DNA from: Ereboglobus sp.
GTDB taxonomy: Bacteria > Verrucomicrobiota > Verrucomicrobiia > Opitutales > Opitutaceae
Length of the DNA: 64,000 nt
Direction: 5' to 3'
Assembly: GCA_029974595.1 (NCBI GenBank)
Contig: JARKRC010000072.1
Location: 1-64,000, forward strand
Positions 1 through 64,000 of the stretch are shown piece after piece. Both the position numbers and the translations under genes were made by a program. Position 1 is the stretch's first letter; each line of letters starts with the position of its first letter. The notes beneath the pieces were generated by a model, which did no database searches, was not told the DNA's origin, and saw only the letters and a program-made list of their open reading frames with translations.

Positions 1-1
1 C

Positions 2-91
2 GAATGGATCGAAGCCTTCTACAACCTGCGTCGCCGTCACTCCTCAATCGGAAACCTCTCTCCGGTTGACTTCGAAAACCTTAACAACTGA
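2..91 (+). mobile_element. C-terminal tail of an IS3-family transposase (OrfB, integrase core), cut by window edge
   Basis: Reading from base 2, the frame ends in a stop at 89-91 and encodes WIEAFYNLRRRHSSIGNLSP followed by VDFENLNN. The YN..RRHSS.G..SP..FE block is the standard end of the rve/DDE integrase domain of IS3-family OrfB proteins. Only about 29 residues are visible, so I cannot tell whether the element is intact beyond the window. It marks the left edge of the large minus-strand carbohydrate locus. I could not define the terminal inverted repeat of the element. Confidence 0.85.
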
Positions 92-153
92 TCTGCTTCC
101 TCCACTTGCTCTCTCTGTCTTCAATACAAGGGTAATCCCAAACGGCTCAATTT

Positions 154-171
154 CCCGTAGCTTGCTACGGG
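154..171. repeat. Perfect 8-bp hairpin CCCGTAGC-TT-GCTACGGG
   Basis: The two 8-base arms are exact reverse complements around a 2-base centre, about 60 bases after the IS3 transposase stop. It could belong to the IS end or be a host interspersed repeat. It has no T-tract, so it is not a convincing terminator. Confidence 0.6.
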
Positions 172-194
172 GATGAATGCCGCTCGTTGTCATC

Positions 195-210
195 GGGGCA
201 AAGCCCCTTT
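195..210 (+). terminator. Short GC hairpin with T-run, possible terminator for the IS3 transposase
   Basis: GGGGC-AAA-GCCCC is followed by TTT. The stem is short and the U-tract weak. It lies between the transposase remnant and the convergent GH20 gene, where a terminator would be expected. Function is inferred from position only. Confidence 0.4.
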
Positions 211-269
211 CTGTGATACCCCGGATCTCCGAGGATCTTTACTTTCCCATTTCCCATAATCTTGGTCGA

Positions 270-1928
270 TCATCTGGCCCGAGCGGGGAGGCCGTCAGGA
301 CGGCGGTAGTTGGCCTTGATTTGGTCGAGGTGGCGGAGGGCGGAGGGGAGACGTTGTTGGAAAGAATTCCAGTCACGCGCGGCCTTCGGACTCCAAGCGA
401 CTTCCGCCATAGCGAAGAGACGCGGATACAGATTGTATTCGGCCCGATTCCAATCGAAGAGATACTCGCTCCAGAGGTTAGCCTGGCAACCAATCACTTG
501 TTTTTCGCGATCGGGCGGCGTGCCTTCCGGAACGGGCTCCAGTTGATAAATTTTCTCCAGCGGCACCTGTCGTGGCGTGCGTTTGGTGAGATTATTGTCA
601 ACATGCTCGTAATACGGATCGTCCGGGAGACTCTCGATGGACTCGGCATAGTCCAGATAACAATGGGAGGTCGGCGTCATGATGATGTCGTTGCCTTTTT
701 CCAAAGCGAGCAGCGCCCATTTCCAGTTGCGCCAGACCATCATGGTAGCAGTTGGCGACAGTCCGCCCTCTTGGATTTCGTCCCAGCCGATAATACGGCG
801 TCCGCGGGCGTTGATGTGTTTTTCGATGCGAGCAAGGAACCACGATTGCAGTTCCATCTCGTCCTTCAGGTTGTTCTCGCGGATGACTTTCTGCGCGAAG
901 GCAGACTTTTCCCATTGTTTTTTGGGGGCCTCATCGCCGCCGATGTGTATATAAGGGGAGTCGGGAAACAACGCGCAAACCTCGTCGAAAACATCCTGCA
1001 AGAAGCGGAAGGTTTTCTCCTTGGGCGCGAAAGTGTAGGGATGGACGCCCCATCTTTCCATGACTTTGGGGGCGTAGCTCTCGATATCGGTGTTGCCGAG
1101 TTCCGGGTAGGAAGCGATAGCGGCGGCAGCGTGGCCGGGGATCTCGATTTCAGGGATGATAGTGATGCCGCGCTGGCGGGCGTAGGCAACGATTTCGCGG
1201 ATTTCATCCTGCGTATAATAACCGCCGTATGGCACGCCATCGGGTTTGTTCCGGTCACCGGGCGTGGGAGAGTTGGCACGCCACGATCCGATTTGCGTGA
1301 GCTTGGGGTATTTTTTTATTTCAATACGCCAGCCTTGATCCTCAGTGAGATGCCAGTGCAGGATGTTTAATTTATACAAGGCCATCGAATCGATCATCCG
1401 CTTTACCGCAACCGGCCCGAAAAAATGCCGCCCCTCGTCGAGGTGCATACCACGCCACTTGAAACGAGGCGAGTCGTGGATGCTCACGACCGGCAGAGCG
1501 GCGTCTTGCGCGATGAGTTGCACGAGGGTTTGCAATGCGTAAAATGCTCCCGCGCGCGCGGATGCCTCGATGCGCACGCTGCCGTCTGCCGCGACTTCCA
1601 GCGCGTAGCCCTCTGGGTGGGAGACGTGCGTGTCTGCTGCACGTGATGCGGAATCAACCACGATCACCGGGCGATCCGTCGCAGTCGCTGCAGTCGGATG
1701 GACAGCAAGCCGTAGCCCAGTCCACTCGAAAAGCGTGTCTGCATATACGCGACCAAGGGCGGCATCGGTGCACACGATGACATGCGAGGTGCCCAGCGGA
1801 ATACTTCCGCTGGCGATGTTGCGTACGATTTGCGCAGGACGGGGGATGACGTTGATTTCGCCGACGGCGAGTCCGCCGGACAGGAGGCTGTACGCGAACG
1901 CGGCAAGGAGCAGTTTTCGAATGTTCAT
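270..1928 (-). CDS. Secreted GH20 beta-N-acetylhexosaminidase
   Basis: This 552-residue exported enzyme should remove terminal beta-linked GlcNAc/GalNAc from glycans. I chose the internal start (MNIRKLL...) over an upstream in-frame ATG at 1946, because it places a classic signal peptide (residues 1-23) at the N-terminus. Residues about 26-152 match the GH20b-type N-terminal domain; the TIM barrel runs from about 156. The signature HIGGDEAP lies at 328-335, and the D332-E333 pair supplies the stabilising Asp and the acid/base Glu of GH20 substrate-assisted catalysis. WHLTEDQGWR (192-201) is also typical. It is the last gene of a co-directional locus holding several SGNH esterase-like genes. 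Chitin, peptidoglycan or host glycan substrates are possible and cannot be told apart here. Confidence 0.93.
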   Translation of the reverse strand: MNIRKLLLAAFAYSLLSGGLAVGEINVIPRPAQIVRNIASGSIPLGTSHVIVCTDAALGRVYADTLFEWTGLRLAVHPTAATATDRPVIVVDSASRAADTHVSHPEGYALEVAADGSVRIEASARAGAFYALQTLVQLIAQDAALPVVSIHDSPRFKWRGMHLDEGRHFFGPVAVKRMIDSMALYKLNILHWHLTEDQGWRIEIKKYPKLTQIGSWRANSPTPGDRNKPDGVPYGGYYTQDEIREIVAYARQRGITIIPEIEIPGHAAAAIASYPELGNTDIESYAPKVMERWGVHPYTFAPKEKTFRFLQDVFDEVCALFPDSPYIHIGGDEAPKKQWEKSAFAQKVIRENNLKDEMELQSWFLARIEKHINARGRRIIGWDEIQEGGLSPTATMMVWRNWKWALLALEKGNDIIMTPTSHCYLDYAESIESLPDDPYYEHVDNNLTKRTPRQVPLEKIYQLEPVPEGTPPDREKQVIGCQANLWSEYLFDWNRAEYNLYPRLFAMAEVAWSPKAARDWNSFQQRLPSALRHLDQIKANYRRPDGLPARAR

Positions 1929-2085
1929 AAGTGTTGATAGTTGCAAAAAAAGCGATGCCGGTGGCTATTAGCTCCAGTATGCATGCGCTCGCGTTGCTGA
2001 CCTTCTATGACTTGGTTCATGCTGGCGATTGCTGGGCTTGGTATTTTTTGAAAAAATCCATGCGGTTCTCACGCAACAAGATTGG

Positions 2086-2117
2086 CGGACGGAGCAATCC
2101 CCGGCTTCGCCCGTCCG
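2086..2117. repeat. Intergenic inverted repeat CGGACGG...CCGTCCG between SGNH and GH20 genes
   Basis: Two perfect 7-base arms are separated by 18 bases. On the minus strand it would fold in the transcript leading into the GH20 gene, but no U-tract follows. It may be an RNA-processing or attenuation stem; nothing else recognisable is in this 243-base gap apart from an A/T palindrome at 2043-2057. Confidence 0.35.
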
Positions 2118-2171
2118 AAAATAAGGGCGAAATCCATGTCGAACGCGCCCGAGCCTCTATGGTTCATGGCA

Positions 2172-2951
2172 TTATTTTGGTTGCAGATAAGTATCGTGGG
2201 GGCTTCCGCGCTGGGCGGCCAAAATGGCGCGAGCGACCGGCTGGGCGAGCATCGAATAACCCAATGAGCTATAATGCACGTCGCTGGGCCTCTGGGTAAT
2301 ATTAAGGATTGGCTTCACAAAGTTGTAGAGATCGCTGACAAGGACTCCTTTCTGGCGCATGACATCGAGAGCCTTTGCATTGTAAGGCAGTTCGGCGCCT
2401 GGTTTTCGTCCAGCGCTGCCTTCTTGCGGAATCGGCGTGGTGGTGGCGAAGACGACTTTTGCCCCTGTCGCCCGCAGCTTGTCTATAAGTATTCTCAGAT
2501 TCTTCTCATAGCCATCCAGATCTGGCCCCTTGCTGGTCAGATCATGAAGTCCCCAGTTACAGTAAATGACTGCCCACGTTTTCCCCTTGGGTGGTTTGAT
2601 CCAGGTGTCGATATTTTCAAGCGTGAAGGTCGTGTTCTGTGCGTTGGCGGGAACACGGTAAACATTCATCAGCTGGTAAATGAGGGAGCGCGCCTCGGCC
2701 GTATAACCGATAGAAATGGAATCGCCGATGATCAATGCATTAGGATTGGAGGCATAGGCATCGGCGGGAGTATAAAATACAAAGGGCGGGGAGGTTGGTC
2801 GCAAACCGGCGGCTTGCACAGCGGCGTCCCATGACGCCTTGTCATCATATATACTGGCGGCGCGGCCCGCAAGCGCGGCCACAAATAATACCGTTATGCA
2901 TGCCAAGCTAAATTTGATCTTAATGGAGACTGTATTTTTTGATATGTTCAT
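2172..2951 (-). CDS. Secreted SGNH/GDSL-type hydrolase
   Basis: The 259-residue protein has an N-terminal signal sequence (about residues 1-32). Block I is IIGDSISIGY with the nucleophile Ser78. An Asn-containing block (IYCNWGLHDL) and the C-terminal DVHYSSLGY block supply the Asn and the Asp/His of the SGNH triad. Such enzymes in glycan loci commonly remove acetyl or other acyl groups from sugars. It sits between a YncE-like propeller and the GH20 enzyme on the same strand, which suggests deacylation of the same polymer. The exact ester substrate cannot be read from sequence. Confidence 0.85.
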   Translation of the reverse strand: MNISKNTVSIKIKFSLACITVLFVAALAGRAASIYDDKASWDAAVQAAGLRPTSPPFVFYTPADAYASNPNALIIGDSISIGYTAEARSLIYQLMNVYRVPANAQNTTFTLENIDTWIKPPKGKTWAVIYCNWGLHDLTSKGPDLDGYEKNLRILIDKLRATGAKVVFATTTPIPQEGSAGRKPGAELPYNAKALDVMRQKGVLVSDLYNFVKPILNITQRPSDVHYSSLGYSMLAQPVARAILAAQRGSPHDTYLQPK

Positions 2952-3067
2952 TGCTGGAGGTTTGATTTACAAGGACGTAAATTATATTTTTTAATAACAT
3001 TATTAGGTTTCCGTGCATGCAATGCGAGCCGAACTGGGGAATTCAGAATCTTTGCCAGTTGTTTCTT

Positions 3068-4249
3068 TTAATTTCTTGCGGATATCAAGGCGGCAGGCTG
3101 GCCGGGAAGTTCGAGAACATCTCCTGTTGAAACCCATTCCTTTCCATCGAAGCTAAAAACTGCCAGATTTCCCGGTCCAAATTGAGTTGCAAAAATCTGC
3201 TTTGAGTCACTCGAAAAAGCTGCTCCTTGCGGAACCCCGTCCAATTTCAATGCTTGGGTTTGCCTTAAGCTTCCATCTTCCTGCACAGAATAGATGTAAA
3301 GTCGTGCGGGGCGACCAAACCATGGATTTTGCGGATTGCAAATATTGGCACCATCGAAACATGTCGCTGCGACCCAACGCCCGTCAGGTGAAATAAATAC
3401 GCCTTCTGGGATGCGTCCTGCGGGAACATTATCGCGAATAGCCCATTCTCCAGTCGCGCTCTTCTCGAGAAGACTGATGACATCGGCGCCGATCGTACAG
3501 CTTACGAGTATACGTTGCCCGTCTGGAAAAAATGCAATGTGGTAGGGGCGCATCGGCATTTTTATACGCTGGCGTAATGAAAGTTCTCCTTTTGTATTTA
3601 CATCGAAAACCAGCATCGTATGTGCTTCGTGCAGCGTTGCAAAGGCAGTGGTTTCGTCCGGCGAAATTGCAATGTCGGCAATCGAATCTTCCGGCGAGGC
3701 CACAGCCCATTTCTTTTCAATTTTCATTCCCTCTGCGCTTAAAGAAATTAATGCAATGGCTCCTTCACCGCGCAAGGCTACCCAGGCCTGACCGCCATTA
3801 TTGGATATGCGAATACCGGATGGTTGTATACCGGCGTCAATCTCGCCGAGCCGTTCCAATCCCCGCTCTGTCAAGCGTAAGCGGGTAATGCGAGAATCTT
3901 GGCTCAATTGGCCCGGTTTCCGGGGATCGGCTCTCATAGCTGAAGCAACTAAGATCTCACGTCCATCTTTGCTGATAGCAGCTTCTGATGGAGGGCCGAC
4001 AACACTGCAAGGAACATTTTCTGCGTGCCATATTCGTGTTGGGTTTGCCGAGATATCCAGTATTGAAATACATCCTGGCCGGGGCATCGGACGAACAAAC
4101 ATCGCTTCTTTCGCATAAAAGCTTGTTTGATCATTGATTGAAATAACAAATTGTGGAGACATGGCTAAAGCTGATGGGAGGGTCAAAGAGAGTGCGGCAC
4201 CAACGCTAAGGAGCGTCCTTTTTTTAAAGAAGGGAATGGGATGGTTCAT
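3068..4249 (-). CDS. Secreted YncE/lactonase-like beta-propeller protein
   Basis: This is a 393-residue protein. I prefer the start at MNHPIPFFKKRTLL because it gives a normal signal peptide (basic n-region, hydrophobic core, LPSALA cleavage-like site); an upstream ATG would add 14 residues ahead of it. The mature part consists of repeated blade-like segments such as AAISKDGREILVAS, GIRISNNGGQAWVAL, DIAISPDETTAFATLHEA and GVFISPDGRWVAATCFDG, as in YncE/6-phosphogluconolactonase-type seven-bladed propellers. No catalytic residues can be assigned. In this locus it could bind a ligand or act as a lactonase; I treat the function as unknown. Confidence 0.75.
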   Translation of the reverse strand: MNHPIPFFKKRTLLSVGAALSLTLPSALAMSPQFVISINDQTSFYAKEAMFVRPMPRPGCISILDISANPTRIWHAENVPCSVVGPPSEAAISKDGREILVASAMRADPRKPGQLSQDSRITRLRLTERGLERLGEIDAGIQPSGIRISNNGGQAWVALRGEGAIALISLSAEGMKIEKKWAVASPEDSIADIAISPDETTAFATLHEAHTMLVFDVNTKGELSLRQRIKMPMRPYHIAFFPDGQRILVSCTIGADVISLLEKSATGEWAIRDNVPAGRIPEGVFISPDGRWVAATCFDGANICNPQNPWFGRPARLYIYSVQEDGSLRQTQALKLDGVPQGAAFSSDSKQIFATQFGPGNLAVFSFDGKEWVSTGDVLELPGQPAALISARN

Positions 4250-4301
4250 GATCGTTATAAAAAAGCCGAAATAGATATTTGATACATTCAAACCTGAATT
4301 C

Positions 4302-5603
4302 TCATTTTACTTGTTCGGGTGAAACGGGTTTTAGTTTTGGAGAGAGGAGGTGGAAGAGCAGTAATGATATGAGATAGCATGAGCCCGCGATAATAAAGAG
4401 AGTCCGATATACTCCGGTATTGTCTCCATCTCCTGCTTGCTGAAAAAGAAATCTGGTGATAGCGAGTAATGACATCGCACCGAAGGCTCCCGCGGTTCCG
4501 CCAAGTCCAACAACTGATGCTACTGCACTCTTGGGGAACATATCTGAAACGGTAGTGAAAATGTTGGAAGAGAACCCTTGGTGTGCAGCCGCCGCGAGTG
4601 CAACCAGTCCTACGGCCACCCACTCATGGCTGACTATACCGGCAAAGGCGACCGGAACGGTGCACAGTGAGCAAATTAACAAAGCAATCTTTCGTGAGGC
4701 ATTAACCGACATTCCTCTTCCAAGTAAAAAGGTAGAAATGTAACCTCCGCCGATACTTCCTAAATCTGCTATTACATAGATGACGACAAAGTGTAACCCA
4801 AATTCTGTAATTGAGAGATTGAACTTTTGATTAAAGAACAATGGGAGGAGATAGAAATACCACCGCCAAGCAGCATCCGTCATAAATTTTGCCAAAATAA
4901 ATGCCCAGGTTTGACGTAGCTTGAGTAGTACAAGCCATGGGATTTTACTGGCAACAGGTTCAGGCGGGTCGCTTTCGATATAAGCACGTTCTTCTATGGA
5001 GAGAAAGCGGGACTTAGCGGGTGTTTGATATAATATAAGCCATGCGGCCAACCAAATAAAGCCTACAGCTCCTGTAACAATAAATGCAAACTGCCATCCA
5101 AATAATACAAATAACCAAGGCACCAACAAGGGTGCTGTGATGGCGCCGACATTACTTCCGGCATTGAAAATACCTGCGACAAGCGCGCGTTCTTTGCGAG
5201 GGAACCACTCTGCTGTGGTTTTAACAGCGGCCGGAAATACGCCGGATTCACCAAGTCCAAGGAGAAAACGCATGAATCCAAAGCCTCCCAGTGTACTCAT
5301 GACGGCGTGCCCCATCGCAGCAAGGCTCCATGTGGTCACTGCCAGAATGAACCCTTTACGTGTTCCCAGCCAATCGAGAAGGCGGCCAAAACTCGCCAAT
5401 CCGATGGCATAGGCAATTTCAAAACAGAAAACGATGTCAGTATATTGTGCGGGGGTCCAGCCAAACGTCTTAATCAACTCCGGCGATAGAATTCCAAGAA
5501 CAAAGCGATCCAGATAATTGATGGTGAGCGCGAAGAAAAGCATCGCGCAGATGCTCCAGCGAAAAAAACCGCGTTTTTTAGCAATGGATGTAATTTGATT
5601 CAT
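4302..5603 (-). CDS. MFS transporter, anion:cation symporter (ACS/hexuronate-like) family
   Basis: The 433-residue inner-membrane protein has about 12 hydrophobic helices. The first loop LDRFVLGILSPEL and the region GLASFGRLLDWLGTRKGF fit the N-terminal half and motif A of the ACS family, whose members import hexuronates, aldonates and related organic anions by proton symport. GESGVFPAAVKTTAEWFP is another family-typical stretch. It is the only inner-membrane importer in the minus-strand locus, so it probably carries the monomer released by the secreted enzymes. The sugar-acid preference is inferred from family resemblance only. Confidence 0.85.
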   Translation of the reverse strand: MNQITSIAKKRGFFRWSICAMLFFALTINYLDRFVLGILSPELIKTFGWTPAQYTDIVFCFEIAYAIGLASFGRLLDWLGTRKGFILAVTTWSLAAMGHAVMSTLGGFGFMRFLLGLGESGVFPAAVKTTAEWFPRKERALVAGIFNAGSNVGAITAPLLVPWLFVLFGWQFAFIVTGAVGFIWLAAWLILYQTPAKSRFLSIEERAYIESDPPEPVASKIPWLVLLKLRQTWAFILAKFMTDAAWRWYFYLLPLFFNQKFNLSITEFGLHFVVIYVIADLGSIGGGYISTFLLGRGMSVNASRKIALLICSLCTVPVAFAGIVSHEWVAVGLVALAAAAHQGFSSNIFTTVSDMFPKSAVASVVGLGGTAGAFGAMSLLAITRFLFQQAGDGDNTGVYRTLFIIAGSCYLISLLLFHLLSPKLKPVSPEQVK

Positions 5604-5726
5604 GATAAAGTTTGGGGCTGGCAGTTGATCTATATTAACAGGAAATCTCCACCTTCTTATAATTATAAATGTGTATTCAGGAATTCACTAACCTTACATC
5701 AGGCATTGGAAATTTCTGTTTTCATA

Positions 5727-7934
5727 CTATGGTTTGAGCTGTTTCGAAAAATCAGCATCTGCTTCGTAGGCCTTTTTACCGCGAGTATCTATATTGGAGG
5801 TAAACCCCGGTCCCCCTCCAGCAACATAACCGTCACTGCGGCCGCTTTCATCTCGACTAACCCAGAACGCATAGAGTTTTCCTTTTTCCAGCTTAAATTC
5901 AAAACGTACCGGCTTGTTCGCAAGCACAGAAAGATCGCTGCCGCCTTTCCATTTCATTTGAGCGATCGTAGTGTTATTTCTAATACTTTCGCTGTTCTCA
6001 AAGGTAAAGGGAGCGATGGGCTTTCCGTCCATATCAGCAACCTGAGCAACCAGTTCACCTTTGTCTGCATTGACATTTACGAATAGGTTTTTGCCTGTAA
6101 ACACTACGGGACGCGTTGTGAGTATACCTTCATCAGGCGTATTCATTGATGCAAAGCCATCACGTCGCAAAAAGGCCACGCCCATGGCGCCGTTGTCATG
6201 CATGGCAGAGTTTAGTATGCCACCTTCGGCTTTGGGGTCCCACGGGCGCGAGGTATCACCGGCAAAACCTGTATAATAAATCAGCAGCTTGTCCCCGCGT
6301 ATTGCCATTAGGTTTCCGACACTCTGCACATAGCCGCAATCCCAGTCGCCGTATTTCTGGGTGGATTTGATTGCTAGGGTGCGATCCGGACGATCCCAAT
6401 GGAATCCATCACGGCTGTAGGCGAAGTTTAATGCCGTAAGCTTTCCGATTCCACGTTCGGCCCAGTATGCGTTTTCGGGACCATAGAAAAGTTGGAAGAA
6501 CGAGATGAGGATACTTTCATAAGCACAGGTATCCATGTTGTATAGCTCCACCGATTGGTTGTCGTTTTCAGGGATGCCATCATCAAAATGTTTATCTAGC
6601 TTGTCGGTGGATGCCCAAAACACTGGTGCGGTCGGAGTCCATTTGGAACCGAGGAGGAAATCATCAGCTTCCAAATAACCACGTGAGCGTCCAAGCTTGA
6701 GATCAGGCAGATACCAGCGAAGGGAGTAAACCCATTTTTTGCGGAATGGATTGTAGAAAAAAGTTACACGGTCACCGGCGTAGCCACCCCATCCGCGATC
6801 ATCCCAGTGAATCCCATCTGGTGATGTATAGGCGCGTACTCGGCGAGTGTTTTCGTTTGGCCCGCGGAGTAGCATCTTGTAGCGTTCCTGAGGATTTGTT
6901 TCCCAGTAATCCAACACTACGCTCCAAGAGTCCGGCTCTTGCTCAATAATTTTATTTGTGCCCGGAAATATATCAAGAACAGGTCGTTCCCATTTCAGTC
7001 CATCTTTACTTGTCGCGTAGGCCAGATTGGTGACATGTCCGGCTTCATACCAGATTTCATAAACCTGCTTTTCATGGCTCCACCAGATTGAGCCGCCAAG
7101 AGGAGCCGCAACCGGGCGATCACCATAGCGGGACTTTTTTTCCAATTCCGTTTCCGGTTTGAGCACAGGATTTCCCTCATATTTTTCCGGATAGTGGAAT
7201 TCCCGGGTAAGTGTTGTATTTTCAATAAGGAAATCATCCACGAACAATTGTCGTCCGATATCTATGGGCACTACATCGGGACGATTCTTCAGATACGGAA
7301 CCGGTTGCGGATTATCAGGGCGGACTTCACGTTGTGGGGGCCACTGTCTGGGGATTACAATGTTATTGTAGAGTACTTCACCTGTTGCGGTGTTTTCTAC
7401 TGCAATGCCTGCGAGGAGTGTAAACTTGGGCATGACAATCCTTTCACCGGCTTTAATGGAACGTGTCATTATTGACAAATTACGGTCGGGGAATTTGTCA
7501 AAGATCTCTGATACTTCCAATGTATCTCGTTCGGCAAATCCTTGCTTTTTCATGGCCTTAACAGCAGCCTTGTCGCTGGCAAAAGCTACGCCGATAATGT
7601 CTCCACTTTTCGTGCAATGAAAAGTGTGTTCACGATCTGAACGCAGCATGTAGAACTCCCGCCCATCCATGTATGCCGGAAGTTTGGTTCCCCATCCGAG
7701 TAGCCTTTTGTCTGTGTATTTCTGATCGCTAAAAAAGGCAACCCGAGTCAAAACTGGATCGGTTGTGAACGCCGATATTTCGATAGGCTCTTCAAAATCA
7801 GGCGACATTGTTGCAGCATTCCATGGGACATTGTTCTTTGCACCTATGTAAATCAAAGGAGTCACAGGATTATTTCCGGCCGAAATTGATAGCGACAGCA
7901 TGCTAAAACACAACACGATGAAGTTAGTTTTCAT
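5727..7934 (-). CDS. Secreted GH32/GH43-like five-bladed propeller protein
   Basis: This 735-residue exported protein starts at MKTNFIVLCF; an ATG three codons upstream is less likely because the signal peptide begins here. After a beta-sandwich-like N-terminal part of about 200 residues comes RQLFVDDFLIENT, the hallmark of a large verrucomicrobial/planctomycete family of predicted glycosidases with a GH32/43-like fold. Repeated motifs follow (YEIWYEAG, YATSKDGLKWERP, YTSPDGIHWDD, YSRDGFHWDRP), each marking a blade edge. A C-terminal beta-sandwich closes the protein. No activity has been demonstrated for the subgroup as far as I know, so substrate is open. Confidence 0.75.
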   Translation of the reverse strand: MKTNFIVLCFSMLSLSISAGNNPVTPLIYIGAKNNVPWNAATMSPDFEEPIEISAFTTDPVLTRVAFFSDQKYTDKRLLGWGTKLPAYMDGREFYMLRSDREHTFHCTKSGDIIGVAFASDKAAVKAMKKQGFAERDTLEVSEIFDKFPDRNLSIMTRSIKAGERIVMPKFTLLAGIAVENTATGEVLYNNIVIPRQWPPQREVRPDNPQPVPYLKNRPDVVPIDIGRQLFVDDFLIENTTLTREFHYPEKYEGNPVLKPETELEKKSRYGDRPVAAPLGGSIWWSHEKQVYEIWYEAGHVTNLAYATSKDGLKWERPVLDIFPGTNKIIEQEPDSWSVVLDYWETNPQERYKMLLRGPNENTRRVRAYTSPDGIHWDDRGWGGYAGDRVTFFYNPFRKKWVYSLRWYLPDLKLGRSRGYLEADDFLLGSKWTPTAPVFWASTDKLDKHFDDGIPENDNQSVELYNMDTCAYESILISFFQLFYGPENAYWAERGIGKLTALNFAYSRDGFHWDRPDRTLAIKSTQKYGDWDCGYVQSVGNLMAIRGDKLLIYYTGFAGDTSRPWDPKAEGGILNSAMHDNGAMGVAFLRRDGFASMNTPDEGILTTRPVVFTGKNLFVNVNADKGELVAQVADMDGKPIAPFTFENSESIRNNTTIAQMKWKGGSDLSVLANKPVRFEFKLEKGKLYAFWVSRDESGRSDGYVAGGGPGFTSNIDTRGKKAYEADADFSKQLKP

Positions 7935-8050
7935 TTGAGTCATATAATTTGGTATGTTAGAGTGTTTTTTTGGGAGGAAAATTAGCTTGGTTCTTTCGGA
8001 TTACATTGTTATAATACACCAAGGATTTTCTCTCTTTCCTTTTAGCTATA

Positions 8051-9853
8051 TTATTTGACAGGAGTGTAGGCTTCCACTTCGGTGGTGAACATGAATTGAG
8101 GATCGTAGTAACCGACACGTTCCTCATATTTGTCGGCATAGGTGAGGCGGATATAGCGCGCCTCCTGAGGGCGAAAGATGAAGGTGCGTTTTTCTTCCTT
8201 TGCCTGCGAAAAAACATATTCACCCACTGTGTTGAATTTTTTCCCATTCATACTCAATGAAACGATAATCGTTCTGGTAGAGCCAAAGGGAGGCACCCCT
8301 GCAATGATGCAGCCAAGGGTTTGCGTTGTTTGCAGGTCGATGGTCACATGCTTGGGAAAATCCCGGCCGTTTCCCGTGCAAAAAGTACTTCCTGCTTTGG
8401 CCTCCCAACTACCGTCCGTAAGCGAAGTGGTGGCCCCCCATGCTGTGGAGCTTCTATTTAAATCCGTGGTTTCGCAGGTTTTTTTTAGCGCCAGATTTTC
8501 AGGATTATACCCTTGCGGAACCGGAGGTTGTTCCGGTCCCAGAATCGAGCGGCCCAAGGCTGCCTCAGCTGAGGAGGGACGGAGCGTATAGTGGCGCGGA
8601 AGGGGCCGGGCAAGTTCTTGCTGGAGTTTGACAAGGGCAAGTTCTCCAGTGCGAAGATCGCGGACGACTTCGTCGATGTTTTTGGCATCTTTATTGGGGA
8701 CTTCGATATTTCTCCAATTTTGGCGTCGAACATTGTTGCGGAGGACTGTGAGATTATGCACTTTCTGCGCTTGCTCAAGCATAGGAGTGTTCTCAATGGC
8801 AAGGTTGATCCCTTTGTCAAAATTCTCTTTTTTGTAAACTCCGATTGAGACCTCATCAATGATCAGCTCATAATAATCCTCTTTCAGATTTTTGACTATG
8901 AGCAGTTGCTGGTTTAGTGTTTGTATAAAGTCGGAAACCTTTATGGCGAGTGCAATGGTGGCCTCCCTGAAGTCGATCGGAAAGGGCAGCGCCGCATCCA
9001 GCTGCGTCCACTTGACAAGACCATCCTTATAGAATTTGAGGCCGCTGAGCTTGGTATTGGCGGCCTTGGCGGAAGGCGCCGAGGCATCGATTTCAACATA
9101 GGTGACTATTGCGGGAGCGTTCCAGGCTTTGAGCAGTTCCGCCGCCATGAGAAGGTGCCCCCCGGGCTGGGGGTGGATGCGATCACGAATGATATCCTGC
9201 GCCCCTTTGGGATCGAGTAGATAGGCTCTTTTAAGGCCCAGAACAACGGGAGCGTTTAGGTCGGCACAGAGGAGGCCGTTTTCTTTCGCGAGGTTTCGCA
9301 CATACTCGCCATACTTCAACAGCACTGCATTGTAGCCGCCCGGAAACCTTGGTTCCCTTGTGTAATCATCGTAGGGGGAGGGCTCGATGAGTGTGATGCG
9401 TGCGCCGGGGAGTTTACTACGGATATCCTTGACGATGCTTGCCAAGCCATTCGCGTAGGTGTCATAGGTTTCCTGCTCAAAGGCCCTGTTCCGGCCATCA
9501 TTCATTCCCAGCATGATGGTGACGACATTTGGATTAAAGGGATAAAGGTCGCGGTTTAGGCGAGTTGTGATATTCCCGCCATAGCCTCCGGTAACGCGGT
9601 CGCCTCCCCAGCCAGAGTTGGTGAAGATGGCGTTGAGTGTGGGAAAGCGCGTGATCGTGTAAGTCTCAACAAAGGATGTGTAGAGGCGCTGCTCGGTAAT
9701 GCTGTCTCCATAGAAGAGAACATGGTCGCCGGGTTTTATTTCATAGGGTTGACTGGCCGAAAAGCCATGTGGGAGAATCAGGAGTGTAAGAATAGAGCAA
9801 AGGAATCCCAACATACGGGAATTTTGCAGGAGTTTGATATTAAGGCTATTCAT
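8051..9853 (-). CDS. Secreted SGNH hydrolase with C-terminal discoidin (F5/8 type C) domain
   Basis: The 600-residue protein has a signal peptide (to about residue 34). Block I, FYGDSITEQR, contains the nucleophile Ser51. GMNDGR forms the Asn block, and the Asp/His block is RIHPQPGGH. The central part (about 260-440) is helical and includes conserved segments seen in similar SGNH proteins. From about residue 455, NLALKKTCETTD...ARYIRLTY is a discoidin/F5-8C carbohydrate-binding domain. Fusion of a deacylase with a sugar-binding module fits surface glycan processing. It is the second SGNH enzyme in the locus and the only one with its own binding module. Confidence 0.85.
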   Translation of the reverse strand: MNSLNIKLLQNSRMLGFLCSILTLLILPHGFSASQPYEIKPGDHVLFYGDSITEQRLYTSFVETYTITRFPTLNAIFTNSGWGGDRVTGGYGGNITTRLNRDLYPFNPNVVTIMLGMNDGRNRAFEQETYDTYANGLASIVKDIRSKLPGARITLIEPSPYDDYTREPRFPGGYNAVLLKYGEYVRNLAKENGLLCADLNAPVVLGLKRAYLLDPKGAQDIIRDRIHPQPGGHLLMAAELLKAWNAPAIVTYVEIDASAPSAKAANTKLSGLKFYKDGLVKWTQLDAALPFPIDFREATIALAIKVSDFIQTLNQQLLIVKNLKEDYYELIIDEVSIGVYKKENFDKGINLAIENTPMLEQAQKVHNLTVLRNNVRRQNWRNIEVPNKDAKNIDEVVRDLRTGELALVKLQQELARPLPRHYTLRPSSAEAALGRSILGPEQPPVPQGYNPENLALKKTCETTDLNRSSTAWGATTSLTDGSWEAKAGSTFCTGNGRDFPKHVTIDLQTTQTLGCIIAGVPPFGSTRTIIVSLSMNGKKFNTVGEYVFSQAKEEKRTFIFRPQEARYIRLTYADKYEERVGYYDPQFMFTTEVEAYTPVK

Positions 9854-10094
9854 GAGATACTAATTGATTGAAATGGACTAAAAAATGACACCTTTTTTGT
9901 AACGTATAAATAGACATGCTTGAAGCAGAAGGCGCCAAGAAAAATAAGGAGGGCATGAAATTTAGTATTTTTGTTATTAATTTAATTACAATCAATTATG
10001 AAATGGCCAAATTGATGGTTTATTTAGTTCCCTTGTTCTCTTGATCGCCTTCTGTAGATTTTTAGATACCTCGCATCAGTCATTAGCATTCCGT

Positions 10095-13000
10095 CTAAAA
10101 CCGGTAAGCATACGCTGCTGTCAAACCCCAAGGCTGCGCGTATTTCCTGCCGTAGCTGGCCTCATAATCGAGGAGCAGTGCGAACCTGCCCACCCGCCAT
10201 GCCATGCCGGCGCCAATTTCCCAGCGTTCGCCGTCCACGTTGGCGCGGATGGCTGAATGGCCGTCGCTGATTTCGCCACCGTTGCCATCCAAAAGCGAGC
10301 GTCCAAATTTCATATAGGGTTGCAGCACACCGCCACCGGCCAAGCGAATGGTTTTGCCGAAACGCTGTGTCAGGCGCACTTGGAAGGCGTCCATGTCTTT
10401 CGCGGTGATTGCGGTGGTTGTTTGCTTTCCAGTCGTTGTATAATTTTTCGCGAATATATGCAGATAACCCACTTGTAGCGACGAGTCTGCGAACCAATCG
10501 CTGCTTATCCGATACTTTTTTCCGATTTCAAAGGTCAACCCAGCGTTCAAATTACCATAGTCGGCGGTGTCTTCATTCGGGGTTTTCAGCGTGCTGTCGA
10601 TGTTCGCAACTTTTATCGCGGCGTCCATATAGAATCCATTTTGGCGCAACCATGTCAGATACACCCCGCCGTGGGTGCTGGTGAGTTCGGCGTCGGCGCC
10701 GGCGGTTTCATAATCAATGTCGCTGACAGCGGTGCCGATGTATATGCCCGCGAAGAGCGTGCCGTCGTTGTCGAGCGCCCATGCCTTGTCGGCACCGACA
10801 TCCGCGCCATAGGAGAGCTGGCCGTAGGCGCGCCCGGCGATATCGCTGTCAACGTTGAGTTTTTGCCCGTAGGCGCGCAGCCAGAGGGCCGAAGTGACAT
10901 CCCGACTCTTGTCTGAAACACGGCTGGAAGCCGCCTCCACCCTGAGATCACCGAACCGTTTCAACAAAGAATCCTGCTGCGCAAACCACATCGCCTGCTG
11001 GATCGCGACGCTGCTCTTTAACACGACGCCCATCGGGCTTTCGCCTGTTTGGATAATGCTCAGGCTGCCGTCGGCGTTGGGAGTAACCTGGACTTCTTTC
11101 AGGCCCCATTCTATCGGGTCCCAAGTCCAGTTTTCGGTGCCGGCGCCGACGACCACGCCGGGTAGGACGGTCTTGGGATTTTCGCCGCCACCGCCACTAG
11201 TTTCGATGTGAACGGCACCGCTGCCGCTGGCGGTGGCCACGATCAGCGAGCCGTGCGAGCCGGTGTCAGTGTTCACATTGATCACGACGGTGCCGGTATT
11301 GGTGAGATTGGTGAATTCAACATTCTGGTCGCCGATGTTGAGAATACCAGCGTTACTGCCGTTCTTGATGTTGCTGGCTTTGGTGAAAGTCCATGCGCTA
11401 AGGCCGTCGATTGTGAGACTCTCTCCGGTGAAGCCTCCGACGCCAGTCGACCCATTGGAGAGAGTGGCGTTCACGACGGCGCTGCCGTTTTGGACGACAT
11501 CGCCTTGAATGGTGGAGGTGCCCGTGAGATCGAGCCTGAGGATTGTGATGTCGTTGACGGTCACGTCGCCAATCAGCGCGGAACGGTCTGCCAAACCCAC
11601 TTTTACAGTGAACGGTGATGCTGCGTCACTACTCAAGGAACCCGTCACAGCCAGTGCGCTCTGTGTTCCAGTGACGGTGCTGCCATTTCTTAACACCAGC
11701 TCCCAAGAGGTGCCCGTGAAGGTGGCAGGATCCCCTACCGGCGAGATGCGGATGCCGTCGGCGTTTTCCGAGGTGATGCTCACATTGTCAAACACCGCGG
11801 TGCCGGAGAATGCCGCACCCCTGACAATATTGACACCGTATGAGCCCACACCGGCAGTGCGCACGGTTCCCGAGACCACTTGCAAATAGTGCGACGGACC
11901 GGTACTGCCACTGATGGAAATGCCGGGGGCCGCACTGCCCACGGTCTGGATGGTGAGGCCGGTAATGCTGGCCGTGCCACCGTTGAGCAGCATCACGGCG
12001 GCCTCATTGAGGCCCGTGGTGTGGATGTCGAGATCAGTGCCGCTCAAACTGGCGCCATTCAACAATCGCAAACCGTTGCTGGCATTGCCAGTGGTCTTAA
12101 TATATACATCGTCCAAGATGACCCTGGCACCGGCATTCTCCGCGACAACCCCCTGCCCCGCGTAGCCCTTGGTGGTGATGGTGCCGCCGGTCACTGTCAC
12201 GGTCGAAGACGAGAGGACACGCACGCCAAAGGCGCTCCCGAGTTCAGTGTTAATGGACACATTGCTCAAAGTCATCACAGAGGCAGTGTCGGCATAAATT
12301 CCCGTGGCACCCGCATTGGTGGTGTTAATGGTGCCGCCGGTTATTGTCACGGTCGAGGAAGAGGTGGCACGCACGCCAAAGGCGTTCGAGGCCCCGGTGG
12401 TGGTAATAGACACATCGCTTAGTGCCATCCTAGCAGTGCCCGACGCATAAGCCCCCACACCACCCGTTCCCGTGGTGGTGATGGCACCACCGGTCATGGA
12501 CAGGCTTCCCAAGGCGTTGGCACGCACGCCGTAGGCGTTCATGCCTTCAGTCTGGACATGCGCATTGTCCACGGTGACTGCGGAGCCAAGATTGTCTGAC
12601 GTAATCGCATGTGCCGCCGAGCCGGTGGTGGCGACGCTGCCACCAGTCACTGTCACAGTCGAGGAAGTGAGGGCTTGCACACCATAGGCGGCCAGACCTC
12701 CAGTGGTGATGGACACATCAGTCAGAGTCGTCTTAGAGGTAGCCGATACATAAATCCCCGCAGCTCCGGCACCCGCGGTGATGATGGCGCCGCCGGTCAT
12801 GGACAGGCTTCCCAAGGTGTTTGTTCTCATGCCATAGGAGGCACCCGCGCCTTCGGTCCGGACATGCACATCGTTCAAGATGATTGTAGTGCCGGCATCC
12901 GATGAGTAAACCCCAACAGTCGCCGAGCCAGTGGTGACAATGGTGCCGCCGCTCATGGACACGGTCGCGGCACCCTGAACACGCATGCCATAGTTACTCG

Positions 13001-13682
13001 CGCCTCCAGTGTTAATAGCAACATCGCTCAGAGTCATTGCAGAGGCACCCAATGCATAAACTCCCGCAGCGCCCGTCCCCGTGGTGGTGATGGTGCCGCC
13101 AGTCATGGTCAAGATTGAAGCGGTCTGGGTTTGTACCCCATAAGCGTTCACACCTTCAGTGTTAATAACCACATTGTTCAAGGTAAGCGCACCGGTGGCT
13201 GTTGCGAAAGCCCCAATGGCATCCCTCCCCGTGGTGGCGATGGTGCCGCCGTTCATGGTCAAGGTTCCTCCTTCGTAGGAGACACGCACGCCATTGGCTG
13301 CCGAGCCACTGGTGCTGATATCCACATTGTCAAGAGTGAGCGCGGCGCTGCTTGAAAAAGCCCCCAAGGCAGCCGTCCCCGTGGTGGTGATGGAACCACC
13401 GGTGAGGAACGCGACCCCTCCAGTTTGAACAAGGATGCCCTGCCTGTTGGTGTCGGTGGAGTTCAGGGTGAGGTTGGTGCCGCTGTAGTAGGTCAAATTG
13501 TTACTGACAGCCAGAGCCGCCGCCGTCGATATGCTTTCATACGTTGATCCGGATTCGATAACCGTGCCGGAGTTAACAGTTCTGTTTGCCGCCGACACGG
13601 CCGGCGATGCGAGCAGGAGCAAACAGCCGATGGCGAGCATGGCGGCGAGTCGTTTGATGATGGTGTTATTATTGATGTTCAT
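10095..13682 (-). CDS. Repeat-rich autotransporter (type Va-like) with C-terminal beta-barrel
   Basis: This 1195-residue protein has a long signal peptide (about 1-32), then a passenger of Gly/Thr/Ser-rich units of roughly 44 residues, such as TVTMTGG-like, TTTGTGAAGVYA, MTLSDVSINTGG and AYGVRA, which predict a right-handed beta-helix. A second, less regular beta-solenoid part follows (about 560-850). The last 270 residues look like an autotransporter barrel and end in AYAYRF, with the terminal Phe recognised by the BAM machinery. Placement inside a TonB/glycosidase locus suggests adhesion to, or organisation of enzymes on, the substrate. No protease or lipase motif is visible in the passenger. 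Confidence 0.88.
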   Translation of the reverse strand: MNINNNTIIKRLAAMLAIGCLLLLASPAVSAANRTVNSGTVIESGSTYESISTAAALAVSNNLTYYSGTNLTLNSTDTNRQGILVQTGGVAFLTGGSITTTGTAALGAFSSSAALTLDNVDISTSGSAANGVRVSYEGGTLTMNGGTIATTGRDAIGAFATATGALTLNNVVINTEGVNAYGVQTQTASILTMTGGTITTTGTGAAGVYALGASAMTLSDVAINTGGASNYGMRVQGAATVSMSGGTIVTTGSATVGVYSSDAGTTIILNDVHVRTEGAGASYGMRTNTLGSLSMTGGAIITAGAGAAGIYVSATSKTTLTDVSITTGGLAAYGVQALTSSTVTVTGGSVATTGSAAHAITSDNLGSAVTVDNAHVQTEGMNAYGVRANALGSLSMTGGAITTTGTGGVGAYASGTARMALSDVSITTTGASNAFGVRATSSSTVTITGGTINTTNAGATGIYADTASVMTLSNVSINTELGSAFGVRVLSSSTVTVTGGTITTKGYAGQGVVAENAGARVILDDVYIKTTGNASNGLRLLNGASLSGTDLDIHTTGLNEAAVMLLNGGTASITGLTIQTVGSAAPGISISGSTGPSHYLQVVSGTVRTAGVGSYGVNIVRGAAFSGTAVFDNVSITSENADGIRISPVGDPATFTGTSWELVLRNGSTVTGTQSALAVTGSLSSDAASPFTVKVGLADRSALIGDVTVNDITILRLDLTGTSTIQGDVVQNGSAVVNATLSNGSTGVGGFTGESLTIDGLSAWTFTKASNIKNGSNAGILNIGDQNVEFTNLTNTGTVVINVNTDTGSHGSLIVATASGSGAVHIETSGGGGENPKTVLPGVVVGAGTENWTWDPIEWGLKEVQVTPNADGSLSIIQTGESPMGVVLKSSVAIQQAMWFAQQDSLLKRFGDLRVEAASSRVSDKSRDVTSALWLRAYGQKLNVDSDIAGRAYGQLSYGADVGADKAWALDNDGTLFAGIYIGTAVSDIDYETAGADAELTSTHGGVYLTWLRQNGFYMDAAIKVANIDSTLKTPNEDTADYGNLNAGLTFEIGKKYRISSDWFADSSLQVGYLHIFAKNYTTTGKQTTTAITAKDMDAFQVRLTQRFGKTIRLAGGGVLQPYMKFGRSLLDGNGGEISDGHSAIRANVDGERWEIGAGMAWRVGRFALLLDYEASYGRKYAQPWGLTAAYAYRF
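12000..13500 (-). repeat. Imperfect coding tandem repeats of the autotransporter passenger (boundaries approximate)
   Basis: About eleven diverged copies of a 42-46 codon unit lie in frame. Each has the order SGGTI-TTG-GAAGVYA-S-MTLSDV-INTEG-ANAYGVR. The DNA copies share blocks such as GGTGATGGTGCCGCCGGTCA. This is protein repeat architecture, not a CRISPR or satellite, but it is a substrate for recombination and copy-number change. Confidence 0.75.
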
Positions 13683-13752
13683 TGTTGATGTCCTCTTTTG
13701 AATATGCTTGTTTGGGGCATGGGTGCTGGTTTTTAGAAACTCTCCAATTCAC

Positions 13753-15414
13753 CTACTCCACCGCCACGTCTATAAAAAACAATACCACGCCGGTGCTTCG
13801 GGAAAGATTTTGTATCGTAAACTTGTTTCTCCCCGTCTTCAGAAGGCCCGGGGGAACATCCCATGCGCGCAGCGTTTTTATAGTGCCCAGCAAGGGGGGA
13901 TAGGGATTCGGATAGGGCTCGGATATGTCCTCGCTGCGCACGAGCTTTTGCCCGTTGCACTCCACTGCAAACTGAACATCGCCCATGTCCTTGAGACTCT
14001 GAGCCCTCAGTCTGGCTGTCTTTTTCCACCCCTGAAGAGGTGCAACCATGAGCATGTTGAAATTCAAAGTGCGTCCGGGCGTCATGTTCAAGGGGAGTTG
14101 AACGTGATTTCCGTAGGGAGTACGCCAGCAATCCGTCAGAAAATAATGCTGCGGTTGCGAAGCAATGAACATCTTATTCTTTAAATTATTTATGATATGG
14201 AACGGCGGCTCATTAAATGGCCCGCGTTCAGGTTTATTTCCAGCCTCGCGATAATAGGCAAAATTAGCCAAACTAAATCCATCCAAGCCTGAAGCATAGC
14301 CCAGATGCGCAGTGGTATAAAACTGCTCGTCGGTCGTGCGGCGGTAGAAACTACTATCTCCGCTACTGGCTCGATTCGGATCCGCACCTACATAGGTGAC
14401 ATGGTTCATCTCCTGATATAGCGCGAGATCGGGGTTCATCTGGCGAATCTGCACCAGATCCAAGTCGTTCTGGACTGTATAGTAATTCTGGGAAAGGTTG
14501 GCCATGTCCAGCCCCACCTTGGACAACCTTGGCAAATCTATCCCTACTCCAGCCTGACCGATCAACGTGGAGGAAACACGCACACACAACCAACGATGCT
14601 TTCCTTCAGATGCCGTTCTATCCAATATTTTCCTCACTTCGCCGACAAACGATGTCATGATTTCTGCGCGACGTTCCGTCGAGAGCGTGTCCGGGAAGAG
14701 GCGAAAGTAGCGCATGCAATCCAATTCAAGTCCATCGAGATCGTAATTCTCGCAGAGTTCTCTTATAAACATCAGCATGCGTTCGCGAACCTGCGGAATA
14801 GCCCAGTTCAACACATTAAATTCGCGCTTGCCAGCCACCTTATGCCCCCTCGGAGGCGCCGGATTGGTTGCCAGCAATCGCCATTCCGGATGATCCCGTC
14901 GAAAACAGTCGATCGCCATCCATGAAACCGGATGCAGCCTTGCCCCTTCCTGCGCATCAAGATCCTCGACATGATGAAAATCGTTTATACGGATGGATAG
15001 GAACGCAGGAGTATTGTTCGCCTTGCAATAATCCACGTATTCCCTCACGATGTCGCCACCTTCGAGAATGAATTTCCCCAAGCTGCTGATGGGACGCTTG
15101 AAGGTTTCCTGCCACCAACGGATATGCTCCCTCGGAGGGTAGACCGTGCTGTTCCACAAGGGGACCCAGGTAAATCCAGGCGACAGCATGCACACATCCG
15201 CTCCCGCCTTCACTGCCTCCCCTATCGATCCATGCAAGGCCTCGATACTAAAAGGGGCGCCCTTGGGATGAAAGGGCGCTGTACATGCCTCTATATTCGT
15301 CGTATCGTTAATATATAATATTTTAAACGGTGCTTTTTTCCCAGCCGAATAAAGCGGGCATAGGAAGACGTCCAGTGTGATGGCTAAGCAGAAAAATGCT
15401 ATTATTTTTTTCAT
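13753..15414 (-). CDS. Secreted TIM-barrel protein, predicted glycosidase-like (GHL-type)
   Basis: The 553-residue protein has a signal peptide (about 1-24). The core has strands and loops of a (beta/alpha)8 barrel: KILYINDTTN, DVCMLSPGFTW, TPAFLSIRINDFHH, and notably NYDLDGLELDCMRYFR, where Asp/Glu residues at a strand end resemble the catalytic region of uncharacterised GH-like barrels. A C-terminal beta-sandwich (about 450-553, ending in VVLFFIDVAVE) may bind sugar. It lies between the TonB receptor and the autotransporter, all on one strand with short gaps. I do not recognise a named family with certainty; a hydrolase of a glycan backbone is the best guess. Confidence 0.65.
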   Translation of the reverse strand: MKKIIAFFCLAITLDVFLCPLYSAGKKAPFKILYINDTTNIEACTAPFHPKGAPFSIEALHGSIGEAVKAGADVCMLSPGFTWVPLWNSTVYPPREHIRWWQETFKRPISSLGKFILEGGDIVREYVDYCKANNTPAFLSIRINDFHHVEDLDAQEGARLHPVSWMAIDCFRRDHPEWRLLATNPAPPRGHKVAGKREFNVLNWAIPQVRERMLMFIRELCENYDLDGLELDCMRYFRLFPDTLSTERRAEIMTSFVGEVRKILDRTASEGKHRWLCVRVSSTLIGQAGVGIDLPRLSKVGLDMANLSQNYYTVQNDLDLVQIRQMNPDLALYQEMNHVTYVGADPNRASSGDSSFYRRTTDEQFYTTAHLGYASGLDGFSLANFAYYREAGNKPERGPFNEPPFHIINNLKNKMFIASQPQHYFLTDCWRTPYGNHVQLPLNMTPGRTLNFNMLMVAPLQGWKKTARLRAQSLKDMGDVQFAVECNGQKLVRSEDISEPYPNPYPPLLGTIKTLRAWDVPPGLLKTGRNKFTIQNLSRSTGVVLFFIDVAVE

Positions 15415-15442
15415 GATAGAACATACCCCATCACCTAATTGC

Positions 15443-18400
15443 CTAAAATCTCATGGTTGCCGTAAATGTATAGGTTCTCGGCTGAATGTAGTAGAACCCA
15501 TAGGGTGTGGCCACCCGTGCCTTGCTGGTAATATCTCCATCGGGGGCACGCTGGATGGTGCTGAAATAACGGGGTTTGTCGTAATCAAAAAGATTGGTCA
15601 CCCTCGCTTGAAGATCGAGCCAGAGTTTTCGCGTCAGACGAATGCGATAAGTCAATGCGAGCGTCGCCGTGCAATAGGAACTGGCATAAAGATAATCAGT
15701 CGGCCCCGCATTGGGATCATCAATTACATTGCCTTCCGCATCCTCAATGGTATCTGAGCCACGATTACCTATGATCTCGCGACCGCGGGTCTGAGCTCCC
15801 CCGCCGATCGTGAGGTATCGCAAAAAACCGCGCTGGAAAGTATAATCCGTGTAGAAATTCAGGATGTAGTTGGGAAGACGTGTCACTTTCTGTTCACCGC
15901 TGATCGCTGATCCCATAAATGCCTGGATGTTGTTCCATCCGGAAGCGGCATCCCTGTTTATTTGAGTGTCGGTAACGGCGGTGGCATAATTATTGGCGTC
16001 AATAGAAACACCACCGGTCGACACGGCCACGTCTCTTAGCGTGGCCATGTTGCGATTCAAATACGCCCGGGTATCGGCGAAGGCATTTTTTTGAACCGCC
16101 TCCGGGATGGCATAATTAAAGGTCATCCGCCATCCCTTCCGCAGATTGCCCGTCAACTCAATTTCGATACCCTGATTCTCAAGGTCTCGCCGGTCACTGT
16201 ATGCTTGCGGAACCTTTGTGAGTCCGAAATTCGCAGCGGGATCTAAATTAAGAACCTGATTAATTACGGTATTCATTGCATAGGAAAGTCCCAGATTGTT
16301 CGCGATCTTCTGGTTTTTCTCAACCCCTCGATAAGCACTGATATTGATAACGGCCTTTCCTTTCCAAGGATTCAAGCGAATTCCCAAGTCTCCTCCATCG
16401 GAAACACGAGGCGCAAAAACTTGATAATTAATATCATATCCGCCTCCATTTGTATTGAAACTGGTTCCATAGTCGCCAAAAACGCTCAACCAGTCCGTGA
16501 TGTGATAAACCGCACCAAAAGCGTACGTGGTTTCATCGATATTTACAGCCGGCGCCGAATAAAGCGCCTGCTCATCAGCGGTAAGCTCTGCATAATTGCT
16601 CGGCGCATCAGGCCGGTAATTAATGGTTTTCCCATCCCATCCAATATAAGCGGCATGTCCTATGGTCGGATTGGGTGTGCGTATAACTGACTTATATTTA
16701 TCATAACGCATCGCAGCCAGAATATTCAGCTTTTTGTTGAAGAGATCCCACAGCAGGGTTTCGTTGATATAATAGTTCTCAAGCTTGCCCCGAGAAATCG
16801 CGCTCAGGCGAAAGGGGTCCACCACCCAGTCGGGCGAGAAGTCATGCTCCGCCCCGGCGATCGTAATCGTCGCGGCATCGTTGGGATTAACCGTATACGG
16901 CTCTGATATCGGACGGTTGCCCGGGGTATTATAAAGCCAGTAATAACGATAAAAAATGCGCGGATCCATGCTGACTCCCGAAATTTTAGTCGTGCTGGTG
17001 GTGCTCCACATTCTACCATCGTCATAAATACCCGGATCATCCGCCACCAAGGCATATATATGGGCGGAATTCTCCGAGTCCTGAATGTTGCCGCCGCCAT
17101 TGATGCCGAAAGTGAAATTGCCCACCTTGGTGTTTTTGAGAAGGTAAGCTCCTGCAACCCGGAACGATTTGCTTTCCGTTTCCGTCACCGATTCCTGCCT
17201 GTAGCTTTGGCTGAAAGGCGTCAGAAATCCGGGATTGGGCGAGCCATCCACCGTGGTCTGGGAGAGATCCAGATATATCTGGCTCATGTAAGTGCGCGCA
17301 GTCAGCTCATTTGTCCATTTCTGCCAAAGATAATCGCCTCCCGCCTCAAAGAAAAGACGGCCCCGGACCGGCTCCCACTTCCCCGAAAAGGTGAAGGCGC
17401 GATGGTCCTGAAAAACATTCGCGGCATCAAGCGCGGTGGAAAAATCCGAGCGATTTCTCTCCAGTTTTCGCACAAATTCCTGTGTCGCGGCCAACTGGTC
17501 CTTCTCCGTCTGACTCAGCTCCGGCGACGATGCCAGGGGTGAATTATAGATACTATAGAAACGAGTATCCCAATCGGGAACATTAAGTGCATTGAGCAGT
17601 CCGTAGTTGGCAATGTTTAATGCGGTCGTTCCCTGCAGGTGGCCGCCGACATAAATAGTGCTGGACTGTCCGGAACCGCGGGTTGACAGTTGGTTGTAAT
17701 CATTGAAAACATCCACGCTTCCGGTGATCCCCGGGGCTGAAACAAATTGATATAGAGGGGTGGCGCTGACACCGGAACCCGAGTAATTTGGTCTCGATGT
17801 GTTGGCGCGATCCGCCTGATAGTGCACACCATTCCAGCCGGTTAGCATATCAGTAATGGTGATCAAGGCGACATTGCGCTCAATCTTCCCCCACTCCGCA
17901 TGTCCCGTGAAGCTGAGCGTTCTGGTTGGCTGCCACATAAGCCGCAAATCAATGGCCTCGCGCTTATCGAATTCATTCTGCCTCCAGCCATTTTGGTCCT
18001 GCCACAGGGTATTTAAACGCAAGGCCAGTTTATTACCGACGGGAACATTGAAATCGCCCGTAACTCGCTTTGAGTCCTCGGAGTCATACTGAAACGCCAC
18101 CCTTGACGCATACTTCTTGAGCATTGCCTGCTTGGATACCACATTGCTGGTTCCCCCGATGCCTCCCGGGCCAAAAAGAATGGCATTCGGCCCGCGAGCA
18201 TAATCGAAACGTTCGATATTATAAGAATCCGGACGGAAGGAGCTGGGGAAAAAGTCCCTGTATTGAGATCCTGCACTGATTCCCCGGGAGTTAAAATTAA
18301 CACCTCTAGCAATAAGGTCATTGTTCCCGTCGTCTTGGGCGGAACTTACATTAACAGTCCATTGATTGGCTTCCTCGAGATTGGCAATTTGCAAAGCATT

Positions 18401-18703
18401 GATAAACTCGCGAGTCAGCACAGAATAGGCTGCGGCGGTGTCCTTGAGATCTCCGGCTAAACGACCACCGGCAAGAGAACTGGCCGCAACGAAACCGACG
18501 TCGCGGGATGACTGGACCTCAAAGGGAGATAATATAACCACCTCATTGTCTGCAAGCGCAACATCTTTTGTTTCTGCCGGAGGAGCCGAGTCGGAGGAGA
18601 GGCTACTGTTGTCAGCAACTTGTCGCTGGGCTTGCGCCTGGGCTGCTAGGAGGACACAAAACGCTGTAAATAACAGACGCGATGATTTGAGGGTATTGTT
18701 CAT
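15443..18703 (-). CDS. TonB-dependent outer-membrane receptor (Opitutaceae type)
   Basis: This 1086-residue protein has a signal peptide ending near AQAQA (residue 25). VVILSPFEVQSSRDVGF (55-71) is the N-terminal signature of Opitutaceae TonB receptors and takes the TonB-box region. A plug domain (about 72-210) is followed by a 22-strand-type barrel that ends in TYTFTATMRF, with a terminal Phe. No SusC-type carboxypeptidase-like N-terminal domain is present and there is no SusD neighbour, so this is not a Bacteroidetes-style SusCD pair. It probably imports an oligosaccharide made by the neighbouring secreted enzymes. Genes on both sides are co-directional. Confidence 0.93.
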   Translation of the reverse strand: MNNTLKSSRLLFTAFCVLLAAQAQAQRQVADNSSLSSDSAPPAETKDVALADNEVVILSPFEVQSSRDVGFVAASSLAGGRLAGDLKDTAAAYSVLTREFINALQIANLEEANQWTVNVSSAQDDGNNDLIARGVNFNSRGISAGSQYRDFFPSSFRPDSYNIERFDYARGPNAILFGPGGIGGTSNVVSKQAMLKKYASRVAFQYDSEDSKRVTGDFNVPVGNKLALRLNTLWQDQNGWRQNEFDKREAIDLRLMWQPTRTLSFTGHAEWGKIERNVALITITDMLTGWNGVHYQADRANTSRPNYSGSGVSATPLYQFVSAPGITGSVDVFNDYNQLSTRGSGQSSTIYVGGHLQGTTALNIANYGLLNALNVPDWDTRFYSIYNSPLASSPELSQTEKDQLAATQEFVRKLERNRSDFSTALDAANVFQDHRAFTFSGKWEPVRGRLFFEAGGDYLWQKWTNELTARTYMSQIYLDLSQTTVDGSPNPGFLTPFSQSYRQESVTETESKSFRVAGAYLLKNTKVGNFTFGINGGGNIQDSENSAHIYALVADDPGIYDDGRMWSTTSTTKISGVSMDPRIFYRYYWLYNTPGNRPISEPYTVNPNDAATITIAGAEHDFSPDWVVDPFRLSAISRGKLENYYINETLLWDLFNKKLNILAAMRYDKYKSVIRTPNPTIGHAAYIGWDGKTINYRPDAPSNYAELTADEQALYSAPAVNIDETTYAFGAVYHITDWLSVFGDYGTSFNTNGGGYDINYQVFAPRVSDGGDLGIRLNPWKGKAVINISAYRGVEKNQKIANNLGLSYAMNTVINQVLNLDPAANFGLTKVPQAYSDRRDLENQGIEIELTGNLRKGWRMTFNYAIPEAVQKNAFADTRAYLNRNMATLRDVAVSTGGVSIDANNYATAVTDTQINRDAASGWNNIQAFMGSAISGEQKVTRLPNYILNFYTDYTFQRGFLRYLTIGGGAQTRGREIIGNRGSDTIEDAEGNVIDDPNAGPTDYLYASSYCTATLALTYRIRLTRKLWLDLQARVTNLFDYDKPRYFSTIQRAPDGDITSKARVATPYGFYYIQPRTYTFTATMRF

Positions 18704-18764
18704 GGTGGATTTTTGGTTATTGGGTTAGGAAAAATGTAATAAAAGGAATTAAAGGCACTGGCGC

Positions 18765-19676
18765 TCAGGCCAATGCCCATGCTTTCTGGAGGCGATTGAG
18801 ATTGTCTTGAACACTTTCTTCCTCGGTTTTTCCGGGAAAGGGATTGAATTCAAGGATCAAGTCGCCCCGACTCTCTTTGTTAAGGAAGCCGACTTCAAGG
18901 AGCGCACGGATGGCATCAACAAGTTGGTAGACATCGATCTCTCCGTTGCGATAGCCTATCGGCGGATGCATGTCGCCATAGAAGGGATCGGATTTGTCAC
19001 GAAGCAAACAGTTGCCGAAGTGCACACGCTGAATCAGTGCTCCACAGCGACGAATGGAATCAACAATCTCCTCGCGCATAATGGGCAGGTGAGCGATATC
19101 GAGCTCAATGCCAATATTGGGGCGCGTTTTGCGCACACGATTGACAAGTTCAATGTTCTTGTCGAGCGGACCGAAGAGGTAGGCCTTGTCCACATCAAAG
19201 TCAAATGGCTCCAAGAGCGCAGTGATCCCATGGGGTGCAAGCTGATCGCAAAGCCAGCAGCAGAAATCATAAAATGCCTCAAAATGCTCCTGCTTTCCTT
19301 GTGCGTAGGGTGGACCACCCGAGGCGAAAATGAACCCCGTGGCGCCTATCTCCGCTGCCTGGCTTATCAAGTCGGACACGATCAAGCGGCATTGCGCTTG
19401 CTCCGCGTAATTGGGAGAGGCGAAGGAAAGCTTTCTCAAAGGAAAAAGATGCGTGGCAAAAGCAATATGTTGCTTCCCACTCTCCCGGACCGCCTTGACA
19501 AGGCGTTGCCGATATTCGGTGCCGTAGGGAAGACAGCAGTCAAAAGTCTCCATGTCAGGACGTTTGACGAAGGTCTCCAGTGTCTCGGCGTGATAGACAG
19601 GATCCACCGTGCATCTGAAATACAGAAGGTGATGGACAATGCCAATGCGTGCATAACTGGAAATGGGCTCGTTCAT
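18765..19676 (-). CDS. Sugar phosphate isomerase/epimerase family protein (AP endonuclease 2-like TIM barrel)
   Basis: The 303-residue cytoplasmic protein has no signal peptide. It has the metal-site residues of xylose-isomerase-like barrels in order: a Glu in ALLEPFDFD, an Asp in GIELDIAHLP, a His in QRVHFGNC and a Glu in DLILEFNPF. Such enzymes epimerise or isomerise keto-sugars or their phosphates. The start is only 3 bases after the stop of the aldolase gene, so translation is probably coupled. In a kinase-aldolase-isomerase set it likely converts the imported sugar to the kinase or aldolase substrate. Confidence 0.82.
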   Translation of the reverse strand: MNEPISSYARIGIVHHLLYFRCTVDPVYHAETLETFVKRPDMETFDCCLPYGTEYRQRLVKAVRESGKQHIAFATHLFPLRKLSFASPNYAEQAQCRLIVSDLISQAAEIGATGFIFASGGPPYAQGKQEHFEAFYDFCCWLCDQLAPHGITALLEPFDFDVDKAYLFGPLDKNIELVNRVRKTRPNIGIELDIAHLPIMREEIVDSIRRCGALIQRVHFGNCLLRDKSDPFYGDMHPPIGYRNGEIDVYQLVDAIRALLEVGFLNKESRGDLILEFNPFPGKTEEESVQDNLNRLQKAWALA

Positions 19677-19679
19677 AGT

Positions 19680-20480
19680 TTATTTAAAAGTGCTTTTGGC
19701 GATGGTGCTGCGGGCGCTCTTAAGAACCTCCCGGGCACCGCGGTCGATGAGGATGATATCCGCATCAAGGCAGACAAAGGTGAAGCCCTTCTCCAGCGCC
19801 TGTTGGATCTGCGCCGGATCAGTGCGAACTAGATGGCAGCCCGCAGCCTTTTGATGCTTTTCACAGGCCGCAAGGATGCGATCTCCCGCCCCGTTGACTA
19901 TCGGATGCCTCGTCTGCCCTGGAACCCCGTAGGATCCACTCAGATCATAGGGACCAATGAACACGCCATCAAGACCGGGAACCGCAAGAATCTCATCAAT
20001 GGCCTCGACGCCTTTCCTCGACTCAATCATTGCGATGACTATAGTTGTGGCGTTTGCCCTGTGCGCATAGTTTTCAAAATCCACCCCCCAGTTGTTCATA
20101 CGAGCAAAGCAGAAGCCCCGACAGCCTTCCGGCGGATATTTCGCGGCAGCCACGGCCGCTCGCGCCTGCTCGGGAGTATCAATCAAAGGAACGATCACTC
20201 CATGTGCGCCGACATCGAGACTGCGACGGATCTCCAAGGCGTCCGCAGAACTTACACGCACGAGAAGAGCGGTGTTTCTCCCATGGAGCGCACGGGCGAC
20301 TTCCTCGACCGTCTTGATATCGGCAGAGGTATGTTCGCAGTCGAGGCCGAGCCAGGAAAAACCTGCATTGGCCATGATTTCGGCCGCGCTGGGCGCATTG
20401 GTTTGTATCCAGCAGCCGATCGCGGGGGAGCGGATTTCAAGTGCTTTTTTGAGCAAAATTTCTGGTGATTGCATGTTCAT
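19680..20480 (-). CDS. HpcH/HpaI family aldolase (2-keto-3-deoxy sugar acid aldolase-like)
   Basis: I chose the start at MNMQSPEILL, 7 bases after the M55 gene stop; the longer frame would overlap that gene. The 266-residue class II aldolase has GCWIQTNAP near the N-terminus, WLGLDCEHT, the metal-binding Glu in AMIESRKGVE and the Asp in IGPYDLSGSYG, all typical of the HpcH/HpaI/RhmA group, which cleaves 2-keto-3-deoxy acids to pyruvate and an aldehyde. It follows a PfkB kinase and an M55 peptidase in an apparent operon. The natural substrate could be a KDG, KDR or similar acid. Confidence 0.87.
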   Translation of the reverse strand: MNMQSPEILLKKALEIRSPAIGCWIQTNAPSAAEIMANAGFSWLGLDCEHTSADIKTVEEVARALHGRNTALLVRVSSADALEIRRSLDVGAHGVIVPLIDTPEQARAAVAAAKYPPEGCRGFCFARMNNWGVDFENYAHRANATTIVIAMIESRKGVEAIDEILAVPGLDGVFIGPYDLSGSYGVPGQTRHPIVNGAGDRILAACEKHQKAAGCHLVRTDPAQIQQALEKGFTFVCLDADIILIDRGAREVLKSARSTIAKSTFK

Positions 20481-20487
20481 TTGCGAT

Positions 20488-21321
20488 TCATTTAAATGTC
20501 GTCTGGGCTTTGAGTTTGAGCTGCCAATACCGAGCCCAGGCACTCAGAACAGTGTCGGCATTGAGAATAAAGGTGTCATCACTGGCAAAATTGTCCGGCG
20601 CTAGCTTGTGAAGCGCCTTTAGGTATGGAGTCTCTTTGAAAACACACTTGAGTTCTACGGGCCCCGTGAACTTGAGGGGCGTTGATTGCGCCGGCCGCTT
20701 GACAAGCTTGATGGCGGAATTGCGAATGACCTCGGTGACCTCCACCAGCGGATAACACTCAGCGGCAAAAAACACCTTGGAAGACTTTTTGCTGTCCACC
20801 GTAGCCACATCAGGAATAAGCTTTCTTGCTTCCGCGTTACCGGCACTGTCACCAATGATCAGACCGAGAGGAACACCAAGGTCACCCGCGATCGCCGCTT
20901 CAACCCCAATTTCCCCGACATGATGGCCATTGATATAAATTGCCCTAAAATCAGGCTCGTAGGTATGTGCGAGCGTGTAACCTGAACTTTCCATCGAATG
21001 AAATCCTTGAAGGATCAATGCATCCGTATCCTTGTCGACGCCTTGGGCATCATCATCAAGATAGGGAGGTTTTCCATAATACACACGGATGCCCTTCGGA
21101 ATTCGCGCTAGATCAATATTACGTCCAAACCAATGTTCGTCAAAAATGGAAATATCTTCCGCTCCGCCAGTCCGAAGCCCCTCAATCAGGGCAAGAAGCT
21201 CCGCCATGAACCATTCACGGGCCTGCGGGTATTCAGGATCATTTGGAGTTACCTGCGGCATCGCGGTAACACCAGTGACTCCTTCCATATCACAACGAAT
21301 ATGAAATTTCTTATTGTTCAT
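20488..21321 (-). CDS. M55 family D-aminopeptidase (DppA-like metallopeptidase)
   Basis: The 277-residue cytoplasmic enzyme starts at MNNKKFHIRCDMEG; its ATG shares one base with the TAA of the upstream kinase gene (TAATG), a sign of coupled translation. CDMEGVTGV near the N-terminus carries the Asp and Glu of the M55 dinuclear zinc site; further metal ligands lie in FHSMESSGYTLAHTY and INGHHVGEIG, matching the DppA pattern. DppA releases D-amino acids such as D-Ala from short peptides. It is unexpected in a sugar locus. Together with GH20 it hints at peptidoglycan-derived or amino-acylated glycan fragments as part of the diet. Confidence 0.9.
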   Translation of the reverse strand: MNNKKFHIRCDMEGVTGVTAMPQVTPNDPEYPQAREWFMAELLALIEGLRTGGAEDISIFDEHWFGRNIDLARIPKGIRVYYGKPPYLDDDAQGVDKDTDALILQGFHSMESSGYTLAHTYEPDFRAIYINGHHVGEIGVEAAIAGDLGVPLGLIIGDSAGNAEARKLIPDVATVDSKKSSKVFFAAECYPLVEVTEVIRNSAIKLVKRPAQSTPLKFTGPVELKCVFKETPYLKALHKLAPDNFASDDTFILNADTVLSAWARYWQLKLKAQTTFK

Positions 21322-22205
21322 TATACGTAAAATTTTTCCGTCTGAGGAAGCCATGCCCCTGCCACACCGCAGACTCGCGCAGCAAGTTGACTGGCAGCAG
21401 CGGCGGCTCCAAGAGGGGATTTCCCCTTGAGAATGGCCATGAGATATCCCGCAGTGAAAGCGTCCCCTGCCCCGACTGTATCCACAATCCGATGTACATC
21501 AGGTGCAGGAATGTGAAATTGCTCGTCTCGTGTGATGACGTCAGCTCCCTTGGGGCCATACGTTAGGAGAATGGTGTTGAGCAGCGGATACTGATCAAAA
21601 AGAACATTAATCGCCAGCGACTCCTCGTCGAATCCAACACCATGAACCAAGGCGATTTCCGACAGCTCCTCGTTATTCAACTTAAGATGTGTCGCATAAT
21701 ACAGAGAGTTCTTGATCACCTCCTCGCTAAAAAAGGGCTTGCGGAGATTGATATCCAACAGACGGATACTGTCTCGACGAACATTATTCAGAAAAGTTTG
21801 CAACGTCTCCCGGGATACTGTCGAGCGCTGCGCGAGCGTGCCAAAACAAAATGCATCCACACGATGCACGTAATCGAGGGCTTGCGGCAAACAAGGAATA
21901 TAATCCCAAGCAACATCCTTGTGGATATGATACTTTGCCGCACCATGCGTGTTGACAATCACATCGACTGTTCCGGTAGGATGGGCGGAATCTATGTTGA
22001 TGAACTGTTGATAAAACTCCCGCTTCGATAGCGTTTGCCGAATTCCCCAGCCAAAATCATCGGTGCCTACCGCAGAGATTAACCGTGTCTCGAACCCGCC
22101 GTCATGCACGTGCATAGCAAGATTTGCCGGCGCACCGCCTATGCGATTGCCTTGGGGAAGGATATCCCAAAGAATTTCACCAAAAACTGCAATGCTCGGC
22201 GTCAT
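21321..22205 (-). CDS. PfkB-family carbohydrate kinase (fructokinase/KDG-kinase-like)
   Basis: The 294-residue cytoplasmic kinase shows the N-terminal PfkB glycine motif GNRIGGAPANLAMH and the C-terminal DTVGAGDAFTAGYL, with the catalytic Asp, plus LLTYGPKGADV just before it. Length is normal for the ribokinase superfamily. It is the first enzyme gene of the coupled PfkB-M55-aldolase-isomerase set and should phosphorylate the intracellular monosaccharide. Fructose, 2-keto-3-deoxygluconate and related keto-sugars are all possible. Confidence 0.88.
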   Translation of the reverse strand: MTPSIAVFGEILWDILPQGNRIGGAPANLAMHVHDGGFETRLISAVGTDDFGWGIRQTLSKREFYQQFINIDSAHPTGTVDVIVNTHGAAKYHIHKDVAWDYIPCLPQALDYVHRVDAFCFGTLAQRSTVSRETLQTFLNNVRRDSIRLLDINLRKPFFSEEVIKNSLYYATHLKLNNEELSEIALVHGVGFDEESLAINVLFDQYPLLNTILLTYGPKGADVITRDEQFHIPAPDVHRIVDTVGAGDAFTAGYLMAILKGKSPLGAAAAASQLAARVCGVAGAWLPQTEKFYV

Positions 22206-22392
22206 GAGGTGGTGATAGGAGTGGCTTGGAACCCACGGGAGCTTGCTTCAAATTCAACGACGATCCAGCAGACGAATACCGAATTACCCAGGAAGCAACT
22301 TATAGCAGTTTGATTGGAGGGTTGGAGAAACCCATCCCCGTGCTGAATCCAAGGAAAATAACGATGTGAATACATAAGAATGACTGCTGGCA

Positions 22393-23460
22393 TCAAAGCG
22401 CCTTTTCAACGGTGAGTTGAAGCTCCTTGTGCCCTGCTGAATTCGTTTTGACTTCATATGCAATGGCTTTCGTAGGTTTTCCATTATAGTAAATCTTTAG
22501 GTCGCCCTTCAGTGTAAGTTTATTTGCCTTGATCGGTATGATGACGTCGCCGACACCAAGCGAGGCCCCCCCGAGCATATTGATCCAAAGGCCGCTCCCT
22601 GCGTTGAGTACCACGCTGGAGTTTCCATCGGTGTCTCTCCAGTCAAGCACGTCATGGCTCTTGGTATTGGCAACATCGACGGTCATTCGCGCATTGCTCC
22701 CTTGTTCATAAACAAGTCCGGTAGGCGGAGGATTGCCAGCCATGGAAATTTGCGTCACACCCACTTTGCCGTCACCACCCGGGCTAAGGTTGCCTGAAGC
22801 CGTATTGGCAAGGCTCAGCTTGGTTCGCGAAGTATTCAAGGTGCCTCCCGTCCACACAAAGGAACCCTTTCCCGTAGTTCGAATGCATTGATTTGGCCCC
22901 GTGCCCAAAACATTGAGCGTACCGCCACTGAGAACATAGACCCCTGTGGAGTTAGCGCCGTTTGCCAAAACCAAACCAGCGTGGCCGGTGACATTCACCA
23001 CGCCGCCGCTCTGCTCAATCGTTCCATTGGCGTTCTCCGTTGCAACATGACCCCCGGCAGAAAGGGTATTAGCCACATTAACCGTGCCATCCTTGATTCG
23101 AACGGTGCCGCGGCACTTGAGGCGGGCAGCTATAAGGAAGTTAACATTAAGCACCGTATCCTTGCCTTGGATTTCGAAAACACCTCCTTCGGTATTGATT
23201 GCAACGGCTTCTGCAGAAACGGATTTATTGGATAGCGTAAGTATAGTTGCCATCCTAGCACTACGGGAAGCCACCCATACGAAATGGTCCCCCCGCGGGC
23301 GAAGTCCTTTCTCGGCGCTGGCGGCATACTTGCTTGCCCAAATATCGGAATCCCATTCACCGGAGAAATTTGCATAAATGCTTTCAACGGCGGCATAAGA
23401 TGCTGAAAAGCTCATTGCACAGGCTAAGAACAAAGCGGGTAATTTGGATATTGTTTTCAT
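22393..23460 (-). CDS. Secreted beta-helix repeat protein of unknown function
   Basis: I chose MKTISKLPALF as start because the signal peptide begins there (cleavage near SYAA). The 355-residue mature protein carries repeated motifs typical of autotransporter-associated beta-solenoids: SGGVVNVTGHAGLVLANG, LSGGTLNVLGTG and WTGGTLNTSRT. It has no autotransporter barrel, no PEP-CTERM anchor and no obvious catalytic residue, so attachment is unclear. It is the first gene of the minus-strand locus. It resembles the passenger style of the autotransporter nine kilobases downstream and may be a surface or secreted binding protein. Confidence 0.65.
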   Translation of the reverse strand: MKTISKLPALFLACAMSFSASYAAVESIYANFSGEWDSDIWASKYAASAEKGLRPRGDHFVWVASRSARMATILTLSNKSVSAEAVAINTEGGVFEIQGKDTVLNVNFLIAARLKCRGTVRIKDGTVNVANTLSAGGHVATENANGTIEQSGGVVNVTGHAGLVLANGANSTGVYVLSGGTLNVLGTGPNQCIRTTGKGSFVWTGGTLNTSRTKLSLANTASGNLSPGGDGKVGVTQISMAGNPPPTGLVYEQGSNARMTVDVANTKSHDVLDWRDTDGNSSVVLNAGSGLWINMLGGASLGVGDVIIPIKANKLTLKGDLKIYYNGKPTKAIAYEVKTNSAGHKELQLTVEKAL

Positions 23461-23503
23461 TGGAGTGTGTTCGGATGGATGAGTTAACAAAATGGTTTTT
23501 TCG

Positions 23504-23671
23504 CTATTTTGAAAAGGAGACGGGAAACGGGCGATTGGCCGATTGGAAGTAAAGCATGGCGATGAGATCGTCTATGGAGGGGAAGCTGCGGGACTTGCGT
23601 TTGACCGCGCTGAACACGCTGCTGAGTCCCTCAATGAGGGCGTTGGTGATTCCGAGGCTGGTATTGTTAGA
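23504..23671 (-). pseudogene. Remnant of an ISL3-family transposase (C-terminal end only)
   Basis: The last 55 residues of this frame read GITNALIEGLSSVFSAVKRK and then SRSFPSIDDLIAMLYF, matching the C-terminal block of ISL3 transposases (T NALIEG.NS....KR.A.G......IYL). Upstream in the same frame the sequence becomes low-complexity and unrelated, so the catalytic DDE part is gone. It sits immediately upstream of the first gene of the carbohydrate locus and mirrors the IS3 remnant at the other end. Confidence 0.75.
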
Positions 23672-24022
23672 GCGGCTGAAGGCACCGCCACGGCGGGTCG
23701 GCCCACTCGAAGAAATGGAGGGGAAATTCGCAGTGCCGCCATCCGGCGGCGGCAAGGCAAGCTCCGCAGTCCAAAGCGGCCGCAAGCTTCCGCACTCCAT
23801 AACTAAAAGGCATAAGGGGAGCACACGGAGGCACCGCTGGCGAAAGAGCTGGGAGGGGATATGAGAGTCACCGAAGAGGACGACTCTAGACGCAAACGTC
23901 CGCACGGGAACGGTGATGGGGCGTGATTGGACAGAGTGCTCGATCATTTGCAGGTGCGCTTGAGGTCAAAATGGACGGGACGGAAAATTACGAGATAATG
24001 GGTGTTTCGCCAAAGGAAACGT
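23672..24022. other. Gene-free stretch beside the ISL3 remnant
   Basis: No supported gene here. It contains a GCCGCC-ATCC-GGCGGC hairpin (23735-23750) inside a GC-rich insert-like patch that has replaced the body of the transposase. Open frames on both strands are low-complexity and I do not accept them. The base composition rises to the level of the right-hand part of the window near 24.1 kb. Confidence 0.5.
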
Positions 24023-24090
24023 ACGTTGTTATAACGTGTCAATATCCTTTTTCGATAATTGAAAGGATTTTTTTCAAAAAGTGTACTTTT
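24023..24090 (+). promoter_or_regulatory. Cluster of three inverted repeats upstream of the GntR regulator
   Basis: ACGTT-GTTAT-AACGT (24023-24037), ATCCTTT-N11-AAAGGAT (24044-24068, followed by a T-run) and AAAAGT-GT-ACTTTT (24077-24090) lie in the AT-rich segment between the minus-strand locus and gntR. The first has the half-site spacing seen for FadR-subfamily operators. The second could also act as a weak terminator. Assignment to GntR binding is inferred from position. Confidence 0.45.
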
Positions 24091-24148
24091 CGCTTTATGT
24101 GAGAGATGGGGCATGTGTAGTTTTGCGATGTTTGCCATAACTTTGAAC

Positions 24149-24889
24149 ATGAGCGACTCCACTTCCTCTTCCTTTGCGCCGGGCACCACGTTTGCCGTCT
24201 CCAACAGCGAGGCAGGGTCGCGCCTGCCTGTCACCGCCGACCGGGTGAAGCAAAAATTGCTGGATCTCATTCTAAGCGGCGAGATCGCGGCCGGCACGCG
24301 CCTTGACCAACGCCAGCTCGCCAAGCGGCTGGAGACGACTACGGCGCCCTTGAGGGAGGCGCTCAGCGCGTTGGAAAACGAGGGGCTACTGGTACGCCAA
24401 CAGGGGCTCGGCATGTTCTGTCGTGTCTATACTGTGCTGGAAATAGAGGAAATGGTCGAAATCCGCGGTGTGCTAGAGGCGCTGGCGGCGCGGCGGGCGG
24501 TGGCGCGAATCACCGCCGCCGAGATCGGCGAGCTGAGGGAAATCGCACAGCGGCTCAGCCAGCCGATCAATCCGGGCGGTGTGACGGAGTTCCTCAAGTG
24601 CCATGTTGGTTTCCACAAGCGCGTCATCCAGATCTCGCGCAGCCCGCGCCTGCAAGCGCTGCTGGAGTTTCATCATTTTGTCGATGTGGTGCTGGCGAAC
24701 ATCGCGCCGCAGCTTTGGAAAATCGAGCCGCACGACCATCTCGGCCTAGTCAGCGCGCTGGAGAGTGGAAATCCCGAGTGGGCCGAGCAGGCCATGCGCA
24801 ACCATATTGCACCGACTTATCAGAAACGCTTTGCTGCTCTCCGCGCCCGTTTCGGCGAGGGGCCTATCTTTTCGCAACGGATGGATTGA
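24149..24889 (+). CDS. GntR family transcriptional regulator, FCD ligand-binding domain (FadR subfamily)
   Basis: I chose the start at MSDSTSSSF; the longer frame adds 30 residues with no family similarity. Residues about 30-95 form the winged helix (LILSGEIAAGTRLDQRQLAK, then TTTAPLREALSALENEGLL). Residues about 100-230 form the FCD domain, with the helical EIRGVLEALAARRAV and the His-containing segments HVGFHKRV, HDHLGLV and NHIAP that bind metal and an acid ligand in this family. It is divergent from the 23-kb minus-strand sugar locus and is the best candidate for its regulator, probably responding to a sugar acid. Confidence 0.9.
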   Translation: MSDSTSSSFAPGTTFAVSNSEAGSRLPVTADRVKQKLLDLILSGEIAAGTRLDQRQLAKRLETTTAPLREALSALENEGLLVRQQGLGMFCRVYTVLEIEEMVEIRGVLEALAARRAVARITAAEIGELREIAQRLSQPINPGGVTEFLKCHVGFHKRVIQISRSPRLQALLEFHHFVDVVLANIAPQLWKIEPHDHLGLVSALESGNPEWAEQAMRNHIAPTYQKRFAALRARFGEGPIFSQRMD

Positions 24890-25019
24890 TCGTCCTGTTT
24901 CGATAGTCGACGCGTAGATTGTAATTCCATCGGTGTCGCGGATGGCGTAGCGTAAAACGTAGTGTGATACCATTTGCTTTTTTGCTGAACTTGACGGACG
25001 CGACTTGCTTTTCGGGCCA

Positions 25020-25919
25020 TCATGCAGATGTGGCAGCGAGGGGGCGGACGTTTTCGCGCAAGACTTCGAGGAAAAGGGAAGCGCCGCGGCTTTGGTAGCG
25101 CTGGAGATGGCGGGCAAGGGCGATTTGCCGGGTCGGGGCGCGTCCACTGAGACGGCGATAGACGATGTGGCCTTCGTCCTCGGGAGCACGGGTGCCTTGG
25201 GGAAGGATCGAAATGCCGAGACCCATCGATACAAAGGACTTGACCGTTGCGATTTGCGAGCAGCGAAAGCCGATCTGCGGATCGAAATTGTGCGCGCCGC
25301 AAAAGCGCTGGATTTGCGCGGCAAGGGCACTGGAATGGCCGAGCAGGACAAAGGTTTCGTCGCGGAGGTCTTCGCCGAGCACGATGGGTTGCGTCGCGAG
25401 GGGATGAGCCTTTGGGACGGCGAGTAGAAGTTGCTCGGTAAAAAGAGGTTCCAAGGAAACGCGGGTGTCAGTGACAGGCAGGGAAACAAGCGCCAGGTCG
25501 AGCTCGCCTTCGACGATGGATTTGACGAGCGCGGTGCGAAAATCCTCGCGGGCGTGGATCACGAGATTGGGGTGCTTTTGACGGACTTGCTCAATGATGC
25601 TCGTCATGAGATAAGGCATCACCGTGGGAATCGCGCCGACGGTGATGCGCCGTTCCATGGCCGGGGTGTCCTTGATTTCGCGGGCGGCGATCTCGATTTC
25701 GCTGAGAACCCGGCGGGCGCGTTCGATGAAGAGTTCGCCGCTTTCGGTGAGGACCGCCTTGCGGCCAAGCCGGTGGAAGAGCTTGTGCCCAAGCTCGTTT
25801 TCCAAATTTATAATTTGCTGGCTTAAAGAAGGTTGGGATACGTGGCAGCGTTCGGCGGCACGGGTGAAGTTGCCGGTTTCGGCCACGGCGACAAAGTAGC
25901 GCAGTTGATGGACTTCCAT
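25020..25919 (-). CDS. LysR family regulator, OxyR-like but without the canonical peroxidatic Cys context
   Basis: This 299-residue protein has an N-terminal winged helix (FTRAAERCHVSQPSLSQQI) and an OxyR-like effector domain (GAIPTVMPYL, LDLALVSLP, MGLGISILP). In E. coli OxyR the reactive Cys199 lies in the motif GHC and pairs with Cys208 in GFC. Here the matching segment is GHS (Ser196) and RFC (Cys207), with a 2-residue insertion and a further Cys at 220. The OxyR-style DNA site in front of the gene (25947-25983) supports the OxyR relationship. It is divergent from a small membrane protein gene that it probably controls, along with itself. Confidence 0.85.
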   Translation of the reverse strand: MEVHQLRYFVAVAETGNFTRAAERCHVSQPSLSQQIINLENELGHKLFHRLGRKAVLTESGELFIERARRVLSEIEIAAREIKDTPAMERRITVGAIPTVMPYLMTSIIEQVRQKHPNLVIHAREDFRTALVKSIVEGELDLALVSLPVTDTRVSLEPLFTEQLLLAVPKAHPLATQPIVLGEDLRDETFVLLGHSSALAAQIQRFCGAHNFDPQIGFRCSQIATVKSFVSMGLGISILPQGTRAPEDEGHIVYRRLSGRAPTRQIALARHLQRYQSRGASLFLEVLRENVRPLAATSA

Positions 25920-25946
25920 AAGATCAAGAAAAGTTGCGCCGTTTCT

Positions 25947-25983
25947 ATCGTTTTTATCTATGATGTCGATAGAAACTAATTAT
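25947..25983. promoter_or_regulatory. OxyR-box-like operator between the LysR gene and the 62-residue ORF
   Basis: Four tetranucleotides lie at the exact OxyR spacing of 7 bases: ATCG, CTAT, ATAG, TTAT. The consensus is ATAG-N7-CTAT-N7-ATAG-N7-CTAT, so 14 of 16 core bases match, and three of four secondary consensus positions (t, a, and the second a) also match. A perfect 10-base palindrome GTTTCTATCG...CGATAGAAAC (25941-25976) overlaps it. Confidence 0.75.
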
Positions 25984-26011
25984 TTCACCTATTGTTTTTA
26001 CATGATACTGT
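25983..26011 (+). promoter_or_regulatory. Candidate promoter of the 62-residue ORF, -35 overlapped by the OxyR-like box
   Basis: A weak -35 (TTTCAC, 25983-25988), a 17-base spacer and TACTGT (26006-26011) would start transcription near 26018. The regulator box ends exactly at the -35, the arrangement of OxyR-activated promoters. A CCCCG/CGGGG hairpin (26020-26037) would lie in the 5' leader. Confidence 0.45.
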
Positions 26012-26067
26012 AATGGCCTCCCCGCTCCACTTCGGGGCGGATTAACCTGAAATAGAAAGCAAATAAC

Positions 26068-26256
26068 ATGAAAAACAACCGCTCGCTCTACGCCGCTCTC
26101 GTGGCCGCAGTGCTGGTCGCCGTCGCGATCCTCGCTGCTCCCGTCAGCGATATCGTAAAGGTGTCCGGCATTCTCGGTTATGGCGTCGTTTTGACGCTCC
26201 TGACCTTGAGTGTGATCGAATACGGCCGTGGCTCCAGCCGCGGCGCTTCGCGATAA
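26068..26256 (+). CDS. Small two-helix membrane protein, unknown function
   Basis: The 62-residue protein has two hydrophobic segments (about 7-25 and 32-51) and a basic, Gly/Ser-rich C-terminus ending RGSSRGASR, suggesting a helical hairpin with a cytoplasmic tail. It has its own probable promoter and a strong terminator 29 bases after the stop, so it is a genuine single-gene transcript. No Shine-Dalgarno sequence is evident. The divergent OxyR-like regulator and the box between them suggest induction by oxidative or related stress. I recognise no family. Confidence 0.7.
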   Translation: MKNNRSLYAALVAAVLVAVAILAAPVSDIVKVSGILGYGVVLTLLTLSVIEYGRGSSRGASR

Positions 26257-26284
26257 GCGCTTGTTTTCTTAGGTAGAACCCATG

Positions 26285-26320
26285 AGGCCCGGACGAAAGT
26301 CCGGGCCTCTTTCCGTTTTT
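26285..26320 (+). terminator. Strong rho-independent terminator after the small membrane protein gene
   Basis: AGGCCCGGAC-GAAA-GTCCGGGCCT is a perfect 10-bp stem with a stable GNRA tetraloop, followed by CTTTCCGTTTTTT. It separates the small gene from the downstream isomerase gene, so the latter needs its own promoter. Confidence 0.9.
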
Positions 26321-26428
26321 TGGCGGGCTTGGAGCATGATCGGCATTGCGATTTCGTTTTCGGCGGGGCAAGGTCGGAATCGCTGCCCGTTTTGCATCTC
26401 GAAAAAACTCCCGTCCCGTCTTTTGCTT

Positions 26429-27895
26429 ATGACTTCCTCAAATATTCCCGCGGTTTCCTCCGACACCGGCCCAGGCGGTTTGCGCATCGGCCTTTTTGGC
26501 ATTGGGCTCGATACGTATTGGCCGCAGTTCGCCGGGCTCAAGGAGCGGCTCGAAGGTTATCTGGCGCGCGTGGCGCAAAAGCTGGCGCGGCCCGGCGTCG
26601 AGGTCGTCAATGTCGGGCTTGTTGACAATCCCGACCGCGCGCGCACGGCGGGTTCGGAGCTGAGGCGGGCGGAGGTCGATTTGATTTTCCTGCATGTCAC
26701 CACCTACGCGCTGTCTTCGACGGTGCTGCCGGTTGTGCAGCGCGCGAAGGTGCCGGTGATCGTGCTCAATCTCGCGCCGGAGCCGGCAATTGATTACGCG
26801 ACATTCAACAAGCTCGGCGACCGCACGCGCATGACGGGGGACTGGCTCGCGCATTGCGCGGCATGCCCGGTGCCGGAGATCGCAAATGTCTTCAACCGCG
26901 CCGGCATCCGTTTTCATCAAATCACGGGCGTGCTCGACAACGACCCGGTGTGCTGGGACGAGATCGACGCGTGGGTCGAGGCGGCGCGCGTGGCGGCGGG
27001 CATGGCGAACAACCGGCTCGGCCTGATGGGGCATTATTATGGCGGCATGCTCGATATTTACTCGGACGTGACGTTGCAGTGCGCGACGTTTGGCACGCAT
27101 ATCGAGATGCTCGAAGTCGAGGAGCTGGTGGCGTTGCGGCGCGCGGTGGCCGGCGCGGACATCGCCGCGCGCGTGGCCGAGTTTCGCGAGGTGTTTGACG
27201 TGCAGCCCGATTGCGGCGAGGACGATCTGTTGGAAGCGGCGCGCACCTCGGTCGCGCTCGACCGGCTCGTGGCGGCGCGCCGGCTCGGCTCGATGGCGTA
27301 TTACCACATGGGCAGCGGCGTGGCCGATTGCGAGGCGGCGATCAGCTCGATCATCCTCGGGACATCGTTGCTCACGGGGCGCGGCGTTCCGGTCGCGGGC
27401 GAGTATGAGGTGAAAAACGCGCAAGCCATGAAAATCATGGACCTGTTCGGCGCGGGCGGCTCGTTCACCGAGTATTACGCGATGGATTTTGCGGACGACG
27501 TGGTGCTCATGGGACACGACGGGCCGGGGCACATCAAAATCGCGCAGGGCAAAACAAAAGTGCGCCCGCTCAAGGTGTATCACGGCAAGGTCGGGCGCGG
27601 CGTGTCGGTCGAGATGGCGGTGCGCCACGGGCCGGTGACGCTGCTTTCGGTGGTGGAGACGCGCGACGGAAAACTGCGCCTGTTATGCGCCGAGGCGGAA
27701 TCGGTGCCGGGGCCGGTTTTGGAGATCGGAAACACGAACAGCCGTTATCGCTTCAGTTGCGGCGCACGCGAGTTTGTCAATCGCTGGAACTCGCACGGCC
27801 CCGCGCACCACTGCGCGATCGGAGTGGGGCATATCAGCGCCAAGATCGACAAACTGGGACGGTTGCTCGGGATCGAGACTATACGCGTGTGCTGA
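26429..27895 (+). CDS. L-arabinose/L-fucose isomerase family protein
   Basis: I chose the start at MTSSNIPAVSS, past the terminator hairpin; the longer frame begins inside that hairpin. The 488-residue cytoplasmic protein shows the family order: LRIGLFGIGLDTYWPQF, the Rossmann-like VDLIFLHVTTYA, RLGLMGHYYGGMLD, the Glu in THIEMLEVEEL and GHDGPGHIKI. These features match proteins annotated as L-arabinose isomerase family or L-fucose isomerase domain proteins, which interconvert aldoses and ketoses with a divalent metal. It stands alone on the plus strand, with no kinase or transporter next to it, so the actual sugar is unknown. Confidence 0.82.
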   Translation: MTSSNIPAVSSDTGPGGLRIGLFGIGLDTYWPQFAGLKERLEGYLARVAQKLARPGVEVVNVGLVDNPDRARTAGSELRRAEVDLIFLHVTTYALSSTVLPVVQRAKVPVIVLNLAPEPAIDYATFNKLGDRTRMTGDWLAHCAACPVPEIANVFNRAGIRFHQITGVLDNDPVCWDEIDAWVEAARVAAGMANNRLGLMGHYYGGMLDIYSDVTLQCATFGTHIEMLEVEELVALRRAVAGADIAARVAEFREVFDVQPDCGEDDLLEAARTSVALDRLVAARRLGSMAYYHMGSGVADCEAAISSIILGTSLLTGRGVPVAGEYEVKNAQAMKIMDLFGAGGSFTEYYAMDFADDVVLMGHDGPGHIKIAQGKTKVRPLKVYHGKVGRGVSVEMAVRHGPVTLLSVVETRDGKLRLLCAEAESVPGPVLEIGNTNSRYRFSCGAREFVNRWNSHGPAHHCAIGVGHISAKIDKLGRLLGIETIRVC

Positions 27896-28116
27896 GCAGC
27901 CCGAAATACGCCACACTCTGCAACCGCATCAAACTAACCTGACAATTTTTCCCGATCTCCCGCCACTCGCCTCACTTTGTCAGATCACGTTTTGGTTGCT
28001 ACACGGGTCGAAGCGACGGTTTCCGCCGCTTGTTTGTTTTGCGGTTTGTTTTTTTTGGCGAGGCTTCGCCTCGTCCGGCGGCGGGGACGCACCCAAACCG
28101 AATCCCGCAGCGCGGC
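27896..28116. other. Convergent intergenic region with a short hairpin
   Basis: No gene is supported. A CGAGGC-TTC-GCCTCG hairpin (28059-28073) follows a T-run on the plus strand, which is the wrong order for a plus-strand terminator. I see nothing else. Confidence 0.4.
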
Positions 28117-28383
28117 TCAATGGACTATTTTTCTCGGATTTCTGGCACGCTTGATGGCAGGTTGCGTGTAACGATTCGCTTCCAAGAGATGATGCGTTTT
28201 TTCACCCAAGGCTGCGGCGAGACGGTCAACCGTTGCGAGCTGAAGCCCTGGGCGGCGTCCCGCTTCGATATCCTGATAGTGACGGTATGCAAGGCCGGCC
28301 CGCTCCGATAGGATTTCCTGGGTAATGCCGAGGTGCAGGCGGAGGCAGCGGAGGTTTATGCTGAGAGTTTCAATCGAGCTCAC
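28117..28383 (-). CDS. XRE-family (Cro/CI-type) transcriptional regulator
   Basis: The 88-residue protein is little more than one helix-turn-helix: LRCLRLHLGITQEILSERAG, then LAYRHYQDIEAGRRPG and LATVDRLAAALGEKTHHLL. I prefer the GTG at 28383, which begins VSSIETLS; an in-frame GTG at 28419 would add 12 atypical residues. A -10-like TATTTT (28390-28395, minus strand) would place the transcript start at this GTG, giving a leaderless mRNA. Two tandem 18-bp operators overlap the promoter, so autorepression is likely. It faces away from a DUF805 gene pair. Confidence 0.82.
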   Translation of the reverse strand: MSSIETLSINLRCLRLHLGITQEILSERAGLAYRHYQDIEAGRRPGLQLATVDRLAAALGEKTHHLLEANRYTQPAIKRARNPRKIVH

Positions 28384-28399
28384 GCTACAAAAATAGCGT
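28382..28399. promoter_or_regulatory. XRE operator O1
   Basis: ACGCTACAAAAATAGCGT is an inverted repeat (ACGCTA/TAGCGT) that covers the -10 region and start codon of the XRE gene. It shares 15 of 18 bases with O2. Confidence 0.65.
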
Positions 28400-28417
28400 C
28401 TTGACTTCCAGTGAAAC

Positions 28418-28435
28418 ACGCTACGAAATCAGCGT
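28418..28435. promoter_or_regulatory. XRE operator O2
   Basis: ACGCTACGAAATCAGCGT lies 36 bases from O1 (start to start) and is flanked by further matching bases, giving AACACGCT...AGCGTGTT. It would cover the -35 side of the XRE promoter. A TTGACT hexamer on the plus strand lies between O1 and O2 and could serve a divergent promoter. Confidence 0.65.
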
Positions 28436-28628
28436 GTTATCGATTAAAACCTTTCCTCATGCCCTCCAAAATATCCCAAGCCGTCACCCTCTTCATTCCG
28501 ACAATCGGCATAGCTTCTTACGCTGCGCACGGCAGCGAAAGGTCGCTCGCAAAGAGGGAGCAAAAGATGACCCACCATCAGAACCGGAACTTCCAGTTCT
28601 GCTCAATAACACTATTATGTAAAATACC

Positions 28629-29180
28629 ATGACTGAAGAGGACGCATATAATATCGCGCTCCAAGAGCTCCAGACGCAGCAAGTATCTCAAGGCATTTGG
28701 GTGAAGGCCATTGCCTTTTCCGAAGGCGATGAAAAGAAAGCCAAAGCAAATTATTTAAAATTTCGCGCCGAACAACTACTGAAGGCCGAACGAGGATATG
28801 CAATAACGACTACTGGAGTTCGAATAGCTTCGATTCTTTTTTCACCCTACGGAAAAATTTCCAGATCCATATTCACGATACTAACTATTTGTTGCGCATT
28901 TTCCTTCAAACTCGGGACAGACAGCGGTAACGACGCTTTAGCTATAGTTATTTTTATTATCGGTGGATGGATCTTGCTTTGCGCACACATAAAGAGAGCT
29001 AGAGACGCAGGATTTTCACCTTACATGATTTTCATTTATCTCATACCATTCATGGGTTTGTTATTTCTATTGGTTTATATTTCTGCACCGTCCGAAAATG
29101 AAAAATCCAAAGAAACAGATCATGAAAACGGAGCCCAAGCGATGCAGCCAGCTTCCCGGCACGAGGATAAAATCACATGA
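28629..29180 (+). CDS. DUF805-like membrane protein with N-terminal soluble region
   Basis: The 183-residue protein begins with a charged helical stretch of about 55 residues. It then has four hydrophobic segments (about 60-150) with the DUF805-type signature IKRARDAGFSPYMIF between helices, the equivalent of the R.HD.G.SGW motif, followed by the last helix. The tail is polar. DUF805 proteins are integral inner-membrane proteins of unknown function, often next to phage or defence-type genes. The gene is more AT-rich than its neighbours and overlaps the next one by an ATGA. The divergent XRE gene may control it. Confidence 0.7.
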   Translation: MTEEDAYNIALQELQTQQVSQGIWVKAIAFSEGDEKKAKANYLKFRAEQLLKAERGYAITTTGVRIASILFSPYGKISRSIFTILTICCAFSFKLGTDSGNDALAIVIFIIGGWILLCAHIKRARDAGFSPYMIFIYLIPFMGLLFLLVYISAPSENEKSKETDHENGAQAMQPASRHEDKIT

Positions 29181-29566
29181 GCTATGAGGTCGTATCTTTT
29201 TGGACAAGTGCATTTTCATTAGTTCTTCAGGTTGTCTCTATGTTTCCGCGTGACAAACGCGATCGCACACGAGATCAGGAAGAAGCGCTGCTCGCACTTT
29301 CAAAGGCTTATCATGCCACTGAGGCTTATTATGCATTTTTAGGTTCGCATCCGCGAGATAGAGAACGTGAATGGGAGGTAGCCGATCTCTGGTGTGGAGT
29401 GTCTGTGCGTCTTCGTAAATATGATAACCAGATTGCGCAGCGTTTAGATTTAAAGAGCCGCTATTGGAGAGAAGGAGCCACTTGGTCGGCTGACGCTATT
29501 AAAACAGCGAATATCGGACTTGCCCGTATTTGGACCGAAGTGAATGTTCGCCTGAATGAAAAATGA
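29177..29566 (+). CDS. Hypothetical protein, translationally coupled to the DUF805 gene
   Basis: The start codon overlaps the upstream stop (ATGA). The 129-residue protein has one N-terminal hydrophobic segment (FWTSAFSLVLQVVSMF), then a charged, mainly helical region with Tyr/Trp-rich stretches (AYHATEAYYAFLGSH, REREWEVADLW). No family is recognised. Its codon use is AT-rich like its partner, suggesting the pair was acquired together. Its last codons run into an 18-bp tandem duplication that begins at the stop codon. Confidence 0.6.
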   Translation: MSYEVVSFWTSAFSLVLQVVSMFPRDKRDRTRDQEEALLALSKAYHATEAYYAFLGSHPRDREREWEVADLWCGVSVRLRKYDNQIAQRLDLKSRYWREGATWSADAIKTANIGLARIWTEVNVRLNEK

Positions 29567-29601
29567 AGCAACAGATGACCCGAAAGCAACAGATGACCCG
29601 A
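29566..29601 (+). repeat. Perfect 18-bp tandem duplication at a stop codon
   Basis: AAGCAACAGATGACCCGA occurs twice, back to back, starting at the last base of the preceding TGA. In an alternative frame from the ATG at 29557 the repeats read KATDDP twice and stay open for 25 codons, so the duplication may be a frameshifted coding relic. Confidence 0.7.
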
Positions 29602-29737
29602 GGTCGTTTTTGTCAATTTCAAGGCTCGTGTGAACGAAGGTCGCAAGCCTTTGGAGTGCGGCGATTCTCGCCGCTTTCAAAGCGCGGACATGTCATAAAG
29701 ATTACCTGCAATTTAGCGTAAGACAGCGAATGCCTTT

Positions 29738-29793
29738 CGTGGCGCAGGCTCCCAGCCTCTATTCCGGCAAGCAGGCTGGAAGCCTGCGCTACG
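29738..29793. repeat. Large imperfect inverted repeat (21-base arms, 19 matching)
   Basis: The left arm is CGTGGCGCAGGCTCCCAGCC plus T (29738-29758). The right arm (29773-29793) reads AGGCTGGAAGCCTGCGCTAC plus G. The loop is 14 bases. It resembles palindromic interspersed repeats I associate with verrucomicrobial intergenic regions; that identification is inference. Confidence 0.7.
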
Positions 29794-29946
29794 GCGCTGG
29801 CGCGGCAAACTCGACGATTGCGTCCTTTTCCATGCTTCCGCGTTTCCGCGATTTATAAAGACACGTGGTAGCGAGCGGAAAGAGGTTCACGCAACGACGC
29901 GGCGAGGCAACGGGAGCTGCCGCTCCGTTGTGTTTTTCGTCGCGCT

Positions 29947-30047
29947 TCCACTTTCGCGCGGAAGGGCGCGCACGTTGTGCGCGTCGGGCGGCGGGACGCC
30001 GCCCCTCCTTGTCGCACGCGCCTTTTTCGCGCGTGCTTCAAAGTGGA
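29947..30047. repeat. Compound element: outer inverted repeat enclosing three perfect hairpins
   Basis: TCCACTTT (29947-29954) and AAAGTGGA (30040-30047) bracket CGCGCAC-GTT-GTGCGCG (29967-29983), GGGCGGC-GGGAC-GCCGCCC (29986-30004) and GCACGCGC-CTTTTTC-GCGCGTGC (30014-30036). It ends 4 bases from the transketolase stop, so it would form the 3' end of that mRNA. Confidence 0.65.
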
Positions 30048-30051
30048 CCGC

Positions 30052-32043
30052 TTACAAGGACTGCGCGGCGGCGACGACGGCATCGGCGGTGATGCCGAGT
30101 TCCTTCATCACGGTGCCGCCCGGAGCGCTGATGCCGAAGCGGTCGATGCCGAGCGCGATGCCGTCGAGTCCGACGTATTCGCGCCAGAGCGGCGTGACGC
30201 CGGCCTCGATCGAGACGCGCTTGCGGCAGGCGGGCGGGAGGATCGCGTCGCGATATTCCTGCGGCTGCTCGTTGAAACGCTTGAAGCTCGGCATCGAGAC
30301 GACGCGGACGCCGGGGCCGAGAATCTTCGCGGCGGCGACGGCGTGCTGCACCTCGCTGCCGGCGGCGAGGAGGATGTGCGTGAGCGGCGCGGTTTCCTGG
30401 ATGGCGACGTAGCCGCCTTTCAGGACGCCGGCGCGGCGGATGTGCGGCGGGATGTCGTTGAGCATGGGCACCGCCTGGCGGGTGAGCGCGAGGAGCGTGG
30501 GGCCGTCCTCGCGTTCGAGCGCGGCGGCAAAGGCGCCGGCGGTTTCCTCGGGATCGGCGGGGCGGATCACGTCGAGGTTCGGAATGACACGGAGGCCGGA
30601 GACGGTTTCCACGGGCTGGTGCGTGGGGCCGTCCTCGCCGACGCCGACGGAGTCGTGCGTGTAGATGTAGGTGATGGGGAGCTTGGCGAGCGCGGCGACG
30701 CGCATCGCGGGGCGCGAGTAGTCGGCAAAGACGAGGAAGGTCGCGCAGGAGGTGCGGAAGATGCCGTCGTAAGCGATGCCGTTGTTGATGGCGGCCATCG
30801 CATGCTCGCGGATGCCGTAGCGGATGTTGCGACCGGCGCGGTTCGCCTTGTCGAAATCGGTCGAGGAGGCGATGTAGTTAAGCGTGGAGCCGTAGAGATC
30901 GGCGCTGCCGGAGATGAAAAGGGGAAGCTCGGCGGCGACGGGCTGGAGGATGTCCTTGCCGGCGGCGCGGGTGGCGAGCTTCGCATCGGCGGCGAAGGCC
31001 GGGATTTTTTCGAGGAGATGCGCGGCGCTGACGGGCGCGGAGCGCGAGTCGAGGAGCGCGGCTTTGTCGGGGTTGGCTTCGCGCCAGGCCTTGTAGGTCT
31101 TGCCCCATTTGTTGTAGGCGCGGACGAGGCGTTTTTTCTGGTTTTCGAAATAGGCGCGAACATCGTCGCTCACATAAAAATGCTGATCGGCGGGAAGGCC
31201 GAGGCCGGCGCGGGCGGCGTCGGAGAACTTGGCGCCGCCTTCGCCGTGGCCCTTTGAGGTACCCTCGACCTCGGCGATGCCTTTGCCGATGATCGTCTTG
31301 GCGATGATGAGCTGCGGTTTGCCGGTTTTTGCTTTCTTGGCTTTGTTGAGGGCCTTGTGGATGGCGGCGATGTCGTGACCTGCGGTGAGCGTAATGACGT
31401 CCCAGCCGATGGCCTTGAAGCGGGCGGCGGTGTTTTCGTTCTGCGACTTGTCGGCCATGGCGTCGAGGGTGACATCATTCGAGTCGTAGATGAGGATGAG
31501 GTTGTCGAGCCCTTGGAAACCGGCGAAGGAGACGGCTTCCATCGCGACGCCTTCCTGCATGCAGCCGTCGCCGGCGAGGGTGATGACGTGGTTGTCGAAA
31601 ATGACGTGCTCGGGGGTGTTGAAACGCGCCTCGGCCATTTTGCCGGAGAGGGCGTAGCCGACGGCGTTGGCGATGCCCTGGCCGAGGGGGCCGGTGGTGG
31701 CCTCGACGCCGGGGGTTTCGTGGAACTCGGGGTGGCCGGGGGTCTTGCTGTGGAGCTGGCGGAAGTTTTTGACCTCGTCGAGCGGAAGGTCGTAGCCGCT
31801 CATGTGGAGCCAGGAATAGAGGAACATGGAGCCGTGGCCGCCGGAGAGCACGAAGCGGTCGCGGTTGAGCCATTTGGGGTCGGCGGGGTTGTGCTGGAGG
31901 ATGTTTCCGTAGAGGACGGCTCCGATTTCAGCGCAGCCGAGGGGAAGGCCGAGGTGCCCGGACGAGCATTTGTGGACGGCGTCGATGGAGAGGCCGCGGG
32001 CCTGGTTGGCTGCTTTTGCGAGAAGATTGGTTTCGAGTGCCAT
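30052..32043 (-). CDS. tkt: Transketolase
   Basis: The 663-residue thiamine diphosphate enzyme transfers two-carbon ketol units in the pentose phosphate pathway. All family landmarks are present in order: the N-terminal [22 protein letters not shown], the ThDP/Mg motif [13 protein letters not shown]...[14 protein letters not shown], the C-terminal-half [27 protein letters not shown] and [16 protein letters not shown]. Length equals bacterial TktA. The chosen ATG begins MALETNLL and gives a normal N-terminus. It appears monocistronic, since its neighbours are unrelated. The hairpin-rich element just after its stop may stabilise the mRNA. Confidence 0.97.
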
Positions 32044-32210
32044 GATGGATGTGTGTGTGGTTGTCGGATGTTGGTTGAAAGAGTGCGAAGGGTTGCGCCT
32101 TCAAAAAGAGGAACGCCGAGTGAAGGGCGAAGCGCGGCGGGTGAAAAGGGAAAAAAGCTGCATGAACATGCGGGCAAACCGGCGGGCTTCCCCCCCGGCC
32201 ACCTTGGATT

Positions 32211-33203
32211 TCATTCCTTCGGCTTCAACATTGCGGAAAGCTCCTTGGCGCGTTGCTGCGCCGCCAGTCTTCCGTCGGCGCCAACCCTTCTCTCAAGGCT
32301 GGCTATGTTGTCACCAAGATCTGAAACCGTGCTTTTTTCAGGATGACTGTTGGCCACATAGAACCAAGCCAGCGCCTCCACCTCATCTTTGGTGGTGCCA
32401 TCCCCATTCCTATAACTTTTGGCAAGATTGCTTTGCGCCCATACGTATCCTTGTTCGGCAGCCTCGAAAAACCAACTCATTGCCTCGACATAGTTTTGAG
32501 CCACACCAGTGCCATTGAAATACATGACTCCCACCCTGTTTTGCGCAATTGGGTCTCCTTGTCTGGCAATTACAATCTTTGCTTCAAATTCATTTCTTTC
32601 GTTAATTCTTTCATTTGTTTCATTGATTCTTTTTTTTGCGTCTTCGTTTCCTTGATCGGCGGCCATGCGAAGCCACTTTAACGCCTCGGCATAATCTTGA
32701 GGCACGCCCCGGCCTTGTTGATACATATTGCCGAGATTGAGCTGTGCAGCCGCGTGTCCCTGTTCAGCGGCCATGCGATACCACTTCATTGCTTCGTCAT
32801 AATTTTGAGACACGCCTTGGCCTTGTTGATACATGACACCGAGATTGTTCTGGGCTGCTGCATTTCCCTGTTCGGCGGCTTTGCGAAACCACTTCAGCGC
32901 CTCGTCATAATTTTTAGTCCCACCCACGCCATCTCGATACATGCGTCCGAGATTGTTTTGTGCTGTGGCATATCCTTGCTCGGCAGACATGCGATACCAC
33001 TTCACCGCACTGTCGTAGTCGCTGTAGTATTGGCTTCCAGGGGAACGAAAAAAATCGTAACTTAAAGTAGTCTCATATATATGACCAAGATCGTTCTGCG
33101 CTACTTTGTCGCCCTCGGCGGCTTTGCGTTTTAGTTCGCGGCTGACGCATCCAAACTGGCAGACAAGCGCGCAGAATAACAATATGGTCAGGATTTGTTT
33201 CAT
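32211..33203 (-). CDS. Sel1-repeat (SLR) lipoprotein
   Basis: The 330-residue protein has a lipoprotein signal (LVCQFGC, lipidated Cys19). At least six Sel1-like units of 36 residues follow, for example AAQNNLGVMYQQGQGVSQ and NYDEAMKWYRMAAEQGH. Between the fourth and fifth units, a short polar insertion with repeated NERINERNE interrupts the solenoid and may form a coil. SLR proteins scaffold protein-protein contacts, often at the cell envelope. Base use is lower in GC than the flanking tkt and meaB genes, which may only reflect the Asn/Gln-rich repeats. Confidence 0.9.
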   Translation of the reverse strand: MKQILTILLFCALVCQFGCVSRELKRKAAEGDKVAQNDLGHIYETTLSYDFFRSPGSQYYSDYDSAVKWYRMSAEQGYATAQNNLGRMYRDGVGGTKNYDEALKWFRKAAEQGNAAAQNNLGVMYQQGQGVSQNYDEAMKWYRMAAEQGHAAAQLNLGNMYQQGRGVPQDYAEALKWLRMAADQGNEDAKKRINETNERINERNEFEAKIVIARQGDPIAQNRVGVMYFNGTGVAQNYVEAMSWFFEAAEQGYVWAQSNLAKSYRNGDGTTKDEVEALAWFYVANSHPEKSTVSDLGDNIASLERRVGADGRLAAQQRAKELSAMLKPKE

Positions 33204-33302
33204 GGGTTTGTTGTTTGTAATCGGTGCGCGAACTCAAGGATGTCGGTTAATATTCGGGATTCTTTGAAAAAGGAGCCGAAAAGGAGCGAATCGGGCGGTT
33301 TT

Positions 33303-34478
33303 TTATTTTTTCCAGAGCGCGAGCAATTCGCGGGCGGCGGCGAGCGAGGGTTTCTGGCCGTTGGCGACGGCTTGCTCGATGTGCGGAAGGCGGGCGTTCA
33401 CGGCGGGGTCGTGGTAGAAATCGGCGAGCAGGGCTTCGCGGATGAGCGAATGCGTCCACTCGATGGCCTGCTTCCGTCGGCGCTCGGCGAGGATTCCGCT
33501 GGTCCGGCATGCGTCGAAAAAGGCGAGCACGGTTTCCCAGACTTTCGCGATGCCGTCGCCGGTGACGGCGGAGGCGGTGAGCGCGGGCGTGGTCCAGCCC
33601 TCGGTCGCGGGGCGCAGGTAGTGGAGCACGCGTTCGAGTTCGGCGCGGGCGGCCATCGCGCGGATTTTATTATCACCGTCGGCCTTGTTCACGACCATGA
33701 TGTCGGCGAGCTCCATGATGCCTTTTTTGATGCCCTGCACTTCGTCGCCCGCGCCCGCGATGGAGAGCAGAAGGAAACAATCGACCATCGAGCGCACGGT
33801 GACCTCGCTCTGGCCGACGCCGACGGTCTCGACGATGATGATGTCGTAGCCGGCGGCCTCGCAGAGGAGCATGGTTTCGCGGCTCTTGCGGGCGACGCCG
33901 CCGAGCGAGCCGCTTGAGGGCGAGGGGCGGATGAACGCGCCGGGCTGGCGGGAGAGTTTTTCCATGCGCACCTTGTCGCCGAGGATGCTGCCGCCGTGCA
34001 CGGTGCTGGAGGGATCGACGGCGAGGACGGCGACGCGGTGGCCGAGGCCGCAGAGGTGCGTGCCGAGCGCCTCGATGGCGGTGCTTTTGCCGGCGCCGGG
34101 GATGCCGGTGATGCCGACGCGCATGGACTTGCCGGTGTCGGGAAGAATGCGGGCAAGGAGCTGCTGGGCCTGCTCCTGGTGCGCGGCGGCGGAGCTTTCG
34201 ATGAGCGTGATGGCGCGCGCGAGGATGGCCGTATCCCGTTTTTGGATACCGGCGACGTAGTCGTCGGTGGAAAGCCGGCGGCGGCGGGGCGGCGGGGCGG
34301 ATTGCGCGGGGGAGGCGAACTCGCCTTCTTTTTTCACGCCCTCGACGACCCAGGTCGCGAAGGCGGCGCCGGCATTGTCGGGAACCCAGTCGGGGCGTTC
34401 GGCGGTCGCGGGCTGGTTGTGCGCGGGGCCGTGCTCGTGTTCGGACGGAGGCGGATTTTTTGCAGGCTGTTCTGACAC
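33303..34478 (-). CDS. meaB: MeaB/ArgK-type GTPase, chaperone of methylmalonyl-CoA mutase
   Basis: The 391-residue G3E-family GTPase shows the P-loop GITGIPGAGKST (about 122-133), AVLAVDPSS, the switch region IIIVETVGVGQSE and the base-recognition motif VVNKADGD. MeaB loads and protects adenosylcobalamin-dependent methylmalonyl-CoA mutase. It has about 60 extra N-terminal residues (Pro/Ala-rich, ending near RRRRLSTDDYVAG) compared with typical members of about 330, and these look disordered. No mutase gene is in the window. The next gene on the same strand upstream is a PTS EIIA. Confidence 0.93.
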   Translation of the reverse strand: MSEQPAKNPPPSEHEHGPAHNQPATAERPDWVPDNAGAAFATWVVEGVKKEGEFASPAQSAPPPRRRRLSTDDYVAGIQKRDTAILARAITLIESSAAAHQEQAQQLLARILPDTGKSMRVGITGIPGAGKSTAIEALGTHLCGLGHRVAVLAVDPSSTVHGGSILGDKVRMEKLSRQPGAFIRPSPSSGSLGGVARKSRETMLLCEAAGYDIIIVETVGVGQSEVTVRSMVDCFLLLSIAGAGDEVQGIKKGIMELADIMVVNKADGDNKIRAMAARAELERVLHYLRPATEGWTTPALTASAVTGDGIAKVWETVLAFFDACRTSGILAERRRKQAIEWTHSLIREALLADFYHDPAVNARLPHIEQAVANGQKPSLAAARELLALWKK

Positions 34479-34509
34479 GGCGCGAAAATATGACCGGATG
34501 CGGCGAAGC

Positions 34510-34992
34510 TCAATGCGCGACGGCGCCGAGCAGTTTTTCCTCGGCGGCGACGACGGCTTGCACGAAGGCTTCGGGCGTGGGCGCCGCCATGAAAGCCTCG
34601 CGGTTGGCGGGTTCCTTGAGGAGGCGGCAAAGGGCGCTCACGATGGCGAGATAGGTGCCGGGATTGGTTTTCGGGGTGCCGAGCACGAACATGAGTTTCA
34701 CGATCTGGTTGCAGTTTTCGAACATGACGCCCTGGGCGCTGCGCCCGACGGCAAGGACGATTTTCTGGACGTGCTCGGTGCGGGCGTGGGGGATGGCGAT
34801 TGCGTTGCCGAGACAGGTGGTGTCGAGGCGTTCGCGCGCGAGCAGCTCGTTGTAGAAACCCTGGAAATTGGTGACGTTCGGGTGGCCGTCGAGGAGTCGC
34901 GCAACTTCGTTGATCGCGACAGTTCTCCGCGTGCTCTGGATGGAGAGCATGATGCGGGAAGGGTCCAGGAGTTGTGAGAGACGGCCAATCAT
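34510..34992 (-). CDS. PTS EIIA-type domain protein (fructose/nitrogen PTS family)
   Basis: I chose the start at MIGRLSQLLD; an upstream in-frame ATG adds 50 non-conserved residues. The 160-residue protein is one PTS_EIIA type 2 domain with the phospho-accepting His69 in AIAIPHART. GVMFENCNQIVKLMFVLGTP is also typical. Single-domain EIIA proteins of this kind usually act as regulatory PtsN rather than in sugar uptake. No HPr, EI or EIIBC is nearby, which favours the regulatory role. It ends 31 bases before the meaB start on the same strand. Confidence 0.85.
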   Translation of the reverse strand: MIGRLSQLLDPSRIMLSIQSTRRTVAINEVARLLDGHPNVTNFQGFYNELLARERLDTTCLGNAIAIPHARTEHVQKIVLAVGRSAQGVMFENCNQIVKLMFVLGTPKTNPGTYLAIVSALCRLLKEPANREAFMAAPTPEAFVQAVVAAEEKLLGAVAH

Positions 34993-35174
34993 TGCTGAGG
35001 TCAGTTGTGGAAAAAAGAGAGAGAGCCTGCCAGCGCGCGTTTGCAAGGGAGGAATCGCCACATGCGGCGTTTTTTTGCGAACGCAAAAACGTTTGCGACG
35101 GGAGACGAAGCGGAACATGAAATCAATCCATGTTTCACCCATATCCTTTCCGGTCGCAATCCCGCGCGGGCAAA

Positions 35175-35699
35175 ATGACGGCGGCTTGCGCGGCGGTTTT
35201 CCTGCTTGTTTCAGGCGTCGCGGCCGTTCGCGCCGGGCCGGGATTTTCGGACGCCCTCGGCAAGGCCGACTACGAGGCCGCGGGGCTGGAAAAACTGTCC
35301 GATGCCGAGCGGGCGCGGCTCGACGAGCTGGTCAAGGTTTACGCAGCCGGCAAATACAAGGCCGCTGATGCGCAAACGCCGCCCGCGCCTGCTCCCGCCG
35401 CCACTTCCGCCCCTGCTCCGGCGCCAAAACCAAAAAAGCAGAAGGTGAAAATCGATCCGGGCACCGAGATCGAATACAACACCATGGACACCGAGCTGGC
35501 CGGCACGTTTGCGGGCTTTGAAAAGGGCACGATTTTCACGCTGGCAAACGGCCAGCGCTGGAAGGTGATCGATGGCACGTATGTGTGCGCTCCCGACCCG
35601 CGCATCAAAAAGGTGCGCGTGAAGCCGGGGATTCTGGGGAGTTTTTTCCTGGAGTTCGAAAAAATCGGCACACGCGCGAAAGTGCAGCTGCTGAAGTGA
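35175..35699 (+). CDS. Exported protein of unknown function with Ala/Pro-rich linker
   Basis: I prefer the start MTAACAAVFLLVSG, which puts a signal peptide (to about VRA, residue 20) at the N-terminus. An upstream in-frame ATG lies inside the divergent gene's leader. The 174-residue protein has a short helical segment (ADYEAAGLEKLSDAERARLD), then an Ala/Pro linker of about 25 residues and a basic KPKKQK patch. The C-terminal part is beta-rich (about 105-174, GTIFTLANGQRWKVIDG) and looks like a small SH3- or OB-like barrel. I know no named family for it. Confidence 0.65.
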   Translation: MTAACAAVFLLVSGVAAVRAGPGFSDALGKADYEAAGLEKLSDAERARLDELVKVYAAGKYKAADAQTPPAPAPAATSAPAPAPKPKKQKVKIDPGTEIEYNTMDTELAGTFAGFEKGTIFTLANGQRWKVIDGTYVCAPDPRIKKVRVKPGILGSFFLEFEKIGTRAKVQLLK

Positions 35700-35827
35700 G
35701 GCGCAGGGGCGCGGCCAAAAGAGATCGCTCATCGACGATCCGCGCGTTCGCGACGGCGCAACCTTGACGTCTGGCAGCCGTCATGACTATTTCGAACAAG
35801 CACGCTCCCCTTCCGCCGGAGCACCAT

Positions 35828-36619
35828 ATGCAAAAATCCAGCGCCCTCTCCTTTTTGTTTCCGCTCCCCGCGTTGGTTCTCTGTCTCGCCCTCACGTCGT
35901 GCGTGGGCATGATGGACGGACCGCCCGATGTGACCGTTGCCGCCGACCGCACCAAAGCCGGCGAAAAATACAGGCCGCCCACGCCTGAGAAACCGCAATA
36001 CTACGTGCTCGGCACCGTGGGCGCGCTCGAACTCGGAGCCGTTTACGCGGGTGAAGCGCCCATGCCGGTGCGCAATGAGGTCGAGCCGCTGATTGTCACC
36101 GCCCTCGAAAAACAAAACTTCCGCCAGGCCGGCGAGAAAACGCCGCCGCCCACGCTCGTCATCATCTACGCATGGGGCAGCATCAATCCCGACGAGATCG
36201 ACATGGGCGATCCCGACGCGCCGCCAGTCCAGCTCAACACCGGCCAGATGCTCCGCATCGTCGCCACGAAAAACGACGACCTCACCCCGGGCAGCTTCGA
36301 CCGCAACTACAATCTTCCCGACATCACCGAGGGCCGGCACTTCCTCCTCATCGGCGCGTATGATTACGCCTCGTTCGACCTCGGCGATCCCAAGCGAAAA
36401 CGCACCATCCTGTGGCGCGCCAGGCTCAGCGTGCCCAACGCGAGCGCCACGCTCGCCCAGTCAATCCCCGCGCTTCTCGAAACGGGCGCGGATTTCTTCG
36501 GCCAGGACGGCCCCAGCACCACGCTCGCCGGAAAACTGCGCAAGGGCACGGTGGAGGTCGGCGAAGCCAAAGTCGTCGAGGAAGACGTGAAAGCGAAGGG
36601 AAGCGAAAAGGGGAAATGA
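35828..36619 (+). CDS. Predicted lipoprotein of unknown function
   Basis: The start at MQKSSALSFLF gives a lipoprotein signal with the lipobox LTSC (Cys about residue 24); an upstream ATG adds 15 residues with no signal character. The mature 240 residues contain YYVLGTVGALELG, TLVIIYAWGSINPDEIDMGD and HFLLIGAYDYASFDLGD, a mixed alpha/beta pattern resembling envelope lipoproteins of unknown role. The C-terminus is charged. It converges with an SGNH lipoprotein gene, and the two share a hairpin terminator. Confidence 0.7.
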   Translation: MQKSSALSFLFPLPALVLCLALTSCVGMMDGPPDVTVAADRTKAGEKYRPPTPEKPQYYVLGTVGALELGAVYAGEAPMPVRNEVEPLIVTALEKQNFRQAGEKTPPPTLVIIYAWGSINPDEIDMGDPDAPPVQLNTGQMLRIVATKNDDLTPGSFDRNYNLPDITEGRHFLLIGAYDYASFDLGDPKRKRTILWRARLSVPNASATLAQSIPALLETGADFFGQDGPSTTLAGKLRKGTVEVGEAKVVEEDVKAKGSEKGK

Positions 36620-36636
36620 GAAGGGTGAAAAGTGAA

Positions 36637-36655
36637 GGGCGCGAAGTCCGCGCCC
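36637..36655. terminator. Bidirectional hairpin between convergent genes
   Basis: GGGCGCG-AAGTC-CGCGCCC, a 7-bp GC stem, lies between two convergent lipoprotein genes. The A-rich sequence before it and the CTTCC after it give only weak U-tracts. Confidence 0.55.
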
Positions 36656-36680
36656 CTTCCCTTGCGCGCCATCTCGCGGC

Positions 36681-37469
36681 TTACTTCACCAGTTTCGCCA
36701 GCGGTTCGCGAATCGCGTCGGCCCAGATCTGGTAGCCTTTGGCATTCGGGTGCAGGAAGTCGGGCATCACGTCCTTCGGGAGCGTGCCATCCGCGTCCAG
36801 GAATTTCCCGCCGATGTCCAGAAAGACGATGTTCTTTCCGTCGGCCAGATTCTTGATGATCGCATTGATTTCGTTGACCTGAATGCGCTGCGGATGATCC
36901 GGTTTCTCGCCGCGCGGGAAAACGGCCAGCAGGAGAATCTTTGAATTGGGAAGATTTTTGCGCAGGTGGGAGACGATGGCCGTCACGCCATTCGCGGTTT
37001 CGGCGGGCGTGTTGCGCGGGGTCGTCTTGTCCTTTTCAAACCCGGTGTTGTTCGTGCCGATCATGAGCACGACGGCCTTCGGTTTCATTACGCCAAGTTC
37101 GCCGTTTTGCAGGCGCCAGAGCACATGCTGCGTGCGGTCGCCGCTGATGCCGAGGTTGACGGGTTTATACTGGCCGAAATTTTTCTCCCAGATTTCGAGC
37201 GCGCCTTTTTTCTCGTTGCGCCAGCCGTCGGTGATCGAGTCGCCGATGAAGAGCACCTGGCAGTCGGGCGAGTTTTTCGCAGTCTCGACAAAACCCTCGT
37301 GACGCTTGACCCATTTTTCAGTGCGCGGCTCGGGTTGCGTGGCGGTGCTCGACGGAATGGCCGAAAGTTCGGGCGTCGTGCAGCCGGAGAATGCCAGAGC
37401 GCCGGACACCACCAAGGCGAGCGCGGACAGGGAGGCGAGGAGTGGACGAATGCGGATTTTGTTTTTCAT
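36681..37469 (-). CDS. SGNH/GDSL hydrolase lipoprotein (PAF-acetylhydrolase-like)
   Basis: The 262-residue protein has a lipobox-like LAFSGC (Cys about 30). Block I is VLFIGDSITDGW, with the nucleophile Ser. NLGISGDRTQHVLWRL and VLMIGTNNTG form the Gly and Asn blocks, and PDFLHPNAKGY carries the Asp/His pair. This pattern is that of the PAF-acetylhydrolase beta/gamma-like SGNH group, common in verrucomicrobial esterases that deacetylate sugars. It precedes the alkaline phosphatase gene on the other side with only 35 bases between, but the phosphatase lies upstream, so the two could be co-transcribed. Confidence 0.87.
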   Translation of the reverse strand: MKNKIRIRPLLASLSALALVVSGALAFSGCTTPELSAIPSSTATQPEPRTEKWVKRHEGFVETAKNSPDCQVLFIGDSITDGWRNEKKGALEIWEKNFGQYKPVNLGISGDRTQHVLWRLQNGELGVMKPKAVVLMIGTNNTGFEKDKTTPRNTPAETANGVTAIVSHLRKNLPNSKILLLAVFPRGEKPDHPQRIQVNEINAIIKNLADGKNIVFLDIGGKFLDADGTLPKDVMPDFLHPNAKGYQIWADAIREPLAKLVK

Positions 37470-37504
37470 GGGATTGTGAGAGCGGAGTTCGCGCGGCGCG
37501 GTTT

Positions 37505-39280
37505 TTATTTCTGCGCGGAAAGGTCGAGGCCCCAGAGTTTGCCGATGATCCGGCCAACATCGGTGTTGTCGATGAGCGGGCGATCGAACCTGGCGGAGCC
37601 GGGGCCGTAGGCGAGGAAGCGCACGGGAATGTCGGTGTGGCTGGTCGTGTCATACGATATGACGAGTTTTCCGCCGGCGTTTATTTTGGCGCTCAGCGCG
37701 CCGGTCTCGTGGTCGGCGGTGACCATGACGAGCGTGTCCCCGCGCGCGCTTGCGAATTCGAGCGCGGCCTTGACCGCCCAGTCCACCTGGAGCGTGCCCC
37801 GCACGCTCAACTCGGGATCGTTGCCGTGGCCGCCCTTGTCCGTGATGGCGCATTCCACCATCATGAAGAAGCCCTTGTCATTCCGGGCAAGCCGGGCGAG
37901 CGCCGTCTTTGTCAGGTCGCCCAGGCAAGTCTCGGAATCCAGCGTGCCGGCGGGCATGAAACCGATGACGCGTTTGCCGGCGGGCGCCTGCTCGAAGGCC
38001 GCCTGGCTTTCGATGCACACATAGCCGGCGGAAGTCATCTCCTTGATGAGGTTCCTGCCATCCTCGCGCTTGCCGTCCCCCGTCCCCTTGCCGAGGAACC
38101 AAGGCTTTCCTTTCACTCCGCCGATGAGGATGTCATACCCGGAGGCAGCCGCGGAAGCGGCGATTTCCTCGTAGTAGTTTCGCGCCGGCACATGCGCGTA
38201 GAAGCCGGCGGGCGTGGCGTCGTTGATCGCGTCCGACGTAATGAGCGCGACCGACTTGCCCTTTTGCCTGAAGGCGGCCTCGGGGACGGAGATGACGACT
38301 TGTTTGTCCTCGGTCATGCCCAGCCGGGAATTTTTCGTCTTGATGCCGGCGGCGAGCGCCGTGGCGGACGCGGCGGAGTCCGTAACCCGGTCTCCCAGCG
38401 ACACCGTGGCGCAGCGGGTATCGACGGGAAGCTGTTCCATGACAAGGCGGCCCTCCGCCTTGTGCTGATAGAGCGAGGTCAACTGCAACGCGCCCGGCCC
38501 CATGCCGTCACCGATGATGAGAATCACGTTTTTAGGGACCGCGTTCGGGTCAAACGCGGCGAGCGGTTTTTCGAGCGTCGGCGCGACATAGGTTTTGTCG
38601 AGTTTCAGGTCGGGCTTGATGCCGGAAATCTTCACGTCGTCGCCGAGGGTGACGGCGACCACCATCCACGCGCTTTCGCGAGCCGCGAAGCGGACGGATT
38701 TGACGGGCTTGGGCTCGAGTTTGAACTTGCTCGCGAAGAGCGACACTTGGGTGTTGGAGTTGTAGGCCGTCCAGACGCGGGCGGCGTTTTTGTAGGCGTT
38801 GGGTTTTGCCCAATCGGCCACATCGCGCCCGAAGCGCACGCGCCATTCTTTTGTCGAGCCGTCCGCATACTCCACCGTCAGCAGTCCCGTCACCTTCAAC
38901 GCCTTGGCGGGAGGGCACCATGCCGCGCCGTGCAGCAGATACAGCATCGCTCCCTGTTTCCCGGCCACTGGGATTTCGGCATTCGCCGGCAGGTAAGGCC
39001 GCATGGGGCCGCCCAGCACGATGCAGGATTTTCCACGCGTCGCCTTATCACTCAGGATGTCGAAGGGTATTCCCGAGACTTTCAGCCGCCCGGACTTGAT
39101 AACGCTCAAATCATTGCCGCCCAAGTCAATCCATCCGCCTAGCCGGTCATCCGCCTCTTTGTCGGCGAACGCGGTATTGGCGCCTTTCCCCAAGGGTAGC
39201 GGCGTGAATGAAGGCGCGGCTGCAAGGCTCAATGCGCTTGCGAACAACAGGCAGATCAAAACCCGGACTGATTTTTCCAT
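37505..39280 (-). CDS. Alkaline phosphatase with long N-terminal beta-sandwich extension
   Basis: I chose MEKSVRVLIC as start to expose the signal peptide (to about residue 21). The 591-residue exported enzyme has an N-terminal 220-residue region, predicted all-beta, with TVEYADGSTKEWRVRFG. The phosphatase core follows: NVILIIGDGMGPG (metal-binding Asp), VTDSAASATALAAG with the nucleophile Ser302, SAVALITSDAINDATPAGF-like TSDAI, and VTADHETGALS with a metal-binding Asp/His. The E. coli enzyme lacks such an N-terminal domain. It probably hydrolyses phosphate monoesters outside the inner membrane. It may be co-transcribed with the SGNH lipoprotein gene. Confidence 0.92.
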   Translation of the reverse strand: MEKSVRVLICLLFASALSLAAAPSFTPLPLGKGANTAFADKEADDRLGGWIDLGGNDLSVIKSGRLKVSGIPFDILSDKATRGKSCIVLGGPMRPYLPANAEIPVAGKQGAMLYLLHGAAWCPPAKALKVTGLLTVEYADGSTKEWRVRFGRDVADWAKPNAYKNAARVWTAYNSNTQVSLFASKFKLEPKPVKSVRFAARESAWMVVAVTLGDDVKISGIKPDLKLDKTYVAPTLEKPLAAFDPNAVPKNVILIIGDGMGPGALQLTSLYQHKAEGRLVMEQLPVDTRCATVSLGDRVTDSAASATALAAGIKTKNSRLGMTEDKQVVISVPEAAFRQKGKSVALITSDAINDATPAGFYAHVPARNYYEEIAASAAASGYDILIGGVKGKPWFLGKGTGDGKREDGRNLIKEMTSAGYVCIESQAAFEQAPAGKRVIGFMPAGTLDSETCLGDLTKTALARLARNDKGFFMMVECAITDKGGHGNDPELSVRGTLQVDWAVKAALEFASARGDTLVMVTADHETGALSAKINAGGKLVISYDTTSHTDIPVRFLAYGPGSARFDRPLIDNTDVGRIIGKLWGLDLSAQK

Positions 39281-39354
39281 GGTATGATTATGCATCGGTC
39301 TCCAGCCAAGGTTCAAGTCACAAGTCGGCAACTCCCCACATGATAATTATATAC

Positions 39355-40530
39355 TCACGCCCTGCGCTCACGCTTGTAATCTTCGCGATATTCGCGCGGC
39401 GACTTGCCCGTGCAGGCCGCGAACATCCGCATGAATGCGGACAGGGACGAATAGCCGCAGCTCTGCGAAATGGCGTCGAGGGACAATTCGGTTTGCCGCA
39501 GCAGGCGCTTCGCGTTTTGCAGGCGCAGCTCGACAAAAAAATCGTGCACGGTCCGCCCCAAATCGGCGTGGAACACCCGGTCAAGCGTGCGCCGCGGCAG
39601 CCCCACGGCGGCGGCCACCTGATCGGTGCCGGCCGGCCGGTGGCATTCCGCGCGCATGAAATCAACCGCCTTGAGCACCGCCGGACGCGCCGGCGGCAGC
39701 CGGTCTGTCGAGGCGCGGCTGACCACTTCGAGCGGCGCCACCCGCCGCCACCGTTGCTCCGCCGGCTTTCCGGACAGCAGCCGTTCCAGTGTTTCCGCCG
39801 CTGCACGGCCGATTTTGCGCGCCGGCAGGGCCACGCTGGAAAGGCGCGGCAGGGTCACCTCGCAGATCAATTCGTCATCACCGATTCCGATCACCCCGAC
39901 TTCGTCCGGCACACGGATTTCGGCCCAGCGGCACGCCGCGAGCACGCGTTCGGCCATTTTGTCATCATAGGCCAGCACGCCGATGGGTTTCGGCAGCGCG
40001 CGCAGCCATTGTATCAAATCCTCAATATCCATCTGGCCATCGCGCCGGCGGTCCTCGAATGTGAGGCTGCCGGGCCCCGCCTGCTTTATGAGGTTTGCCG
40101 CGCGGTCGGACGAGGGATGGCTGCCGGCGAGTCCGCAATATCCGAGGTGCTCAAAACCGACGGCACGCAGGTGGCCGACCGCCATGCGCACCAGCGCCGC
40201 GTCGTCCACGAACACGGCGGCGTCGGCCAGCGGCAGGTGCCGGGCGCTTGTCTCCACGCAAACCACGCCCTTGTTTTTCACCGCCTCCTGCAACTGGCGC
40301 GACCGGTCATAAAAAATCGCGCCGTCGAGATCGATGTCCGCCAGCCTGGCAATTTCATCCTCGTTGTCCTGACGCATCAGATAGAGCCGCCAGTTTCGCT
40401 CCAGCGCATATTGATAACAACCCAGCAGGCGTTCGCGTCCGGGGCCGTCGCGGGTGTCGATGCAGACAGCGACGTGCAGCGGTTCACCCGGTTTCCGCCG
40501 GGCGCGGGACATCCTTCGACTACCGGCCAT
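39355..40530 (-). CDS. XylR-type transcriptional regulator (LacI-like sensor plus AraC HTH)
   Basis: The 391-residue cytoplasmic regulator combines a periplasmic-binding-protein-like sensor (about 15-280: LDGAIFYDRSRQ, GHLRAVGFEHLGYCG, GVLAYDDKMAERVLAA, EVGVIGIGDDELICE) with a C-terminal AraC domain (about 285-391: QVAAAVGLPRRTLDRVF and SQSCGYSSLSAFMRMFAACTG). E. coli XylR has this order and activates divergent xylose genes. An in-frame ATG six codons downstream (40512) is a possible alternative start. It is divergent from an eight-gene galactan-type operon, which is its likely target. Confidence 0.92.
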   Translation of the reverse strand: MAGSRRMSRARRKPGEPLHVAVCIDTRDGPGRERLLGCYQYALERNWRLYLMRQDNEDEIARLADIDLDGAIFYDRSRQLQEAVKNKGVVCVETSARHLPLADAAVFVDDAALVRMAVGHLRAVGFEHLGYCGLAGSHPSSDRAANLIKQAGPGSLTFEDRRRDGQMDIEDLIQWLRALPKPIGVLAYDDKMAERVLAACRWAEIRVPDEVGVIGIGDDELICEVTLPRLSSVALPARKIGRAAAETLERLLSGKPAEQRWRRVAPLEVVSRASTDRLPPARPAVLKAVDFMRAECHRPAGTDQVAAAVGLPRRTLDRVFHADLGRTVHDFFVELRLQNAKRLLRQTELSLDAISQSCGYSSLSAFMRMFAACTGKSPREYREDYKRERRA

Positions 40531-40564
40531 GTTCCGGAGGCAAACGTTTCGCCGGGCAAGGTCA

Positions 40565-40601
40565 ATGGCCTAAAATAGAAATACGCTGGCCTATTTGGCC
40601 A
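40565..40601 (+). promoter_or_regulatory. Divergent promoter region with TGGCC palindrome
   Basis: TGGCC-TATTT-GGCCA (40587-40601) is a perfect inverted repeat, and a matching half-site ATGGCCTA lies at 40565-40572. A TAAAAT -10-like hexamer (40571-40576) lies between. This is the only structured part of the 107-base gap between the regulator and the operon, so it is a candidate operator of the XylR-type regulator. Confidence 0.5.
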
Positions 40602-40637
40602 TTTGCCAGCCATGCCCGCGCCGGTAGTATCACCACC

Positions 40638-42839
40638 ATGCTTGAGAGTTCCCGCCGTTTTCGCTTCCCCGCCGCCGCGTTTGCGCTGGCTGCCGCCTTG
40701 GTGGCAACCCTTTCGCTGCGCGCCGCGCAAACGCCATCTCAGCCCCCGCGTATAATCGTTTCGTGGGAACGCTGGCCGGACTCCGACGCGGCAACCACCG
40801 CCACCGCCGCGCCCGACGCCGCGGCGCCCGGCTGGCTTCGGCTAACGGCAAAAAAGGAAAACGCCGGCGCCCTCGTCCTGCGCGCGCCGGGCGGCGTTTG
40901 GGACTTGGGTGCGTTCGCCGAAATCGCCGTGCCGCTTCGCAATCCCGGCCCGGCGCCGGTGGCCGTGATGCTCGAAATCCGCGACACCGCCTCGCTCGAC
41001 GGTCCGGTCAAAGCGCATCCCCGGACCTACCGCGCGCGGGCGGCGCTGCCCGGGGACGGCTCGACGGTGTGGCTGGCGGTGCCGCTCGGCACAAAAAATC
41101 CCGGCCCGCTCGCTGCGCGCTTCCTTTCCATGCAAGCCGCCCCCGCCGACTTCGCGCGCCACGGTTTCATGGACGGCGCGGGCATCGCGCAAGTTTCCCT
41201 CCGTTTCACGAGCGCCGCCGCCGGCGCCGCCATTGCCGTCGGTCCCGTCCAGGCCCGCGGCGTGCCCGAACCGTGGCGAGACTGGCCGGAATCGCGCGTG
41301 TTTCCACTGGTGGATGAGTTCGGCCAATACGCGCATCGCTCATGGCCCGGAAAAATCAACTCGGCGGACGACTTTGCCGCCCGCCGCGAGGCCGAGGACG
41401 CCAATCTCGCCGCGCACGCACGCCCGCAGGACTGGAACTGCTACGGCGGCTGGGCCGGCGGTCCGCAACGCCGCGCCACGGGGTTTTTCCGCGTGGAAAA
41501 AATCGACGGCCAGTGGTGGATGATCGACCCCGACGGGCGGCTCTTCTGGTCGCATGGCGTGGTGCGCGTGGCCACGCGCCAGCGCGTCGGCGGCGTTTAC
41601 CGCGGCACCCCGCTGCCGGATCGCGAACACTTGTTCCGGCTGCCGCCGAAGGACTCGCCACTCGGCCGCTTTTACGACACCGAGGCGCCCTCGACGCGGG
41701 GCTACTATTTCGGAAAAGGCACGCACGCCGTGTATGATTTTCTCGAAGCAAACCTCTTTCGCAAATACGGCGGGGATTGGACGACGGAATTTGAGGATCG
41801 CGCGATGCGGCGGCTGGATAGCTGGGGACTGAACACCATTGCCAATTCTTCCGACCCCGCCGTTTATCTGCGGCGGAAAACGCCCTACACCGCCATCGTC
41901 TATTCCGCGCCGATGGGCGGAACCGAGTTCCGTGTCGAGGCGTCCGACGGCAACTGGGGCAAGCTGCCCGATCCCTTCGACCCGGCCTGGCGGCGGCACA
42001 TGGACCACGTCCTGCGCACCGAGTTGAAGGACTCGCTGAACGACCCGTGGTGCCTTGGCTTCTTCGTGGACAACGAGCTGAAATGGGGCGACACCTGCCA
42101 CACCGCCGAGGTCGTGCTCGCCTCGCCGCCGACGCAACCGGCCAAGCGCGCCTTCGTCGAAATCCTGCGCAAAAAATACGACGGCATCGTCGCCCTCAAC
42201 GCTGCCTGGGGCACGGCGCACACGGATTGGGATGCGCTGCTCGCGGCCACAACGACGCCCGATCGCGGGATCCCCGCCGCGAAGGCCGACCTGGAGATGC
42301 TGAGCGACCGTTTCATCGACGAGTATTTCAGCGGCTGCCGCGCCGCGCTCAAGGCCACCTCGCCCCATCACCTCTACCTCGGCGCGCGCTTCTCGCATCC
42401 TACCTGGTTCGTCACGCGCATCGCCGCGCGGCATTGCGACGTGATCAGCGAAAATATCTACGCGCCCACCCTCGACGTTTTCCGCCTCGCGCCGGGCGTG
42501 GACCTGCCCGTGCTGATCGGCGAATTTCACTTCGGCGCGCCCGACCGCGGCCTTTTTGATCCGTCGCTCGTCCCCGTGGCCGACCAGGCCGCCCGCGCCA
42601 CCGCCTACCGCGAGTATGTCGCCAGCGCGCTCCGGCATCCGTCCATCGTCGGCACGCACTGGTTTCAATTTTACGACCAGCCCACGACCGGACGCTTCGA
42701 CGGTGAAAACTTCCAGACCGGGTTGGTGGATATTTGCGACACGCCCTACGCCGAAACCATCGCCGCCGTGCGCGCCACCGCCGCCTCGCTGTATCAAACC
42801 CGCGTCGCCGCCGCGGAAAAACAGAAGCCAATAAAATGA
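40638..42839 (+). CDS. Secreted GH50-like agarase-family beta-galactosidase
   Basis: The true start is MLESSRRFRF, followed by a signal peptide (to about LRAAQ); longer upstream frames run through the regulator gene. The 733-residue protein has an N-terminal carbohydrate-binding-like sandwich (about 35-210), then the catalytic barrel with FPLVDEFGQYAH, WWMIDPDGRLFWSHGV, the acid/base Glu480 in FFVDNELKWGD and the nucleophile Glu629 in LIGEFHFGAPDRG. These are the GH50 beta-agarase signatures. It probably releases galactose-containing units from a beta-linked galactan outside the cytoplasm. It is the first gene of the operon and overlaps the next by ATGA. Confidence 0.88.
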   Translation: MLESSRRFRFPAAAFALAAALVATLSLRAAQTPSQPPRIIVSWERWPDSDAATTATAAPDAAAPGWLRLTAKKENAGALVLRAPGGVWDLGAFAEIAVPLRNPGPAPVAVMLEIRDTASLDGPVKAHPRTYRARAALPGDGSTVWLAVPLGTKNPGPLAARFLSMQAAPADFARHGFMDGAGIAQVSLRFTSAAAGAAIAVGPVQARGVPEPWRDWPESRVFPLVDEFGQYAHRSWPGKINSADDFAARREAEDANLAAHARPQDWNCYGGWAGGPQRRATGFFRVEKIDGQWWMIDPDGRLFWSHGVVRVATRQRVGGVYRGTPLPDREHLFRLPPKDSPLGRFYDTEAPSTRGYYFGKGTHAVYDFLEANLFRKYGGDWTTEFEDRAMRRLDSWGLNTIANSSDPAVYLRRKTPYTAIVYSAPMGGTEFRVEASDGNWGKLPDPFDPAWRRHMDHVLRTELKDSLNDPWCLGFFVDNELKWGDTCHTAEVVLASPPTQPAKRAFVEILRKKYDGIVALNAAWGTAHTDWDALLAATTTPDRGIPAAKADLEMLSDRFIDEYFSGCRAALKATSPHHLYLGARFSHPTWFVTRIAARHCDVISENIYAPTLDVFRLAPGVDLPVLIGEFHFGAPDRGLFDPSLVPVADQAARATAYREYVASALRHPSIVGTHWFQFYDQPTTGRFDGENFQTGLVDICDTPYAETIAAVRATAASLYQTRVAAAEKQKPIK

Positions 42840-45169
42840 ACCGAACCAACCGGCATCGAATCTTCCCCGCCATGAACGCCAAAACCGACCTCCGCCGCCT
42901 CGCCGCCTTGATCCTCTGCTTCGTCACCGTTGCCATCGTCGGCGCACCCAGCGCCGCCGCCGCGCACGTTTTGGAAAGCCAGAAGCTCCGCCTCGAAATC
43001 GATGACAGCGGTCGCATCGTTTCCCTGAAAAACCGGATCGCCGACCAAGGCAAGGGCGTCGAATACCTCCGTTCCGCCGGCCAGCTCTGGCGCATTTATC
43101 TTCAGGAGGACGACGAACTCGACATCGAGGTCACCCCCAACGACAGCGCGGTCGGGCCTCGCATCTCCAAGATCGCCACTCCCGCCGGCCCGGCCCTTCG
43201 CATGGTCTGGCCCTCGCTCACCCGCATCCGCAAGAACGGCCTCGACATCACGCCCGAGCCGCTCCCCATCAGCGTCGAAGTCACCGCCACGCTTCCCGAT
43301 GACGCCACCGCCAGTGACGAAATCCGCTGGACCATCAGCATCACAAACAGCACCGCGCCCGGCGCAAAGGTCGCCGTCCGCGAATGCCATTTCCCGCTCG
43401 TCGGCGATCTTAACCTCGACCCCGGACAAAAGCTCCTCTGGTCCAAGCAGGGCGGCGAACTCCACGCCAATCCGCGCAAAAAAGTCGCCGACCAGTTCAC
43501 CGCCTACAAGGGCTCCGACCACCTCTTCCGCGTCCTGCATCTTTCCTACCCCTCGTTCCACGCCGCTTCCGCCAACTGCTTTGCCTTCGTCGGCGAGCGG
43601 CAGGGGCTCTACTTCGGCTGCCACTCGACCCGCTTTGAAACCACGCTCCACCAGTTCCGCATGTATCCCGTCGAAAAAGTCCCCGGCACTTCCATGGGCG
43701 TTTTCGACAAACCCTCCGCCAAACTCGAAGCCGGTTTCGTCCGCTTCCCCGGCATCGTCGCCGGCACCACATGGACCGAGGGCGAATTCGTCACCGCCCC
43801 CTATTCCGGCGACTGGCATGTCGTGGCCAAAAAATACCGCCGCTGGGCCGACACGTGGTTCCGCAAAAACCCCGACGGCACGCCCGTCGCCGCCGCCAAA
43901 ACCGTGCCGGAGTGGATCCGCCGCATGAACGGCTGGCAGCGCGTCATCCTCCGCCACCAGCACGGCGAAATCCACTACCGCTACGCCGACATCCCGCAGA
44001 TCCACGCCGACGGCGCCGCCGCGGGCATCAACACCTTCTTCATGTTCGGCTGGCAAAAGGGCGGCCATGACAACCACTACCCCGACTACACCCCGAACCC
44101 GAAGCTCGGCACCGAGCGCGAAATGCTCGACGGCATCAATCACTTCAACAAAAACGGCGGCCACGTCATCCTCTACACCAACGGCCGCCTCATTGACCGC
44201 GTCAGCGATTACTACAAGGCCCACGGCGCCGACCCGCTCATCCTCGATCCCTTCGGCAACGAAGTCCTTGACCGCTACACGTTCACCGGCCCGGGCAATT
44301 TCGCCAAACTTTTTGTCGGACGCTACTTCGCCCTTGCCTGCCCCTCGTCCTCCATCTGGTTCGACCACCTCCGCGCCCAAGCCGACCTCGCCGCCGCCTA
44401 CGGCTGCCACTCCCTCTTCCTCGACCAGATGGGCATGGAGGAGCCGCCCTGCTCCAATCCCGCGCACAACCATCCGCCGCACTGGGTCGGCTCCATCGCC
44501 GCCAAGGCCGACATCATCCGCCGCCTGCGCGACCACCTGCGCACCCTCAATCCCAACCTCGGGCTCGGCGTCGAGATCATCAGCGATGTCGGCGGCCAGC
44601 ACGCCGACTACGTTCACTCCCTCTTCACCGGCTCCATCGGCCCCCACGGATTTCTGGAATTCTTCCGCTACACGTTCCCTGAAATCATTCTCTCCGACCG
44701 CGAAATCCGCGACGACTCCAACATCGAGCCCCGCGTCAACCGCGCGGTCCTCCTCGGAATCCGCTCCGACGTGGAAATCTACCGCTGCCGCCGCACCATC
44801 GCCGAGACGCCCCATTATCAAGGCTACCTCGCGAAAATAAACGCCCTTCGCCAGCGTCAGGCCGACATCCTTCTCGAAGGCCTTTACACCGACACCGACG
44901 GCTTCACCAATTCCAACCCGGAGGTTCAAGCTCGTTCGTTCAAACGCGGCACGGACAACTCCGCCACGAGCAACAAAGCCTTCGCCGTCGTCGTCACCCA
45001 AAGCACCAGTAACTCGGCCAAGACCACCATCACCGTCCCCGCCGGCCTCCGCTTCGCCAGTCACGATGGCGTCGGCTCGCCCGAGGTCACCCGCGTCTCG
45101 GCCACCGAAGTCCGCGTCTCGCTACCGCAGCACGCCCTCGCCGTGCTCCTTTTCGAATCCGCCAAATAA
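42836..45169 (+). CDS. Secreted DUF6259-type TIM-barrel protein, predicted glycosidase
   Basis: The start overlaps the GH50 stop (ATGA); a second in-frame ATG at 42872 (MNAKTDLRRL) gives a shorter signal peptide and is equally plausible. The protein of about 777 residues has an N-terminal beta-sandwich (40-290), then a barrel with YRRWADTWFRK, WQRVILRHQHGEIHYRY, GINTFFMFGWQKGGHDNHYP, HSLFLDQMG (candidate nucleophile Asp) and LGLGVEIISDVGGQ, and a C-terminal sandwich. This layout is that of DUF6259 proteins, distantly related to alpha-galactosidases of clan GH-D. No tested activity is known to me. Working on alpha-linked galactose next to GH50 would be logical. Confidence 0.78.
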   Translation: MNRTNRHRIFPAMNAKTDLRRLAALILCFVTVAIVGAPSAAAAHVLESQKLRLEIDDSGRIVSLKNRIADQGKGVEYLRSAGQLWRIYLQEDDELDIEVTPNDSAVGPRISKIATPAGPALRMVWPSLTRIRKNGLDITPEPLPISVEVTATLPDDATASDEIRWTISITNSTAPGAKVAVRECHFPLVGDLNLDPGQKLLWSKQGGELHANPRKKVADQFTAYKGSDHLFRVLHLSYPSFHAASANCFAFVGERQGLYFGCHSTRFETTLHQFRMYPVEKVPGTSMGVFDKPSAKLEAGFVRFPGIVAGTTWTEGEFVTAPYSGDWHVVAKKYRRWADTWFRKNPDGTPVAAAKTVPEWIRRMNGWQRVILRHQHGEIHYRYADIPQIHADGAAAGINTFFMFGWQKGGHDNHYPDYTPNPKLGTEREMLDGINHFNKNGGHVILYTNGRLIDRVSDYYKAHGADPLILDPFGNEVLDRYTFTGPGNFAKLFVGRYFALACPSSSIWFDHLRAQADLAAAYGCHSLFLDQMGMEEPPCSNPAHNHPPHWVGSIAAKADIIRRLRDHLRTLNPNLGLGVEIISDVGGQHADYVHSLFTGSIGPHGFLEFFRYTFPEIILSDREIRDDSNIEPRVNRAVLLGIRSDVEIYRCRRTIAETPHYQGYLAKINALRQRQADILLEGLYTDTDGFTNSNPEVQARSFKRGTDNSATSNKAFAVVVTQSTSNSAKTTITVPAGLRFASHDGVGSPEVTRVSATEVRVSLPQHALAVLLFESAK

Positions 45170-45189
45170 CCGGCCTCCCGCGCCCCGCC

Positions 45190-46269
45190 ATGACCGCCCG
45201 CGCCAACCCAGACACACCCGCCGAAGCCGGTCCGCTGCCCGCCCGCTTCGAGCGCGTCGTTGACGGCAAACAAACGGGCCTGTTCGTTCTCGCGAACCGG
45301 GGCTGCGTGGAAATCCGCGTGACAAACTACGGCGGGCGCATCGTTTCCTGGCTCGCCCCCGACCGCGACGGAAACCTCGCCGACATCGTGCTCGGCTACG
45401 ACAATCTGCAGGATTACATCGACTCAAAGGAACCCTACTTCGGCGCGACCATCGGCCGCTACGCCAACCGCATCGCCCGGGGCCGGTTCACGCTCGACGG
45501 CATCGAATACAACATCCCGCCCAACAACGGCCCCAACTCCCTCCACGGTGGCCCGAAGGGTTTTCACGCCGTCGTCTGGGACGCCCGCCAGCCCGACCCG
45601 CGCACACTCGAACTCACCCTCCTCTCCCCCGACGGCGACCAAGGTTTCCCCGGCAATCTTCGCGTGAAAATGGTTTATGCGCTCACTGACGACAACGCGC
45701 TCACAATCACCTACGAGGCCGTGACTGACAAACCCACCATCGTCAACCTCACCAACCACTCGTTCTTCAACCTCCACGGCGCGGGCGGCGGCGACATCGG
45801 CGGCCACCTGCTCGAAATCCGCGCCAGCCATTGCACGCCCACCGATGCCGCGCACATCCCCACCGGCGAAATCGCCCCGGTCGCCGGCACGCCGTTCGAT
45901 TTCCGCCGGCTCGCGCCCATCGGCGAACGCAAGGGCCTGAACTTCGTCCTCGACCGCCCCGCGACGCCCGCCGTCGCGCCGGGCGACGACGGCCTCTTCC
46001 TTGCCGCGCGCGCCATCGGCCCCGAAACAGGCCGCGTCCTCGAAGTCCGCACCGACCAGCCCGGCCTCCAGCTCTATTGCGCCGACAATCTCGACGACAG
46101 CTTTCGCGGCAAACACGGCAAAACCTACGGACGCCGCTCCGCCCTCTGCCTCGAAACGCAGCTCTTCCCCGACAGCCCGAACCACGCCCATTTTCCCTCC
46201 CCGATCCTTCGCCCCGGAGAAACCTACCGCCACACGTGCGTGTATAAAACCGCCATTTCCCCTCCATGA
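45190..46269 (+). CDS. galM: Aldose 1-epimerase (mutarotase)
   Basis: The 359-residue protein has the GalM pattern: VTNYGGRIVSWLAPDRDG, YFGATIGRYANRIARGRF, NGPNSLHGGPKGFH (His of the active site), NLTNHSFFNLHG (second His), an Asp-containing FDFRR and the Glu near CLETQLFPDSPNH. It converts beta- to alpha-aldoses such as galactose. It has no signal peptide, so it is cytoplasmic. The first 20 residues are polar and unconserved; the start could be slightly downstream. It sits 20 bases after the DUF6259 gene and overlaps the dehydratase start by ATGA. Confidence 0.94.
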   Translation: MTARANPDTPAEAGPLPARFERVVDGKQTGLFVLANRGCVEIRVTNYGGRIVSWLAPDRDGNLADIVLGYDNLQDYIDSKEPYFGATIGRYANRIARGRFTLDGIEYNIPPNNGPNSLHGGPKGFHAVVWDARQPDPRTLELTLLSPDGDQGFPGNLRVKMVYALTDDNALTITYEAVTDKPTIVNLTNHSFFNLHGAGGGDIGGHLLEIRASHCTPTDAAHIPTGEIAPVAGTPFDFRRLAPIGERKGLNFVLDRPATPAVAPGDDGLFLAARAIGPETGRVLEVRTDQPGLQLYCADNLDDSFRGKHGKTYGRRSALCLETQLFPDSPNHAHFPSPILRPGETYRHTCVYKTAISPP

Positions 46270-47444
46270 AAGTCACCGCCATTGAAACACACATTTGCCA
46301 CGCCTGGCGCACGAACTGGGTTTTCGTGCGCGTGCTCACCGACGACGGTTTGCACGGCGTCGGCGAGGCCACGCTTGAATATCGCGAGCTGACAGTCGCG
46401 CAAGCCTGCCGCGAGCTGGAGCGCTATCTTGTCGGCCGCGATCCCTTCGACATCGAGGCATTCTGGCACGACACCTACCGCGACGCCTACTGGCGCGGCG
46501 GCCCCGTGCTCATGAGCGCGCTCTCCGCGGTCGAAATGGCGCTCTGGGACATCAAGGGCAAGGCGCTGGGCGTCCCCGTCTGGCAGCTCCTCGGCGGGCG
46601 CGTGCGAGATCGCGTGCCTTGCTACGCCAACGGCTGGTTCGCCCCCGCCAAACGTCCCGACGAGTTCGCCGAAAAAGCGCGCGCCGCCGTGGCCCGCGGT
46701 TTTCGCGGATTGAAGTGGGACCCCTTCGGCTCTGCTTACATGAACATCGGCAAACGCGAGCTCGACGACGCCATCGCCTGCGTGCGCGCGGTCGTCGAGG
46801 CCGTCGGCCCCGAGGTGGACATCCTCATCGAGGGACACGGACGCTTCAATGTGCCCACCGCCATCCGCATCGCGCGCCGCCTGGAGGAGTTTGACATCAC
46901 GTGGTTCGAGGAGCCCGTGCCGCCCGACAATCCCGACGCGCTCGCCGAGGTCAAACGCCGCGTCCGCGTGCCCATCGCCGCAGGCGAGCGCATTTACAGC
47001 CGCTGGGATTTTCGCAATTTCCTCCAGCTCGGCTGCGCCGATTACATCCAGCCCGACGTGAGTCATGCGGGCGGCATCGGCGAGCTGCGCAAAATCGCCG
47101 CGATGGCCGAGACGCACCACATCGCCATCTGTCCGCACAATCCCTCCGGCCCCGTCGCCAACGCCGCCACGCTCCAGCTCGCCGCCTGCACGCCGAATTT
47201 TTTCCTGCTCGAAACCATGTCCGACGACGTGCCGCACCGCCGCGAAATCAGCACCGAGCGCGTCGGTTTCGAGGACGGCGCGATGCTCATCCCCGACGGC
47301 CCCGGCCTCGGCATCGACCTGAATCTCGACGCCATCGCGCGCCATCCCTACCAGCCGCGCAACCTCCGCCACTACACCGGCGCGCTCACCGACATTCGCC
47401 CCGCCGACGCCGCCTCCTATTTCGACAACGGCAAAACCGCCTGA
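46266..47444 (+). CDS. Enolase-superfamily sugar acid dehydratase (D-galactonate dehydratase-like)
   Basis: The 392-residue enzyme belongs to the mandelate racemase/muconate lactonising family. Key blocks in order: LTDDGLHGVGEATLEY, SAVEMALWDIKGKALG, LIEGHGRFN (metal Glu and a DgoD-type His), WFEEPVPPDN (metal Glu), AAGERIYSRWDF (metal Glu), QPDVSHAGGIGE and the general acid/base His in CPHNPSGP. These fit D-galactonate dehydratase, but some 3,6-anhydro-L-galactonate cycloisomerases share the fold and similar motifs. Coupled by ATGA overlap to galM and followed by an SDR dehydrogenase, so an oxidative galactose route is likely. Confidence 0.85.
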   Translation: MKVTAIETHICHAWRTNWVFVRVLTDDGLHGVGEATLEYRELTVAQACRELERYLVGRDPFDIEAFWHDTYRDAYWRGGPVLMSALSAVEMALWDIKGKALGVPVWQLLGGRVRDRVPCYANGWFAPAKRPDEFAEKARAAVARGFRGLKWDPFGSAYMNIGKRELDDAIACVRAVVEAVGPEVDILIEGHGRFNVPTAIRIARRLEEFDITWFEEPVPPDNPDALAEVKRRVRVPIAAGERIYSRWDFRNFLQLGCADYIQPDVSHAGGIGELRKIAAMAETHHIAICPHNPSGPVANAATLQLAACTPNFFLLETMSDDVPHRREISTERVGFEDGAMLIPDGPGLGIDLNLDAIARHPYQPRNLRHYTGALTDIRPADAASYFDNGKTA

Positions 47445-47460
47445 CCCTCCCGCTTCCATC

Positions 47461-48234
47461 ATGAACTTCAAAGACAAATACGTGCTCGTCACGGGCGCGG
47501 CGTCCAACTCCGGCTTTGCCATCGCGCGCGCCTTCGCCGCCGCGGGCGCGCGCGTCGCGATCAACGACATCGATCCCGCCGCCACCGAAAAAGCCGCCGC
47601 CGAACTCTGCGCGGCCACCGGCGGCGAGGTCGCCGCCATGCCCGCCGATCTCGCCAGCCGCGACGCCATCGCCGCCATGTTTGCGCGCATCCGCGCGGAA
47701 TGGGGGGGCATCGATGTCCTCGTCAACAACGCCGTGCAGCACGCCATCGGCCATGCGTTTCTCGACATGCCGCCGGCGGTTCTGGAAAACGTCATTGGCG
47801 TCAATCTCCTCGGCACGTTTTATTGCTCGCAGGAAGCCGCGCGCATGATGGTCGCGCAGGGCGGCGGCGCGATTGTGAACCTCGGCTCGAACACCGCCGC
47901 GCGCGCCATCCGCAGCCGCAGCGCCTACATCGCCACCAAGGGCGGCATCGAGGCGCTCACCCGCGCGATGGCGCTTGAACTTGCGGCCCTCGGCATTCGC
48001 GTGAATACCGTCGTGCCGGGCTACATCCGCACCAATCGCTGGGACAGCCTCGCGCCCGGCGTCGCCGAGCGGCGGCGCGCCAACGTCCCGCTCGGACGCG
48101 AAGCCACCGGCGGCGACATTGCCGACTCGGTGCTGTTTCTCGCATCGGAGCGCGCCCGCAACATCACCGGCGCACGGCTCGTCGTTGACGGCGGCTGCAC
48201 CATCCAGCTCGTTCCGGAGGAACTCGAAACATGA
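47461..48234 (+). CDS. SDR family oxidoreductase, probable sugar dehydrogenase
   Basis: The 257-residue classical short-chain dehydrogenase has the cofactor-binding TGAASNSG (residues 11-18, with Asn in place of the usual middle Gly), NNAV, and the catalytic Ser143, Tyr156 and Lys160 (YIATK). Asp at the end of the second strand (INDID) predicts NAD preference. The C-terminal substrate loop is VVPGYIRTNRWDS. In an operon with galM and a galactonate-type dehydratase it is likely to oxidise an aldose to the lactone. It overlaps the transporter start by ATGA. Confidence 0.88.
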   Translation: MNFKDKYVLVTGAASNSGFAIARAFAAAGARVAINDIDPAATEKAAAELCAATGGEVAAMPADLASRDAIAAMFARIRAEWGGIDVLVNNAVQHAIGHAFLDMPPAVLENVIGVNLLGTFYCSQEAARMMVAQGGGAIVNLGSNTAARAIRSRSAYIATKGGIEALTRAMALELAALGIRVNTVVPGYIRTNRWDSLAPGVAERRRANVPLGREATGGDIADSVLFLASERARNITGARLVVDGGCTIQLVPEELET

Positions 48235-49496
48235 AACCGCAAAAACCGCTGGGCCCGCATTACAAATGGGAGCTGCTCGCGCTGCTCTGCCTGGCTTTTT
48301 TCTTCCATCAAGGCGACCGCGCGATTTTCGGCGTGGTGCTGGAGCAGATCCGCGCGGACTTGCTGCTCACGAATGAACAGATCGGGCTCGTCGGTTCGGT
48401 GCTGTTTTTCACGCTCGCCGTGATGATGCCCTTCGCGGGCTATGCCGGCGACCATTTCAGGAAGACACGCGTCATCACGTTCTGCCTCATCGGCTGGAGC
48501 GCGGCGACACTGTTCACCGGCTTTGCCGGCGGAGTGGTGGCGCTGGTGGCATTGCGCAGCGTGGCGACCGCGGGCGGCGAGTCGTTTTACGCGCCGGCGG
48601 CCTACTCGCTGATCGCAAAGTTCCATCTCTCGACGCGCAGCATCGCTATGTCCGTGCATCAAGCCGCGCTTTACATCGGCGTGATCACAAGCGGTTTTCT
48701 CGGCGGCTGGATCGCCGACTGTTGGGGCTGGCGTTCGGCGTTCTATGTGTTCGGCGGCTGCGGCATCATTCTCGGCCTCGTCTTCATGCTGCGCCTGCGC
48801 GACACACCCGACACGCCGCCGCCGGCAACCGGCGCGCACGCGGCCCCCGAGCCAACGCTCCTCCAGTCGTTCCTCATGCTCTTCCGCGTGCGCACGGCGG
48901 CGCTGCTCACCTGCGGGTTCGTCGCGATTGTCTGCGTGAACAACGCCTATGTCGTCTGGGCTCCCGCGTTCCTCAACGAGAAATTCGCCCTCGGTTCGCT
49001 GGCGCTGGCGGGCGGCTACGCGATGAGTTTCCACCACATCGGCGCGCTGGCCGGGGTGCTCGCCGGCGGCGCGTTTTCCGACTGGCGCGCCAAGGTGCGC
49101 CCGACCGCGCGGCTGGAGTTGCAGGCCGTCGCAATGCTCCTCGGCGCGCCCGCGATCCTGTGGATGGCGCTCGCGCCCGGCCTCGTCGCCGCGTGCGTGG
49201 CGATGGGACTCTTCGGCGTCTTTCGCGGCCTCTACGAGTGCAACACCCACGCCTCGCTCTTCGACGTGATTCCCCCGCGCTTCCGCGCCACCGCCGTCTC
49301 GGTGATGACGATGATCGCGTTTCTCATCGGCTCGCTCACGCCTTGGGCGCTTGGCCGCATGAACGACCTGTATAAGGACGGCTCCGGCCTCTCGCGCGGA
49401 TTCGCCGCGCTGGCCGCGTTGTATGTGATCGGCGCGCTCGCCGTCGGTTTCGCCCGCCTGCGCACCTTCCGCCGCGACGCGCTGACGTTGCAATGA
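48231..49496 (+). CDS. MFS transporter, probable sugar or sugar-acid importer
   Basis: The 421-residue inner-membrane protein has about 12 hydrophobic helices. Motif A is GYAGDHFRKTR (loop 2-3), and FFFHQGDRAIFGVVLEQIR in helix 1 fits the ACS-like or related sugar-acid group. The central loop (about 190-215) is Pro/Ala-rich. Its start overlaps the SDR stop, and its stop overlaps the next frame by ATGA, so it is made together with the catabolic enzymes. It likely imports the monomer released by the GH50 and DUF6259 enzymes. Confidence 0.88.
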   Translation: MKPQKPLGPHYKWELLALLCLAFFFHQGDRAIFGVVLEQIRADLLLTNEQIGLVGSVLFFTLAVMMPFAGYAGDHFRKTRVITFCLIGWSAATLFTGFAGGVVALVALRSVATAGGESFYAPAAYSLIAKFHLSTRSIAMSVHQAALYIGVITSGFLGGWIADCWGWRSAFYVFGGCGIILGLVFMLRLRDTPDTPPPATGAHAAPEPTLLQSFLMLFRVRTAALLTCGFVAIVCVNNAYVVWAPAFLNEKFALGSLALAGGYAMSFHHIGALAGVLAGGAFSDWRAKVRPTARLELQAVAMLLGAPAILWMALAPGLVAACVAMGLFGVFRGLYECNTHASLFDVIPPRFRATAVSVMTMIAFLIGSLTPWALGRMNDLYKDGSGLSRGFAALAALYVIGALAVGFARLRTFRRDALTLQ

Positions 49497-49522
49497 GCGC
49501 AATAATCTTCTCTGTTTCTCCC

Positions 49523-50833
49523 ATGAACTCCAAGCTCTGCATCATCGCCTTCGCCCTCGCCCTTGTCGTTTCCGGCGGCTCCGCTTCCGCCGCACCCGCG
49601 CCCGTCGTCTGGGAAAATCCGCTCCAGGACAAAATCTTCCTCCTGCTATCGCTCCTCGAACGCGATCCCGCGATCGAAAAAGCCCTCGCGTCCGATCCCG
49701 CGCTCGCCGAAATCACCCGCGCCAAGTCCGCGCTCCTTCTCCCGCCCGCAGTGGCGCCCGTGGACAACGCGGCCAAGCTTTCGCGCGAGGAAAGAAAAAA
49801 GGCAGCCGACGCGGCGGAAAAAGCCGCGATGGACGCAAACCTCAACGCCCTGCTCTGGACCGACGCCGAAATCAAAACCATCGGCGACACCCTGCGCGCG
49901 CTCCACGACACCACGCCAGCCCTCGCCTCCGCCGTCCGCGAAAAACTCCGCCTCACCGGTCTCTTCGCAGTCCACGACAAACTCTCCGGCCCCGACCTCC
50001 TCGCCCTTGCGTGGAGCGATGCCGCCCGCAATGCCAACCACGTCATAAAAACCTACGGCCTCGGCCAGCGCCCGTATTACCACAAGATCGACGCGCTCGC
50101 CTACAGCCCGGACGACCCCTACCACACGCTGAACAACTTCGACCTCCTCTCCATCGTCCAGGACGACCCGTCCGCAAAAAGACTGTTTTTCCAACCCTCG
50201 CTGCGCCTCGCGACCCTGCTCCTGCAATCGCACATGCGCGATTACGCCGCCCATTTCGAGCCGCTGCACGAAGGTGAAAACGCCGCCGCCTTCCGCCGCG
50301 CCGCCACGCTCGACTGGAACGCGTGGCCCCGCTCCGCCATCCTCGTGCTCGGACACGGTCCGCAAATCGACGGCGTGCCTTTCAGCCCGTCAACCCGCGC
50401 GCAGCTCCACACCGTCGCACGCCGTTTCCACGCCGGCTCCGCGCCGTTTCTCATTCTCTCCGGCGGACGCGTCTGGCCCGCCGGCACGCTTTACTACGAG
50501 GGGCTTGAAATGAAGCGCGTCCTGATGGGCGAGCACGGCATCCCGGAAAACGCCATCATCATCGATCCGCACGCGCGCCACACCACGACCAATTTCCGCA
50601 ACGCCGGCCGCCTGCTCCACGCCTTCGGCGCCCCGGAGGGAAAACCCGTGACCGTGCTCTCCACCCCGAGACACATGGTCTATGTGAAATCGGAACGCTT
50701 TGCCCGCGCCTGCCAGAGGGAGTGCGGTTTCGTTCCCTTCAAAATAATCTCTTCCTCCGGCCCGCTCGAACTCGAATGCGTCATCCCGCTCGCGCTCTGC
50801 CGCCAGTCCGGCATCGACCCGCTCGACCCGTGA
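49523..50833 (+). CDS. Exported YdcF/DUF218 (ElyC/SanA-like) protein with long N-terminal region
   Basis: I favour the start at MNSKLCIIAF, which gives a signal peptide ending near SASA; an ATG at 49493 overlaps the transporter stop. Of 436 residues, the N-terminal half is helical and Ala-rich (about 30-260) and unlike known domains. The C-terminal part (about 270-436) is a DUF218 fold: ILVLGHGP, PFLILSGGRVWPAG, MGEHGIPENAIIID, ARHTTTNFRNAG and VLSTPRHMVY. DUF218 proteins act in envelope functions, some on lipid-linked glycans. Its place in a sugar catabolism operon is unusual. Confidence 0.78.
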   Translation: MNSKLCIIAFALALVVSGGSASAAPAPVVWENPLQDKIFLLLSLLERDPAIEKALASDPALAEITRAKSALLLPPAVAPVDNAAKLSREERKKAADAAEKAAMDANLNALLWTDAEIKTIGDTLRALHDTTPALASAVREKLRLTGLFAVHDKLSGPDLLALAWSDAARNANHVIKTYGLGQRPYYHKIDALAYSPDDPYHTLNNFDLLSIVQDDPSAKRLFFQPSLRLATLLLQSHMRDYAAHFEPLHEGENAAAFRRAATLDWNAWPRSAILVLGHGPQIDGVPFSPSTRAQLHTVARRFHAGSAPFLILSGGRVWPAGTLYYEGLEMKRVLMGEHGIPENAIIIDPHARHTTTNFRNAGRLLHAFGAPEGKPVTVLSTPRHMVYVKSERFARACQRECGFVPFKIISSSGPLELECVIPLALCRQSGIDPLDP

Positions 50834-50874
50834 GGCAAAGTCCCCATTTCCAGTTCCGCGCCTTTTTTCAAAAA

Positions 50875-52413
50875 ATGAAAACCCTAACCAAAACAAAGCT
50901 CGCCGTCACGCTGGCCCTCCTCGGCGCGGCGCTTTCGTGTCCCGCCTTCGCCGCGCCCAAGGAACCGCCCGCGACGCTGAAACCCGTCGGGAAAATCATC
51001 GCGCGCCCCTCATCCGAGGGCGTCAGTCCGCGCCTCGGCATCGGCTTTGAAAAACTCGACCGCAATGTTTTCGATCCCGAAAAAGCCTATGACAAAGTCG
51101 GCGCGCTCGGCGTCAAATGGGTGCGCATCCAATCCGGCTGGCAGCGCACGGAAAAAGTCCGCGGCCAATACGATTTCGCGTGGCTCGACGCCATCGTGGA
51201 CAATCTCATCAAGCGCGGCATGACCCCGTGGCTCAACCTCTGCTACGGCAACGAACTTTACAGTCCCGAGGCCAAAAAATACTACGGCGCCGTCGGTGTT
51301 CCGCCCATCAAGACGGAGGAAGAGCGCCGTGCGTGGGCCGCGTATGTCACCGCCACGGTGCGGCATTTCAAGGGCCGCATCCCGCTCTACGAAATCTGGA
51401 ACGAGCCCACCGCGGCCAACTGCTGGAAACACGGCGTCAATCCGACCGAATACGGAGAGTTTGTCATCGCCACCTCCAAGGCCATCCGCGCCGCCGACCC
51501 CGCGGCGCAAGTCGCCGGCGGCGTCACGTCCGGCGCGCTCGCGCACATCCCCTTCATGGCCGCCGCCCTCGAAACCGGCATGGCCGCCCACCTCGACATA
51601 TTCACGTATCACTATTACGCGCTCACGGAGCTCGGCTACGCGCACCGTTACGAGGCGATGAAGGCGCTCGTGCGCTCCTACAATCCCGGCATCAGGATCG
51701 TGCAGGGCGAATCCGGCACGCAATCGCGCCCCGACGGCCGCGGCGCGCTGCGTTTCCGCGCCTGGACTCCGCAGAACCAGGCCAAGCTGCTCCTCCGGCA
51801 CCTCGTCGCCGATCTTTCGTTCGACGTCGAGTTCGCCTCTTATTTTTCCACGGTTGACATGATCGAAGCGCTCGACGGCAAGGTCGGCGAAAAAGCCTCG
51901 TATCTCGACTACGGCTATTTCGGCGTCCTCGGCGCGGACTTCGACGCCGACGGCCGCTCTACGGGCGAATACACGCCCAAGCCCGCCTACTACGCGCTGC
52001 AAAACCTCTGCGCCGCCTTCGCATCCGACGTCACCACGGGCGTCCTCCCGCTGCAAATCATCCCCGGCGAAAGCGCCTACGGCATGGAAGCCGGGTTTGC
52101 CGATTCCCCGTTGCAAACCCTCGGCTTGAAAAAGGCAAACGGCGCGCGGGGTTTTCTTTACTGGAACGCCACCGATCTGCTGACGACGAGTTTCGAGAGC
52201 ACAACCACGATGATATTCGCCAAGCTCCCGCAGCCCGTGCGACTGGTCGATCTGATGACCGGCGACGTTTACGAAATTCCGGGCAAAATGCTGGTCAAAT
52301 CGAAGTTCAAAAACAGCGACGGCTGGACGCTCAACAACATCCCGGTGAAAGATTATCCCCTGCTTTTGACCTTCGGCGATTTCATCCCCTTCGAGCCGCG
52401 CAAGGCCCAATAA
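50875..52413 (+). CDS. Secreted clan-A glycoside hydrolase (GH39/GH5-like)
   Basis: The start MKTLTKTKLA gives a signal peptide (to AFAA, about 27). The 512-residue protein has a TIM barrel with VKWVRIQSGWQRTEK, YEIWNEPTA (acid/base Glu177), TYHYYALTELG and IVQGESGTQSR (nucleophile Glu280), then a C-terminal beta domain (about 390-512). The NEP and E-at-strand-7 pattern defines clan GH-A; GH39 and related families are closest, as far as I can judge. It is the last gene of the operon, 41 bases after the DUF218 gene, and should assist in breaking down the same polysaccharide. Confidence 0.85.
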   Translation: MKTLTKTKLAVTLALLGAALSCPAFAAPKEPPATLKPVGKIIARPSSEGVSPRLGIGFEKLDRNVFDPEKAYDKVGALGVKWVRIQSGWQRTEKVRGQYDFAWLDAIVDNLIKRGMTPWLNLCYGNELYSPEAKKYYGAVGVPPIKTEEERRAWAAYVTATVRHFKGRIPLYEIWNEPTAANCWKHGVNPTEYGEFVIATSKAIRAADPAAQVAGGVTSGALAHIPFMAAALETGMAAHLDIFTYHYYALTELGYAHRYEAMKALVRSYNPGIRIVQGESGTQSRPDGRGALRFRAWTPQNQAKLLLRHLVADLSFDVEFASYFSTVDMIEALDGKVGEKASYLDYGYFGVLGADFDADGRSTGEYTPKPAYYALQNLCAAFASDVTTGVLPLQIIPGESAYGMEAGFADSPLQTLGLKKANGARGFLYWNATDLLTTSFESTTTMIFAKLPQPVRLVDLMTGDVYEIPGKMLVKSKFKNSDGWTLNNIPVKDYPLLLTFGDFIPFEPRKAQ

Positions 52414-52448
52414 AAACACCCGGCCCGACCGCGCCTCCATTTTTCCAC

Positions 52449-53282
52449 TTGCCCGATTCGTCGCGCGGCCAAGCATTTGCGCCCGTGCTTCCAGAAACCG
52501 ACTATCGCATAAAGCTCCCGGCCTTCGAGGGCCCGCTCGATCTCCTCCTTTTCCTCATCCGGAAAAACGAGATCGACATCTACGACATCCCCATCGAATC
52601 GGTCACGCGTCAGTATATTGCCGTCCTCAAATCCCTCAAAGAACTCGACCTCGAAATCGCGGGCGATTTTTTCGTCATGGCCGCCACGCTCATGGAGATC
52701 AAGAGCCGCATGCTCCTGCCCAAGGGCCAGCACGCCGTCGATCCCAACGCCACCGACGACGACGCCATCGACCCGCGCTACGAACTCGTCCACCAGCTCC
52801 TCCAATATAAAAAGTTCAAGGAAGCCGCGCAGGAACTCCAAAACCTCGCCACGTTCAACCACGACAAGCTCCCCCGCCTCGTCCAATCCGACGCCCCCTC
52901 GGAAAACGAACGCCCCCTCAAGAACGTCGATCGCATCGAACTCTGGAACGCCTTCAACATCATCCTGCGCCGCCTCGCCGAAAAACTCGTCGTCGGCGAA
53001 ATCAAGGACGAGCAAGTCACCGTCGCCGACCAGATGGAACACATCCTCGAACGCATCAAGACCGCAAAATCCTTCATCTTCTCAAGCCTCTTCCCCGGCA
53101 AAACCACGCTCCGCACCCTCGTCGCCACTTTCATCGCCGTCCTCGAACTCACCCGCCTGCGCAAACTCCGCATCCAGCAGGACGAGGCCTACGCCGACAT
53201 CCTCTGCACCGCCGTCGAGGACGAGCCCGAAAATCCGCCCGCCGGGGAGCTTACGTCGGAGTTCGACGCGCCAGCCGCCTGA
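52449..53282 (+). CDS. scpA: Segregation and condensation protein A
   Basis: The 277-residue kleisin of the bacterial SMC-ScpAB condensin begins at a TTG (MPDSSRG). Its N-terminal SMC-neck-binding region reads YRIKLPAFEGPLDLLLFLIR, then KNEIDIYDIPIESVTRQYI and FFVMAATLMEIKSRMLLP. The C-terminal winged helix includes AKSFIFSSLF and FIAVLELTRLRKLRI...DEAYADI. All are hallmark ScpA segments. It starts 35 bases after the glycosidase and may be read through from that operon, though its role is in chromosome organisation. ScpB is not in the window. Confidence 0.95.
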   Translation: MPDSSRGQAFAPVLPETDYRIKLPAFEGPLDLLLFLIRKNEIDIYDIPIESVTRQYIAVLKSLKELDLEIAGDFFVMAATLMEIKSRMLLPKGQHAVDPNATDDDAIDPRYELVHQLLQYKKFKEAAQELQNLATFNHDKLPRLVQSDAPSENERPLKNVDRIELWNAFNIILRRLAEKLVVGEIKDEQVTVADQMEHILERIKTAKSFIFSSLFPGKTTLRTLVATFIAVLELTRLRKLRIQQDEAYADILCTAVEDEPENPPAGELTSEFDAPAA

Positions 53283-53290
53283 TTCTACCT

Positions 53291-53322
53291 CGACATAAAT
53301 CGACTTAAGCCGGTTTATGTCG
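53291..53322 (+). promoter_or_regulatory. Hairpin covering the start codon of the basic-tailed protein gene
   Basis: CGACATAAA (53291-53299) and TTTATGTCG (53314-53322) are perfect 9-base complements separated by 14 bases. The right arm contains the ATG of the next gene, so the folded RNA would hide the start codon. It could also end the scpA transcript, although it has no T-tract. Confidence 0.6.
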
Positions 53323-53733
53323 AAATTCCGCATTCAACAAAACCTTGCGCCCGCCCGCGCCGCGACCACCCTCTTCCCCGTGACCCAGCCGTCCTCCAAC
53401 GACAAATCGCCAAAACGCCGCCCATCCAAGCGCAAACCCGCAAAACCCGTCGCGAAAAAGGACAAGCCCGCCGCGCCCGCCATCAAAAAATCCGCAAAAA
53501 AACCCGCCGGCGCATCCGTGCTCCTTGGTCTTGGACTCGATAACAACGACGGACACAAGCGCATCACCACCAGCGAGCAATTCGCCATCCTCGGCGGCTC
53601 CGAACAAACCCACGCCCGCATGACCGAAACCGTCGTCAAAACCTTCGAGGAACTCAAGAAACGCGGCAAACACCTCTCCCAAGTCGAACGCGTCGAACTC
53701 GCCGAAATCCTCCACAAAGCCACGCCACGTTAA
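53317..53733 (+). CDS. Small protein with Lys/Pro/Ala-rich basic tail and conserved C-terminal helix
   Basis: The 138-residue protein has a basic N-terminal half (about 30-67) of repeated KPAKP/KK units like histone H1-type tails. A C-terminal region of about 65 residues (RITTSEQFAILGGSEQTHAR, then MTETVVKTFEELKKRGKHLS) looks like a folded helical domain. No cysteines or membrane segments are present. I do not recognise a named family. Its place between scpA and trxA, and the basic tail, suggest DNA or RNA binding, perhaps in chromosome organisation. Its start codon lies in a hairpin. Confidence 0.65.
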   Translation: MSKFRIQQNLAPARAATTLFPVTQPSSNDKSPKRRPSKRKPAKPVAKKDKPAAPAIKKSAKKPAGASVLLGLGLDNNDGHKRITTSEQFAILGGSEQTHARMTETVVKTFEELKKRGKHLSQVERVELAEILHKATPR

Positions 53734-53737
53734 AAAA

Positions 53738-53859
53738 GTAGAAATTAGGAATTAGAAATTAGAAAGTCCAAGCTCCCGCCATCCATGCCCTTGACGCATT
53801 CCATATTCTCAAGTCATCTCTTATTCCGCACTTCCTAATTTCTAATTCATACTTCCTAC
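53738..53859. repeat. 30-bp imperfect inverted repeat around a 62-base core, MITE-like
   Basis: The arms are 53738-53767 and 53830-53859; 26 of 30 positions pair. Each arm contains AATTAGAAATTAG. The AT-rich element fills the gap between the basic-tailed protein gene and trxA, in otherwise GC-rich DNA. I see no open frame in it. Confidence 0.75.
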
Positions 53860-53868
53860 TTTCCCATC

Positions 53869-54189
53869 ATGTCCGCCAATATCGCCGATCTTACCACCGA
53901 CACCTTCAAAACCGCCATCGCCTCGGGCACCGTCCTCGTTGACCTCTGGGCTCCCTGGTGCGGCCCTTGCAAAGCCATGGCTCCCATCCTCGACGAACTC
54001 GCCAAGGACCTCGCCGGTAAAATCACCATCGCCAAGCTCAACGTCGACGATCACGGCGCCGTCGCAGCCGAATACAATGTTCGCGCCATCCCGACCTTCC
54101 TTGTTTTCAAAGACGGCAAACTCGTCGACACCCTCGTCGGCATGCAGTCCAAGGCCGGTTTCACCGCCAAACTCCAGCCTCATCTCTAA
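53869..54189 (+). CDS. trxA: Thioredoxin
   Basis: The 106-residue cytoplasmic protein has the redox site WCGPC (residues 30-34) in VLVDLWAPWCGPCKAM, and the cis-Pro in VRAIPTFLVFKDGK. Length and all family positions match thioredoxin 1. It reduces protein disulfides using thioredoxin reductase, which is not in this window. A clear terminator follows, so it is transcribed alone or as the last gene. The AT-rich repeat upstream may contain its promoter. Confidence 0.97.
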   Translation: MSANIADLTTDTFKTAIASGTVLVDLWAPWCGPCKAMAPILDELAKDLAGKITIAKLNVDDHGAVAAEYNVRAIPTFLVFKDGKLVDTLVGMQSKAGFTAKLQPHL

Positions 54190-54223
54190 GCGGCGTCCGC
54201 TCTATTTCCGTGACACACACGGC

Positions 54224-54255
54224 GCCGGTCAAAAAGACCGGCATTTTTTATTTTT
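54224..54255 (+). terminator. Rho-independent terminator after trxA
   Basis: GCCGGTC-AAAAA-GACCGGC is a perfect 7-bp stem, followed by ATTTTTTATTTTT. It isolates trxA from topB. Confidence 0.92.
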
Positions 54256-54376
54256 ACAACTATTTGGTTTCCAATGCCTTTGTCTTTCATTTTCCCCCGC
54301 TGTTTTTACAGGCTGAAAAAAACAAAGCCTTGAAATTCACGCGACGCCCCCTTACCCGCTCGCCCCGTAAAACATT

Positions 54377-57241
54377 ATGAAGTCACTCATCATCGCCGAA
54401 AAGCCCTCCGTCGCAGCCGATCTTGCGCGAGCCCTTGGCAAAGTCCCCAAAAAAGGCGATCACTACGAAAACGACCGCTACGTCATCGCATCCGCCATCG
54501 GACACCTCGTCGAACTCCTGATGCCCGAAGACATTGACAAAAAGAAATACGGCTTCTGGCGCCTCGAAACCCTCCCCATCATTCCCAATCAATTCGACCT
54601 CAAGCCCATAGGCGACACCAAGGATCGCTTCGGCCAGCTCAAGAAACTCCTCGCGCGCAAAGATATCGACGAAGTCATCAACGCCTGCGACGCCGGGCGC
54701 GAAGGTGAGCTCATCTTCACTTACATATATCAGCTTGCGAAATCCAAGCTCCCCGTCCGCCGCGCCTGGATGCAAACCATGACCCCTGGAGGCATCCGCG
54801 ACGCCTTCGAGGAAACGCGCCTCCGCACCTCCGCGCAAATGGCCGGCCTCGCCGACGCCGCCCGCTGCCGCTCCGAATCCGACTGGCTCATCGGCATCAA
54901 CGGCACCCGCGCCATCACCAAGCGCATGTTCGGCTCCCGCGCCGGCAACGTCGCCAGCGTCGGCCGCGTGCAAACCCCCACCCTCGCCCTCGTCGTCACC
55001 CGCGAACTGGAAATACGCAATTTCATCCCCCGCAACTACTGGCGCATCACCGCCACCTTCGCCGTCGCCAACGGCGCCTACGAAGGCGTCTTCCAACGCC
55101 CCAACTTCAAGAAGGCCGAAAACGACGAGCACGACCGCATCGACCGCATTTGGGACAAGGCCGACGCCGACGCCGTTCTCGCCGGCTGCCAGGGCAACCC
55201 GCCCGCCGCCGTCACCGAGGAGAAAAAAGCCGCCACGCAAGTCGCTCCCCGCCTCTACGACCTCACCACCCTCCAGCGCGAAGCCAACAACCGCCTCGGT
55301 CTCTCCGCGCGCCGGACGCTCCAGATCGCGCAGGCGCTCTACGAGAAGCACAAGATGATCACCTACCCCCGCACCGACTCGCGCGCGCTTCCCGAGGACT
55401 ACATCCCCACCTGCAAAGCCACCCTCCAGGCCCTCGAAGGCGACCTGGCCCCTCACGCCCAAAAAGCTCTCTCCGAAGGTTATGTGCGCCCCAACAAACG
55501 CATCTTCAACAACGCGCAAATCTCCGACCACTTCGCCATCATCCCCACCGGCTCCGAATACAAAAACCTCGACGACACGGAGGCGAAAGTCTTCGACATG
55601 ATCGCCCGCCGCTTCGTCGCCGTGTTCTATCCCGCCGCCGAATACGACGTCACCACCCGCATCAGCACCATCGCGCAAAAGCACCAGTTCAAAACCGAGG
55701 GCAAGGTCCTCACCAACGCGGGCTGGCTCGCCGTTTACGGCAAAACCGCCATCGACAACGAAGAAAATCAGGGACGCGAAACCCCGCGAAACGGCGAAGC
55801 CGCCAAAAAATCCGCCGCCCTTCCCGCCCTCACCCCCTCCGACAACAACCAGGCCAAAACCCTCGACACCAAACTCCACGCCGAAACCACCAAGCCGCCC
55901 CCTCGCTACACCGAAGCCACGCTTCTCTCCGCGATGGAAGGCGCCGGCAAACTCGTTGACGACGAGGACATGGCCGACGCCATGAAAGAACGCGGCCTCG
56001 GCACTCCCGCCACCCGCGCCGAAACCATCGACGGCCTCATTTACCAGAAATACATGGAACGCGGCGGCGAGCGTCAGCGCGAACTCATCCCCACGCCCAA
56101 GGCCGAGGGCCTTCTCGAATTCCTCTCCGCCGTCGGCGCCGAAGCCCTCACCAAGCCCGACATGACCGGCGAGTGGGAATACAAGCTCCGCCTCATGGAG
56201 CACAACAACTTCACCCGCGAAAAATTCATGCAGGAAATCGTCGATGTCACCAAAGGCATCGTCGATCGCACGAAAAACTTCGAGGAGGACGAATCCACCG
56301 CGCGCATCACCGACATCATTTCCCCGACCGACAACCAGCCGATGAAGGAAACCCTGCGCGCCTACAAATCGCAGGACGGTGCCCTTGTCATCTACAAGGT
56401 CATTACTGGCCGCAAGATCGAGAAAGACGAGGTCCGCCGGCTCGTCGCCAACGGCGAAATCGGCCCGCTCGACGGCTTCGTTTCCCCGCGCACCGGCAAC
56501 CGCTTCCCCTCCAAGCTCCGCATCATCGACGACCCGAAAATCGACGGCCAGAAAAAGGTCGATCTCGATTTCGGCAACAAAATCGATCTCACCGCCCTCA
56601 CGCCCGTCTGGACCGATCCAAAAACCGGCGAGGAACTCTGCGAAGCGCCGACAAACTACATCCTCCGCAAACGAAACGAAAAAGTCGCGGGCGGTTACGA
56701 GCAGACCTTCAGCGTCGGACGCCTCATGTGCCAGAAGCCCATTGAGCCCGCGCAAGCCATAAAACTCGTCACCGAAGGCAAAACCGACCTCATCCGCGGA
56801 TTCACCTCGAAAAAAGGCCGCCCCTTCGACGCCTTCCTCCTGCGCAAAGGCGCGAAAATCGCATGGGAATTCCCGCCCCGCGCCCCGAAAGTCGGCAAGG
56901 ACGGCAAACCCGTCGAACGCAAGGCCAAGGCCGCGCCCGACCTCGCCAAGGCGAAAAAAATCTCCGACAGCAAGGCCCACGAAAACGGCACGCTCTACGA
57001 AACCGCCGGCAGCTACCTCGTCGCCAAGCCCGGCGCGAACGACGAGCCGCGCGTGGTCTTCGAGTGCAAAAAGAAAATCTGCGAAAAGGAAATTCCCCTC
57101 GCCGAAATCCAGCAGCTCCTCGCCGACGGCAAAAGCAACCTCATCGAAGGTTTCGTCTCCAAGCGCGGCAGCCGTTTCAACGCCTACCTCGTCCTCTCCA
57201 AGGACAGGAAAAAAGCCGATTTCGAATTCCCGCCGCGCTAA
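54377..57241 (+). CDS. topB: DNA topoisomerase III (type IA)
   Basis: The 954-residue enzyme relaxes and decatenates DNA. The TOPRIM domain (1-150) has IIAEKPSVAADLA (catalytic Glu8) and NACDAGREGELIF (acidic DxD-type triad). SVGRVQTPTLALV precedes the catalytic Tyr330 in MITYPRTDSRALP. The family's GLGTPATRAETIDGLI is present. The C-terminal 250 residues hold three copies of a unit of about 40-100 residues: LDGFVSPRTGNRF, IRGFTSKKGRPFDAF...EFPPR and IEGFVSKRGSRFNAY...EFPPR, the topoisomerase C-terminal repeat. It is much longer than E. coli TopB because of these. The strong terminator ahead implies its own promoter. Confidence 0.96.
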   Translation: MKSLIIAEKPSVAADLARALGKVPKKGDHYENDRYVIASAIGHLVELLMPEDIDKKKYGFWRLETLPIIPNQFDLKPIGDTKDRFGQLKKLLARKDIDEVINACDAGREGELIFTYIYQLAKSKLPVRRAWMQTMTPGGIRDAFEETRLRTSAQMAGLADAARCRSESDWLIGINGTRAITKRMFGSRAGNVASVGRVQTPTLALVVTRELEIRNFIPRNYWRITATFAVANGAYEGVFQRPNFKKAENDEHDRIDRIWDKADADAVLAGCQGNPPAAVTEEKKAATQVAPRLYDLTTLQREANNRLGLSARRTLQIAQALYEKHKMITYPRTDSRALPEDYIPTCKATLQALEGDLAPHAQKALSEGYVRPNKRIFNNAQISDHFAIIPTGSEYKNLDDTEAKVFDMIARRFVAVFYPAAEYDVTTRISTIAQKHQFKTEGKVLTNAGWLAVYGKTAIDNEENQGRETPRNGEAAKKSAALPALTPSDNNQAKTLDTKLHAETTKPPPRYTEATLLSAMEGAGKLVDDEDMADAMKERGLGTPATRAETIDGLIYQKYMERGGERQRELIPTPKAEGLLEFLSAVGAEALTKPDMTGEWEYKLRLMEHNNFTREKFMQEIVDVTKGIVDRTKNFEEDESTARITDIISPTDNQPMKETLRAYKSQDGALVIYKVITGRKIEKDEVRRLVANGEIGPLDGFVSPRTGNRFPSKLRIIDDPKIDGQKKVDLDFGNKIDLTALTPVWTDPKTGEELCEAPTNYILRKRNEKVAGGYEQTFSVGRLMCQKPIEPAQAIKLVTEGKTDLIRGFTSKKGRPFDAFLLRKGAKIAWEFPPRAPKVGKDGKPVERKAKAAPDLAKAKKISDSKAHENGTLYETAGSYLVAKPGANDEPRVVFECKKKICEKEIPLAEIQQLLADGKSNLIEGFVSKRGSRFNAYLVLSKDRKKADFEFPPR

Positions 57242-57323
57242 ATGCGCATCGGAAAGGGCCAAGGAAGCCGTCGCCGCGTGCCCGTGCCTGGCGCCGGCAA
57301 TGCAACAGGATTCCCGTTGTGTT

Positions 57324-58865
57324 TCAGACTTTGCCCCGTCGTGCTTCGAGCCGGGTGCGGATTTCCATTGCCTTCGCTTGCGTCAGCGGAAACTTCGCAA
57401 GGGCGAACAATCCGACAAGCAGGCCCGTGATTGGCACGGCGGCCAGCAGGATGCGTATCAAGAGCATCGTGCCGGGGGTTTGGTTGCCGCCCAGATTCTT
57501 GTCGAATCCGACCCAGTCCAAAACCGATGTCGAGACGAGCGCGCCGAGCGCCATGCCGACTTTCATCACCCACGAGCCGCATGATGCAAACGCGCCCTCG
57601 CGCCGTTTTCCCGTTTGCAACTCGTCGTAGTCAATCACATCCGCGCCGATGGACGCTATCATCATCCAGAAACCCGCGCTGCAAAACGAGATGAGCCCCG
57701 ATGCGAGGATTTGCAGCCATTTCACGTGCGGCGTGTAGAGCCACCACGTCGAGACAAACACCGCGATTCCCATCACGAACACGCACACCATGCTGTGGCG
57801 TTTGCCGAGCCGGCGCGAAATGGCCGCGAACACGGGAACGCCGAGCAGCCCCACGAACATGTAGGCGAGGCCCATCTTGAAATTGTAGGTGTTGCCTTCG
57901 GACTGGTTGCCCGCGCTCACGTAAAATACGGTCAGCGTCACGCCCAGCGCGTTGACCACGCTCAGGCCCATTTGATACGCCACTTGAATCACCAGCTGGA
58001 TGCGAAACGGACGGCACGCGAAGGTCTTTCGGATCGTTTCAAAAAACGGGATCTTCTCCGTGTTCGTCGCTATCAGTTTGTTGTAGTAGCGTTCGCGGAC
58101 CAGCGCGGCGCACGAGAGGCCCATCACCACGACGATCGCACCGCAGATGATCAGAAACATTTGCGAGCCGAGCAGGATGTTCGGTTGCACGCCGCCGGGC
58201 GCGTCTTTCCACGCATCGAAGGAAGTGAAGAGCGATTTCAAGCGTGAAAGCGCGTTTTCGGGCGTCGCGCCAATCCACGCGCTCCGGGTGAAAAACAGGC
58301 CCGCGAAAAACAAGCCCGCCTCGGGCAGTTTCTGGATGATGTTTTTATAGGAAAAAAGCGACGTGCGCTCATGGTAGTCGGGCGTCATTTCATTGCCCAG
58401 GCTTTGGTAGGGCATGTTGAAACAACTCACCATCGGCAGATAAATCGCCGACGAGAGCAGCATGAACCAGAAATAATTCGAAACGCCAAACGTGTCCCCC
58501 CAGCCCATCGTGACCGCGAGCAGAAAGGGCAGTCCGATGCCTGCGAGCACCGCGCCCGCATACATGAAGGGGCGGCGGCGTCCGATGCGCGTGCGCGTGT
58601 TGTCCGAGAGCCAGCCGAAGAACGGATCGGAAAACGCATCGATCGCGCGGTTCAGGAAGAGCGCGATGCCCACGAGCGTCGGCGCCACGCCCATGTGGAA
58701 CACAAACACTTGGAGCGCGATGTTCGGGTAAAGCCAGTGGCCCCACATGTCGATGAACGTGCCGAGTCCGTAGCCGATTTTCTGGCGCGCGGGCACGCGA
58801 TCGGCGGCGGCGATGACGTAGTCTTTGTTTATATTCCGGGCTGATGAGCCGAAGAGTGAAGGCAT
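57324..58865 (-). CDS. MFS transporter of the glycoside-pentoside-hexuronide (GPH/MelB-like) family
   Basis: The 513-residue inner-membrane protein has the GPH signatures: RQKIGYGLGTFIDMW, DAFSDPFFGWLSDNTRTRIG (Asp-rich loop after helix 2), RRRPFMYAG and PYQSLGNEMTPDYHERT. It has about 12 helices, with an extended central loop (about 200-260). GPH members import sugars with Na+ or H+. It is divergent from a XylR-type regulator with 229 bases between. GH130 follows the regulator, which suggests a manno-oligosaccharide or similar substrate. It converges with topB. Confidence 0.9.
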   Translation of the reverse strand: MPSLFGSSARNINKDYVIAAADRVPARQKIGYGLGTFIDMWGHWLYPNIALQVFVFHMGVAPTLVGIALFLNRAIDAFSDPFFGWLSDNTRTRIGRRRPFMYAGAVLAGIGLPFLLAVTMGWGDTFGVSNYFWFMLLSSAIYLPMVSCFNMPYQSLGNEMTPDYHERTSLFSYKNIIQKLPEAGLFFAGLFFTRSAWIGATPENALSRLKSLFTSFDAWKDAPGGVQPNILLGSQMFLIICGAIVVVMGLSCAALVRERYYNKLIATNTEKIPFFETIRKTFACRPFRIQLVIQVAYQMGLSVVNALGVTLTVFYVSAGNQSEGNTYNFKMGLAYMFVGLLGVPVFAAISRRLGKRHSMVCVFVMGIAVFVSTWWLYTPHVKWLQILASGLISFCSAGFWMMIASIGADVIDYDELQTGKRREGAFASCGSWVMKVGMALGALVSTSVLDWVGFDKNLGGNQTPGTMLLIRILLAAVPITGLLVGLFALAKFPLTQAKAMEIRTRLEARRGKV

Positions 58866-59094
58866 GATATCGGGGAAAAAATGTGTCCGGGATCCGGGCG
58901 CTTTGTGTTTTGCGCGCCGATTGCCCGATTAACGAATTGATTAGCATTTTAACAAGCCTTCTTCGTCGGAACCATTATTTCCCGAATCACCTTGTTTAGA
59001 TTGTTTGCCTGTTCCCAAAGCCGATGTTCCCCGCGCGGGCACGCTCTCCACAACTTGCTTGCGCCGGAAGACGCAAGCCGCATTTTGCGCAACA

Positions 59095-60264
59095 ATGACG
59101 CCGAAGATCCTGCTCGTCTTTTTCACGCGCTTCGAGGAAAGCGCGCTCATGCTTGACGGCATTGCCCGCTATGTGCGCCTGCACAACGCATGGGACATGT
59201 TTTTGGACGATCAGGCGCGCGCGGAATCCGATGCCAAATGGCTTCGCCAGAACAAATGGAACGGCGTTATCAGCCGCCACGCCACGCCGGGCTTCGTCGC
59301 ACGCTGCCGCAAGCTGCGCATTCCGCTGGTCGATCTCAACGACACCCCGCCCATCGGGGGCATCCCCAAAATCCGCCCCGACAACCGCGCCATCGGCCAT
59401 CTGGGCGGCGAGCATTTTTTGGAACGCGGACACAGGTATTTTGCGTTTTGCGGATTCCGCAACGAAGGCTGGGCGTGCGAACGGCGCGACGGTTTTGTCG
59501 AGGCCGTCAACCTTGCCGGGCACAACGCCGCGGTGTTCGATGTCGGTTATCCCGGCAAGCTCACTCCGGCGTGGGACGCGGAACAAACCCGCGCGCTCAC
59601 AAAATGGCTGCTCGCGCTACCCAAGCCCGTCGGCGTGATGGCGTGCAACGACCTCCGCGCCCTGCAAGTCACGCACGCCGCCAAAGCCGCCGGCCTGCTT
59701 GTGCCCGAGGAGGTCGCCGTGCTCGGCGCCAACAACGACAGGCGCCGCTGCGAGCTCGCCTCGCCCCCGCTCTCCAGCATCGCATCAAACGCCGAGCAAT
59801 CCGGCTACCAGGCCGCGCACACGCTCTCGCTCCTCATCGCCGGCGAAAAAATCGACAACATGGACGCGCGCATCGACCCCATCGGCGTGATAACGCGCCT
59901 CTCGACCGACATCCTCGCGATCGAGGACCGCCATGTCGCCGCCGCGCTCAGCCTCATCCGGCAGCAGGCGTGCCGCGGACTCACGGTTGACGAAGTGCTC
60001 AAGCATGTGTCGGCCTCGCGCAGCCAATTGGAAAAACGTTTCCGCCGCTGCTTCGGACGCTCCCCGCAAGTGGAAATCCGCCGCACGCAAGTCGCAAAAA
60101 TCAAGGAGCTCCTTTTCGAAACCGACTACCCGCTCAAGGTCATCGCCGACCTGGCCGGCTTCGAGCACATCGCCTACATGAGTGTGGTCTTCAAGCGATT
60201 CACCGGCATGTCGCCGGGCGCATACCGCGACCACATGCGCCTCAAAACCGTCGCGACAAACTGA
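59095..60264 (+). CDS. XylR-type transcriptional regulator (LacI-like sensor plus AraC HTH)
   Basis: I chose MTPKILLVFF; a frame 30 residues longer has no family match. The 389-residue regulator has a sensor domain (about 1-275: FTRFEESALMLDGIARY, HLGGEHFLERGHRYFAFCG, GVMACNDLRALQV, EVAVLGANNDRRRCEL) and an AraC domain (about 285-389: LTVDEVLKHVSASRSQLEKR and IADLAGFEHIAYMSVVFKR). It has the same layout as the regulator at 39-40 kb but differs widely in sequence. Divergent from the GPH transporter and followed by GH130 on the same strand, it likely controls both. Confidence 0.92.
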   Translation: MTPKILLVFFTRFEESALMLDGIARYVRLHNAWDMFLDDQARAESDAKWLRQNKWNGVISRHATPGFVARCRKLRIPLVDLNDTPPIGGIPKIRPDNRAIGHLGGEHFLERGHRYFAFCGFRNEGWACERRDGFVEAVNLAGHNAAVFDVGYPGKLTPAWDAEQTRALTKWLLALPKPVGVMACNDLRALQVTHAAKAAGLLVPEEVAVLGANNDRRRCELASPPLSSIASNAEQSGYQAAHTLSLLIAGEKIDNMDARIDPIGVITRLSTDILAIEDRHVAAALSLIRQQACRGLTVDEVLKHVSASRSQLEKRFRRCFGRSPQVEIRRTQVAKIKELLFETDYPLKVIADLAGFEHIAYMSVVFKRFTGMSPGAYRDHMRLKTVATN

Positions 60265-60459
60265 CCCGGTGCACATCCGGACAGGCTGGCAAAGCATCTA
60301 AAACGCAAACGGCTCGATCAAATCGACGCCACGCTGCGCGCATGGCAGGATGCGCGTGTTATTTGCAGCATGCGCAGTCGCATCAACCCTCGCCCGCATC
60401 CGCCTCCGGCCCTGCGCCGCGCATCTTCGTCTCTCAATTTTGCAAACATCGATTTCTCC

Positions 60460-61443
60460 ATGAAACTAACCATCAAGGCACCCGCCCTTCCCAACATTCC
60501 CTGGCAGCCGCGCCCCGCCGGCAACGAAGACCTCGTCTGGCGCTACGACGCCAACCCGGTCATCGGACGCCGCCCGCTCCCGCGCGTCACCGGCATCTAC
60601 AACAGCGCCGTCGTGCCCTTCAAAGGCAGGTTCGCCGGCGTCTTCCGCACCGAAGGCATGGACCGCATGCCGCACCTCCACGTCGGGCACAGCGCCGACG
60701 GCATCAACTGGACTTTCAATCCCAAGCGCATCGACTTCGTCAACAAAGACCCTGAAATCACGCGCCACGAATACGCCTACGACCCGCGCGTCACGCCCAT
60801 CGACGGCACCTACTACGTCACCTGGTGCAACGGCTATCACGGCCCGACCATCGGCGTCGCCACCACGAAGGATTTCAAAAAGTTTCACCAACTCGAAAAC
60901 GCCTTCCTCCCCTACAACCGCAACGGCGTCCTCTTCCCGCGCAAGATCAACGGCAAGTTTGCCATGCTCTCGCGTCCCAGCGACACCGGTCACACGCCCT
61001 TCGGCGACATTTTTTATAGCGAGTCGCCCGACATGACCTATTGGGGCAGACACCGCCACATCATGAGCAAGGGCGACGAATGGTGGCAGGGCACCAAAAT
61101 CGGCGCGGGCCCGTCGCCCATCGAGACAAACGAAGGCTGGCTGCTCTTCTACCACGGCGTCATCAACACCTGCAACGGCTTCGTCTATTCGATGGGCGCG
61201 GCGCTGCTCGATCTCGAAAAACCGTGGATGCTCCGCGCGCGCATGAAGGAATCCATCCTCACAGCCGAGGCGCCCTACGAACTCGCGGGGCTCGTCCCCG
61301 GCGTGTGCTTCCCGGTCGGCTGTCTCTGTGACGCGCCCACGGGCCGCCTGGCGATTTACTACGGCGCCGCCGACACCGTCTCCGCGCTCTGTTTCTGCGA
61401 CGCCGGCGAAATCGTCGAAAACATCCTCGCCGCCGGCGCATAG
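60460..61443 (+). CDS. GH130 family glycoside phosphorylase (beta-mannoside phosphorylase-like)
   Basis: The start MKLTIKAPAL removes a non-conserved leader of 30 residues. The 327-residue five-bladed propeller lacks a signal peptide and acts in the cytoplasm. YNSAVVPFKGRFAGVFR, DRMPHLHVGHSADG, the catalytic Asp in YAYDPRVTPIDGTYY, GRNGVLFPRKI-like NRNGVLFPRKI, and KIGAGPSPIETNEGWLLFYHG match GH130 enzymes that phosphorolyse beta-1,4-mannosides to mannose 1-phosphate. It follows a XylR-type regulator and precedes an esterase-like gene. The linkage (Man-Glc, Man-GlcNAc or Man-Man) cannot be settled by eye. Confidence 0.92.
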   Translation: MKLTIKAPALPNIPWQPRPAGNEDLVWRYDANPVIGRRPLPRVTGIYNSAVVPFKGRFAGVFRTEGMDRMPHLHVGHSADGINWTFNPKRIDFVNKDPEITRHEYAYDPRVTPIDGTYYVTWCNGYHGPTIGVATTKDFKKFHQLENAFLPYNRNGVLFPRKINGKFAMLSRPSDTGHTPFGDIFYSESPDMTYWGRHRHIMSKGDEWWQGTKIGAGPSPIETNEGWLLFYHGVINTCNGFVYSMGAALLDLEKPWMLRARMKESILTAEAPYELAGLVPGVCFPVGCLCDAPTGRLAIYYGAADTVSALCFCDAGEIVENILAAGA

Positions 61444-61501
61444 GTTTCGCGCCCGCAAACGCGCAGCCGCGGTCAACAAGCAGCGGCTGCGTTTCCATTT
61501 T

Positions 61502-63859
61502 ATGAACCTCCGACTGCTCTTCCGGCAAATCACCCTCGCCCTCATTGTCTTTGCGGCGGGAAGCGCGTTCGCAATTGCCGCGCCGCCACCAGCACACGGC
61601 AGCGCGCCCACGCTCGCAGCCACCTCGGAAAGCGTCGATGCGCTCCTCGCCCGTCCGGAACTTTCGGCTTATCGCGGCTGGTTGAAATATCTCCGCGCCG
61701 ACGCCGGGCAAACCGCCGCGCGCGAAGGCCCGCGCAGCAAAAACGCCGTCGAAAAACTGCATCGCCTCGCCGATTGGACTGCGAGCATCGCCGGAAATCC
61801 CAACATTCTCTCCGAGCTTCGCGGCCCGCAGGAATGGGCCTACGAATCCGCAGCCGACGGTTCCGGGCAGCCCTTTCGCATCAACATCCCCGCCGATCTT
61901 CCCGAGACAAATCCCGACCGGCGGCCGCTCGCGCTCAGCCTGCACGGTTACAGCCAGAGCCACAGTGAAAACACTGCGGGCTGGACCGCGCGCGCCAGCG
62001 GCGGCTTCGAAGTCGCCGTGCTCGGTCGCGCCCGCGGCGGCTGGTATCACGCGCTCTCCGAAGCCGACGTGCTCGGCGTCCTAGATTACGTGCTCGCTCA
62101 CTGGCCGGTCGATCCCGCGCGCGTCCACATCGGCGGCGCAAGCATGGGCGGCCAGGGCGCGCTTCGCATCGCCGCGCGCCATCCGCACCGCTTTGCGTCA
62201 GCATTCACGCAATGCGCCAATTTCATGCAGCAGCCCGAGCGCAACCTGCTCGCCATTCCGCTCTATGCCACGCACAGCCGCGACGACTACGTTGTGCCCA
62301 TCATCGAAAACCTCGCCACGCACAACGCGCTGCGAGACGCGGGCGGCCAAAACATTTTTGACGAAACCGACGGCCTCGGCCACGCCGCATGGAACTACGC
62401 CGAAGGCAACCGCCGCGCCCATGCGTGGCGCGACACATGCCGCCTGCCCGCTTCGCGCGCAATCACACGCCTCGACCACACGGCGCTCGACGGCGGCGCG
62501 CGCCGCGCATGGTGGGCCGAAATCATCCAATGGGGCGACGCCCCGCGTCCCGCGCGCTTCATCATCAATGCCGCCGCGGGCAACCGCCTCCACGTCACGC
62601 TCGAAAACATCAACGCCCTGCGCCTCGACCTCGCCGCCTCGCCCGCCGACCGCGGGCAACCGCTTGAAATAATCATCGACGGCAAATCCATGCTCACGCT
62701 CTCCGGGACAATCCCCGAAGCGCTCACACTCTCAAAAGACGAATCGAACGCATGGACGTCTGCTCCTGCCTCGACTGAAACTCTCGCCCTTCCGTCCCAC
62801 ACTCCCGGCGGCGCCGCGCAACTTTACGATGGCACGCCGCTCCTCATCGTCTATGGCACGCGCGGCGATGCAGCCGCCAACAAAGCCATGCGCGCCGCCG
62901 CAATCGCCGCGAGCAAAAGCCCCAATCCTTCGTGGGCGCTTGATTCCGGCGAAAAATCCAAGGACGACGGCGTCCCGCATCACCAGAATCTTTACGGACG
63001 CCTCAATACCAAGGCCGACACCGATGTGACCGATGCCGACATCGACCGCTGCCATCTCGTCCTCATCGGAGACGCCGTGCAAAACGCGCTCGTCGCCCGC
63101 CTCGCCGAAAAACTCCCCGTGCGCCTCGACACCGCCGCGCAAAGCATCATCTGCAGCGACGGCCTCGCATTCCCCGCCGCGCGCCAGACCCTCGCGCTCA
63201 CACACTGCAACCCGCTTTCGCCCGCGCGCCTCATTTACTGGGTCGCCTCGACAGACGCCGCGGGCTATGCGCCCGGAGCCGTCGCGCCCGCGCTCGCCGC
63301 CTCATATTTCAATGCGTTCGACCTCGTCATCACGAGCGCGACCGGCGGACAGCTCACCGCCACCCGTACCTTCGATAGTCGCTGGAACTGGCACTCCGCC
63401 GCCGCCCGCGAAAAATCCCCGCCGCTCCCCGCGGCGCTCGAAGGACAAACCGCGCTCGCATGCGCCATTGCCGAATGCGCGCGCCGCGCCACCGGCGCCG
63501 ATTTTGCCGTTGCGGGCGACATGCTTCCGCTCGGCGCGAAGTCCGTCACATCCGGCGTTACGCGCGTCTCCGACATCGTTAATCTTTTTTATTATGAGCG
63601 CATCGCCGTCATGCGCATGACCGGCGCGGAACTCCTCGCGCTCGACGCCAGGCTCGGCGCGCCCGCTCCCGGCGGCGAATGGCAAAGCCTGCATCCGCGC
63701 CCTGTCTCCGCGCGCATTGAGCGCGACCGTGCCTACGAAATCGCCGTCCCCTACCGCATCATCAAACCGCTCGTCCGCGCCGCGCACATCGCGCCGAAGG
63801 ATTGCCGGCTCGCCGCGCCGCAGCTCGCCCATGCGATTGAGCGACACCTGACTCGCTAA
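61502..63859 (+). CDS. Secreted alpha/beta hydrolase (esterase) fused to a 5'-nucleotidase-C-like tail
   Basis: I chose MNLRLLFRQI because it starts a signal peptide (to about residue 27). Of 785 residues, 120-320 form an alpha/beta hydrolase with LALSLHGYSQS (oxyanion), the nucleophile Ser214 in GGASMGGQGA, SRDDYVVP and a His in DGLGHAAW. A middle region (about 410-580) includes VLIGDAVQNALVARLAEKLP and HCNPLSPARLIYW, as in large planctomycete/verrucomicrobial esterases. From about 600, ATGADFAVAGDML, DIVNLFYYERIAVMRMTGAE and YEIAVPYRIIKP resemble the 5'-nucleotidase C-terminal domain. The fusion is uncommon. It probably deacylates the glycan used by this locus. Confidence 0.75.
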   Translation: MNLRLLFRQITLALIVFAAGSAFAIAAPPPAHGSAPTLAATSESVDALLARPELSAYRGWLKYLRADAGQTAAREGPRSKNAVEKLHRLADWTASIAGNPNILSELRGPQEWAYESAADGSGQPFRINIPADLPETNPDRRPLALSLHGYSQSHSENTAGWTARASGGFEVAVLGRARGGWYHALSEADVLGVLDYVLAHWPVDPARVHIGGASMGGQGALRIAARHPHRFASAFTQCANFMQQPERNLLAIPLYATHSRDDYVVPIIENLATHNALRDAGGQNIFDETDGLGHAAWNYAEGNRRAHAWRDTCRLPASRAITRLDHTALDGGARRAWWAEIIQWGDAPRPARFIINAAAGNRLHVTLENINALRLDLAASPADRGQPLEIIIDGKSMLTLSGTIPEALTLSKDESNAWTSAPASTETLALPSHTPGGAAQLYDGTPLLIVYGTRGDAAANKAMRAAAIAASKSPNPSWALDSGEKSKDDGVPHHQNLYGRLNTKADTDVTDADIDRCHLVLIGDAVQNALVARLAEKLPVRLDTAAQSIICSDGLAFPAARQTLALTHCNPLSPARLIYWVASTDAAGYAPGAVAPALAASYFNAFDLVITSATGGQLTATRTFDSRWNWHSAAAREKSPPLPAALEGQTALACAIAECARRATGADFAVAGDMLPLGAKSVTSGVTRVSDIVNLFYYERIAVMRMTGAELLALDARLGAPAPGGEWQSLHPRPVSARIERDRAYEIAVPYRIIKPLVRAAHIAPKDCRLAAPQLAHAIERHLTR

Positions 63860-63890
63860 AACGCCCCGTCGCCGTCATCATTTTCCCATC

Positions 63891-64000
63891 ATGAATCGCA
63901 AGCAGTTCATCAAACTCGCCGCCACCGCCGCCGCCGCTCCCGCACTCATTCGTGCCGCCGCTTCCCGGAACGCCGGAGCCCGGCCCGCCGCCGCCGATTC
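63891..64000 (+). CDS. N-terminal start of an exported protein with Tat-like signal, cut by window edge
   Basis: Only 36 residues are visible. NRKQFIKLAATAAAAPAL resembles a twin-arginine signal (a single Arg-Lys pair, then a hydrophobic Ala-rich stretch). Such leaders are common on verrucomicrobial sulfatases, oxidoreductases and sugar isomerases. The start codon is 31 bases after the esterase stop, so it is likely in the same operon. Confidence 0.6.
   Translation, partial: MNRKQFIKLAATAAAAPALIRAAASRNAGARPAAAD

Follow-up and report, generated by a model that had tools for sequence, protein, structure and literature searches.

An esterase joined to a 5'-nucleotidase C-like domain in Verrucomicrobiota

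Organization of the locus and domain structure of the fusion protein

The window, i.e. the whole stretch of 64,000 nucleotides analyzed here, contains near its end an open reading frame that runs on the + strand from the ATG at 61502 to the TAA at 63859 and encodes a protein of 785 residues, at the position given for a fusion gene in an earlier note made from the sequence of this DNA. The gene is present in a single copy in the window's own genome. Its parts and its two immediate neighbours are as follows.

60370..61443, +, upstream neighbour, GH130 (mannooligosaccharide phosphorylase family; Pfam PF04041, E 8.5e-63)
61502..63859, +, 785-aa esterase / 5'-nucleotidase-C-like fusion protein (P0001), probably exported (ORF, Pfam, alignment, AF2 model)
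61502..61579, +, probable Sec signal peptide, approximately residues 1-26 (by eye; pLDDT <50 at residues 13-32)
61613..61816, +, N-terminal helical region, residues 38-105 (AF2 model)
61817..62446, +, alpha/beta-hydrolase esterase domain, residues 106-315 (Pfam, PDB sequence match, structure match)
62141..62143, +, codon of Ser214, nucleophile, in GASMGG (invariant in 22 sequences; aligned to GHSMGG of 3wyd)
62285..62287, +, codon of Asp262 (invariant in 22; aligned to Asp of 3wyd)
62381..62383, +, codon of His294, in GLGHAAW (invariant in 22; aligned to His of 3wyd)
62459..62791, +, beta-rich linker domain, residues 320-430 (AF2 secondary structure)
62807..63397, +, middle alpha/beta domain, residues 436-632, no Pfam family (common to tail-less esterases)
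63407..63856, +, 5'-nucleotidase C-like domain ("the tail"), residues 636-785 (sub-cut-off Pfam match, profiles, predicted fold)
63891..64000, continuing to contig position 65006, +, downstream calcineurin-like phosphoesterase, 371 aa, no other Pfam domain (Pfam)

The full-length AlphaFold2 model, computed from an alignment (A2) of the window protein with the 21 relatives described below, has a mean pLDDT of 88.0 and a pTM of 0.89, the latter suggesting that the domains are held in one packed arrangement. It has to be kept in mind that several of the long ORFs among the 22 rows of A2 begin after the first start codon and that one row (L068) lacks approximately the first 95 residues.

The fusion gene belongs to a run of + strand genes, reaching a little past the end of the window, that encode a LacI/AraC-type regulator, the GH130 enzyme, the fusion protein, the calcineurin-like phosphoesterase, a 707-aa protein with no Pfam match at E <= 0.001, a second phosphoesterase, a TonB-plug protein and a GH29 fucosidase, with an MFS_2 sugar transporter located upstream in divergent orientation. 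This neighbourhood points to carbohydrate use. The link is not a general one, since, the fusion gene aside, no neighbour family is common to more than 4 of the 23 loci in a comparison in which the ORFs were picked by a G+C heuristic and some loci are short on one side. The second calcineurin-like phosphoesterase (L031:8992-10810, contig 66991-68809, outside the window) reads in one frame, with its likely C-terminal part in another, overlapping one, as if by a frameshift. As to the composition of the window, 2-kb segments of the first 30 kb have a G+C content of 45-57% (62% at 26-28 kb), those of positions 30001-64000 one of 56-67%, and the cumulative GC skew climbs to approximately 38 kb and falls afterwards. 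A 959-codon open frame at 54383-57262 on the - strand lies opposite a gene for a 954-aa protein (54377-57241), by eye a topoisomerase, and is probably a shadow frame of high-G+C DNA.

The esterase and middle domains

The esterase half of the protein reaches the Pfam cut-offs of three families, namely PF00756 (26.4 versus 22 bits), PF00326 (26.1 versus 22.6) and PF02230 (24.8 versus 23). Ser214, Asp262 and His294 make up a Ser-Asp-His triad with a GxSxGG nucleophile elbow and are invariant in all 22 aligned sequences, so that the alpha/beta hydrolase with a Ser-His site, as read in the earlier note, is upheld. By sequence, the closest solved structures are the C-terminal esterase of LC-Est1 (LC-Est1C, 3wyd; E 3.8e-12) and the esterase 3doh (E 1.7e-8), which have the esterase domain and the triad in common with the fusion protein and whose matches are confined to its esterase part (query 119-320 and 190-288, respectively). 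Esterases and S9 peptidases make up the best 50 structural matches of the full model (Z 19.6-23.0, mostly over residues 103-315), which bear on the esterase domain alone; the predicted esterase domain gives Z 23.0 to 3doh and Z 22.6 to 3wyd, and S9 peptidases match its fold almost as well as feruloyl esterases do. Judged from these alignments, there is little doubt that the protein carries, in conserved form, the triad required for the chemistry of a serine esterase.

The region that follows the linker gives only weak Pfam matches (best E 0.025) and no credible sequence match in the PDB (best E 0.98), and it carries the conserved motifs HTPGG...LLIVYGT and NLYGxL.KADTxVT...LVLIGxAxQN. Its profile matches 12 of 13 tail-less esterases from relatives. 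The nucleotidase-like part, which had been placed earlier at residues 580-785, is shorter than first thought: it covers approximately residues 636-785 (about 150 aa), and residues from about 436 to 635 form the separate middle domain.

Homology of the tail to 5'-nucleotidase C domains

The C domain of 5'-nucleotidases usually serves a metallophosphatase domain. In the window protein no metallophosphatase family, PF00149 included, is matched at E <= 1 in Pfam, in agreement with the earlier note, which had described the tail as lacking that domain. The Pfam score for the tail itself is low: the whole protein scores 13.4 bits (E 0.087) and the isolated tail 17.2 bits (E 0.0058) against 5_nucleotid_C (PF02872), neither of which reaches the cut-off of 23.6. 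With isolated tails searched against Pfam at a maximum E of 10, 5_nucleotid_C is the commonest family, being matched by 10 of the 22 (best E 1.3e-4), and the other 12 give no match to it.

Profile comparisons are considerably more telling. A profile of the 22 tails was run against 1,597 mechanical ORFs of the loci together with their 1,597 reversed sequences, and all its matches at E <= 1 are orthologues, nucleotidase-type proteins or the separate C-domain protein of one locus (L082), with no reversed sequence among them. The best non-orthologous matches are L089 (E 2.9e-8), L084 (1e-6) and L085 (1.7e-5). Alignment of the tails to nucleotidase profiles with hhalign gives a probability of 95.7% over 130 columns for the divergent nucleotidases L084-L087, 91.4 over 100 columns for L088-L089, and 77.9 over only 53 columns for the common nucleotidase group L071-L081. 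In the reverse direction, a nucleotidase profile searched against 211 ORFs from the 23 loci, a set from which the ORF picker had missed the fusion gene of L064, finds 7 of 22 fusion proteins at E <= 0.01 (the window protein at E 1e-5, L050 at E 4.9e-10) and nothing else.

When applied to 384 genomes of the class, the tail profile matches 14 genomes at E <= 0.001, in 15 rows. Five of these are members of the present protein family (the window, G036, G005, G345 and G370), the first four having esterase, middle domain and tail, and the other 10 match both PF00149 and PF02872 at E <= 0.01, with the PF00149 score of L098 and the PF02872 score of L103 falling slightly under the respective cut-offs. 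Among 387 genomes of the phylum, a sample that overlaps that of the class, 16 are matched, and the three outside the class list likewise hold metallophosphatase-type nucleotidases (L105 and L107 by Pfam, L106 by eye). In the sampled Verrucomicrobiota, the tail profile matches the fusion family and otherwise only metallophosphatase-type nucleotidases. Against PDB sequences it finds no 5'-nucleotidase, the best match being a dehydrogenase at E 1.9; members in the PDB are out of reach by sequence alone and are reached by structural search.

The model predicted for the tail alone (alignment A3, starting from residue 630) has a pLDDT of 92.0 and a pTM of 0.88. Foldseek gives it the UshA C-domain fold with prob 1.00 and returns 381 PDB matches for it at E <= 10, of which the 20 at E <= 0.001 all belong to the 5'-nucleotidase family, and the best 50 of the 381 are UshA, CD73, other 5'-nucleotidases, NadN, SoxB and YunD, with SoxB assigned to the family on the ground that the nucleotidase profile finds it, and the entry 9a7h, which we take to be YunD, counted there as well. 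The TM-scores, taken on the query, reach a modest 0.43-0.61, with rmsd 5-8. VIA-align, run on 889 of the 892 chains from Foldseek, places E. coli UshA with adenosine and phosphate first (1ho5 356-532; Z 13.4, rmsd 3.2, 151 residues, 14% identity), and ranks 1-49 are all 5'-nucleotidase family with a lowest Z of 7.7, followed at rank 50 by a procarboxypeptidase with Z 3.0.

The profile and structure comparisons settle what the Pfam score alone leaves short, and on that account the tail can be regarded, in descent and in predicted fold and with near certainty, as a diverged 5'-nucleotidase C domain. Of what the earlier note had proposed, superposition on UshA holds for the predicted model over those 151 residues, with no sign of a different fold; a profile match to 5_nucleotid_C holds in the sense of homology by profile comparison and fails as a single-sequence Pfam score.

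Distribution and origin of the fusion

The fusion, which the earlier note had thought worth looking for elsewhere, does occur in other genomes. Full-length orthologues with 44-50% identity are found in 6 of 56 other relative genomes, with further, weaker matches that cover the query in part. A wider, pattern-based scan, with two peptide patterns against 84,980 species, each represented by one genome, yielded 52 stretches, 21 of which were confirmed as relatives, all Verrucomicrobiota by title; four of these seem to come from genomes already included among the 56, 12 are named Opitutaceae or Opitutia, and the rest Opitutus, Oleiharenicola, Puniceicoccales, or only Verrucomicrobia(e). The best ORF spans esterase, middle domain and tail in all 21, the tail of L067 being confirmed by the tail profile. 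Viral contigs, searched with patterns from the window protein alone, gave no match, and plasmids gave one, which covers 24% of the query in the esterase part only. The domain fusion is real and has so far been seen only in Verrucomicrobiota. An esterase/5'-nucleotidase-C fusion is not reported in those portions of the literature that were searched, including parts of PMC11495043, PMC10454023 and PMC7922932, with preprints and most subscription papers lying outside.

The border of the tail was examined by placing 13 related esterases, from the family and order to which the window belongs, in an alignment with the orthologues. In twelve of them the C-terminus falls at query positions 629-640, or no more than 10 residues beyond 636. 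No middle domain is matched in the thirteenth (L049, 881 aa), whose C-terminus is a different one, and in none of the 13 does the tail profile give a match at E <= 0.1. Since L038 and L040 look near-identical, they are not independent among the 12. These unnamed esterases of approximately 600-1120 aa (e.g. L038, L039, L043, L045, L046) share the esterase and middle domains with the fusion protein, from which they differ in that they stop where its tail starts. Because 12 of the 13 tail-less esterases stop at that point, the tail was added after the middle domain.

In a tree computed with FastTree, the 22 tails form one clade with respect to 20 nucleotidase C domains (support 0.97, with midpoint rooting and a short alignment), which would fit a single capture of the tail, without being strong proof of it. 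By score, the candidate donors that come nearest are divergent nucleotidases from the family to which the window belongs. L084-L087 and L088-L089 are among the non-fusion sequences that resemble the tail most (L089/L095 at E 1.1e-7 for one genome). Unlike the fusion protein, L095 and L096, which are the same genes as L089 and L084, keep the metallophosphatase, matching both PF00149 and PF02872.

One genome (G370; L094 / L108, contig C34:612-1871) has linker, middle domain and tail from query position 349 on, with no recognizable esterase within the 8 kb covered; this partial copy is apparently a truncated copy of the fusion gene or else a tail-bearing protein left after loss of the esterase.

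Conservation of the tail and fate of the base site

In UshA, according to PMC7922932, the base is stacked between Phe429 and Phe498 and the C domain swings the substrate to the metal site by a large hinge rotation; the C domain of CpdB is inactive by itself. Residues at the equivalent positions were counted in the 22 tails and 20 nucleotidase C domains after joint alignment by sequence, at low identity. An aromatic residue stands at the position of Phe498 in a single one of the 22 tails versus 18 of 20 nucleotidases, and at that of Phe429 in 16 of 22 versus 18 of 20, an Asn equivalent to Asn431 is found in 2 of 22 versus 12 of 20, and the glycine loop of the common nucleotidase group occurs in none of the tails versus 10 of 20. 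Since the tails have lost the glycine loop, the Asn and the second of the aromatics that stack on the base, canonical nucleotide binding seems unlikely; given the aromatic residue at the Phe429 position in 16 tails, some ring stacking may persist. As for the Arg that binds phosphate in UshA, the common nucleotidase group of the relatives has an Arg two positions later. Nucleotidases of approximately 450-520 aa with a shortened C domain and no glycine loop also occur in relatives (L084-L087, L097-L100, L103), and the short-C-domain nucleotidases have Trp at the Phe498 position in 6 of 6 in the joint alignment.

Other positions are fully retained. All 22 tails keep the TRxxD Asp, the TG/SG-turn Gly and the YRVA Tyr, and the Gly of the turn is shared with the nucleotidases (20 of 20). 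In A3 only Trp1, Asp62, Gly79 and Tyr116 are invariant, Trp1 lying upstream of the domain, and they form no polar cluster. The tail is the least conserved segment of the protein, with a mean pairwise identity of 0.35, versus 0.65 for the esterase, 0.55 for the linker and 0.56 for the middle domain; this low value fits a scaffold and also relaxed constraint. Taken from the alignments, the fold of the tail appears to be kept and the old base site to be mostly gone. The fusion protein is not a 5'-nucleotidase: the tail shares the fold of the UshA/CpdB-type C domain (PF02872; Z 13.4) and is its homologue, and it differs from proteins of that type in having no metallophosphatase, no second stacking aromatic (one of the two base-stacking positions), no Asn and no glycine loop, and in falling under the family cut-off.

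Possible roles of the tail

The model that we favour, and consider reasonably probable, is that of an exported Ser214-Asp262-His294 esterase that has gained a UshA/CpdB-type C domain, which would now act as a scaffold or specificity wall and not as a nucleotide binder. According to this model, the exported serine esterase would hydrolyze an ester, most likely of a glycan side group, by means of its triad. The C domain of a UshA/CpdB-type nucleotidase would have been gained in one lineage of Verrucomicrobiota, directly after the middle domain, and would pack against the rest of the protein. A part in scaffolding or in substrate recognition is our best guess for the tail; the ligand-binding module that the earlier note had suggested may still apply, for a ligand other than a nucleotide. 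In this protein a nucleotidase C domain has been transferred to a catalytic fold to which it is unrelated; its border is clean, relatives from before and after the event can be traced, and its base site is largely erased, and in that the protein offers a tractable case of a substrate-holding domain changing its job. It is also a warning for automatic annotation, by which such proteins could be labelled nucleotidases.

A bolder version, which we hold as a tentative and rather unlikely possibility, draws on analogy: the captured substrate domain may have become a new module, for example one that recognizes glycans or forms a lid over the esterase active site. Whereas the C domain of UshA moves over the metal site, the tail would then perform a like motion over the active site of the esterase.

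It is improbable that the tail persists by chance, as a passenger on which little constraint acts. Such a history would agree with the lowest identity in the protein and with the presence of just three invariant columns in the tail segment, but it is at odds with the occurrence of the tail in L035 and in each of the 22 sequences aligned (27-43% identical to the tail of the window protein), with the fold positions kept throughout, and with the confidently predicted fold (pLDDT 92).

We find it decidedly improbable that nucleotides or nucleoside-like ligands are still bound by the tail, which would in this case regulate or target the esterase. Its fold is that of the UshA substrate domain and the first stacking position is mostly aromatic, as this would require; the near-complete loss of the Phe498 and Asn431 equivalents, the missing glycine loop and the lack of an invariant polar cluster speak against it.

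A very unlikely alternative is a split 5'-nucleotidase, in which the tail would function in trans together with a metallophosphatase encoded by the downstream gene (from 63891 on). That gene does encode a calcineurin-like phosphoesterase with no further Pfam domain, and a comparable pair exists in a relative (L082, genome G038), where the gene for a 248-aa 5'-nucleotidase C-domain protein (1264-2010) lies directly upstream of one for a 313-aa metallophosphatase-like protein (2028-2969), in what seems to be a split nucleotidase. However, the protein downstream of the fusion is missed by the nucleotidase profile at E <= 0.01, BLAST at E <= 1 finds no relative of it in the ORFs that flank the gene at the other 22 loci, and the base-binding residues of the tail are lost. 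On the grounds of the profile search and of the other loci, the downstream gene was set aside as a partner.

Lastly, that the likeness of the tail to 5'-nucleotidase C domains arose by chance is scarcely credible, for the sub-cut-off Pfam score of the window protein, the lack of a 5'-nucleotidase among PDB sequence matches and the modest Foldseek TM-scores are outweighed by the fold, profile and reverse-profile results, with Z 13.4 for UshA versus 3.0 for the best unrelated entry listed.
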